Assembly: GCF_964204645.1 (NCBI RefSeq)
Contig: NC_134026.1
Coordinates: forward strand, 4,154,001 to 4,218,000
DNA: 64,000 nucleotides
DNA from: Tubulanus polymorphus
Lineage: Eukaryota; Nemertea; Palaeonemertea; Tubulaniformes; Tubulanidae
Direction: 5' to 3'
In this document: positions 1-64,000 of the stretch, piece by piece
How the letters are laid out: every line of letters starts with the position of its first letter
Numbering within the stretch: position 1 is the stretch's first letter
Program-made: the position numbers and the translations under genes
Notes under the pieces: model-generated
Databases searched by the model: none
The model's input: the letters and a program-made list of their open reading frames with translations, nothing else
Told to the model about the DNA's origin: nothing

Positions 1-86
1 ATGATAAGAATGAAATTCGTTACCTGAGATATTGCATTAATAGGATGAACAGAATTATCATCTATACTCAAGTAAATGACACTCAC

Positions 87-3000
87 TATGCGGGTACGTC
101 CAAAATCGCCGAGTGATTTCTTGCCCGTAACCAACGCTAGTATTAGCTTTGATTGTACACTCATAACATGTAGATGGCTCGAGCTCTGGTAAAATCATCT
201 TCCTTTCCAACGTAGACTTAGTCACTTTTTGAAGCTTTTTGTTTGAACTATCGGAAAATGTTTCCTTCCATGTGCACGTCAGCTGAATTTGTTAATGAAT
301 TAACGTTTATAAATTGATATAGCCGGATTCAAGTATACGGATCATTCAGAATTCATCATCTCACGTGGTAACCCTCTATCTTTCCATTCGGCCGCGTTGG
401 CGGTGACCACTCAAGCCGGATGGGATGGTTTGAATCGACGCTTTTTGTGAAATTGACCACCTCACTGGGAACTGAAATGATACGTATATAAATAGAATGA
501 TGGCTGTAGAAATTAGACAAGACGGCCTATACAGATATTCCGTTAGACGATATTTGATGCCTACATCCGACTTTAGTGATAAAAACAGCTGTATTGCTCG
601 GTCGACTTTGTCCTTTCTTTCCTTTAGCCGTCACCTGCAAAACGGTAACTTGTTTTTAAACCATATATAGCCATTCATCATATATAAATTCTTCGACATC
701 AGCCTATTTTTCTCTCGTATTATTTCTACTTTATCTAAATCGAAGTACATTATTGGAAATTTCGGTTCCGTTTCTCACATAAACTCAGATTATCGCTGCA
801 GAGCTCATCCTCTATTAAAACGTCACAAACAATTTCGAATACGGTTAATCGAATATTGCATTTGATTTGTAAATAACCGGGAAAAAACGTAGGGTTCTTT
901 ATCTCCATTAATTCCTCAAATGCATACTTGGCAAGTGTAGTTGACATGTGAAGTAAGATTTCGCATTCGATATTTGAACCATTTGCCGCCGGGCTTTTTT
1001 GCCGGAGTAAATTCCAGGGAGCTGACATTCAAAGTCTCTATAGTTTCTTTTACACCGGTTGCTGTACAACTGATTGTGTAAGCGGTGACGTTTCCGCGTG
1101 GCGGCACTGGTTGTGTCCAGTTGACTTTTATCGACGACGAGTCTACGGACGTCTCGCTGGATAAGATAGGCGCATCTGGAACTGAGATTTGGAAGGAAAA
1201 AAAACAAGATAGGGTGCTTTAAATTGAGTTAAATGCTTAATTAGTCCTTAAATCACGAGGAAGAAGACGACATTAATACTTGTGTAGCTATCTTAGTAGG
1301 TTGATAGCCACGAAATAACGTACAACCATCAGATTGTAAATTAATTAAATAGATTGATACGAAAATGAAATAGAAATGTGATTACCCTTGAGAGTAAATA
1401 CCCGGAAAATGTTCATTTTCAAATAAACTCTGACGATGCTTCCACCCGAAACGTAAGGAAACAAACAATAGCAGTTGTTTGAATTATTTCAGGGTTTTCA
1501 CTCAATGATATTTACGACTGGAAAAAATTACAAACGTGATTACCCGTTTCTTCTGTTTGATAGATCAAAGGATCCGAAAATTCACTGCTACCAAAAGCGT
1601 TTTTCCACGCATACCGTATCTCATAGAGCATGTTAGGTTCCAAACCAAGTTCCGAGATTACGTATTTTGGCCCCTTCATTGGTATAGGCCCAATTTCGGT
1701 GTTGTTCCAAAGATTCTTATATTTGAGTACGAAGTTTTCCCAATGTCCATTCATCTTTTTACAACTTATGTCGCTGAACACCATTTCCCCGGCGGTAATA
1801 TTTACCACAGGCGGGCGTGTTGTCGGGTGTGGCGCTGAAAATATATGAAAATTCAAGAATTTTATTGGTCATCATTTTAATTCACCTTTATAGTGTTTAT
1901 CCCGTAGCCGAGTTTCGGTTTATTTGTACTAACTTGTTTCATTTGTTGAGTGGCTAAGATGCACGTTTTCGCCCGGTCCAACTTTAGTTTTTGCTTGTAC
2001 CGCGATATTGTATTCAGCAAACGGCTGCAAGTTACCTAGTCTACTGTTTGTTCTATTCAAATGAGAAGTCGTACTATTTTCGGCACTATTCCCAGAACAT
2101 GCATGATAACGTATCAATTTCTTCGAAATAATGTATCCTAATAGTATCCCATTCGCGGTAGTTGGCGGTTTCCATGAAAGTTCCAAAGAGGTTGCGTTTG
2201 AAAACGTAACTGTAAGATTTTGAACCTTCGCCGGAACTGAAACGGATGTGTATCATAAAATCAGATTGGAAAAAGACGAAGTGATGTGGGGTTTAACTTT
2301 TTTTTAGAGCCGTGAGCTACTGCCCGCTATATAAGTGGTTGAATGGTTATTACCTCCTTCAGGAGTTCTAGATTCTAATTCTTCATCCATTCTGACCCAT
2401 TCTGACCCATTCCATGTCGATACCCCTATTATGTAGTCAGTATAAGGGACTAGATTTCGTAAAATCACCTCGGAAGCGTTATTTGAGGTATTTCTCCAAG
2501 TGTTTTCCGATTTTTTTTTATAGCGGACTAGATATTCATATTGACAATCGGTGTCCTATAAACAGATTGAGATTGATGAGTAGAGACAGAATTACTTAAT
2601 GACAACAATGAACCCGAAAATGCACAGCAGCCTCATCATGAAAACTAATCGCCTTAAATATGGAATAAAATACAAACGTGTTTATGTTTACAAGAAAAAG
2701 ATTTCAAATAAGCACAATTGTCAGGAATATAAAATCTATATGATACCTTCCATGCCAATAGGATTGTCGTTGCATTGTCTTCCTTCACATTTGGCTGAAC
2801 AGGCACCGCTTTGGATGGAAATAATCAGAAATAATAGCATTATAGATATTTTCGTTCAAATGTTAGCATTTACTTCATTCACACTTACGTTGGCAGACCG
2901 TCACGAAAGATACTTCCGGTCCGTCTGGCCCTTCTTTGGTACTATCACCTATATCTGCCACAATCGACATTGAAATGTTATATTTTGTCGAATGTTTCAG

Positions 3001-4655
3001 CCCTTTAAATGTGTAGTCTGTCGCGTTCGGTTCGACTGATCGCTTCATTCCGTCAGATGATCTTATTTTCACTCTATATTTCAGATTTCTTATTTCACCG
3101 CGGCCGGAATCGTCTCTAGATCCGTTGTATTTATTCCATTCAATGCTCAACGAGGTCTCCGTTTTATTCACCAAACGTGGATGCCCAGGTACTCTGAAAT
3201 CTGTTTGACAAATCTTGGTTTATTGATTAAAAGATAATGAAACTATCCAGTGAGTACTTCTAAATATAACATACCTGAAAAGCAATTCTTTCCGATGTGG
3301 CTGTTTGCACAACCTTTTTGACAACTGCCAGTCAAATAATCACATGTAGAATTCCCCAAACAGTTACATTTCGCTAAGCAGCCGTAAGTGTTCTTTACAG
3401 AACAATTTGCTAGTGAAAGATTAATTAAAAAGTATGATTTTCATGACTACTTTTAATATTATAATCAAGGAATGCCACGATAAACGTGAAGCAAAATTAT
3501 ACATACGAGTGAATGGATAGCCAAAAACTTCAACTTCTGCCAAATTCATGTATTCTGGTTGTGTGAGATTGTGTTGCACACTCACGTATCTGCCTACAAT
3601 CGGACCATTCATACAGGTCCCGTTTGTGCCGTTTGTGGATTTTCCAAATAACGGTTTTTTGATGTAGAAACATCGTGAACTGCTCCCAGGGATAGCGCTA
3701 GTATTACCAACTCGTATATCTAATTCACGAGACCTCTTTTCTGATAAATAAAGCAAACACATAATATCAGAATTATTATTGAAGTAAACGCTTTGTTTAA
3801 GAATCCAGATATTTTCAAACATACTCCAATCAGCAACTGGTAGAACAGCATCAGGTCTGTCATGAACAATGACTCTAGAAACGACGTGTGGTTTTAGTAG
3901 ATCAATTACAGCCCAAGCTTTGAGGACGTCTGTTGTGTGAAAAATATTTAGTTTTTCATTGACTTTTCCTTCGACTAACTTTCCTCGCGTTGACCCTGTG
4001 TACATCGGAGATGAATTCACCACTTTTTTAAATGCTACATTCTCTGCAAAATTCAACGATACGAATGTCAGAATTCGATAACGTTTCATAAGAAAATGCC
4101 AATTTAAAGCTCGGTAAAAACTTGTCGCGTGTTAATGATTTTTTCTAGAAGGTTACTCTTACTGATTTGACATCTCGGTCCACTCCATTTGTCTTTGCAT
4201 ACGCATGCCAGATTTTCTCCGCACTTAGAAGCATTTTTGCAGTGACATTCTGTTTGACAGTTTAAACCGAACGCATTATCATCGCAAACACCTAGCAAAA
4301 TAGTCAGTTTACAAAATACTAACGTATTGATTATCTATTTATTCTTAGAATTAGCAAATAAAACTTTCCAATTACATGTTTAGGAATATGTTGAAGTATT
4401 ATCCCAATCATAAGAATGCACTAATCTTCGAAAGCCAATAATGCCTATTGTAAATATCGTAAACATACTAGCTCGTGGACACGAACAGAAATATCCTTAT
4501 AAACCATTGAAATTTTGTTTCAATATCATCTTAGTGCGAAATATTATTTCAATGCTTTTCTGGCTTTCCATATTTTTCTGACATAGCTTACTTGTTAAAG
4601 TGGTTCGAACGGCAAATGTCAAAAAGATCAGAAATCCTAACGAACTGGACTTCAT
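87..4655 (-). CDS. Receptor-like ectodomain: EGF, discoidin/fucolectin-like, EGF, six FN3 domains (5' part; 3' end outside window)
   Basis: Thirteen exons read on the minus strand: 4655-4592, 4291-4163, 4043-3507, 3409-3275, 3200-2889, 2808-2747, 2555-2354, 2236-1934, 1834-1544, 1175-928, 634-565, 471-365, 282-87. All junctions are GT-AG with matching phases, mostly phase 1. The start at 4655 opens a hydrophobic signal peptide (MKSSSLGFLIFLTF). Order by residue: EGF-like 22-64 (Cys-rich), discoidin/fucolectin-like 65-243 (VIVHDRPD, LAEVEVFGYP), EGF-like 244-288, then FN3 domains at about 289-392, 393-480, 481-581, 582-678, 679-784 and 785-885. Domains 2, 5 and 6 are split over two exons; domains 1, 3 and 4 each have one. 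Many N-glycosylation sequons fit an extracellular protein. This architecture is known from mollusc receptor-type tyrosine phosphatases and Tie-like receptors. The membrane and catalytic part would lie left of base 1, so the class is inferred. Confidence 0.82.
736..767 (+). repeat. Short dispersed repeat, copy 1
   Basis: This 32-bp stretch in the receptor-gene intron between exons 10 and 11 matches 12332-12363 at 29 of 32 positions (shared start TAAATCGAAGTACA, shared end TTCGGTT). It is probably a fragment of a dispersed element; the family is not recognised. Confidence 0.5.
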
Positions 4656-7600
4656 TCTGTTATCGGACGCACCCAGTTCGTGTCCCACCAGTGCAGCGTC
4701 CAAACAGCTACAATGCGCAGATGAGACAAAAACTAGATATATATATATATATTCGTAGGAGGAAGTTTGAGCTGAAACCATCCCTTAAAATCTGAATGCG
4801 CGTTAATGATTAATTTAACGAGTAATAATCGTTTCCGGATATTTGCATATATTACTTCCCGAATGAAAATCATTCGAATATGATGTGTATCTGTACAATG
4901 TCGTTCTACCAGTTTGGGCGGGTATGAAGGCAACTGGCGGCAAACCGTAAACCACCAGTTCTCGCCAGTTGCGGAAATCCCAGTTACATCGGCATCCATT
5001 GCGTCGAAACCCTTTTAGAAAAAATCCAAAAGATAAGTTTTTATTCATCGGTTAAACAAATATATGCGTTCAGATTATGAAAAAACTCATATGACTGAAA
5101 ATAACAAATATATTCATATTTCAAAGTTGAATATTTAGCACGTGTTATGTCGTAATGTAGCAATTGAACATAAAGGGTAAACGATTATTCTATAACAAAT
5201 GCAAAAATGATTGCGTTAGTTCGCGTGACAATGTAGATTTCGATAGGGTCTTGTTAACCGGCTTTCTAGCTGGGTGATGTTTGTTAATGGTTTCAAATCT
5301 CTTGTCATTCGGCTGCTTACTTGTGGCGCGCCTGCCGCACGACTGCCGCCATTTGTTCTAATAGCTTTATGATATAGTGGCACTATCGTCTAAGTCGCAA
5401 TAACGGGTCGCGATCGCATCGAAATATCTGCGCAGAAGACATTAATTCATTACCCGACAAGAGACGTTACATGGCACAAATAAAGAGCAGATGACCGCTC
5501 TTGCGTGACTGAGAAGTGATGTTTTACAACAAACGCATAAAAGCCGCATTAGAAGATGGCGATACAGTATAACGTTTATGGATATGATGCATCATGAGTA
5601 TTTGATTGATAGTCGGCTTGCACGAAAACTCCTCATCGGTGGTGATGTGGGTACTTCACACTTTCGAAGCTCAGTAATTTGTTCAACATCGCCGTGGCGT
5701 TAATTGTTCCGCAACTTCTGTATATTCATATTTCTATCATTTATGTGGACTGATCACTCCCCGTAGAGTATGAATATAATTGACTACTTCGTGGAAACTT
5801 TTCTTCTTCGTATGATAGTTTTTCCCGATGGCATCTCACGAATGCGAACAACTGATAATACGTATGATAAGTACAATCGCTTATCGTATTTTTGGAATCA
5901 AAACAAATTTCCGCCCGATTTACAAATCTATGAATCTTTCTTCGAACTATAAGTATTCTGCTTAAAATACTGGCTTTCTAAGTTTCTAAGATATTTCGGC
6001 CAGAAATCTCTTATTTTGAAAAAAAAGAAAACATGAATAATTCTCCGGGCTTGTATGCCTACGTGGACTAGCTAAAAGATCATACTCAATGACTTCCGTA
6101 TATTTATGACGACATGATCGTTGGGTTTTGGTCCAATGATAAATTTACTCTTCCGTCTAATGGTATTTGATAGCCGGTCGGTGAAAGATGAACTAAATAT
6201 TGTGATATCGTGATCAAAGTATTTAACCCCGGTTGCACAAAAGTCTCCGAGAATGATTTGCTAACCTTTTACGGCTCAGATTTATGCCGCAACAATAAAA
6301 GCTAAAAACGATTGCTTTCACGATCTAACAGGAATATGTAAAGTTTATTTCCTTTTCTTGTAAACGAGTGACTTGACAAATCAAAACATAATTGATAAGC
6401 CGGTAGCTTCTCGCGTACAATGACTTTTAGCGCGCACACTTCTGTAGCCTTAGGAGATTTCGTATTACGAGTCCTGATTATGACGGTTTTAATTGATGTA
6501 TGATGACATGACAAGAAAATCATCATGAGCTTTAAATCAGATACGTTTCCCGTGGGTTGTAAAAAAAAGTGAGGTAATTCAAAATACGACATCTTTTCGA
6601 TGAATATTTTATTGTGTGATATTATTCAGAACGAGAAAGACGGATGGTTAATCGGCAGCAATCCAAACTCTCATCCTCTCCTAACTGTCAACACTTTTTA
6701 GAAGGATACAATACGTAATCAGGGTTTGTATGAAATAAATCTTTTCTTAGCACCCTCAACCCCGCTAAGCGCCACAATATAATTCATGCTCTGGATTTTA
6801 AAACCACACCCGCAAGGAAATCATCGAAAAGTAATACATTTGAAAAAAAAAGTTGTATGAAAAGTTTATAAATGAAAATTACATGAAAATATGATGAGAA
6901 ATTCTCCTAAATGATCTGAATATTCTGAGAGTGATTTATAATGGCTAGTGTTTGTAATACAAAATGAATCGGTCGATTAGAAGTCGTGTTTTATACGTAA
7001 CTGATATCTTTAAGTTAATCGCGAATTATAAGCGCCGGCTTGTAGTAGGATTAACCGTTCCAGATGTGATCAGACGATCGTAAATATGTAACAGAATGTA
7101 AGGCGATAATTCTGCGATCATTAAGTTCGTTTATCACCTCTCGGACGATGCATCTACCCAGTGTGTAGCCGATTAACTTAATGAGCTCGATATCTGTTCA
7201 AATTCCCAAATGCCCTTGTCGCCCCGACGTTGAATACACGTGTTCGGCTTGTAAACGCGCAGAGGTGACCCCGGGCGTTAGTATGAGCTTGAATGAGCGA
7301 ACTTTATCATTTATCAAAATATCATTTGATTTCATCACTGGGGACAGGTTCGTCAGATGATTGGTAAAATCGCGTACTCTAAAACGATCATCGTTTTTGA
7401 GTCTATATTGAAATAGATTCTGCCGCACAGGACAGTGTTGATATGGGTTACACCATCGATGAGCGAACTAGATCTACTAATCCATTTTATCCACGTCCAT
7501 GGTTACATCTAGGATTAAAATTGTACTCAACTTTTCACTGGTTTGTCTAGATGGGAGATTCATATTCAAAATTCTTATTTCCCGAGGCGCCTTTTCGTCA

Positions 7601-9135
7601 TTTCTTCGCGCGTTCAATTCGTGAAAATTTATTCGCCGAAAGAAAAAACGTCGATGTCCAATCGGAGGTGAATTTTACAATTAGATTTAAACATTGTTAT
7701 ACTAAACTGTTTTATCACTAAATCGCACCCGTTAAGCGCATCGTATTAGTGCGATAATTAAATTTCTGACCATCGGTAACAACCTCGATTGGTTAGTCCC
7801 CGAAATGGTTGGCAGATGGTGAAAATAGATTGATTTTATTATATAAGATGGGCGATACATATCAAACTTGCAACAGCTCCCGAACATAAACGAAATCGTG
7901 TCTAAACTGGTAGTTGATCAGTTTATATTATAATAGTCTCACAGTGCTATCTCCATTCAATTGTAATTAGAAGCCATATGGCCTCGTTTGACGCGCAATG
8001 GCATATGGTATTTCGGCGGACCGGTTTATAGCGTTTAACTTTTCGAATCGTCACGTCGAATGTGAATATATCAAAATGTCATACGCCTCCGGATAATGAG
8101 TTGTTTTAACACAGCATTTTTGAGATCGTTTTTCTTGATAATCAATAATTCGGGATGTGCTAATTGGAAGCATTTTCTGATTCGACAATTGAATAAGATA
8201 AATCGCATTTTGCATGAATAAACATGATGTCAATCAAACTTGCTTTATTTCGATATATTCTCCGAATCTAAAAGTGATAAAAAGAGCTAAATTTCATGAA
8301 ATGATAGGATGAATCGCTGCACTGGCGCCATATGTAAAGTGTAGAAAGTGAGAATGTCCACTTAAAGTTGCACCGCAAGCACCCTGCTGTGTTAATTTTC
8401 ACGTCGGCGGAAAAGACCATCGTCTTTGAGCATTAAACACATCATCATAGGAATAAATAAAACCCTTCATTAATGTTTTCGCCAACGAGACAATTGATCA
8501 AAACAGATCATAACGCGCGCAGATGAACTAACGTTTGCTGGAAATTAATTCCCAACTACATTTAGTACTACTCTTTAACGGTACCGAGCCCCGCGGCATT
8601 TTGGCAGCTTTCTTTTATGCGTTAAACTCATAAATCTACGTATCTGTCAGTCAACTGCGTCTAACCTATGGTTTACTTCCAATTAAATGAGCCCATTTTC
8701 TTTACCTGACCATCATTATTGCCGTTTGACAAAAAGCCCATCACGAAATTGGGTGCATAATTGCCGATAAATAGTGATCAAGTTTACTACTGCTGCGTAT
8801 GGCGCTCTTTCACATGTCGTCCTGAATTCGGTTTGATTACTTCAGGGAGGAGCTAATTACGGTCAGGCAAATGGCGCTCAATTCCGTAGTTTGCCGAAAT
8901 GTTCCGATGGCGGTGGCTAACCAATGATAAACGCCGTAGCGCGCTCGGAGAACCAGATAATGCCCAATTTAACGTTTTGTTTTAACTCTTGGCGTTTCAT
9001 ACATCAACAATTATTCACCGGTGATATCACGAGCAGAGTCGTCTGATATAAAAGTTGCTAAAGAAAATCATCGCAACTATATACGGTAGCGCTTGTTTTG
9101 AACGTTTGTTTAATATCATCCGCAAGATCTTAATC
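4656..9135. other. Intergenic region between divergent receptor and TLX genes
   Basis: About 4.5 kb separates the minus-strand receptor start from the plus-strand TLX start. No ORF here resembles a known family or shows exon structure; the short ORFs look random. A TA dinucleotide run lies at about 4737-4753. Promoters of both genes are expected here, but no core promoter element stands out. Confidence 0.6.
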
Positions 9136-12100
9136 ATGCGTCCAGAATCGCCTGACGAGGATATAGATCTAACCGGGTCCGATGACAGCAATTGCGCGCA
9201 AGAAACAAACAAACAATTGAATACTGTCGAATCGAAAGGAAACAATATGGAATCTAAATTAAGTTTTGGAATAAGTAGGATCTTATCAAATGATAACTGT
9301 GATAAAACTGATACGGAAACCTCGTTGTCCACGTCGCCGCATATTCGACCATCGTCACCATCTCCAAAAACATCTTACACTACAGGATTCGCACACCCGA
9401 TGCAAAACATGACGACAGCGATACCCGGACAATATCTAACCCCTTTCGGTAGTTTAGGGTCTCCACCATCGGCGGGACTGCCGTACTCGTTTGGTTTGGG
9501 TGGACTTTTGCGCGTCCCGGCTCATAGACCTACGCCGGTTGGCCCTATGTATTCCCAAAGCATGATGTTCCCATGGATGGAAAATCGACGAGACAGATTA
9601 ACCAGTAAGTTTTATAAATCTAGAAAAAATTATTCAGAAATAATGTATGTAGGCTCACAAGATATCATGCTGTATTTTACTCTCGTACGCAGGATTTCGG
9701 CCAATATCTGTTTTGGAGATATAGATGAATATCGTTTAAAAGTTAAAATTAATAATTGACGTTAAAGAATAAAACTGAATGTTTAAGGTACCTCCACTAT
9801 TGATCTAAATAATGGTATACAAGATCTTAACTTGCTGGTTTCTGATTTATGTTTCAAGACGTGTCTATCGTGCCTTTCGGAAGGTGTGATTTTCTTCTGT
9901 GTTAATTGTTTGGGTGGGACGCAGTTTTTCACATTTGAGACGACGATGTTGAGGTCTTTTGCCTCGTGTCTTTTGAAGTGTCGGAAATATTTTTCGTGTC
10001 GAATACAATGACCATTTTTCGCATAATAGCAGATGCATTGATGTGTGAGCGGAATAGTTTATCGAAGTCAAAGCAGTAAAATTCCTATTCAATGGCCAAT
10101 AAAAATGATACCATTATACCATCTTCTTTATAATTCTCGCTTTTACAAATCCACGTGGACCTCAGTGACTCAGCTTAAAAAGCACCTTTTTTCATGGCGC
10201 AATTCATAGTTTTCATAAATTCTGTTTTATTCTGCACTGGGGCCTGATTGTGGCTGCTGAAGATTGCCACCGAAAACCGACGCTTCTTTACGCTGGACTA
10301 CGCGTCATGTTTCTGACATCCAAATATTGCAAAATCACGGAGCCGCATCGGATCAGAGGGAACGTGTGTATTTACTTCATCGTACTTTCGAAATAAGATA
10401 AATTGTAGTCGATTTTGGGGGATAAATGTTAGAAATAAGAAGCCCTCTAGACGAATTATAGGGTAACGTGCGTTGAGGTGTTTAGAATCATCACCACGTG
10501 CGCACACACACGCTTACGTTCATTAGCGTTATCGCAATAACAGATACTTCAGTTGCGTGTTAAGTGACTGAGTTAATTGGCCACGCTTTTCTTTAAATAC
10601 CTGTATCATAACTGATGCGTTTAGTACTTGTAATAAATACAGGATAAACCGCTAAACAGATACAGCCACCCGCACGCGCACGCATGTCACAATAGCGCCG
10701 TGATTACCATTTCTTTTCAAACAGAAACGTGCGTACTCGAAATTATAAAACGTTTCATTATCTTGACGAGGTAAAACTTCGCAATCTGCAGTCGTCGCCA
10801 TTAATATCCCCAACATGGGTAGCCACAGCAATTCGAGATTTTTGATTGATAATATCTTTACGATGTTCTTTAATACGAACACTGAGGGAGCGACCTATTT
10901 CGCCTAAATAAAGTTTATGACAGGTTTGATTTTGATAATTCTTATGTATTTTTTCCATCTAACAGTTTTACCCGAGGCCACATAGTTGAGTCGGCCTTGA
11001 TAATTTCACACTTCAATTCCTGTGTCAGTGGCAACCTTGGTTTCTCTCCCCATAATAAACTTTTGTCCCATTTCGTCTCCTCTCTGGTCTATGTCACCTC
11101 TGTGCAGTGTGCATCTTTCGTTTTGCTTTATAAACTGTGATATATTGTATTCCGGGTCATTACTTGACAATGGTTTCTAGCGGAATACCGAAAATTCGGA
11201 TTTCTTATAATTAATCTTAACGTTTCGATAAACTAATTATTCAGCTTCGTGATTGTTGGACTTATATTTTCGTTTCATTATCTAGTTCGATTTTTGAAAG
11301 CGATTGACTGCTTGCTATTTCATGTTTATTAGTATGTTCACGATGTTCGTTCCCATCAAAACCTATACCACTGGTTTCGTAACAAAGCAGAAAGATACTA
11401 CATGCGCGTACAATTTCGAAGGGTAGTGAACAGAGTTCGATATCAACATAAGAACTTAAGGAACATTGTCTTCAGAAAAAAATTCCGTTGGATCTTCATT
11501 CTTTAGTTCACTTGTATTTCCCCCAATGACGCGTACACCACTTTCATTCATCCTAATATAGTCTACAAGAACAACTTCATGAGATTGTAACTTTGGTTAT
11601 TCTATGCGGTTAAAGGCTGTGCTTTTGGCAACGTAGACGGGCAGTATATCTTTAAGAAATCGAAAGTTTCATTTTCAATTTCTTCCATCCGGGCATCCAA
11701 CGATCTGAAAGATATACACGTTTTTACCACTGATTTCTGGCCTAGTGAAATCAAAGATTTCTCATTTCTGTTTCTACAATTCGAGTACGTTTAGGGTTTT
11801 GGCTTCATCGTCCTTCCTTATATCAGACGATATGTTATTGTTTGACTCACTGTGCGCGGTATGACGTATAGAGCATGGCGGAGGATCCGGTGTAATTAAC
11901 GGGGCAATTAATTCCGTAGTACTGCTTAATCGGATAAGGAGTCTCTTGATTACCGAGTAGAAATCGTCAATGACTCGCTAAATCACCAATATTGTACACA
12001 GTCACCCACACGAGATTCAACAAAATTACGTGTGAATGCTTGAATGGCGAGAAAAAAACGAGACCTGCCATCGTGTGGAGGGCTGTGGTAACGGTATTGC

Positions 12101-15100
12101 ATCGTTGAATCCTCAATGTGGGGAAAGCCACGAGGTTTTTTATCTTAAAATAGGGATTGACCATGTTGTTTATTTGATCGGTAGATTTCGTTTGATCTTT
12201 TTTTTACGTGGTGTCCGTTACAAACCCACCACACCTGCGGGAGCGAAAAAAGGGGGTTTGATTTTGAAATCGGAAATCGAAGTACGGATATAGTTGTGTG
12301 ATCGGCGGTCAAAATTACAGAATTTTTTGTTTAAATCGAAGTACATAATTGGGAAATTCGGTTGCACCACGAGGTTATTAACGTTGCGAAGATTTTAATA
12401 TCAAATTCAGAGGGAGAAATTTCACGAAGCTGTTTTTGTGTAACTCACTCTCTGTGAGATAATCAGATAATTGAATCGTTGTTCAAAGTAACGTTAAAAT
12501 GCGATGTAAAATCTACTAGCGCGGTAATAATGTAGAAAATGATAATGATTGCGTTTATTACTTTTCTCTCATTATTTCTATTAAAATGACGACAGTTTTT
12601 TTCACACTCAATTAATCGTCGAATCAGTGGAGTTTGATACCAGTATTTAGCACATTTGACGTCGGGGGTCTGGCGCGAGGTTGAAATGTATACTTAATAC
12701 ATGTGAGAATTTAATGACGGATAAATATACGCCCCGGTAATTTACTCGCAATTTTGCCGCAAAACGAAACGCTTTAACCCGACAAACTTGCGCCAAATTA
12801 CCGCGAGTTCATATTATAACACGCGCACAAATCTGTCGGACTTCAGCTAACGGGTCCATGACAAAAACCGATCAGCATTTGCGTTCATTCGCGCTTTCAA
12901 ATGGAGATCATACTCCGGGAATTAAATCGTCTTCATTAAGTACTTGATTGCAGCACTGACGCCTCTATGATTAACCGAGACGGGGACAAAAAAGCCGTAA
13001 TTGGCGAAAACTATTACAAACACTATATTAATTAGGAAATCGTTTGCACAAAATGTTCAATTAGTACAATAATAATATAAATTGCATGCCGTTATAGGAA
13101 ACACCTCAGTCGGTGATATCTTAGCTATATATTTTTTCATTACCGTTATTTTTTCTATTTAGAGTTACGCTTATGATACAAGGAACGCGTTCGTGATTTC
13201 GTATTGTTATACCAACTTAAGCCCTCGAGGAATATATACAGGTTATAACATCGCTTTAAGAAAAGTCGACCGTTGTCAATTATGGAAACTACTGACGAAT
13301 TTTAAAAGTTCCCTCCATGTTAATGGAACTGACTCTGCATATCATCGGTTGGCCATTTCTATGAATATCATCCGATAAGGAAGTTGAATGTCAATTTTTC
13401 TATTTGATGACTCATGATTTAAACCCGCATTACAATTACTGGTACAGCCAGCCCTCGGAAGTTTAGATGTTTAGACACAATATGCCCACAGGTAGAAGTT
13501 TACATTAATACATGAAAAACAATTATCTGTAACCAAAATCCCACTCAAAATATATATTCAATATGAACAATAACCTTCCTGTGAATAAATGCCGGCCTAT
13601 TGATTATGTTATTATTTTGTATGTATGATTTAAAAAGAAATTTATTTCCTCCTCGACTACGCTTCAATAGGTTTACTATGATACTATCATTATATACGGG
13701 GGTAGTTACTGTTTCACTAAACCATTTGAATTCTTTGTTAAAATGTTTATTTCGGTAGTTAAATGATATAATGACTATAGAAGGGCTTTTATATCATTAA
13801 CAACATATATTTAGTTAGCTGGACTATCATAAGAATGTTAATGAAATTGTTTGTGTCGTTTTTTGTATTTCTAAAATAATATCTGGAAAGCCTCACTCTG
13901 GCTTTAAAACGCAGGCCAGGTGCCCTACAAATAAATAAATGAGATACAACGAAATGAAGAAATCAAGTGATATTTAAAGATATATGAATTTTCCAAAAGT
14001 AAAAGGATGAACCTACGTAGTTTTTCTTTTGAATACAAATGAATTTTTATCAAACTAAGTCGTAAAATCATTTACAAAATAGATACATGCTAAGGTCCAA
14101 AGGACATTATTTGCAATAACTATAGAAATAACAGTTGCATTTGAAAGCGATCAGTTACCTTTGTACTATATTACTATAACTGTATAACTATAACTAGCTA
14201 CGTAATTTCAATGTATGTTTTAGTTGCAAGGCGAATCGGACACCCATACCAAAACAGGACTCCACCGAAACGTAAAAAACCGAGAACGTCATTTTCCAGA
14301 TATCAAATCGTCGAACTGGAAAAACGTTTTCATAGACAGAAATATCTAGCATCGGCCGAACGGTCCGCCCTGGCAAAAGCTCTCAAAATGACGGACGCAC
14401 AAGTGAAGACGTGGTTTCAAAATCGACGAACGAAATGGAGGTAGGCATATATGCGAATTTTGGATTTCGAAATGATCACGATCAAATGTCTGCAGTATCA
14501 AAATATTTGGCTCAATCGATTCGTACGTAAAAACGTAACGGATAGAAATATCAAGTTTATATATACGTTATTCGATTATTTCTACGTGGCAACATCTATT
14601 TTTCAAGCCAAGATTTTTTACCAAATTGAATTATTTTCGGCTAATCATTCATTCAAAGAAGGATATTATGTTTTTATCTATTTTCTTAATCCCATATCGA
14701 GTGAATATACTGGCGACGAGCCCGATATCTGAGATCGAATACGAGTGTCGTGCCTTTCACAACGCAACAAAACATCGTGTATACATGTATTAAACATATT
14801 CTCACGGGATCTAAACTGCAAAAAACCTCGGGTGATGAGTGACAGGCGGGATGTAATAACCGATCTATTTCGACTATGTATATAATCGTCGTATGCGTTC
14901 TGTGAAAATAAGCAAAATCATATCGACGAATAATTGAATATAAAATTACAGACAACACCATAACATGTTATAATTAAATGCCTGCACCAATTTCAACATG
15001 ATAATGTTATTATACGTGTATCTATATGACAAATGGTTATTGTCCAATTCCGTTAAAGATGATGCTCGTTTTCCCATCTATTCTATCGTGTGTGCTGGAA

Positions 15101-15585
15101 CAATTATACCCGAAAAAAATGACACCCTCATTTCCAGTTATTAGTTGTTTTCGCGATATTATCTCTGGAAATGATACACAAATGTGTTAATTCTATCGAA
15201 CTATATATGAACGGAACGGTAGAGTTATATATAGGGCTATATACTTTTTTAAATTGACACCTCTCATTGTATATGCTTCTCGTTGTACAAGTCGAATTCG
15301 GTGCTTATGCATATCGCTTTCTTTTCCAGGCGCCAGACGGCCGAGGAACGTGAGGCCGAGCGGCAAGCGGCCAACAGATTCATGATGAGCCTTCACGCCG
15401 AGGCTAGCAAAAATATGTACAGTGCCCAGGACCCTCTATGTATGAATAACGCTTCTTTATCGGCGCTGCAAAATCTACAACCGTGGGCTGGGGAAGATAT
15501 GGGAGTGACCGGTGACGCTACGCCCTCTCCATCGGATCAGAGATTTTTACAAACTCCACAGACATGTCAAAATTCGATACCATGA
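9136..15585 (+). CDS. TLX: TLX-class homeobox transcription factor, complete (3 exons)
   Basis: Exons 9136-9604, 14224-14440 and 15330-15585 encode 313 aa, with junction phases 1 and 2. The ATG at 9136 (MRPESPDED) was chosen because the in-frame sequence upstream to 9055 is hydrophobic and unlike the family. An eh1-like motif, LSFGISRIL, sits at residues 42-50, matching LSFGIDQIL of TLX proteins. Further TLX marks are RVPAHRP, FPWME just before the homeodomain and [10 protein letters not shown]. The homeodomain (about 173-232) has the TLX-diagnostic Thr at position 47 (VKTWFQNRR) and is followed by [12 protein letters not shown]. The C-terminus keeps [19 protein letters not shown], as in vertebrate TLX1. 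Vertebrate TLX and Drosophila C15 are nuclear DNA-binding regulators of neuronal and appendage or visceral fates. Intron 1 (4.6 kb) holds a Penelope-like remnant; otherwise no coding signal was seen in it. Confidence 0.96.
10650..10960 (-). mobile_element. Penelope-like element remnant (GIY-YIG endonuclease C-terminus)
   Basis: The minus-strand frame from 10958 to 10758 contains [20 protein letters not shown], which fits the GIY-YIG endonuclease of Penelope-like elements (typically C..VYIGET.RSL..R..EH). The following C-terminal part appears to continue in another frame ([15 protein letters not shown]), so a frameshift breaks it. No reverse transcriptase was recognised upstream up to 11.9 kb. 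It is a truncated, decayed copy inside TLX intron 1, antisense to the gene. Confidence 0.7.
12332..12363 (+). repeat. Short dispersed repeat, copy 2
   Basis: Partner of 736-767 (29 of 32 identical, same orientation), located in TLX intron 1. Confidence 0.5.
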
Positions 15586-18500
15586 CAATATTCGTAGTAT
15601 TCGCCGCTCCTGGTCAGTTGAATATAGTTGATATTATGTGCTAACGACATTGCAGGAATGTGAAATGGCTCCTGATGAGACAATGATATTATTCATTCGA
15701 ATCGATTTCCCCGAACATGCGGGATCATATTACTGACACTTGTACCTTCACTATCTGCGATGAGTTCGAACTAATCTCAGAACGCTGAAAATGTGCCGAT
15801 GATCTCAAAAATGGCGAAGGTACCTTCTCATATAAAACGATATATATATATATACATATAAACATATATTACGGTATACAAAATGTACATTTATTCAGCT
15901 TTTTGGGTTTCATTTTCAATGCGGTACACTCTTTTACGACTCCTGGTAATGATTAATAAGCTGACATCTTCCATCTAAACGGTCACTATACGTAACAGAG
16001 AAAATACTTCAGTATATTGATAAAATGTAAGTCAGGTGTTATTATGTTTTGTGGAAGGTTTTATCTCGAGTATGGTGTCTGTTTTTGTTTCGGTTCCCCT
16101 CATCCATTCCGAACCGTTAATGAGCAATATAATCAAAGTGAAATAATGCCCCGGTTAAACGAGAGCAAAACGTGTACGATTCTGTCCAAACTGCACGTGA
16201 AACCAGTTACCTTATCTTCGAAGAATTTGTTTCCACGAGATCATTACGAGCATTAGCTGATAGTTTTACCTAACCGCTTCAGTCAGGCATAAACCAAGCG
16301 CCTGGTCGACCGAGCGAAAAAAGTATACGCCTTTAATGAATTAAGATTGTTAGTTGATCGATAGGCAGAGAATTGCATAAAATGAACCCTTATTTTGAAA
16401 TACAGACTATTTTGAACGAAGATGAATCGCTGAGAATTTAGTGTATTTAAACTAAAAAGCGTTTTAGATTAAGCAAATTGGTTTTTTATTGTCACCACAA
16501 AGCACTTTATTCAACCACATTTTCAAAATAACCGTTGAGGAATTTTCCGCAAAAGTACTTCGGATATGTTGCTGTTTACCGACGGAAGCAACGGAAAAGA
16601 CACAGACCTCAAACAAATAAGACAAAAGAAAACAGATGTGATACTATAAAGTTTCGTCCACAGCACAGTGAATCAACGATAAGTGTTTTTAAATGAATAG
16701 TGATGGGTCTAATCATATTCTGCGATGCCGTTAATCGGGAATACATCTCGTCGACAATCCATTTATTCATCGGACGATCATGAAAATTATATCTTACGAG
16801 AAAATCAACATATAATATTATGGTTTACGTTCATTACGGCGAATGCTAAAACATTTCCACAGCAACCGATGAATGCTCACTTAATTTCTATTGCATGAAA
16901 ACTTACAAATTGATACGAAATGTTTTCATTACTGGCCCTGACACTGATTTCTGTCAACAGTAATTCACGAACGGTCGCTTTTATAGTGGGACAAATTAGA
17001 AGCCGTTAAATTGCTTTTCAACGCAACGTTTTAAGGTAATTATTTACCAAAAGATGCATTTAACGATTTGAAATATAGCACGCGGCTAAAATGCGATGAT
17101 GATATTTGGGCGATATCATTAATAATTCGGTCATCATCAACCAAGCAGAGATACATGATCCGACTTATAGATCGTTCCCTCGGTACCGAGCAAAATCAGC
17201 ATATATTCTGAACATCTCGGGACTAATATTGACTTATATATTCATCCTCAACAAAAGCCGAAGATTCTGAGCACAGGGACACAATTCTGGTATGAATAAA
17301 ACGATTTATAGCGTACCCGTTAATAGTAAATGAGCCTTTCGGACCTTTTTCTTCTATCGTTTATCTTACCAAATATATTCTATGTTTAAAACCTTGATCA
17401 TAAAAACAACATTTCATGTTGTAATTTTATTGATACAAAATGTAGCCGTTCTTAATTACTGGAGAGTGATTCACAAAATTTATCAATTCGAAACTAGGAG
17501 CAAATAATATGCTCTCACGATTGCACCTAGAAACCATTAATATCTGCGGAATAAGCCGACAGACCTTAATTACGCCGAATCAATCGTGTATTTCATATCA
17601 TGTCCACTTGTAATTAACTAAGTAGTTCTTAATTGGCAACTGTAGGGCACCGGCAAATCTAAGCCGCTGTAATTACTTTTAATAGATGCCGGTTATTATT
17701 ATCTATTTGCTGCCTCGCAGTGGCTCCTGGGAACAGCAGACTATCTAAAACCGTTAATCACTCGAATTTGTTAAGATACAGAATTCGTTCCAGCAAATCC
17801 ATGGATTAACTCACACACGCACACTCTCTCTCTCTTCACGACTTAAATAAATCATCCATTTTCCTATATTTCCCTAAATTTTATTCTTTTCGCCGCACCA
17901 TTTAAATTCTATATGAACCCGCAAATGATTTGCACACGCTTTTGTGTATTGTGGTTTCGATTCCGTTGAGCACTTCATTTCAAACTGTAGAATCTTTCAT
18001 AGAATCGACTTAAAACACGGTTGACAATGAAAAATGTAAGTTTTCCTAGTTAAATCAATTAACAACCTCTGAAAGAGAGACGACGCAAAAAAACGTTTCC
18101 GTTCGTGAATTCTATCAAGTGTTGAAATTTATGCGCGTTATTCATTCACAAGAACACGAAAGATGTCAGCTGTAAATCGAACATTCAAAGAAGGCTAGGC
18201 GATGGTTGTGGTGATGATGGCTCGCGCGCAATGAGCAAGTGTCTTCGCAACTGGATTTTCGATGACATTTAACGAGGAACGCTATGCGTCTCAATGCTGA
18301 TATTATTTTCTTATAAATGTGTATGCCTTGCTCATTATGTAGAGACGGGATATACATCTTGTCGATGACTATAACGAGTCAATGGGGCATTACACATACG
18401 TAAGATGTTCGTCTTCGATTAATTGTAATAATTTGATAACGGTTGATCTAATAATCGCGGGCTCGAATAACCGCGCATAACGACTGTATACGCGTGTCTC

Positions 18501-21500
18501 AGGCGCCGGTGGCGAGGAGCTGTAAAAATTAATTCACCCTTTGTTTTAACGGGCTGTCAAGATTAATCCCCTAACCTCGGGGCAAGTAGCAAATCAGACT
18601 CTCGCGCGGCCGTTTCAATCGAAGACAATCTAATGAACGTCTAATGAAAAGTAAACTTTTCCCTCGCTCAGACACCGATCGCGGAAGACGGTGTAATGAA
18701 AACGAGGCAAGATGCAAGATTGGATGGAAATTACCGCCAATAATAGCGGAGGAATAACAATCTATTGCCGATGAAAGGATCATTACAATCGGATTATGTG
18801 CTCCGCTGTATCGGCGTTCCTCTGTAATAATGAAATGAAAGTCGGCTGAAACAAACCAGAAGTGATGTCAAGGGACAGATCGAATTAAGGTCTACTTGGA
18901 ACAAATTGAACAGCGCTATTATCACGTTCGCCTCGTCGAATCTCTGAGGACGAAAGATCTCATCATCTTCAGTGTCAATGCCTCGCAGCGACTGTCACAC
19001 GGCGTATGATGGAGGAGGAGCGAACGCGCGTGCGTATTTCACAGGCGACTTTTTTTCTTTGTGCAAACATGGAAATATCGAGATTACCAGATAGACCCTA
19101 TACGCATCGCGGATGTACGGTAAAAGCATGTCTCGTGTCCGGGAAATGTTTCAGAATTTTTTTTGATGAAAGTTTAGCGCAGGGCAGATCACTAACACTT
19201 GCTTTAAATGCGCATGGACTTAACTTAGGCTGAGCTTGATAGCGTCAATTAAGCCGACAAAAGAATTGAGGCAAAACGTATCTTAAGGACAATGAAGAAA
19301 CGGGCGATAGGTGTTTGACGCTGATTTTTCGGAAGATTAACACATCAATATGACGCATAGATTGGGACAACGACGAGGAATCCATCTACATTGATCGGTT
19401 GATGTTTAATTAACTTGGGTGTCATTTGATGGATCGTTAGTCGTTGGAAATCTACCGTGCGCATTTCGCGTTACGCGGAATCAAATCATACAATTACCTG
19501 TCAGTAGTCATACACGCGTCGGGACAGTGTATTTATCGATGAAAATCGCTCTGGGACACTGGCGAGTTCAAAACAATTTACTTCGATCGCAACTAATACG
19601 TTTGTAATTCTCCTGACAGCGCGCTGGTTTGATGTATGGTTTTCGATGGCATGAATCCGCGTCGATAGAGACACGTCGTACGACGAAATTGCGCAAGAGA
19701 AGAAACCGACTCGGTCTCTGAGGAATAAGCGACGAATAATGTTATTTCTGTTACGCAGCGTCGACTAACAACCGCAACAAAACGTCTACGACTTATTTAT
19801 GAAGATAAAGAATAAATATGAAGACGGTTCACAGAATATAGAAATTAGCAAACCAATCCAGATAAGCATATCACCCGCAGCAAGACACAAAACCGAAACG
19901 TCGATTCAATGAAGGAGACATTTCGCATTTCAATCTTTCTTTCGTTATATTAGTGTGGGATTCTCAATCCATTACCAAAACTCGGACGTAGTGTTTCATC
20001 AATGGTTTAAAGTCCCCTAATTGAGCCAACACGGTGTGCTGAAATAGGAAACACGATTGCCAGATGATCAGCGTAACTAAACATGAATCCCCGAAACACA
20101 ATCTCAGTTTATAGGTCCACAGATCAATTACATTTGCACACAGCATATCGCAAAACAGGTTCATACATTATTTTCAGAGTAATTTCGAAATGTTGTAAAT
20201 ATTTGCATTACGGATATTTAGTTTTATTAGTTTATTTGCTCAACAACAAAAAAACATTTGCTTAGCGCACAATCGATCAGCGGCAACAGGGGGTGGATCA
20301 CAGTGTCAAATTAGCACAGACCGACATAGTTAAGTTTGGATAAGCCCTAAGACTCTCGAACAGAACGCATCGGGAGCAAAAGTGATGGGGGCTTGCAATT
20401 GAAGACCCCATTTTAGTGTATAATGAAAAAGAGATAACAGAATGCTCCGGTTCATATTGATAAAATGTTATAACTCCAATCGTGTATGAATATCATCTGC
20501 CTTTCCTTTAAATGCTACATCCTCAAAGCACTATTGAGTGAAAGTTCGGAGCCTCGAAACAAGTTAACAGTTTTACGAAAAATCGTTTGCGACACTTTAA
20601 GGTTTGCATTGAAATGAGACAATTTGTTTGCAACACGACGCCATGTGACAGACCATACGTCCAGCATGAATCATTTCTGGCAGGGTTGCCGTCACTCTGT
20701 TTAACAATATATCACCTTTTTGCCTATTTGTAACTTTCTAATGAGAAAAAACGATGATCTCGTTGCCTGGCATTATCAAGTGTTAATGGTGTGCAAATGG
20801 GGACTGGATATTAAGCTGCGGTTAGCAGATGGGTCCAACTATTAAAAGTGTGAGGAAACATTAATATTCAAACGCTCAAAACCTCGTTGGGACCATTAAC
20901 TCATAATGAATGTACTGCAACAACGGCACCAAAAACTTTTAGATAGTGTTCATATAGCGAAGTATTTTGGTTACCAGTGAGTGAAATAATTCAAATGGAA
21001 AGTCAAATGGAAGTAAAACTTTGTTGTAGCGTGGCATCGAATTCAGAATCTTGAACTTTTTCAATCTTTACGAAAATCCGTACATTACTAGGATCGTATT
21101 ATGACAATTTCACTAAAATGAGAACTGTATAGTAATGAGTCGTGTGATCTCTGGATTGAAATCGACTTTCCAGTGGAGGCTCTCGTAGCTAATAGAGATT
21201 AATGCTTGATCATATTTTCGAGTGCTTCCACTACCAACAAATAATGCATTTTCTGTGGAACAAAACAATTTCATCTAGTGGCTCACATTGTGTGTGTGTG
21301 AAAATCGCTGCCTTTCTTTTCAACGATTTTTATTTTTGAATAACTATCGCACGCGCGGGTTCTGATGGCCGGACAATGGAATATGTAATTTGTCCGTCGT
21401 TCTATTCACAACCAAAAAATACAACGTCGGAACGAGCGTGCGTCTCGATAATGTGTTATTCTGGAAACCCTGACTTGAGATTTATTGGCCAAAAGGGAAT

Positions 21501-22739
21501 AATTATCCACCAACTGCTTGAGTAATCGACGATATGATGATGAACAAATGGGAACCGTTCTGCTTCATTCCCCCCTAATATCGGCGTAATCAAATACATA
21601 ATTAATATCGTGTTATTCACTGAATTCAAAATAAATATCAGTAGAAAGATAACGTTTCCGCAGAGACCTCACACTCGCGAAAGTAATTCAGTTAAACATG
21701 CCGGCCATCGCAAATATAAGCCCTAATATTTCCAAGTATTGCATTACGGGCATAAATAATACACGAATTGTCTTGATTACCCCCTTGATGAGGCAATATA
21801 CACTCACAATTCATGAAACATCTCCAGGGACCTGAGAACTAACGACCTATGAACATTCACCACAGTCGTTTGAATCTGCCCTGGATGAAACGGATGACAT
21901 GTTAGTTTTCCAAGCAATTTAAGTTGTCGAAATATCACACCATGATTTTTTATTTATTGAACCACAACGCCGAATGTTTTCGATGGGAATCACGTAGGCT
22001 TACTATGCAATCATTTCCAATTCAATAGATGTCTCAGAACTTAGTAAGTTATACTTTACAAATGAACGGAATATTTGATTCGTTGAGTTGAAAGCTATAT
22101 CCTATTTCCATATCATGTTTAACAAGAATAATATCAATTAGAGCTTGATTTGAGCAAAAGAAAGCGAAACTGATACACCCGAATAAATGCCGTTTTATAG
22201 CAGTTGCGGCTCGTCAGAACCTAGATGCATGAATGATACGCAAAAATGATATTTTTGAAGGTTCATTAGCTCTTTTCGAAAGTGATTTATATGAAAGTCC
22301 AGTCATGGAATGTAGAAGCCTCTTTACAGTCTATGGTTTAATCAAGTAAGTTTGGCCGGTTTAAGACTTTAATTTTTTTGCTCACGTTTTAAGGTTAGGC
22401 ATCGAATCCCGGCTTCCCGGGGAAACTTATCTCGGCTTTTTCCTCTCGATACGTACTGTTTTTGCTCTTTGCCACCCGTTTACCCAGAATGGTATAAGTT
22501 CGCACGAATTTAACACATATTTCTGTCCATCCGCATGCATGCCTGTCGAAAATTCCGTGGCAAACGTGCATCGTGACCATCTATCTAACACATAGCGCGG
22601 TATTTACAGGCGCCTTGACTTGTTTAATTTAATTGAACATAAAAGAATTCTTTTCTATTACATCCGTCTATCGCATAAAGAACTACGGTATTTGATCGAA
22701 CAACTTTTTATTGGTTTTTTTCCCTGAAAATAACTTAAA
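15586..22739. other. Gene-free region downstream of TLX
   Basis: About 7.1 kb with no exon-like ORF. A TA-rich microsatellite lies at about 15839-15870 and a CA/CT run at about 17813-17838. Stretches near 17.5-17.7 kb and 18.4-19.4 kb are complex, non-repetitive sequence, as expected for regulatory DNA beside a developmental homeobox gene, but conservation cannot be judged from one sequence. Confidence 0.5.
22707..22712 (-). promoter_or_regulatory. Poly(A) signal of MFS copy 1
   Basis: AATAAA on the minus strand, 28 bases past the stop codon of the upstream-lying gene. The equivalent signal is kept in the second copy. Confidence 0.55.
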
Positions 22740-24772
22740 TTATTCGTTGTTTTCATATTTTGCAATGAATACGACACCCTCAGTGAGAATGACTATTAAG
22801 CAACCTCCAGCAAATAGTGACGTAAGTATGGCGCTATAACTGAAAACGGCTGTGTGGTTAATGATGATTGACGCAATTGGAGAGAACGCTACTCCAGTGC
22901 CAGCTCCAAATATGATTATTGTGAATTGTATCGGGCTTAGAGAAAATCGTTCCTTCACCCAACCGAAAGACATCGGGAATGCACATCCGATGGCGACACC
23001 CATAGTTACAAACGATACCCAAAGGGTTTCCCTGTCTCCAACAGTAAAGGTTAGCAGCAGTACTCCGCTTAGCCCTATTAGTAGATGTATGCAGAGAAGT
23101 TTCGTGGTTCCTGTAAACTGTAGAAATATTGTCATTACGATCCTATCGATCATTACTATGGCTTGATAAACGCTGAGCAGATGGGCAGCCTCAACGGTTG
23201 AAGTGCCATCGTAACATTCCACCGCGAACTGGGTAGTTAGATTACCAATTACAGCGATTATACCACCAACACAAGCTAATAAAAGAAATCCCAAAAAAGT
23301 TCCTTTTTTATCCGATGTCGTGCTCTGAGTCGAACATTCGTCCAACTCTTCGTATGGTAATCGATGCTGATTTCCGATTTGACAAACGTAAAAGAAAATC
23401 GCAACTACGATGAAAACAGCAGAATTGATGCATATCGGGATATATATTTGGATATCCGGTGTGACTGGTTTCATTTCGAGAGTACTGTTAGACCAGTTAC
23501 CATCAAGTTTGTGTCGTTCGTAACATCCGATCCTCTGAGCGTTAGCTTGCTGGCTGTGTTTAACTGCGCTTTCCGATAAAAATGGCGTATAGAGTAGAGG
23601 CGAAATGATATTGCCAATGGGAATCCCGGTCAGAACTGTATTGAAGATGGTCGCACTTTTAACACCCCAAATCTCCGAACAATATACCAAAGCAACTAAA
23701 GAAATAAGATATAATCAAACATGTATACTATTGTGATTACACTGGTCAGTCGACTGGTTCCCTAGGATACACCTAATAAACGTGGCAAAGTAAATCTTTC
23801 AGAATGCGATCGGTCAACCTTAAATTGGTTACAACCAACAATGACCACAGCTTAATTAAAATGGGATCCAATGGGAACACTCAGAACGTGAGCATGTCCG
23901 TAAGCAAAGAATAGGCTGACGATTCACCGAAAAACTGATTTAGCTTTTGGATTTGTATTATGATCGCCTCACATGGGCTTCAGACCCCAACTGGGCGTTC
24001 CCTTTTTATGATCCGTCTATCACGGGACTGACTCTATCATCTTTCTACTTCTATAATTACTGTATATCATCCTAACGGACTCCATCATCTTTATACTCCT
24101 TCTTCTACAATACACCGCACTCTTATCATCATACCTTTATTCCTTCTACAATATTGGTCTAGCCTCAATCAACTTGTCTCAACCAGAGTCAAAAAGTCCC
24201 ACAGGACCAAAAGCAGACTGACCAGTGTAAATAAGTTACAATAGATAAGATAGCTTATGTATTATTAGAATTGAATCAACTAATGTATATATATTTTTTT
24301 CAAACTTTGCATACCTACTGCCGTTGCTTCGGCAAAGAGCGTGGCTAAGAATACACACACATTAGTGAGTATGAAATTGGTACTAAATCCGACGATCATC
24401 CAGAAAATTCCCGGGAACAACATTGAGAACAGCAATAAATACTTTGCTTTCACCATAGTTGATCCGACTAATATTGCAATATTTGCCAAAAAGCAGCCAA
24501 GTCCTTGCGAGATATACAAATATGTAGAATCGTGGATACTTTTCTTGTTTTGTGCCTGGATGTCATACATAATTACTCCCAAATTGAGCAACACAGATGA
24601 CTGAAAATGTACAATATTATACAAAAATGTGATGGTACATCATTCAAACTAAAAAGTAAAGATATTATAATTGGCTTCGAAATGAACTTACGTATGAGAC
24701 ATGAAACAATAAAAGAAGGATGACTTCCATGTACCTTCTCAGAGTACCACGATCAGGAATATTAATAGACAT
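22740..24772 (-). CDS. MFS transporter, NaGLT1/MFSD4-like, tandem copy 1
   Basis: Exons 24772-24692, 24600-24315 and 23695-22740 (phases 0 and 1) give 440 aa with about 12 hydrophobic segments. Similarity to the sodium-dependent glucose transporter 1 (MFSD4) family is judged from the spacing of several motifs: an EIWG block before a G-x-x-x-x-PLL segment in the first half, and AHLLSVYQ, then a late GCAFPMSFGWVKE block resembling FPTGFSWLE in the second. A long loop between halves carries the sequon NWSNST. The start MSINIPDRG is the first Met in the exon holding TM1; a further 5' exon is possible. Substrate is unknown; family members move sugars or urea across the plasma membrane. Compared with copy 2, intron 2 is 619 rather than 120 bp, so about 500 bp was gained here or lost there. 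UNC93-like was considered as an alternative. Confidence 0.85.
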
Positions 24773-26126
24773 ACCGTCAGTGTGGATAATATTCAATTTA
24801 TGAGAATATATATTCAATTTGTGTCGATAAGTTGACCACGTGCGAGATCCTGCGTATAGTGAAGTAACCTCGGTCACATTCCTAACGAAATTTGACCGAG
24901 GTTTTTACCGGCCAATCGTCTGACGTTTGTACATATCACACGCCTTAAAACGATTTTCATGAACGATTGGACGAACATGAACGATTTTCTAAAATCAATC
25001 ATTGTTCCGTAACGTTGCAATGTCGGTATTTTTCTCAATTTCATACACTAACTTTATTCAGTTTAAGATTAACATCAACGACTGTGCTAATGCTTGTAAA
25101 TTTTAGTCTCTATAATATTTTTGCTGACAATCTAGTAACCCTCATCTCGTTCTCCAGAAAATAGTAATACGTATATTACGTACTGTAACGCACTCTGGCT
25201 GGCAAGAACGCACGTCGCCAATTTTAAAAGTCTTAAAATCCTGCGATTGTGTGAGGCATTTATACTCATCAATTTGAACTGTCACACTCTGTCAAATCAA
25301 TCATTTGTTAACTGACCACTTCAAGACATCATCATTTTCGGTGTTCTAGGCCTCATTGGCGCGCGCAGATCAATGATCTTTTCATTGAATTTTTCAAATC
25401 TGATATATACATGTATATAGGTGCCAAATACTGGAACAATCTACCATTTAAATTAGAAAATGAGCCCTAAATATAATTTGAAACAGTCTCAGACGCTGGG
25501 TCTTTTTTCGATTACATATTGGTAGCAAGACCATACCTAGCATTCGATTTTTTTCGGGAGAGGGTGGGGGGCAGAGAAACCCGAAAAGGACAGTTCTATA
25601 GGATATACGTAGCAATAATATTCGCAATAAGGGTACTTTTCAAAAATTTCCGGGGCCCTACCGCACTAAATACGGCCCTGAGTAGCCTTAACCGTTGAGT
25701 GAGCTGACTACACTTTTTACCTCAGCTAATACTACTATAGATTTTAGAGTGTCTCTATAGTCTCGTGTGCGGTGTGCGATGAGTGCAAGAATGCTTTTTC
25801 ATAATATTCCTCGAAATACTGTTATACTGACAAATTCAAAATTCAAATTCATTTATTCATCACAAATCAAGGCGCATGATTGTTAATGAAAAGAAAAGAA
25901 AAACAGAAAGGGTTAACAATATAAAGAATGAAGAGAAGAGAGAAAACAATATAATACATAGTATCTAATATGTAATATATACATATATATCAGTTTGCTA
26001 CGATGGAGTGGGACATATGATGTTTCACTTCGTGTAGTTTTATGCGAGCCTTTTGACCACTCAGATTATAGAATTATCAGTTTTCTGCTTACGGCTGTCA
26101 GTTCCCGAGATGAGTTTGCTCTAGTA

Positions 26127-26137
26127 CCCCCCCCCCC
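26127..26137 (+). repeat. Poly-C run (11)
   Basis: Eleven consecutive C, one of several long C/G homopolymers in the window. Confidence 0.9.
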
Positions 26138-26353
26138 GTCTTACTTACTTGTGTAACAAAGGATTTGAACGTCTGTAGCCTGATGATTCTGTACTTAAGG
26201 AATAATGACATAATGTCAAATTTTTTTGCAGAAAATCGGCAATTGGCCGCAGCAATCATAAATTGCTTCCAAAGTTTTGAGGGGTTGCGTTCCCTGTGAT
26301 CTGGCCAGATTAACGCTGCCGATGAAGCTTACGCTCTCTATTTCGTCTTAAGC

Positions 26354-26573
26354 CGGGTGTAGGTCGGCCTTGCGACGGCTTGCGACTCACTGGGACGCGA
26401 CTCACTGCAATCGCCAGCAACGATCGCGTCGCAACGACCGACCGACCTACGCTCCCTTGCGCGACTGCCAGCGACGCCAGTCGCAGTCAGTCCGACCTAC
26501 GCGCTCTTGCGACTGGGAGCAACTAGGCGCACCCAGTCGCAGACAATCGGGTCGCAAGGCCGACCTACGCCCG
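26354..26573. mobile_element. Fold-back/MITE-like element with 23-bp terminal inverted repeats
   Basis: The left end (26354-26376) and the reverse complement of the right end (26551-26573) agree at 22 of 23 bases (CGGGYGTAGGTCGGCCTTGC...). The 220-bp body is markedly GC-rich compared with its surroundings and repeats a CCGACCTACGC...TTGCGAC module several times in both orientations, so the whole unit can fold. No clear target-site duplication was found and there is no coding potential. Confidence 0.7.
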
Positions 26574-26587
26574 TATATCTTCGATTA

Positions 26588-26598
26588 GGGGGGGGGGG
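26588..26598 (+). repeat. Poly-G run (11)
   Basis: Eleven consecutive G just after the fold-back element. Confidence 0.9.
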
Positions 26599-26697
26599 TT
26601 CAGTCCTGTAGGGCTTGCGTGTGATCAAATCTTGACCGGTTGCCGTTTTCATAGAATGCCTAACGTTCTTTGGTTTGTATTTTGGGACGTTTGTGTT

Positions 26698-26713
26698 GGG
26701 GGGGGGGGGGGGG
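26698..26713 (+). repeat. Poly-G run (16)
   Basis: Sixteen consecutive G, the longest homopolymer of this type in the window; it may be length-variable or prone to sequencing error. Confidence 0.9.
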
Positions 26714-27173
26714 TGGTTTGATGCCGTCGCCTTGGAGGTCCCGGTTTTACTCATATTTTGTACTAGTCCGCATAACAGGAAGTGAGAATATACTTGAATA
26801 TTAAGTAATTTTCCCATTACAAAAAAAAAATCCAGATCGAGAGTCTTGAAAGCAGAAATTTTTATTAATTCTATAGAATAGTCCAGTATCATACACGTAC
26901 AAAGCGAAACTCATGAAATAAATGAACGATTTTCTTTTCCAGGATTAATACATCAGTTTTTAGGTAATAACGCGTGCGCGATGGCAACATGAGCAGCGCA
27001 AACCGTGGTGAAAATCATCAAATCATCGATACATATTTGGCAAAAGGTGCCGGAAAAATCACCCGCACAATTTGGCGCAGCACAGTTTACATACACATTT
27101 TCGCCACGTGTCCGGGGCCTTGAATCTAGCATGCCACTTTACATTAGAACTACAGTATTTGATCAAACAACTG

Positions 27174-27179
27174 TTTATT
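27174..27179 (-). promoter_or_regulatory. Poly(A) signal of MFS copy 2
   Basis: AATAAA on the minus strand 27 bases past the stop, in the same relative place as in copy 1. Confidence 0.55.
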
Positions 27180-27205
27180 GTTAATTTTTCTTTCGTTCGT
27201 TGTTT

Positions 27206-28727
27206 TCATATTTTGCAAAGTAATCGGACACACTCAGTAAGAACGACTATTAAGCAGCCTCCAGCAAATAGTGACGTAAGTATGGCGCTATAACTGAAAA
27301 CGGCTGTGTGGTTAATGATGATTGACGCAATTGGAGAGAACGCCACTCCGGTGCTAGCTCCAAATATGACTATTGTGAATTGTATCGGACTTGGTGAAAA
27401 TCGTTCTTTCACCCAACCAAACGACATTGGGAACGCAGATCCGATGGCGACACCCATAGTTACAAACGATACCCAAAGGGTTTCCCTGTCTCCAACAGTA
27501 AAGGTTAGCAACAGTACTCCACTTAGCCCTATTAGTAGATGTATACAGAGAAGTTTCGTGGTTCCTGTAAACTGTAGAAATATTGTCATTACGATCCTAT
27601 CGATCATTACTATGGCTTGATAAACGCTGAGCAGATGGGCAGCTCCAACGGTTGAAGTGCCTTCGTAACATTCCACCGCGAACTGGGTAGTTAGATTACC
27701 AATTACAGAGATTATTCCACCAACACAAGCTAATACAAGAAATCCCAAAAACGTTCCTTTTTTATCCGATGTCGTGCTCTGTGTCGAACATTTGTCCAAC
27801 TCTTCGTATGGTAATCGATGCTGATTTCCGATTTGACAAACGTAAAAGAAAATCGCAACTACGATGAAAACAGCAGAATTGATGCATATCGGGATATATA
27901 TTTGGATATCCGGTGTGACTGGTTTCATTTCGAGAGTACTGTTAGACCAGTTACCATCAAGTTTGTGTCGTTCGTAACATCCGATCCTCTGAGCGTTAGC
28001 TTGCTGGCTGTGTTTAACTGCGCTTTCCGATAAAAATGGCGTATAGAGTAGAGGCGAAATGATATTGCCAATGGGAATCCCGGTCAGAACTGTATTGAAG
28101 ATGGTCGCACTTTTAACACCCCAAATCTCCGAACAATACACCAAAGAAACTATAAAGGAAAAAATGAAATTCAACGTAAGTTATGACAGATAGATTATTA
28201 CGTATATACGATTAGAATAAAATCAACTAATATATTCATTTCAACTAGGCATATGTGCGCTGTACATACCAACTGACGTTGCTTCTGCAAAGAGCGTGGC
28301 TAAGAAAACACACGTATTAGTCAATATGAAATTGCTACTAAATCCGACGATCATCCAGAAAATTCCCGGGAACAACATTGAGATTAGCAATAAATACTTC
28401 GCTTTTAGCATGGTCGATCCGACTAATATTGAAATATTTGCCAAAAAGCAGCCAAGTCCTTGCGAGATATACAAATATGTAGAATCGTTGATACTTTTCT
28501 TGTTTTGTGCCTGGATGTCATACATAATTACTCCCAAATTGAGCAACACAGATGACTGAAAATGTACAATATTATACAAAAATGTGACGGTACATCATTC
28601 AAACTAAAAAGTAAAGATAATATAATTGGCTTCGAAATGAACTTACGTATGAGACATGAAACAATAAAAGAAGGATGACTTCCATGTACCTTCTCAGAGT
28701 ACCACGATCAGGAATATTAATAGACAT
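27206..28727 (-). CDS. MFS transporter, NaGLT1/MFSD4-like, tandem copy 2
   Basis: Exons 28727-28647, 28555-28270 and 28149-27206 have the same phases and, for the first two, the same lengths as copy 1, giving 436 aa. Only scattered substitutions separate the proteins (for example the loop ELDEC against ELDKC, and IGCAFP against IGSAFP). A single-base length difference close to the end shifts the frame, so copy 2 ends LLCKI where copy 1 ends IAKYENNE. The stretch encoding the central loop and the start of the last exon is identical in both copies, which suggests gene conversion. Intron 1 is 91 bp in both copies. Same orientation, with about 2.4 kb between the genes. Membrane location and transport role are inferred from the family; substrate unknown. 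Confidence 0.85.
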
Positions 28728-31168
28728 ACCGTCAGTGTAGAGAATGGTCAATGTGAATATTTTTGTCGATAAGTTGATACGCGATGATTCAGTGGCCGCA
28801 TGTGACCCTTAGCTATTAAAATGTTTTATGAATATGTGTGATTTCAGTACAGCATTATTCCGACAGATCTCGATCGGTTCTGCACACCAATGAATGGTAG
28901 ATTTAATGGATGAATGAATTCTAAAGTGCGTACGTTATAGTAGTATAGGCCCCGTTGAAACGAGCCCATGGGCGCCCGGGCTGGTCCTGACAAAATCAAG
29001 AGCATTCGATTGCGCTGCATGCACTGAAATCGGTGTGTCCGAGTACGGTAATGCCCGGACTGATCGGCGCCCACATTTTAATAGTTCTTAACCTGGCGCC
29101 ATGGCAGTGGCATATCCTTTCTTGGTTTTTCCACTTTGAGAATTATACTAATTTAACTGATTGATAGACAAAAAGTCTTTATGTTTGTATATCGTAAGTT
29201 AGATATTTGACCTAAAATAATAAAATTTCATTTGCATAAAGAAGTAAACAAACTGGAACAAAATGGCGGTCTTTCTCGCCGATTTAAACCTCAATTTTCG
29301 AGAATATTCATCAATCCTTCCACTCGGTACAAAATGGATATAAAAACGATGATTTATCTGGACTGCACAACTCTACTGATTCGATTAAGACCTATTTGAG
29401 GTGTGCACACTCAAAATTAAGCGAAATATCCCAAAAAGATCGTGGACAATCAAAAATAAATAGACTTTAACCACGTTAATTAAAGATGGATTTTGTTGCA
29501 GTGGACATTTCGAGCGAAGCATCGCCAGGACGCTATTGATTTCCAAGCAGTTTTAACCATCAAAATCGTTATCAAATGCATGCATAAGTATTGTACTGAT
29601 GTCGTTGTTAATAAGTGAATTAAATTTCAAAACGGGGTCGTCAAACTAAAATCAAATAGGTTCATAGTTCAACTTGGTACTCCTGGAAAAACTTTTGCCT
29701 GCCTCAGACAAAAAAGGATTCTTTCAACTTAGAAAAATCCAAAAGTGAAAGTAAACTGGGCTGGGAGCGCTAGTTGTAGAGCAATTGAACTCAGTAGGTA
29801 CGGACACTGGGGGATAACAAAAACAGTATCAAGAGAGAGTATGTGCAAGTTCAACAAATATTCAATTTTGTTTTGTGATTGAACATATCATGAGATCGAG
29901 AAAAGTGCGCACGCCTAAACGCGATCAAAAATTTCTTCTCATTTTTCCGTAAGCTTATACTGTCAGCATCATCTTATTGATGAATAAAGGTTTTTTGGGT
30001 GTGCGCAAAAAATGATTATCAGAAAGATAAGAGATAAAATTTTTTTTCTTTTTTTGGTAAGAAAATAGCCATGAATATAGTGGCTAGGGAGGCCGGGCAG
30101 CCTTGATTGAAACTGCCCTATTTCGCCCTAGGAAAAAATGCGTGTCTATCGGCAAGTGAGTTATCGTCTTCTACTGCCATCTTCAGGCCTGTAACCGTAC
30201 TAACAATGAGAAGAACCAGGAAGTAAACCATATGTGTTCTGACTAATAAACCAAAAATAACGTTATTTTTCTGAGAGAGTATATCCGTGATTTGATTGTG
30301 TTTTTCATTCAGAAATTGAGGCCTTTCACCAGGTTCTAGAAAGCTGATATTGTGACTGTTATCTGACTGCTCTTTATTTTGGTGACAAGAAAAACTGGAT
30401 TGTCATTGTGTGAGTGATTTTAAACTATAAACGTCAAAAAATCCCGTCAGTCGTTCAATTCAAATCAATAATGTGTGATTCTCGTTATTTCCTGATTGGA
30501 TGATCGAAGTGAAGCAAGAAAATAATTTGTGTAGTCTAGTACCTAGTCGTCGTTCACGTAACATTGACTGGTATTCAGACTATAATTTGTGTTTAACTAT
30601 TTTGTCTTTCTTGCTTGCCAGGGTGTGATTGCCTCCCTCTCACAACGATAATCCTGGCGCACACTTCTTGCATTGACATCGGTCTATTACCCGGTCAAAG
30701 ATTTCTAAGTTGGAGAGGTTGTCACTCAGTAGCCACACCAGTCTTTATATTTATATAACCAATGAGCACGCCTGGCTTGGACTAAACTGGGACCAGCGAA
30801 ATTGGTCCGAGACCTAAAGGCAAGGGTTATCTGGCTTAAGCTTAGGAAAATATGATAGGGAGTCTGGAAAATGATAAGCTTTACTGGCCGTGTTTGTGGC
30901 CACATTAGCGTTGGCATGAGTTTTGGCGGGAGGCAAACCCTGGCAAGCGATGATGACTTAGGCCTAAATAGGACCGCGATGACGTGAAATGGGTTATATT
31001 TGTTTATTACCTATTGAGATGAACTGAAATGTAGCATTTCTCACCCATTTTGATTATAGGATTGACACGACTATAGCGTGAAAAAATGCGAGCATTTGCT
31101 CTCTTCGATTAGTAACTGATGGGAGATCATATTCCACGTCTCTGCGAAACATTCGACGTTGACTAAGG
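28728..31168. other. Region between MFS copy 2 and the SYK gene
   Basis: No exon-like ORF or known element was recognised. The SYK promoter and 5' UTR should lie at the right end. Confidence 0.5.
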
Positions 31169-35614
<4,446 letters not shown>

Positions 35615-38503
35615 GATGGAAAGCGCCTCTTCCACGATGCAATAAAAAAACATACTACATCTACCATCATTGCCAGCACATATATAAACAAGAGTTGCTG
35701 ACATTCAAAAAGCCTAAGTCGGAGCATCGTGCTCTAAACTGACGCAGTATAATAGATGAAATCTTTTCAAAGAGATGTCACGTGTATTCAAGTTTCCTAT
35801 GTGCATGTATATGATATGTTATCGATTACCTAATATCTACTGTGCCACGTATATGTTATAGATATAAATGTATATTAATGTATATAATGAAGGTGCTATA
35901 GACTGCTTCAATATCCAATGCCTGCCTCTGAGCACGATACAATAATAGTCTCCCTATTCATCTTAAATTCATGTGTACTTGGCATTTTCAAGTGGCCAAA
36001 AACTGATAATCTATCACGGTGTCAACTTGTGTGCATCTTTTTTCTTTGATTTTCGATGTCTTTCTATTTCGGTCAATGATCCGGATCGGTTTATTCAAGA
36101 GTTTGATGTAACCCACATATTATTTACGGTCCATCTATGGATACATTTTTGTAAACTTCGGCCAAACTGATCCGAATTAAGCGTTCTGTTCTTCTAATAT
36201 TTTGCCATTTTTTACATCATGTGAAACCACTGACAATCATAAAACTAGTTTTAGAAAAAGGTGTTTTCATCGAGACCGTTTTTGCTATGATATCCGTTCA
36301 TGATTACCACTGTCTGTACGAGATCGATATGTATTTTCGTCCAATTCATAAAATGATCACATTCCTGATGATGATAAATATAAATCAAATGTACTGTATT
36401 TTGTAACTGTTCATTGGAGTTTGATAACTGCCAAAAAATGTCTTTGGTTAGAACCTCATCTGTTTAACTGGGTCATCAGTAATGATAATCAAGAAGTTGA
36501 GATAGTTAATAAAGAGAGAAAATTCATATAATGTAATAAGATGCTGTTGATGTAGGGTGTAAAATAAGCACAAGAAGGCGATGCTGAACGTTTTTTGAAC
36601 AGCACAATACTATGTTTTTATAGATGTTTTGATTTATCTCACACTAACTCAATGAAACGATGCCTTCGGATTTTACTTTTGAGCCAATTTATTTATTTTT
36701 TGTTATCGCTGATGATTTACACAATATTCTAGTTATACATGGATGCCTTTTGTAACTGCAATTGATAATGATAGATGTAACCTATGATTGAACTGTGATA
36801 TGCAATAAAGAGTATTTCTTAACCATATACGATATACTTAACTGTGTAAAGATAATTGTCTGCTTCGTAAATGGAAATTTTGATATTATTAGTGTCTTTA
36901 TATATTAGTATGTTTAGTCCAGTCAATAAATGAATGACTAGCAATGGATATACTTTATAGGCAGTATTTTGTGTAGAATACACTGTGCTTCGTTTATACA
37001 TTCAATGTGCTACGTGGTTTGATTTTCGTCATCAGTTTTAGGTAAATTTTAAGAATGAATTGTGAATTTTACAATTAACAATCCCTATTTGTACGTTTTC
37101 GACGATGTCGCTTATTTTTCGCAGAATCACGTTAGCAGTTCAATGAGCGAATATAAATCATCATTTTTCTTAAGTTTGGAAGAACAGGGTATTGGGGTTA
37201 AAGGGCTGTGCGGGGAGTTTTCGAGAAGGTATCGAATATTTGAACAATTGGATAATTCACAATTGTTAATTCGATTGATTACGCAAGATTTAGTGTTCTA
37301 TATTGTGATCCATTTGTTGTTGGCTTTCAATTGATTGGTACTGTACCAAGTGTATTCATCATATAGGAAAGGAAAAATATTTTCTGCCTCTGCATGTTTT
37401 ATTATGGATGTATCGTATGTTTGGCTAATGCAATTGGCTGTGTTTTTGATGTATGTATGCTCTAGTATAGTCGAGATTTGACTACTGTCACAGAAGACAA
37501 TAAAGATCTTTTCAACGATTTAAATATATTGATGAAGTTTGTTGTGAAGCATGTGTAATTCTGTGGACATAAGAGATAACAATTCTCATCAAGGGAAATA
37601 AATACATCAATAGCCCTGTTTTCAGGTCCCTTCTACTCCTTGATTCCTTAAAAACTCCTTCCAAATAGAACATGCTTTTGAAGGTGCTTGAAACTAATTT
37701 GTGCAAAATGCGTCCTTGAAATATGAAATTTTCTCCTCTGTAACTCTTAACATCCATGACTGATCTGTAGGGACCCTGGTTTTGTTAGGGATACTTGCGT
37801 CGGCTAACCTGTTCAGTCCGTTATCTAAAACTATCAAGCACACAGGAGCACTCTTACGGAGTACGCTATTTTAAGGTCTCTGAGCAATGGGTGACATATT
37901 GAATTGAAGCCATAAAGCCAGTTCATTTCGCTCAGGTTCATGACTTGAGTTAACGGAGTAAACAATCAAACAGGACAGACTCCCAACCGAACATGTCTAG
38001 CACAAGGGTACCTCAGCCCCCATAATAGCAACCTACTTCGACTAAATAGGCCCCTACAAATCCGACCCTTTACAAGTAATGCATCACCTCATTCCTCTTC
38101 CATAGACTAGTAACACAAGAGCGAGGTCAACAACTAATTGTGCAAATTAAGAATTATATTTTTGTGTAATATGAATACATATTTCATAAACTTAGAGGGC
38201 CTCTATTTCGCCCTATCTGGTCATAGTACCAGTAAAAAGTCAATATGATAACAAAGATTTAAATCGTCAACATACACAGTCGTGTAAATACGTATTCTAT
38301 ACTAGATTTCACATCATAGTGGGACATGATTGCTTAGAATAATAATACAAACATAGGTAAATCATACCGTACAAGGAAAAGAGCACCATGTATATCAATT
38401 ATCAATCAAAAATACCAGCATAGAAAGTTTCATCATCACAACTTAATTGCCATGTTTCATAGTAAATCATAGTATTGCGTTTCTACCGATGACTTCCTTC
38501 CGT
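35615..38503. other. SYK 3' UTR and intergenic region
   Basis: AT-rich sequence after the SYK stop with no convincing ORF. Candidate poly(A) signals AATAAA lie at 36508-36513 and 36804-36809. SYK (plus) and the sideroflexin gene (minus) are convergent here. Confidence 0.55.
36804..36809 (+). promoter_or_regulatory. Candidate SYK poly(A) signal
   Basis: AATAAA about 1.2 kb past the stop; another lies at 36508-36513. Which is used cannot be told from sequence. Confidence 0.4.
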
Positions 38504-41499
38504 TCAGAGACCCTTATTATAATACAGAATACTTTCCTTTGTTTTCTGTTGTATTTCATCCTCGAGATCAGAAGTTTTTACCTGCAACCGACAAAAATAT
38601 CAACAAGCATATCAACAATATTGACGTTGTTTCCGAATCATCGTTGTACACAGATGACAGACAAACTTACCTGAGAAATCTGTGGAAATAAGGCAATAGC
38701 CAATGGCAAGGCGAATGCAAATGATAGCGTTGTAACTGTTGCGTTGATCGGCAAGTGCATCTTCGGAAAACGTCTCAAAAACTTAGTTCTGCAATGAATG
38801 AAATTTGCAAATACATTGTATTGTACATAAAAGCCCGTACAAATGGCACGGAAAAACATTTTGGTGCATTTTTTCTTGTGCTTTATCGTTTGCGGGTAAA
38901 ACCTTTTACTCAAAACGTTTTCCGTTTTAATGAAACAACGGTTTTGCCGTGTGCGTTGCACAGAATTTTTTTCCTGTTTAGATTCTTTAAATTAGTCTTT
39001 ACCTTTCAAACAATGCCATTGCTGTAGGTGGTATCAGCAGAATTGGAGCAGGCAAAAAGGCACGTGTAAAAGCCATCTCCTTTAGAGCCTGGAAATAGAG
39101 AAACAGAGCACGGTCACTATTAGCATAGATAGACCGAATATTAAACAAACTCAGATAAACTGCAAACCTTTTTCGCAGCCAGCACTGACGTTCCTACAGC
39201 ATTTTCGTTTGCATCATAAACTTCAATACCTTCAGACAGTTCATTATTCCTCATCAGAATGACATTACATGTACTCGCGGCAGCTATGAAAATATTTAAA
39301 AACACAAGTTCAGTGATAATATCAATATGATATTGTATTTATGGTGGCTAAGCATTCTACGTGTGTATCTTACTTACCTACTGCTGGAAAAGGCACAAAC
39401 TTTTGAATGAGCATTTTCGTCGCGGGTGTAAATCTATTGGCTCTCTTGATGAGCACGCTGAGACCAAGCTGAAGATTTTAAACAACAGAATTGATGACCC
39501 GATTGCACAGACGTGAGTGAAGAAATTACTCACTGAAAATGAACTAATACAGTAGATCTCCGCTGAGTTGGATCCTATCAACCTAGATGTCTGTTGAAGT
39601 ATTTTGGTGTCAATATTTATGAAATATGAAATATCGGATTCGGTTATCACCCAAGTTTGACGTATTTAATTCGGCTCTAAAAGGTTTGACTTGAACGGAG
39701 TCTAGTGTATAACTCTTGAGTCAATCTATTCCAAGGACTGTGGAACTGCCTTGTGTTTAGCGGCTAACATTTTTCATTTAGATATGTTTATTGTCATTAT
39801 AGACTTTAAGTGACAGCTTCTGATCCAAAATCAATTTCTCAAATGACTTACAGCAATTGAGACAGCAGTAGTGACTGCGCCGATGTATCCTACCAAAAAT
39901 CGTTTCATAGGTGTCGGTTTGGTCGCATTTCGGTTAGCAAAATTCACACAGGCATTGTGACTTTGGTTCAACCACTGCCAGAAGACGGTAGCTCTCAGCG
40001 TAGGATTCGGCAATAACAAACCGACAACCTGAAAGTGTAAAACAACAACATCTAAAACTCCATTCCCGTATATTTTACGTTAACACTCTTGACATTTGCT
40101 TACTCACTATAGGGGAGCCAAAAGGCACATAACCTGCAAAGACAGGATTAATCAAAGAAAATGAAAATGAAATAAAACATACAACCTGAACACTGATACA
40201 AACAATATCAAATGAAACTATGGGTCCAAGGATACCATGCACACTAGGTGACATGCTTGACAATTTCGACATTCAACAAATGGTGAACAAATACAGTAAT
40301 CATTGATTATATATATAGTTTATTTTCAAGAGAAGATTATGAAATACACCACAATCATAGAACTTGTCGTGGACTACAATTATGCAATCGATTGCGGTGA
40401 AAAAATAGGTCAAGGCACCACTTCGTATGGAAATATCACAATATTCCACTATTTAATGTCGTTTGGTGAACCATGCATCTACACATGACACTAACACTGC
40501 CACCAATTAATAATTATTATTTTACATAATTATTATGTAAAATTGACTGATCGAAAAACCTGCCTGTTTTAAGATCCCTTCCCAACAGACAGACGGACAA
40601 ACAGTGAATGCAATAGCTAACTGAGATTTAAGTCCAAGAGGATTAAAACAAGTGGGTTAAAAAATAAGTACAGGGCCCGGTTTCACGAAAAAGTTTAAGC
40701 CTAAAACAGTTATGTTTTAATTGTTGTCCTCATTGAAAACATGAAGTAACCAATGGCAATTACACCAAAAATTTGAGTTTAACTTGTTTGTGAAACTGGG
40801 CCCAGGTGACAGAAGATAATCTACGCATCTATTCAAACATGACATCTAACAGAAACGATACTCAATCTGTTTTTACTCACCGGACATTCTGAACGGTGCA
40901 AGAATCTTCTCTCCAGTATCAGGATGGATGATGGCCTTGAAAAATATTAGTAAAGATAGTCCATTGAACAATACTGATTTACATCCCGGAATATTATGCG
41001 TCATTGTCTAGGTCTAACCTGCTTTATCTTTTGAGCTTCCCATAACTGTTTGTTGGTTATTTCTGCTGGTAATGAACCCAGTTTAAACGCCTCTATTAGA
41101 TCAATCGATTCCTTGAGCTTAGCCTGAAATGATGTCACCAGAAAATAGGTAACTAGTGCAAGTAGAATCGGCATCGTTTGAAATGAAAACTGTTACCTTT
41201 GATGTAAAAAGTGTTCTAGGATCTGTAATGTCCATGAAGTGTCGCAGACGACCACTGAAAGACCGCTAAAAAGAAAAAATATCAAAAATAAATATATTTG
41301 CCATCTACAATAATCACTGCTTTTGGTAACAAGTAGAATGATCATTCATATATAAAACAACAGCAACATTTCCATTGGTCTGGCCCTTAAATAACTTTTA
41401 GGGCTTTTACTGTACCTGATCAAATCTACTTGTATTGAGTACAAATTCTGGGTATTCGTCTTTACCAAAAATTTCTGATTTCAATTTGTTGACAGCCAT
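38504..41499 (-). CDS. SFXN5: Sideroflexin-5-like mitochondrial carrier, complete (11 exons)
   Basis: Exons 41499-41416, 41265-41197, 41123-41019, 40935-40881, 40133-40108, 40028-39852, 39468-39378, 39283-39168, 39088-39003, 38788-38671 and 38581-38504 join in frame to 334 aa, the usual sideroflexin length. The sequence follows human SFXN5 from end to end as recalled: [26 protein letters not shown], the HPDTGEKI motif, [58 protein letters not shown], and the C-terminal YYNKGL. Sideroflexins are inner-mitochondrial-membrane proteins; SFXN1/3 carry serine, and SFXN5 has been linked to citrate transport. The start MAVNKLKS is the only Met before the conserved region. A 26-nt microexon (40133-40108) carries the GYVPFGSPI segment. 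Introns of 68-750 bp; one contains a MITE. Confidence 0.96.
40673..40803. mobile_element. 131-bp MITE with GGGCCC-ended inverted repeats in a SFXN5 intron
   Basis: The left end GGGCCCGGTTTCACGAAAAA and the reverse complement of the right end, GGGCCCAGTTTCACAAACAA, pair over about 25 bp with four mismatches. It has no ORF. Elements ending GGGCCCAGTTTCAC are common in marine invertebrate genomes. Confidence 0.75.
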
Positions 41500-42017
41500 T
41501 TTATTGATTCAAACTTTTTCAAATACTCCACCAGTCCAAATGCAAATTATGGTACTCAATTTGAATAAAATGAAAAGTAGGTACGATTACGAACTGGAAT
41601 TTCTGCTTTTTCAATTTCTGGGACCGGCGGGTCGTGGGATTCTGCTGGAACTGGAGTCTCATAGGAACAGCAATAATTCAGACGTTATTTCACTAAATTG
41701 AAATTAAATTTATTATGGCTCTAAAATTCGAGGATGTGTCCTCCGTGGGGGATAAGATTAATTAGGGCCAAAAGCTTTAGATTCCAAAAATCCATGAAAA
41801 AATAAAAAAATTGGAGAAGAAAATGCTCCACAAATTAATATTTTCAACCGAATTTATACCGCAGAGGGCAGCAGTATACGGGATAAAAAATCAAATCAAA
41901 TTTAAAAACTTTATTGAACCGATATGTGTAAACTTACATGCGGCCAGGGTGAACACAAATGGAAAAAGAAAAATGGTTATAAGCACCCAGTCATAAATAT
42001 GACTGGTCCAAACAGAT

Positions 42018-42030
42018 GGGGGGGGGGGGG
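42018..42030 (+). repeat. Poly-G run (13)
   Basis: Thirteen consecutive G about 0.5 kb upstream of the SFXN5 start. Confidence 0.9.
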
Positions 42031-42532
42031 TGTCGTCATAAGATGTACCGGCTACAGTGTGATGATGCCTTGTGTAATATAGTCGACATAAAAGCGGGAT
42101 TTCATCGTATAAGTCCTCAGTCTCCACGACACGTGCAGGAAAAATAATTCTTTTGATAGTTATTCATTAGCTGAGTCAAAAACACGGAGAAAAATAAGTT
42201 CTATTCATGTTCATCATTTCAGCCTAGTCGACGTCGCGGCCATTTTCATTTTGCGTTAAAAACACACTAAAATAATCTATATTAACATTTATAACTTTTT
42301 TCTCGGCGGAGCCATTTTTCTTGTATTGCCGATTTTTTTTCATATGAATAGCAACAATTTTTTGTGTTATTTTGCACAGAACATGAATTGTTTCCTAGCT
42401 GCTCAACTCGTCTGGCGTCTGCGATTTTTGGCATCGTAGGGTTGACATCGAAGAGTGTTATTGAGGTTGCGATCACCAGGGAAATGAAAATTTAATGCTT
42501 CAAATTTTATAAGGAGTAATTTTCTAAAATAA

Positions 42533-42538
42533 TTTATT
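42533..42538 (-). promoter_or_regulatory. Candidate poly(A) signal of the TSP1/LamG gene
   Basis: AATAAA on the minus strand about 150 bases past the stop codon at 42690. Confidence 0.5.
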
Positions 42539-42689
42539 GTATTTTTTTTTTTGTACTGTAATCACTCTTAAGGTATTCAATGAATAAATTTCTCGAGTAT
42601 GGTAGCTTGATCTGTTCCATCCCCATTATTTCTACGCTGAATTATCATATTTAGGCTACATCTGTTCGAATAAGATCGCCTGCTGATTT

Positions 42690-45600
42690 TCATATTGTAC
42701 CCAAATCATCGGACGCAACACTAGAGCCTTCCATTATGCAAGATTCGGTAGCATGAAGCATCGAAGTATCGGTAGGCTTATCGCCTGCTTGCAATTGATG
42801 TTTAGAATTGAGATCACGTTTTTGAATGTTCGGCTCATCCTTCGCCAGACAACTGGGAATCAGCCGTCCCGACGACAACGTGATACATTCCGATGGTGTT
42901 TTAATAATATCGACATCAGCTCGACTAATGACGTCACTGCCGTTCGATTCGGATGCGACCGGGTTTACAATTTCGGGCAAAACTCTGTCGATTGCTTTTA
43001 CTGTATGGACAATAGAAGCTGAGCGTTCTACCATATTTTCACATGTATTGATGATGCTTTCTGCCCCGTACTGGGCAAGTGAGCGTCGAAGGCGTAACTG
43101 TTCGAGACTCGGTGTCGTGGGCGGCATACGAGTTGGTTTCCAATGTCTAAATTCGTCGTAAACGTTTTCATTGGCACACGGTCTCAGAAATACCGATATC
43201 TTGGATTGTTTCGCAATGTTCATTGTTTTGCTACCCGTACCGCAGAGCTCTATATCATTCTGTTTTTCTTCAATAGCCTTTTCAATTACAGCTTCATCTT
43301 CCTCGGCAACCCTATCCATTACTGGTTTTTCCAACGCTTCGTGAAATTCAACCAACTCATTCGAGGGAAACGGTTTCTTTCGTCGAAGAACGTCCATCTT
43401 TTTGGACACATCTGTAACCCTCTTGGATAAATTCGATCTAAATTTCTGCAAATTACCCAGCATACTATCAGATATCGATCCTGGCTGACCGATGAAATAC
43501 ACCAGTACCAGTATACCCAACAGACCAGCGATAAAAATAAATATTATTAACGTTGCTATTTCCGATAATTGAATATCTTGTTCGATGCCTGCGTAATTTG
43601 GAAATCCCAGTAGAGTGACGGCAAATGCCTTAACTAATGAGAAATGTGGACCTCTATGCAACATGCAAGCGTAAACTCCTTCCAAATCAGCTTTTCTGTT
43701 AACAGACCGGACCTTGAGGATACCGTTGCCATTTTTATCCTCTGCAATCAGAATGGTTTCGCTTTGACGTACGACGGTATTTTCCTTCAACCAAGTAACG
43801 TGTTCGGATGGTTGATGACAGAGAAGCGTCACCGTGCCCTTTTTATCAAAGTAAACATCTTCATACGACTCGGCCAGACTCGCCAATGCTGATGGTATTG
43901 TATCATCAAGACGCCAATACAAAATACTATCAGCCATATCAAAGGTATCGCTATCAATTGTCACCGTATGCACGATCCCAGAAAACCCACCGATGTTGTC
44001 GATCTGTTGGGCAACCGCGCTCCAATCGTTCCGGCCGACGCCTCCCACGTAGAGAACGTTTCCTGGTTGATAATAACTCGATACTGCCGACACCTGGTAA
44101 GGTGATCCGCCGTCAATGCTTATATCGGCGTCGCTGCCTATTATGCGAATTTTGACGTAGTACCAAGTTTCGATTTCGACCGGGTCTGTTGAGACACAGT
44201 GTTGGTTATCACCGATACAGAACCGAAACCGGCGACGATGTAACTGCATCGAGAAAAAATTACCTTTTGTACCCTTATTGTACAAAATCAGACCCTCGAG
44301 ATCGTGTAAAAGTAAAATAACCGATAATATGATTTCGTTATGTTTTGAATGGCCACAACAAGGAAGGATACCATATTCAACTCCATGGAAATGGGGGTAC
44401 ATTCCTTCGACGTCAAATACATCTTTCCCGGTGACTCCTCGACGCTCAGGGAGTCCGTGACCTTGCCATCCAATTTTGTGTACGAGTAACAATTGTTTAT
44501 AATTAACACGCAAAATCCCTATTTCGCCATAAAAACCGCGCCTGTTTTCAGCGCCTCCGACGATCATAGGCAAGTCGAAGTTTGTATCAGGTGGCAGTGT
44601 TCGGTCGAATCGTTTTTCGACTGGTGAGTCGTCGTCGATCGTAAGCGAAATGCGATACCTGTCTACGTTCAAGTAAAGATCGTGCCAATTATCGGGCGTG
44701 AGCTGCTTCGTGGAACTTAATTGCGTGGTGGTTTCATCGACCTTGATTGACACGACTACAAACGCGTTCGCGAGCCTCATCGTCAATTCGCTGCACGAAT
44801 TTGCTTTACATTTGGCTCGGAACCGCTGCGCGAAAATGCCGTCAGAAAGTGTCGACCTGAGTCGTATAAACATCGACAATACGAGACTGGGTAAACCCCG
44901 GGGAGGGTATAAAAGATGTCCAGTACTCATGAATACAGCAACCATTTTACTTTCGTCTTCGCACGGAGCATCGAAACATTGTTCAGCGTCAGTTCCAGAA
45001 CCTTCGCAGGTTTTCCCAGCGCCGACGGGGCTAGGGTTATTGCAGGTTCGTTTTCTAAATCGGCGTCCGACCATACATGATTTATCACATCGGCTCCATT
45101 CATCCCAGTGCGACCAGCTTCCATTAACAGGGCAGGCAAAATTCAAACACTCCTTGCTTTGAGTCGTTTGCGAGTTTTCCTTACATTTGCGATTTTTGTT
45201 GGATTTCAAACATTCCCGGAATCGGACATGGAAGCCCGTACCACACGATACATCACAAGGTGACCAGTTTGACCAATCAGACCACAATATAAAATCAGCT
45301 TCACAGTTATCGTTAACACATTTCCGGGCGTCACGATTGTGTCCAACGCAAGATTTACCGCCATTTGTTGGGTGAGGTTTGTTACATCTGCGTGTTCGTA
45401 TCCGTTCTCCCTCGCCACATCCAGCTGAGCAATGGCTCCAATGACCCCAACCCGACCATTCACCATCAACCGGACATGCCTGAGAATATTTGTAACAATT
45501 CAACACCGACCAGTACTTCTGCCTTTCAGTCTGATTCAATATATTCAACACGTCCCCGTAACTGCAATGATTTGTTATGCATAGTAGTTTCAATTCACGA

Positions 45601-46211
45601 TTCCTTTCATGGAATCTTTCCAGGTTGGCTTCAGCTACCACCATTCCGGGGTTATTTCTATTTGGGCAATGAACATTGCATTCTTTTTCTTCGAATAGAA
45701 ACCCATTACAAGGCAAGCCATTATTAGTGGGCGCGGGATTATTGCAGAGGCGTTCTCTGCGACGGATTCCGTGACCGCAGGCGATATCACATTTTGACCA
45801 ATGCGCCCATTTCCCCCACGCACCATCCAATGGACATTTACGAAAGTCGCTGTCTATCGTGCATTGATACGCCGACCAGAATCTATCCTGGAATTCCATA
45901 TCTCTGTCATCGGTTCGATCAGCCGTCGACTTCCATCCAAATGAAACATGTCCATCTTCTTTTGAAGAACGCGCACAAATCTTCGACATTTTGTTCAGGC
46001 ACATTTTGACGAACGATGACCTGTCCGCGGCTGAAAGATGGAAAAGTGCTTGAGCCATAACTCTTGGTAGTTCGTAAAACATTCCATTGCGTACTGCGGT
46101 TACATTTATATTTTGTTGGTCGTATTCAGGTCGACGGTGAGAACCATTTGAGCAAACTTTGGACGATAGCATCAAAAACATGAAAATTGTCAAAACCTTT
46201 GAGAATGCCAT
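42690..46211 (-). CDS. Intronless single-pass membrane protein: 4 TSP1, 2 LamG-like, Ig-like, TM, long tail
   Basis: One uninterrupted reading frame. The start at 46211 is chosen because MAFSKVLTIFMFLML begins a signal peptide; the frame is open to 46289, where an acceptor-like site (TTTCTCAG) precedes the Met, so a noncoding 5' exon is possible. TSP1 repeats begin near residues 126, 249, 305 and 360, with WxxW and CxxxC motifs (for example WGHWSHCSAGCGEGERIRTR). Between repeats 1 and 2 there is a spacer of about 60 aa. Two concanavalin-like/LamG-like domains follow at about 422-600 and 610-780 (MIVGGAENRRGFYGEIGIL, VGGVGRNDW), then an Ig-like domain at 790-850 (TLLCHQP to GVYACML), a TM segment at about 884-907 and a cytoplasmic tail of about 265 aa with no recognised domain. 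I know no named family with this order. It is probably an adhesion or pattern-binding receptor; the function is inferred only from the domains. Confidence 0.88.
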   Translation of the reverse strand: MAFSKVLTIFMFLMLSSKVCSNGSHRRPEYDQQNINVTAVRNGMFYELPRVMAQALFHLSAADRSSFVKMCLNKMSKICARSSKEDGHVSFGWKSTADRTDDRDMEFQDRFWSAYQCTIDSDFRKCPLDGAWGKWAHWSKCDIACGHGIRRRERLCNNPAPTNNGLPCNGFLFEEKECNVHCPNRNNPGMVVAEANLERFHERNRELKLLCITNHCSYGDVLNILNQTERQKYWSVLNCYKYSQACPVDGEWSGWGHWSHCSAGCGEGERIRTRRCNKPHPTNGGKSCVGHNRDARKCVNDNCEADFILWSDWSNWSPCDVSCGTGFHVRFRECLKSNKNRKCKENSQTTQSKECLNFACPVNGSWSHWDEWSRCDKSCMVGRRFRKRTCNNPSPVGAGKTCEGSGTDAEQCFDAPCEDESKMVAVFMSTGHLLYPPRGLPSLVLSMFIRLRSTLSDGIFAQRFRAKCKANSCSELTMRLANAFVVVSIKVDETTTQLSSTKQLTPDNWHDLYLNVDRYRISLTIDDDSPVEKRFDRTLPPDTNFDLPMIVGGAENRRGFYGEIGILRVNYKQLLLVHKIGWQGHGLPERRGVTGKDVFDVEGMYPHFHGVEYGILPCCGHSKHNEIILSVILLLHDLEGLILYNKGTKGNFFSMQLHRRRFRFCIGDNQHCVSTDPVEIETWYYVKIRIIGSDADISIDGGSPYQVSAVSSYYQPGNVLYVGGVGRNDWSAVAQQIDNIGGFSGIVHTVTIDSDTFDMADSILYWRLDDTIPSALASLAESYEDVYFDKKGTVTLLCHQPSEHVTWLKENTVVRQSETILIAEDKNGNGILKVRSVNRKADLEGVYACMLHRGPHFSLVKAFAVTLLGFPNYAGIEQDIQLSEIATLIIFIFIAGLLGILVLVYFIGQPGSISDSMLGNLQKFRSNLSKRVTDVSKKMDVLRRKKPFPSNELVEFHEALEKPVMDRVAEEDEAVIEKAIEEKQNDIELCGTGSKTMNIAKQSKISVFLRPCANENVYDEFRHWKPTRMPPTTPSLEQLRLRRSLAQYGAESIINTCENMVERSASIVHTVKAIDRVLPEIVNPVASESNGSDVISRADVDIIKTPSECITLSSGRLIPSCLAKDEPNIQKRDLNSKHQLQAGDKPTDTSMLHATESCIMEGSSVASDDLGTI

Positions 46212-47927
46212 TTTTACGAATGTCGCTTCCGGTTCTGAGAAACAGTTCCAATTGTTGGTGCATGTGATGTGCGTTGTTGAAACCAACATGGTATTTCAAT
46301 ATGGGAATTAAATGAGGAATGATTATACACCTCTTATTTGAATATATAGTCAAAATAAATGTATCTATCAGTTTGAAAGGGTTGATTTAGTCGGTACAAA
46401 GCAAATTCACATAATCCATACGTGGGTCTGGATGAGATTGTCCAAACTCGAATAGGCTACAAATAGTGAAAAATATGACTGAACATAGGCCTATTCTGGA
46501 TCACCATCTATTTGGGGAGGTAGTTGATATTTTTTCATTGTCAATATCTTTCTCATTTTAAACTCCACACAGACATGGCACGTGCTCGACTTAACCAGCT
46601 GATCAGAAAGGCTGACTTCTTTCTATGAGTGAGTCAAGATTATAAATGGATACATTTTTTCAATAGCGATATGTCTAATACAAGTCTCGTATTTATCAAA
46701 TGGATTCTTGCTTTCGTGTTTAGCTTGGTAGCTCGCTTATTAGGCCGATTAAGAGTGTCTTGAGAGATGTAATTAGTGCGGCAACCCCATAACGCTTGTA
46801 CATATGTCAATAGAAAATAAATACATTCGCAAATATACATGTGCAATATATATATTGCGTGCTTAAACGTTGTATGACGTATGTATATTGAAGTATATAT
46901 TTTAATAACAGAGGAAACAAACGTTGCGTATATAAAGAATGTATCGCCGTTATTCCATTTTCATATATCGATTAAAGATACGGTTTCTGCAAATATATTT
47001 TCAGCAGTCGCATTCGATATTTATGAATTCTGTAGAACCGGGCCCACTATACACCCCTGTTAGATAAACATATAAAAATACTCGTTCGTCGTATTATCAG
47101 ATTTACGTTTGATGCTTTGGATTAATAAGGGTTTTAGGATATTTACCCCCTCGATGAATAGGGAATCACGAAACAATACAATAAAGTCGAAATTACTCTG
47201 CATGTCTTGTTTAGCCACGTTTATTCGTTTCTATACTCGTCTGTTCTTGCGTTATTGAAAAATTCGATTGTATTCACTGTACGTTGCGCGCAGGAATTTT
47301 CAAAAGCTGGCACTGCAAAGATCTTCGAGACTTGCTATCGGATATGCACGCTCTGGTGTCGGTTGATCATATATATAGAAACGGGAATATATCTACACAG
47401 TCTTCATCATGCGACGCATACGTTCTCAAAGATTCCCACAGCACAATAAATAGCGTCGTCGTTATACACGCTTTGCAAATCCCAAATTAATTATACAGCG
47501 TTGTTGTAAGTTGAGCGCAAAATGTGATGTTTTGAAATGCCTCCCACGCGGTTGGACTGAACAGTCACACATAACGCGAGCTATCGCGTTAAACGTTAGA
47601 TTCAAACATCGTCAGCTGGTATCGGAGCTGATTTCTGAAATTAATGTATCACCTGTACCAAGTTTTCCGATTTTTGTCACATGGAAATACAAACAGGCGC
47701 TGATAGCACATTCGCTTATGATCGATGGAAATTAATGGATGTTGGCTTGGCTCTCGGGTCATTTCAGGGAGTCCTCGCCTAGAACTTCCGCAGCGAACGA
47801 AGTCGTGCGTCCTCCGATCGGAGATGAAAGCTGATCGCGCTGACTGATACATCGAGCCTAGGTAAATGACAGATATACATGTATCGAAACTCGGAATCAC
47901 AAGTGGCAGTTTCATGTAGGACGGAAT
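46212..47927. other. Intergenic region between divergent TSP1/LamG and Kv genes
   Basis: No exon-like ORF was recognised. The two genes diverge, so both promoters should lie here. Confidence 0.5.
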
Positions 47928-50900
47928 ATGTCGATGAAAGATTTGGTTACTTTGAATGTAGGCGGTCAAATATTTCTGACCAAAAGGTCTACATTGACTA
48001 CCATTCCAGAAACCCGTTTGGGCGAACTGACGGAGGACTGTGAACACTACGATAAAGATACACAGTGTTATTATTTTGATCGGAATCCTCAGATTTTTCA
48101 GTTCATTTTAGACTGTTACCGCACAGGCGAATTTCACTTTCCATCGTATCTATGTGGAAGAACTATAACGGCCGAGATGGAATACTGGGGACTATCGAGC
48201 AGTCGCATAGCTTACTGCTGTTTACAAAATCGCGACCAGTATATGGCCGACGAATCCGTTGTGGGAACTCTGATTCGGGATTGCCTCGTCAACGCTATAC
48301 AGATCACACGAAAACGTCTCCAAGCTGCTAAAGGATATAAACAAAAACTGTACAAATTCGGCATGTTTTTGGAATATCCTAGTTTATCGAGACCGGCTAA
48401 AGTATGTATTATTCTCAATACACATTTCTATTGAAACAGCGTGAACCTGCCATTAGAACAGGTATAATGTATTTGTTAATGCCTCTAAACAAAAAAAATT
48501 GCCCCCTAGAACGAATCTGCCGACCGTGAATATTCCATATTCATATGTGAATCTTTGTACGGTCTTAACTAAACCTTCCTAATAAACGCTTCACAAGGGC
48601 AAATCACGCACACCAAGTAAAGTGCGCGTTTGTCTATAGGCCTAACAATCATTACAGCAGGTTTGACTTGCGGCTTAATTTGATTGGCTGTAGTATGATT
48701 TTCGTGATATTTTACTCGGTTTTGTTGGTCGTAGGGCAATACAGATATCGCATATATCGTTTATGTTGCCCGAACTCCCAAATTCTGCTTCTCCACCCGG
48801 TTTAGTTAGATTGACACCATATATGTACAAACAATTGTCGATTCTTATTTTGAACCTTACGATCATAAAGAGAACTGATCGTGATGAAAATCGAAATCTT
48901 AAATTAGCAAATCGATCAGATTAACCAATAGTAACAGGGCATCTCCCCGTATGGCACAGCCCCTGGCTTGGGGATGTCATTTTCTCGAAATGTATTTATA
49001 TATTATGTATTTGTTATTACAGAGAATAAAGTATTCATATTCATTAACCCACATTAAATGGCGGTCTTTCAGGGTTAATATAAAGGCAGTTGGTTTTACA
49101 GTGTACATAGCGATCTATCACATCGCTCATAAAATTCAGTACGATTAGCCGTCCAATATTTGAATGATACACATATAATATGTATCATGAAATTTGAAAT
49201 TTAATGCGGCTGTATTACCATGTTTCAGTTAATGAACACATGACACAGTAATGTAAACGCGGGCCAGATAACGGTTCGGATAAATAGAATTCTTGCATAC
49301 GTAATGTATAAAAAAATTTTTTTTTTAAATACAAGAAATGAATTAATTGTTTGGATTGAAATGAACGAGGAAAAGGTTTTGCTTCGAATGACCTCCACTC
49401 CTATCTATCGAAATGTGAAATATATAGAGAATTAGTGACTTACGAAACGGAAAATTGTTCCGATATGTATCTTATATACTGCCTACAGGCGATTGGAATA
49501 TTTCTAATATTTAGGGGGGGGGGCATTTTAGTGGGCCAACCCATTATTCGGCTTGTCCGGGAATTTCTTAATGGGGACACGCGTAAGAGAACTGGTTTAA
49601 CGTCACTGTTCATTCCTTCCGGTACCGTTAGTTTAATACGTTTATGTTTTATCAGCTCAGCTTCGGCTTGTCCTTAACTCGTGATTGAATAACCTGTAAC
49701 TCGACGATATAACTAAATGTATCACGGTCACTAGATTATTTACCATAATCTCCATCTGTGGGCAATTTTCCAAACTATATGTGCCACTTGGCATCTCACA
49801 GAAAGTCAAGTGGTGAAAAGAGAGTGGTCCGCGGAAAAGACCAATTTTCGTACGGAGTAGGTTACCAGCACCGCATAGGGGATTTACTAGATCTTTATAG
49901 TCGAATATAATCTTGATGTTTTTGATACCCGAAGGCCCTTTGGAAAAGCGATTTGTCTCGACAAGGCAATCATAAGCGGTTCATATACACACATTTTGTA
50001 TTCGATGTGAAAAATGTTTTCGCAAGCGAAATTTCATCTTAACAACACGAATGGCAGTAACGGCCACGATATTTTGCATCAATATTTCACAGTGCTTACT
50101 AGTCCGTATACGAACGTGATAATTAAACTTTTACGTTCTCTTGAAAAAAAAGTCTGCAGGTCTATAGTCATAGATAGACAGTTGAAAATAGAAGAATGAA
50201 ATTATGATTTATGCAGCAGTTAGCGAAGTTTGATAAAAATCAGTCGTCGAAATAATCGACCAAGGTTCGGCGATGTTTAACGGAATATTCGAAAAGCCGT
50301 TAGCGAGTATGATTTCAGATATTGAACACTGCGTGGCTGAATGTTTTGATAATCTTAGAACATGAAAACCAACTCCAAAGTTTATTAATGCCTTGAAAAT
50401 AGCACATATATTGCGTAATATTGTCGACAGTGAATAATATCATAATATAGATCATATAATGTTAAGGATCAATGAAGTTATCTTTATATGAATATACCGA
50501 TAATTGAATTGAATTGACCGGCAGATATACTCTAATGACGTAGTACACATCCTCTAAAGAACAATTATTAGAAATGATCAAAATAGAAAACGAGTTATGA
50601 CATAAATCTAATTACAAAATAAATGCCAAAATTCATAATTTTAATTGTTATTTTGAAATGCCAATATTGATCGACTCACACAGAAACCCCTATGTATTAT
50701 ATAACAGATATTAGGTATCAATAATAAGATAAAAACCCACTATTTAGAGATTAAAAGAATTTAAAAACAAGAATTTATTCATTCAATCTAAAATAAATAT
50801 AAGACACGACGTTTCGATCTCACCCTTGAGATCATCGTCAGGTAATAAATAAATTCTTGTTTTTAAATTCTTTTAATCTGTAAATAGTGGGTTTCTATCT

Positions 50901-53579
50901 TATTATCCCTTCACCACGTTTGAGTGTGGTTATCGTTCTATAGGTATCAATGTATATGAACATTATTGTGACGGTTTTTTCAGCGTCTAAAGAATGATAT
51001 AGATTAAGACAAGGCCAATATTATACAAGAACTGTGTTCTTTTTTCAAAAAATAGCGTATTGATACGTTACGATAGAGCAGCTCTTTTGAGACTCGAGTA
51101 GGGAGGAGTTCCTATATGACATATTTATCTATTTTATATAATTGTACATTTTGCTAGGTTACATTATTAGTAACCCGTTTTTTATATGAATAAATAATAG
51201 AAGAACGTGTGCATAGACAATAGAAATGGCGCTATTGCTAAAATACAACGTGGGCTGGCAAATGAAAATATTTCAACACGATATGCATCGCTGTAGCATA
51301 CTTTATCGATGCGTAGTTTTAATTGCATTTTTTACCAAATTGGAAATCTATCGACAACGTGCTTCTTATTTGGGTAAACACGAATAAATATAGGGAAATA
51401 TCTGAAATTTATAAAGCTAGTTTCGTTTTAATAGGTAACAATATTCGTTGTACGTATGTTTATATATACACGTACACAAGAATAGATAAAACCAGTTTTG
51501 GAAGCCTGAACATCAGCTGGTACATTTTCATATCAATTTACATCGGAAACAAATTATTGACACCTGTTCAATTAGTAATTAATTGCTGACTACGTTTTTT
51601 GTCCCCGATTTTATCTTTTACTTTCTGAATGCCAGGATGATTCTTTCAGAATAAGAGCGTACGTCATTTTGAAATAATGAATTTGATTCTTTTTGAAATA
51701 GTGAAACACACTTTGCTCATCATCATATCAATGTTTTGAATGTGATTTGATCATCATATCAAGATTCTCAATGAGCCGTGTTCTTTCTTGATTTAGCATC
51801 AATTGATCCAGTGGTGTGGTTAACTTTAACTGTGAATTGTTTTCAGACCCATTAAGTTGATTTCAGCACCTAGCCAAAACAACTGTTTAGGTCCCGAAAA
51901 CAACCAAAAAGCCAACGTGGGTTAATGTCCAATACAGTATTTGTATTTTATGGGTTAGAATATGACACCATTCGTTGACAGCCTACGCAAACATTGATCA
52001 CAAAATATCAAGTATCCTCTCAGCGCAGATGGAATGCATTTTGCGAGTGCTTTATATAATTTAATTGCCAATTTATATGAAATATGTGAAGAAAGAAAAT
52101 AACAAAATTACTCATCAAAACCGACAAATTTATCGTTCTCTTGAAAAGAAATATCATAAACATCATCACAAATCCGCTTATCACTATTACGTATATTGAA
52201 ATATCTGTAAATGAGTGCTTTTATTAACACTTAGAACGTCGTAAAGAAGTATGCAATATTCTATTGGTTCTTCCTTTCTGTTTCAGATATGGTCCTTAGT
52301 ATACCTGACCATGGTTCTACTATCGGTGATATCGTTCAGTTTACAATCGATTCCGCAGTCAATATTCAGAGTAACCGCTAAACACCTCAAACTCAACGAG
52401 TCCGAAAAACCCGCCGTATGGAACAAGTCGCAGCTGGATAAGTTTACCGACGTCGCCCCGTGGGTGTTGGGATTTGACGTAACTTTAAACTTGATCTTTA
52501 GCTTAGAATGGCTTTTCCGCGCGGCCATAGCTCCACCGAAGTTGCACTTTTTCCGTTCGAAAATAAACATTGTGGAAATGATTTGCAACATCAGTTTCTG
52601 GGTGTACTTCTGCCTCATCATTGTCAAAATGCAGGGCATCTACCCGCAATGGGTGGCAAATATACATATCGTCGTGCTTATGCTGCAGCCGTTTCGAGTT
52701 CTACGTCTGCTGAAATTAGCGAGAACGTTTCGTCAATTTAACACAATAGTGCTAGCCATTCAGTCGAGTGGAATGGAATTTTTTATACTAAGCGTCTTCC
52801 TAGGAAGCGGGGTTTTGTTTTTTGCTATCGAAATCTACTACGCCGAACTATCGGTTAGCGACACGTTCTATACTATACCGGTCGGTATGTGGTGGGCTTT
52901 AGTTACTATGACTACCGTTGGCTTCGGGGACCATTACCCGAAAGGCGTTTTCGGGTATGTCGTGGGCACTGGCTGTGCCGTGACGGGTATTCTCATTACC
53001 GGTATGACGATTTCGATATTGACCAGTAAAATCACGACGTTTTATCGTTACTCCGATATGCAAAATACGTTCGAGGTTGGTGAAATAAGTTTACCGAAAC
53101 AATTCTTAATGGATAAAGATGACGAAGAAGATGACGAAGGGACGGCAATAGATATGGTATGCGTCGGTAATCCAAAGTATGATAATAATAAAAAGGACAA
53201 GTCGAACGGTCATAAGCGTTTTACGATCACAACAACATCGTTATCTGATGGCCCAAGTTGCCAGACGAATTACTACTCGGCCGTCGACGAGGACTCGAAA
53301 AGTCCGGCCAAGTCGAAGCGACACAAGAAAGGCGAGGGTAAAAAGACCTGTGACAAAAATACGAAGGTTCACGTCGAACATTCTTTGGATAATTCGCCAT
53401 CGAAAACGAAAGCTCTGCTGCCGTCACCGCATGATGACCAGTTCACGGAAGAAGCTGTGACGTGTTCTATGGTCAACGACGCCGACGACCACCCACGAAG
53501 TATCTCTTGCGAACCATCTTCGGTCGATGCAGTATCCGTATCGATATCGGAAGGCGTCTGCTGTTCAAAAGAACGATAG
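47928..53579 (+). CDS. Divergent voltage-gated-type K+ channel subunit (Kv), 2 exons
   Basis: Exons 47928-48401 and 52287-53579 join at phase 0 to 588 aa. The T1/BTB domain (about 5-105; VTLNVGGQIF) keeps the zinc-binding HX5CX20CC pattern of non-Shaker Kv families. S1 starts at about 160; S2 keeps Phe and Glu of the charge-transfer centre, and S3 has Glu for the usual Asp. S4 (about 290-307, MLQPFRVLRLLKLARTFR) aligns without gaps to Shaker from S4 to S5: R3, R4, K5 and R6 positions are charged, but R1 and R2 are Leu and Gln. The selectivity filter TTVGFGD (367-373) is intact. In S6 the PVP motif is replaced by TIS (399-401). The tail is hydrophilic, Lys/Asp-rich, about 170 aa. Closest feel is Kv3/Shaw-like or a modifier subunit; plasma-membrane tetramer expected. 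Another Met lies at codon 3. Confidence 0.92.
49514..49523 (+). repeat. Poly-G run (10)
   Basis: Ten consecutive G within the Kv intron. Confidence 0.85.
50721..50906. mobile_element. 59-bp inverted repeat enclosing a hammerhead-like core
   Basis: Arms 50721-50779 and 50848-50906 are reverse complements at 57 of 59 positions, with a 68-bp centre. The centre holds a GACGTTTCGATCTC...GAGATCATCGTCAGG motif of the type found at the termini of Penelope-like retroelements and retrozymes. It lies in the Kv intron and has no coding capacity. Confidence 0.8.
50800..50842 (-). ncRNA. Hammerhead-ribozyme-like motif (candidate)
   Basis: On the minus strand: CTGACGA (fits CUGANGA), one extra T, a 7-bp hairpin GATCTCA/TGAGATC with an AGGG loop, then GAAA, a two-base-pair stem III (AC/GT with a 5-nt loop) and a GTC cleavage triplet. 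These are the core elements of type I hammerheads with minimal stem III, as described in Penelope-like elements. Stem I is weak and the extra T at the base of stem II is non-canonical, so activity is doubtful. Confidence 0.5.
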
Positions 53580-54360
53580 ATATCGGAGCAAATAATATCT
53601 ATGCATATTTTGCCGGTTTATGCAAATATTTCATCGTAACATTTTCAATCGTCTTCCTTATAGATACATACATAGATTTTTGCCATTTATCACCACCGAT
53701 GGTGTCTTTTGCCATTCATATTTCATATCTTCTTCAGAACAACGTGTATAATGAAATATCTTATAGATTCTTCGAATATCTTTCTATGCCCCATCGTAAT
53801 TGCGTTCGTTTCCAAGCGGGCGTGCGTAGATGTAGCCCATTAGGCTCCAGTGCTTATTCGGTTTTTTACTGAACCCAAAAGGTGTCGTGGGTTTTTTGCA
53901 GACTTGGCTATAGTTTTGCATTTCCATTTTCTTAATTAGTTTCTTACAGTTGGTAAATTACTGAATTCGCAGGCAGTAGCTGAAATTTCCGTACATGCAT
54001 CTTTAGTATTCTTGCTTGATACCTCTTAAAGTAAATATGCAATTTTCGCATCATAGTGTAAATAATACAAACATTTTTCGTATACATATGCTCAAATACT
54101 TTAATGAAAAATTGGACACTTTTACCTTTCAATTTTGATATATACATATATTTCAAATCGATATTGACGATGAATATCGTCATCTTTTCGATATTCCATG
54201 AATGTTGTCAACGTCTACAGTCTATGCACGATATAAGAAGAATTGTCTTTTCCATATTGTCGTCGTTTCGTCGGTAAAAAACGTGTAGAAAATTTCCATT
54301 ATCTTTTGTTATAAAGTCTTAAAGTCTTTTTTTCATCTTTTAAAAGACTTATTAACATTT

Positions 54361-54396
54361 TGTGTGTGCGTGTGTGCGTGCGTGAGTGCGTGTGTG
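54361..54396 (+). repeat. GT-rich microsatellite
   Basis: Imperfect TG/CG dinucleotide run of about 36 bp. Confidence 0.9.
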
Positions 54397-55480
54397 AATT
54401 CCTTTTTGTTCAAAACCCAACGATATAATGCATGATCCATATACAAATCAATGATACCCGTGTCTTTCATCTCCATAATGAAAAATAAGACTGTGTTATT
54501 ATTTCTTATATCTATTCCTTCTTTTTCAAATCCTCATAATCGCCTGGCATATATTCGAACAAGTATACTTTCAAAGCATTTATATCGACTATATCCAAAT
54601 ACTTACGCACTGCAATTAGAACGGCGATTTCAATATTTTTCATTTTAACTAATAACGATTGGCTTATTGTTCTATATCTATGTGGAAGAGAATCATTAGC
54701 TCTATGTTTTATGCGGAAGTTATTGCGAACGTCAAATGAAACGAGATAAAAATCTAATAGCCATTTCGTATGATCACAACATTTTTCGATTGCTCTCCCT
54801 TTTTCAATCTCTCTCTTCCACTCCCTCTTCGTTTTTACTTGAGAGATATTTTTAACAATCTGTTTTTTAATCATTTTCTATTTCGCTTTACTACGTACAA
54901 CGAGCGTAGTATGCGATATGTAGAAATCACATGAAAATGATATAAGTCTAAGCAAAAATATTTACACATATATTACAAATCAAATTCACGCCTCCGTGTT
55001 AATTATTCATATTCAAATATTTGCAGTCGTTTTTCAATTATTCGAAACTGGATGAATTTTATACATACGTATTCCACTCCCACCTCCCTGCGTAAACGTA
55101 CGTATAGCCTACAGTATTTGGATTCGAAAATATCAAATTTTTGAAGAAAAAACCCTGGCTATAATAGTAATCGGCGCACGTAGGCCGGCCGGCCTACGAG
55201 TCGGCTAATTTAATCTATCGTTTCCTAAACAGCAGCTATCCCAATGTGTTAACAAACAAGAAGCCTATGATATGCACCGCGACCTATAAAATGCCATCTG
55301 TTCAACTTTACATGATCGTACAAGTCATAAATTGTTTACTTTTTAATTCAATTTAATAGTTTGATCAATTTGGGTTGTATCATACCAAGAGCAGTTAATC
55401 ATAACAATTAGATCGCTTAAAAACGACTAACATGGTTTTATCGATTCCCAGTGGAATTTTACATTGATAGCTGACACTAC

Positions 55481-55494
55481 TGCCCCCTGGTGGT
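55481..55494 (-). promoter_or_regulatory. CTCF-core-like site
   Basis: The minus strand reads CCACCAGGGGGCAG, which matches the vertebrate/insect CTCF core CCASYAGRKGGCR except at the last base position considered. It is a single short match in intergenic DNA between Kv and FABP. Confidence 0.3.
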
Positions 55495-57227
55495 GTAGCA
55501 ATAGAAAATCAATATAGATGTATATGATTACTAAAAAGACCAACAGAAAAAACAACATTAGTTTTAAGCACTTCGGTATGTTATTTAATTTTCCTGTGTG
55601 GTTTGCAATGAATTGCCAATCTTGCAATAAATTCACAGCAGCAAAATCTCCAATATCCTAATTCGACGCTTACATACCCACCATGTCCGCCATTTTTCGT
55701 TTTTTTTTCTATTTAGTAGGACGGACATGAACACATATTTCCATTTTTGTCGAACAAATGAACTATGCCTCAGGTTAAAACAAAATGTGTTTCTCGGTGT
55801 TCGCCAGTTCGTTCACGGGTTAGGTTTTTTAGCCGCAACCACACCGCGCCTGCAGATGTGAATGAGCCACGTGACATCACTGTTATATTAACTGCGTGAT
55901 ATATACCAATAAATTTACAATATTGCATTTTTATCAAATACAAATTCTTTTCTTGTTAATAAATAGCATTTCCCAGTAAAATTAATTCAGGCGTTGGCTT
56001 TTTATTTCAAGTCAGGGTGTGTTTTCTGCCTTGTGATTTTGATTCAATCAAAATGGAAACGGGGAAGTGCACAGATACCAATTTAGATGTCACACATTAT
56101 ATATATATGTATATCGACAAACTTTTTGAAAAATGCAGCCGTTTTAAAAGCTATTTCGTAAAGATCGGATTAACAGCTATGAGCACTATGGAAGTCCGAT
56201 TGTAACAAATATTTTCACTTCCTAAGCGGAGAACACATTAGCAAAAAGAATGCCAGAACGTATGCGACATACTGTGTTAATTGAATCGATATATTCCTCT
56301 GAATATTGAATTTGCCGGGTTGCCTTTCTCAACCGATTCTCCAGGGCTCCATTTGGAACTATCGAAAATGTATTTACCGATATGCTGTAAGCATGTCAAT
56401 GTTGAATAATCCCACGTCAACTACTGAAATTTGTATGTCTCCATATTAGCGATATGTAGCCCCACAAAGATGTAGCCCCACCCGGTGGTATCTAACATGT
56501 ATATTACGTATAATCGTGGACTCTAAAAACGAGAATCCATGCTATAATTATCGCACGGCCAATACCTCTTTTACACACCTTTCGCGATGACCTCGATGGT
56601 GAAAAATGCTTAGTTGTCAATCATGCCAACATATGGAGACCGTAGGTCTTTTTTCACAATCAAGGCGGCAAGACCGCAAAAGAAACGACTGTGTAGTTAA
56701 TGATAAAAATCTTACGGAATTTTTTTCTAAAAATCGCACGAATCTAAAATGGACGACCATTACAGAATGCTGAACCAAGTTTTGGCAATCAGTGTCTCGT
56801 CGTGAACGGTTAGTCGAAGACACACAATAAATCTGAACTTCCCTCCAAAATTATATGTACATGTATATGTACGTATAACTGAAATACGGATTACCAAAGT
56901 GATCGTCAATCATCGTCAAGTGTCCCGTGATGATTGTTTATCGTACATGGAGAGGCCCTGATAAAATTTCGGGTCAGTTGAGTTTAACACGAGAACTGTA
57001 CAATGCGCCATGTTAATACGTCAAATTACACATGTGTCTGGATATGGTAACGTATGATTAACGCTAAATTTAATTAGAAATAGTTAGAATTTGCAGCGCG
57101 GCTCAATTGTAACTGTGTAAGGGAATCAACCACACGGCAGTTTACATATTCAGTTTTTCGCCAACGGGAGGCCAATCGCGGAGACATTAAGAAAACGTAA
57201 GCCACAGATAACGGACTCATCGTGAAA

Positions 57228-58362
57228 ATGGATAGCGATCACGCTGAAAATATGGCACCCGTCGATTTTTCTGGCACATGGGAGCTGGAAAAAAGCGAAA
57301 ATTTTGAAAAATACATGGATATTTTGGCAAAAAGTAAGTTCGAAAAAATTATTCTCCAAAACAACTCGAATTTGTTGCTATGAGCGTACATGAAAAATGT
57401 TTGGATGTTTTATACATTCAAAGTTATTTACCGCAGCTCAATGTGGCTGCAGGAACTGAACAACCGCCATGTTTGTTTCAGATGAAAATTTCGTGGTGCG
57501 GCAAAGTATGAAAATGGCCAGGTACGCCAAGCCGGTTCAGACAATTCGGCAAAACGGGGACAAATTCTCGATCGAAACGAAGGTCACTTTTTGGACTGGA
57601 AAGATAGAATTTACGATTGGCGATGACTACGAAAGTAATGAACGAGGTCATAAACTAAAGGTATAGAATACATCAGGGGCGAATCCTAGATATATTCCAG
57701 AATATAGTCAGAAAAATATGAATAACATATTACACCAGTCTTTATCATGGATCCCGTGTTTCTACGGATAATATTATGTATGTAAATGCTGTTTTGGTCC
57801 CTTTTTCTTTACGAAAGGGTCTTGGGGGTACACGAGAAAAAGTGTCAGCAAGATACTCGATTGGCCAAAACTTGACACGTTGATGTGAATTACTAGCTCC
57901 AATGTTGTATCTTGAAATTGGGGCCGTCGTGGCACGTACCCCTGGTATAAAATTCACCGGGAAAAGATTAACGTAAATTTTCCGTAAGGAAAACTGTTTT
58001 ACTGATGTCTCCAGCAGGGCGCTCTGTCGTATACGCATAGTTTCTGTCCGGCCGGGACTCAACGTGTCTTTTTCGAATGTTTCCAAGGGCGTAGGACAAT
58101 GGGAAGGCAATAAGTTGGTGATCAAATACGAACCAGTTGAGAATCCGACGAAACTGCATAAGCAAATAATTACTCGAGAAATCATTGACGACGAGATGGT
58201 TATGGTAGGTCGTTCATACCATTAATTCCACGGTCTATCGAGAAACGTAAAACTATAACTTTTCTATAGGCCTGCGTCTAATTTCATCGCACATTTCAGA
58301 CACTGGAATTGGTCGGTGAAGAGTTTTTGTGCAAACGGTATTACAAAAGAATAGACGCTTAG
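57228..58362 (+). CDS. FABP: Fatty-acid-binding protein family (iLBP), complete (4 exons)
   Basis: Exons 57228-57333, 57482-57660, 58088-58204 and 58300-58362 join in frame to 154 aa and reproduce the classic four-exon FABP/CRABP gene structure. Key signs: FSGTWELEKSENFEKYM at the N-terminus (family FxGTWKLVxSxNFxxYM), TIRQNGDKFSIET, GHKLK at the exon 2/3 border, QWEGNKLV, REIIDDEMVMTLEL, and the C-terminal CKRYYKRI containing the R-x-Y carboxylate-binding pair. The acceptor for exon 3 (TTTCCAAG/GGC) was chosen because it keeps phase and aligns with the conserved K-x-(3)-W/L-x-G-x-KLV spacing; there is an in-frame stop farther upstream. Compared with typical 132-135-aa members it has about 10 extra N-terminal residues and a longer loop near YEPVENPTK. 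It is a cytosolic lipid chaperone by family; retinoid binding is possible. Confidence 0.92.
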
Positions 58363-59173
58363 AAGCAAGAATTAGAATTCTTCCCGGCAGCTGAGCAGCA
58401 GATGCATACGCCGCATTAACTTTCATTCGCCATCAACTGAGACACGCCGCCACAGTAGCTGCAGTAGGCATACGGTACCTGACGCGTACAAATACGATAT
58501 TTGTTTTCTGTCATTCCTCGCTAAATTGAATTACTTACATAATGAATTTCAATGAACTGCTGCTGTTTTGGGATCCAGATTTTAATCTCAATCGGGAAAC
58601 GTAAACAAAAAATATATCAGTGTATATCCAGATTCGTTTCGATCTGCTTACTGGATAATTTTCGATCCAGGCTACAAAATGGTGGATGCTTGGAGTGTTT
58701 TTATTTTAACCGCTCAAACCTTTAAAATTCATGAAAATATAGACGTGATTTTGCCGTTTTAGCCCCACAAAGCCCTGCTCCTTGATACGGGGTCCTTACA
58801 GATTATTCCTGATGCAAGATTTGAAAGAAAACTTTCAAATTTCGCGGAAGTGTCTGCATCACTTACATATCCCAAATTACAGTAGAATCCTCCTGAATCG
58901 GAACTGTTTATCTCAGTTAATCATTAAATCGTGGGATTTGAAAGCAAATTGTTATCCTATTCCTCCTTCATTCGCGATTGCTGATTAATCGGTTACTACC
59001 TTCCATCGAATAGAAAATCCTCTATGGTCCCAACTATGATTTACAAACTGTAGCCAAAAATTTGTTATTTCCTATTTCTCAAAATGGAAGGAGTTTCGGG
59101 AATTTTGCTCAAAACAAATGAGTAACTTAACAGCATTTTCCATTTAGGAGGTTAAATAAATAAGTATAAACAA

Positions 59174-59481
59174 GGATTCGAACCTGATGGCATTGAGACT
59201 GCGTCGCTGTGGCTTGGTACAACCTCGCTTGCCGGGTTCCGATCTCGCTTCAACTAGTGGGTTCGAATCCCACGGGTGAAGTTGAGCTGGGTGCGGGCTA
59301 ACAGGTTTGAATCCCTGCCGAGGGAAGGTACGATTGATACGATAGCTAATAATGTGCGCAACAGTTGCGTCGTGTCTAGCAACAGCATGCTTTACGGAAA
59401 AAGTATTTGCGACTTATGCTATGTATTGGGGATTCGAACTGGCTCCGCAGTCACTTGGCGAGCCACTCGGGTTCGAATCCC
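59174..59481. repeat. Cluster of five tRNA T-arm/B-box-like motifs
   Basis: GGTTCGAATCC-type motifs occur at 59174-59184 (minus), 59259-59271 (plus), 59304-59314 (plus, GGTTTGAATCC), 59430-59440 (minus, AGTTCGAATCC) and 59469-59481 (plus). The second has a perfect 5-bp T stem. None has a matching acceptor stem or clear A box at the right distance, so these look like tRNA-derived SINE debris rather than tRNA genes. Confidence 0.5.
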
Positions 59482-60316
59482 ATATTTGCGACCGGCATAT
59501 CGGACGTCGCTTTATAGACACTGACTGCATCCTCATCAAAATAAATTTGCAACTTTCCCCCCAGTATCATTCGAAATTTTTCACAAACAGGTCCGTCCAA
59601 CAGTTACTCTCCATCAGCAGTCTATAACCAGATAACGTGCAGTTCCTTGCGGATAAGCAGGATCAGGTCGCGGGAATTCGTACTAAAACTACATGTAGTG
59701 TCGTGGAACCGGCTAGTGACAGCTTGCATCCTCTTTTAGCCGACCGGGCATTATTCCTACAACGCGTAGAATCTTAATGGCATTTCCTCAGTAAATCAAC
59801 TTTCAACAAAACCAGTCACACATAATAAAACAACACACAACTAACACTTTGCTTTATCAGTGGTACATCTTTTTTATATACAATATTTATTCCGAGACAG
59901 AAACTTCCATGAAATTCAAATCGAGGTGTGTTTTTGAACACAGCAAAATAGAATGGTAGATCTGGAAATGGTTCAAAACTCATCCGACTAATCATACACT
60001 ATGTAGAAAATGCAACCGACAATGGTTTATAATGATTTGAATGTTTATTTACACAAAAGTGTCGCTGGTAGGAGACATCGATCCTTCGCCAGCCGCTTCG
60101 TAGCCAGGCACTTAAAACGTTTAAGTAATATTAATGATACGACCTGGACATCAAAAATGAAATCTGAAACGCAGAAAGAGGAATAATTATTAACGGCGTT
60201 CAAGCATGTTTCACTGGCAGACAGTCGAACTCGGCTAAGTCGTCGTAATAAGTTTTCACTATATTCGAGTTCTTATACCGTAGAACTGACTTATAATAAT
60301 TCGAATTTTCACTTAA

Positions 60317-60589
60317 CCTTTTCAGTGCATCTACACCGCAGTGCAGTGTATGAATCGGTGATGGATTTTGCTAGTACACCGCACTGCGGTGTATTGATGT
60401 AATTAGTTTTTATCTCTATACGAAGATGACAGCACCCGTCAAACATAGTGAAATATTAGTACCTAACGATACACTGCACTGCGGTGTAGACGCATTGTAG
60501 TGCTATTCCAGTTATTCAACACACTAGGGTGGAATTTTCCCAAATTTTCTCCAGCACTATAGGGTATTAATTAGTCAGCACAGAAAGGG
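60317..60589. mobile_element. piggyBac-type MITE (TTAA target) with three internal hairpins
   Basis: TTAA flanks both ends (60313-60316 and 60590-60593). The ends CCTTTTCAGTGC and CCCTTTCTGTGC (read inward) agree at 10 of 12 bases. Inside are three 19-nt near-palindromes of the form TACACYGCASTGCRGTGTA at 60332-60350, 60375-60393 and 60470-60488. It has no ORF, so it is non-autonomous. Confidence 0.75.
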
Positions 60590-60819
60590 TTAATTCGAAT
60601 GAAATCACTGGTCCCTTAAATCAGAAACTGTGCAAACTACTATTCATAATTCGGAGAAATCTGGGCAGTCCTTAGTCATTGAAATGAGTTCTACTGAACA
60701 TAAGTTTGGATAAGTTGTCGACTTAATGATAAGATTGTCTAACTAACTATAAGTCTTGAGCCAGTTTTGACTGCAATTTATATTAAAACTATTATTGATT
60801 TACCTCTCTTGTCTCCTTT

Positions 60820-63800
60820 CTAATAGGAGGGTGGTTCGGGACAATCCCTGATCATATGACCCTTTTTGTTGCAACGATAACATGAACGATCTGAAATTAC
60901 ATACAAAACACACGCATATTTTATATGGATTCTTTAGAAGACAAATTCCATATATAGGGACATTACCTGCACACTGCACGTATTGATTCTGAAATGTCAT
61001 GTTATTCGCAAATATACTTTCGATTGTTTTTTTTTTGTCTAGTAGTTGTACCATGTTATGCTGTTAAGACGGTTTTTTAACGATAATTGAAACAAGAATT
61101 TACTCTAAAAAATAACTATTTCTAGATATCGTGTACCACGTGTTTCGAATTTTGACCAGAGTCCGAAAGCATAACTAGATATATAAACTACTCACCATAA
61201 ACAGGTAGGCGAAGAACATGGAAAAAAAACTGGATAAAATATATAAATAAATATATATATGTATGTATATATGTATGTATATATATAAATATACACGAGA
61301 TCTAATTTTGATGATTATTTAGCTAAACACAGGTCAGGGTAGTCAGATACACTTGTACGGGTAATCCAAAAAACCACATTCCACCACTTATTACAAGAGG
61401 ACTGGCTACAAGTGTATTCAACCTCAGGCTCACTCCTCACAGTACCTGCTGCTTACGAGAAATACTGTTTTAGAAGCGTATTTTTGCATTAAACGTTAAG
61501 GAGATGCCCAGCGTGTAGTTGATTCTTCCCCGGGTGGTCATTAACAGGTATATATATTGATGGCAATACGTCCATACGTGAACGGTAGGGAGATCCTTTC
61601 AACTTCCTGAAATCAGAATGGTTTTGTTCCGTTAACGTGAATCATCAACAAGAATCTGCTGACCCGGTTACCAGATTTCAACCAACTGACTCGACACATG
61701 TTCCAACTTTGTATTGAATTTCTATAAAGCAACATAACATTACGGCAAACGTCTCCGAACTCAGTTCCTAGCCAACTTGATGACCGCTTCCTCGCAGGGA
61801 TTCTAATGATAGGGATCGTTCATAGCACGCGACACGCGAGCCCGAGCCATAGGCAGTAGGACCTAGCCCATTGAAAACAATCTGCGCAAAGTAAGCTATT
61901 CAAACTACGAAATGAATCAAAATCATTCATCATATTTAGCTAGAATTTCGCCCTTGTTCGTTTGACACATGTGACTTCAAAATCCCTGATGATTTTGTTT
62001 ACACCAGCCATCGTTTTTAATCATGCGCCAGACACACTCGAAATAGAACGTTCTCACAGCGTAGACAGGTGTTAGTGAGAGGGTATGTTAGAACGACGTG
62101 CTTACACAAGGTCGGACCACACAAGGTCGGACCTTTATTAAAAAGATATGGTCTACTTTTTGCGTATGTACTTAATGAACGGCCCCAGATTTCAGGAATC
62201 TATCATGATATCAAAACCCTTCAAATCTGATGCACAGCTATATATCTTCTCAGTACTAAATAATGACCATCCAACACGAACAGTACCGTGTTTAACACTG
62301 TGCTACAGATGGTTTGCTTATCTATACTGATTCAGATACACAAATTATGCTACAACTTAATTTACAAGAGTTGTACCATGATGAGCCCAGCCGTGACCAG
62401 TACAAATCCCTGTTAGGAGCAGGTGATCCATTTAAAGATATCATTATGTTTAGAACTGAGCAAGTCGACGTTGCCGGTGTATATACTGTAAATCTCCACT
62501 TATCACTCTACTCGTACAATTTTCATGTTTCCAAACTTCTTAAAAACAAGCCTTCATACTTTATTTACACTTGAATTAATCATCTAGTCATTTTTTTTCG
62601 TTGAGCAAAATTGATTTTCTTTCTTAATCGAATAGCCTTCACAGGTCAGTGTGTGTGTGGCCGAGATGACATATCACGCATGCAGTATTCGGTTGTTCGT
62701 ACACTCGTTTTTATAAGTTTTCCGCAACAATAAATTTGACCTCAAACTAGCGACAGTGAAAATGTACGGTTTACAATAGCACAATTTAATCAATGCGTAA
62801 TTACACCGTTATACGAGAGAAGGAAATTAACAATAATTACCGTAACTACCGCCGCCGCCTCCGCCGCCGCCACCACCACCTCCACCACCACCAGATCGAT
62901 TCGGACAATCCCTCGATATGTGTCCCTCTTCCTGACACGTGTAACATGTACGACGTCCTAGAAGTCAAGCGGAAATCAAATCAGACATAAATATCACCAC
63001 AGCCCATTTCTATCCTGCGGATAACAGACTGCGCTCGGTGAATTTCTTACGGGTTTCACAATTCCATTTTCCATACCCAGATTATTAATGTTCCATACCC
63101 CTTAGTTTAAAGCCCTGAACACACACAAGGCGATTTTATTCGCACAGCGTCTGCGATTACAGATTTCACAGCGAGATTAGCATAGCGTGTTTGGTCGGCT
63201 GCAGGCGATTATCACGTGTGGTCTGTCGCATGCAAAAATCAAACATGTTTGATATTTTCGTGGCGAATTTTATCGCAGCAAATATTTCCGTGCAGTGTGA
63301 ATTTTGCTGCGAACCACTCGAAATCAACCAATCAATGACTAGCAACAACAACAACAATTTTAAGTTTCCTGGACGCAGCCATCTCCCGTTTGATCACATG
63401 ACCACGAACTGCGCATGAGGTTGCCAACAGCTGATTGCATAGGTGTGTTCGCTCTGCGCTATATTCACTGCGAAAATCGCATAGTGTGTTCGGGCTTAAC
63501 AGGCAATGTAATGTAACCATCACATTAACATAACCGTTAATGTGATGGTTTACTAAGCTATATTTTTTTCTACACAATACCGAAACCAGATTTAAAATTG
63601 GCTGTGACTGTGTAAACGGGGATAAGAAATTCTGGTCAAATTGTGCCGATTTAGGGCAGGCATAAATTATGCCTGCCCTAAATCTTCCTTCAATTACAAT
63701 CTAGACAAAAATATCCAATTGCATATCTCTCAAAATAGTTTTTTCAAGGAATCGTAAGGACCCAGAGTTAGTTAGTACTTACCACCGCCGCCGCCACCAC

Positions 63801-63938
63801 CTCCACTGTAGTTATTATATCCACGATCACCACCTCTATTATTATATCCGCGATCACCACCACGGCTAAAACCACCGCCGCTATAACTGCCATAACCGCC
63901 TCCGCTGCTGTATCCACCTCCGCCGCTGCCATAGTCAC
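60820..63938 (-). CDS. Glycine-rich protein with two CCHC zinc knuckles (3' end only; gene continues beyond 64000)
   Basis: Three phase-matched exons (all phase 1) read on the minus strand: 63938-63783, 62957-62841 and 60890-60820, ending at a TAG after PEPPSY. The first encodes Gly/Tyr/Ser repeats with RGG- and RGYNN-type units. The second opens with a zinc knuckle, CYTCQEEGHISRDC (CX2CX4HX4C), followed by about 15 Gly and SY. The third gives a second knuckle, CYRCNKKGHMIRDC. If the second intron is kept, the frame stops within a few codons (GNYC), giving a one-knuckle form. Low-complexity Gly/RGG plus knuckles is typical of RNA- or single-stranded nucleic-acid-binding proteins. A C-terminal location of the knuckles argues against a Vasa helicase; an RRM or cold-shock domain may lie upstream, out of view. 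Introns hold hairpins and a MITE. Confidence 0.8.
61239..61296 (+). repeat. TA/TGTA microsatellite
   Basis: AT-rich run with TATG units, in an intron of the glycine-rich gene. Confidence 0.9.
63111..63495. mobile_element. TTAA-flanked MITE in an intron of the glycine-rich gene
   Basis: The left end AGCCCTGAACACACAC...GGCGATTTTATTCGCA and the inverted right end GCCCGAACACAC...TGCGATTTTCGCA pair imperfectly over about 30 bp. TTAA lies at 63107-63110 and 63496-63499, as expected for piggyBac-like insertion. The body has short ORFs in several frames but none looks like a transposase. Confidence 0.65.
63515..63550. repeat. 15-bp perfect hairpin
   Basis: Arms AACCATCACATTAAC and GTTAATGTGATGGTT are separated by 6 nt, 20 bases after the MITE end. 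Confidence 0.9.
63648..63684. repeat. 17-bp perfect hairpin
   Basis: Arms GATTTAGGGCAGGCATA and its exact reverse complement are separated by 3 nt; about 100 bases from the donor site of the Gly-rich exon at 63783. Confidence 0.9.
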
Positions 63939-64000
63939 CTGCAATAAATCAATTAAACACTCCTATATGTTAGACATTGTATTACTTCTCTCTCCTTTTA

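Follow-up and report, generated by a model that had tools for sequence, protein, structure and literature searches.

The PXP motif of S6 has been described as conserved in Shaker and Kv1–Kv4, and its second proline is absent in all KvS (PMC4623978, PMC3440756). Mutation of the first proline of Kv1.1 (P403A, i.e. AVP) produces small, shifted and dominant-negative channels, and mutation of the second (P405S) shifts activation and reduces current (PMC9331732). Hydrophilic residues at P475 of Shaker can give a constitutive conductance (PMC3406610). Lineage-specific expansions of Kv genes were reported by Jegla et al. 2012 (PMC3519636), whose Table 3 gives 13 Shaw genes for Lottia and nine for Capitella, with Shab and Shal present as single genes in both; the accessible text of that paper also describes 11 regulatory Shaker subunits of Nematostella, born by expansion. 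PXP and PVP do not occur in this accessible text, and changes in S6 or S4 are not described there. A literature search for natural Kv genes without PXP in spiralians returned gene counts only, and in the papers searched no account was found of such gate and sensor changes in lophotrochozoan Shaw expansions.

The Kv gene examined here lies on the + strand of a 64,000-nucleotide stretch (i.e. the window, which is the whole of the DNA analysed) of Tubulanus polymorphus contig NC_134026.1 (GCF_964204645.1, forward positions 4,154,001–4,218,000). It has two exons (47928–48401 and 52287–53579) and encodes 588 amino acids. The following features were assigned, in window coordinates:

47928..48401, + strand: exon 1, start Met and T1 (BTB_2) tetramerisation domain, 158 amino acids (Pfam BTB_2, E=1.1e-25)
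48135..48221, + strand: T1 zinc motif HX5CX20CC of the Kv2/3/4 type (sequence and alignment with paralogues)
48402..52286, + strand: intron, GT-AG, phase 0, immediately 5' of S1, with donor GT at 48402
52287..53579, + strand: exon 2, S1–S6, pore and cytoplasmic tail of ~150 amino acids; 430 amino acids plus stop (Pfam Ion_trans, E=7e-22; PDB matches to Kv2.1, Kv1.2 and Kv3.1)
52665..52724, + strand: S4, with L Q R R K R at positions R1–R6 and a Pro after R2 at 52689–52691
S4 codons, + strand: L (R1) 52677–52679; Q (R2) 52686–52688; R3 52695–52697; R4 52704–52706; K5 52713–52715; R6 52722–52724
52911..52931, + strand: selectivity filter TTVGFGD (sequence and alignment)
53001..53015, + strand: S6 segment G-M-T-I-S, with Gly at the Shaker 471 position and TIS replacing PVP 473–475

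The order of T1, six transmembrane segments and a K+ filter is that of a Kv alpha subunit. A palindromic, MITE-like repeat (50740–50915) lies within the intron, with near copies (85–94%) at ~40 scored places in the genome and 1372 first-look candidates. Elsewhere in the window, the – strand carries a 1201-amino-acid open frame (42690–46295) in which Pfam recognises four stretches of thrombospondin type 1 and two of laminin G and which, by eye, has a single transmembrane segment, i.e. an adhesion-type protein in one exon. Two near-identical multi-transmembrane open frames of 324 amino acids (22740–23714 and 27206–28180, – strand) gave no Pfam match; it seems that a transporter-like gene was recently duplicated in tandem here. 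Exons at 57201–58225 (+ strand) resemble a fatty-acid-binding protein by reading; the one exon that was tested had no Pfam match.

S4 and S6 of the Kv gene align without gaps, both to Kv2.1 by HMMER and, independently, by MAFFT. A sequence-only reading of the gene had proposed a divergent Kv subunit with an altered gate and sensor, and this was right: Leu and Gln occupy R1 and R2, TIS (53007–53015, codons ACG ATT TCG) stands in S6 where canonical homomer-forming Kv1–Kv4 channels have PXP, and both the filter and the T1 zinc motif are intact as claimed. The description of two missing outer gating charges held in part. A non-basic R1 is ordinary, being found by alignment in Kv2.1 (Q) and Kv4 (V), so Gln at R2 is the sole unusual charge loss. 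None of the other 23 Kv genes in the genome has the Pro that directly follows R2 (LQPFR). Both the charge-transfer Phe of S2 and its acidic partners are intact, as are R3–R6 of S4, and a Gly occupies the Shaker A471 position (53001–53003), two residues ahead of the first-proline site. A single-sequence AlphaFold model of S1–S6 had a pLDDT of 39.7, and for this reason no structural claim is made.

The Kv genes of the genome were searched for with three different protein queries, each of which recovered the same 24 genes (those other than the window gene being labelled L002–L024). Two are Shaker-type, one is Shab, one is Shal and 20 are Shaw-type, including the window gene. A separate transmembrane exon after an apparent acceptor just 5' of S1 is shared by most of the Shaw-type paralogues and by Shab. 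PXP was retained in six canonical genes, namely Shaker L011, Shaker-like L019, Shab L009 (PIP), Shal L024 (PVP, in a separate S6 exon) and Shaw L013 and L007. By best PDB match, L011 went to Shaker, L009 to Kv2.1, L024 to Kv4.3 and L013 to Kv3.1. L013 and L007 are thus the only ones of the 20 Shaw-type genes with PXP, and the other 18, with the window gene among them, lack the first proline as follows:

First proline absent, second present: TVP in L004, L006, L010 and L014; AVP in L008; AIP in L012; IVP in L017 and L021; IIP in L002 and L003; VIP in L005
Both prolines absent (7/18): SVS in L015 and L016; SVT in L018; NFS in L020; TFS in L022 and L023; TIS in the window gene

The AVP of L008 is the mutant state of Kv1.1 P403A occurring naturally. 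R2 is non-basic (Q, E, I or M) in 14 of these 18 genes, and R1 and R2 are both non-basic in eight genes, of which Shaw L007 is one. What the window gene shows is therefore a trend of the whole family in pronounced form, and the sharing of gate and sensor changes to varying degrees by 18 genes makes the family a natural gating experiment and not a one-off oddity. Close pairs had dN/dS values of 0.13 (L022/L023, TFS), 0.47 (L015/L016, SVS), 0.36 (L002/L003, IIP) and 0.12 (L017/L021, IVP, for which dS was high), indicating purifying selection on genes without one or both prolines. The window gene has no close relative, so the evidence in its case is the open frame and the conserved motifs. Two tandem Kv clusters were also observed (G000 C2:30183832-30336974 and C1:2471396-2475353), in which the T1 exons are near-identical (L002/L003; L015/L016/L018) and the transmembrane exons more divergent, as if the T1 exons had been homogenised by gene conversion.

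A maximum-likelihood tree of concatenated T1 and transmembrane regions was generated for the Kv genes of this genome and reference Kvs such as Kv3.1. All 18 genes without the first proline fell together with Kv3.1 and the two canonical Shaw genes, L013 and L007. The window gene joined L002/L003/L005, L012 and L008, with support of 81.9/93 and 84.1/93 at the two labelled joining nodes; branches were long, including its own, several backbone nodes were weak and deep nodes were moderately supported. AU tests rejected placement of the window gene with Shab (p=0.0005), Shal (p=0.0004) or Shaker (p=1e-5). Its T1 domain is most similar to those of the same Shaw radiation and carries HX5CX20CC, a motif common to Kv2–4. 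Sequence and tree together show that the gene encodes a divergent Kv alpha subunit of the Shaw/Kv3 lineage. Grouping with the other clade lacking both prolines (L015–L023) was rejected (AU p=0.001), which argues against a shared origin of the double loss and indicates that the second proline was lost at least twice. Fitch counts, which depend on this tree, gave one loss of the first proline, two of the second and three changes each for Gly471 and R2. Among the genes of the Hox cluster is a Lox5-like one whose KLNGP parapeptide marks Spiralia. The suggestion of a spiralian-specific branch is plausible in view of the large Shaw-lineage radiation and the spiralian Hox genes, as judged by comparison within one genome.

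The window gene resembles the vertebrate KvS (Kv5, Kv6, Kv8, Kv9) in its T1, six transmembrane segments, K+ filter, altered PXP and origin by expansion, and like them lacks the second proline, having Ser at that site. In contrast, KvS are of the Kv2-type lineage, whereas grouping with Shab/Kv2.1 was rejected here, and the first proline was lost in 18/18 genes of a Kv3 lineage and both in 7/18. The regulatory NvShakR subunits of Nematostella, as presented in the accessible text, likewise form a lineage-specific Kv radiation whose members need a partner, but belong to the Kv1 subfamily and have had their function measured, whereas the window gene is known from sequence. With 20 Shaw-type genes and single Shab and Shal genes, the genome repeats the pattern tabulated for Lottia and Capitella; those expansions appear in the accessible source as counts, while S6 and S4 changes are described for the present genome. 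Human Kv3.1 (PDB 7phh) and the canonical L013 and L007 share the Shaw-type T1 and transmembrane core of the window gene, but have PVP and a GYGD filter, and the window gene is only ~30% identical to them.

The earlier proposal of a modifier subunit or of reduced voltage dependence is reasonable for this gene. More specifically, we give an even chance to a modulatory subunit assembled through T1, which would resemble KvS in its working but have arisen independently from Kv3. The 18 Shaw-type paralogues lost the first S6 proline, and the lineage of the window gene later lost the second too. Its S6 gate would lack the PXP kink, its S4 is poorer in outer charges and contains a Pro that would break the helix, and its filter is intact. 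Such a subunit would most likely form no useful channel alone, but its intact T1 may permit assembly with other Shaw-type subunits, and in heteromers with partners bearing PXP or TVP it may alter opening voltage, kinetics or current size. This role is suggested by the intact 588-amino-acid frame, zinc motif, filter, S2 Phe and R3–R6; by placement in a radiation of 20 Shaw genes with PXP only in L013 and L007 (AU p<0.001 against a Shab, Shal or Shaker grouping); and by the closeness of its T1 to those of that radiation. It is also suggested by the absence of the second proline from all known silent KvS, the dominant-negative P403A, the regulatory Nematostella subunits and the purifying selection on close pairs. 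Against it, the order of loss is unlike that of KvS, the first proline having gone first here. Partners of the Kv3 type would fit; Kv2, which had been put forward as well, is disfavoured because the T1 and transmembrane regions are Shaw-type and a Shab grouping was rejected.

The main rival, possible but rather doubtful, is a homomeric K+ channel that bends at Gly (Shaker 466 and/or 471) and not at PXP; its dependence on voltage would be shallow, or it may have a standing leak. Gly471 is present in the window gene and in eight of the 17 other genes without the first proline but in no PXP gene, and could replace the hinge, making the channel functional alone; KCNQ and hERG also gate without a full PXP. 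By analogy with the Shaker P475 substitutions, the Ser of the window gene may lead to constitutive conductance and not silence. However, the glycine counts are not independent of phylogeny, the S4 Pro is left unexplained, and loss of proline is poorly tolerated in Kv1-type channels, as in P405S. An unlikely alternative is a dominant-negative, non-conducting brake that assembles with Shaw subunits and lowers current, forming no distinct conducting heteromer; Kv1.1 P403A and Kv1.2 P405L behave in this way and the T1 is intact, but a pure brake would not need the well-conserved filter and pore. That the gene is a pseudogene, results from an assembly error or has been given the wrong exon 2, as raised by the sequence-only reading, would agree with its long branch. 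It is scarcely credible, however, given a 588-codon open frame (chance survival ~5e-13), a junction with correct splice sites in the right phase, the related S6 losses of 17 paralogues and a genome search with the three queries that found no second S1–S6 exon nearby.

Expansions of Shaw in lophotrochozoans and silent Kv subunits were already known, and PXP has been treated as the shared hinge of Kv1–Kv4 gates; the family-wide dismantling of this hinge is more interesting than the window gene alone. We tentatively propose, at somewhat less than even confidence, a spiralian modulatory class derived from Kv3 and convergent with the Kv2-derived KvS, in which PXP would have been dismantled stepwise (the first proline once, the second at least twice) and many members would also have a Gly hinge and have lost R2. 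Eighteen natural variants beside canonical Shaw genes in one genome provide a ready series for testing the roles of the hinge and R2, and could also test whether silent subunits evolve repeatedly by one route.
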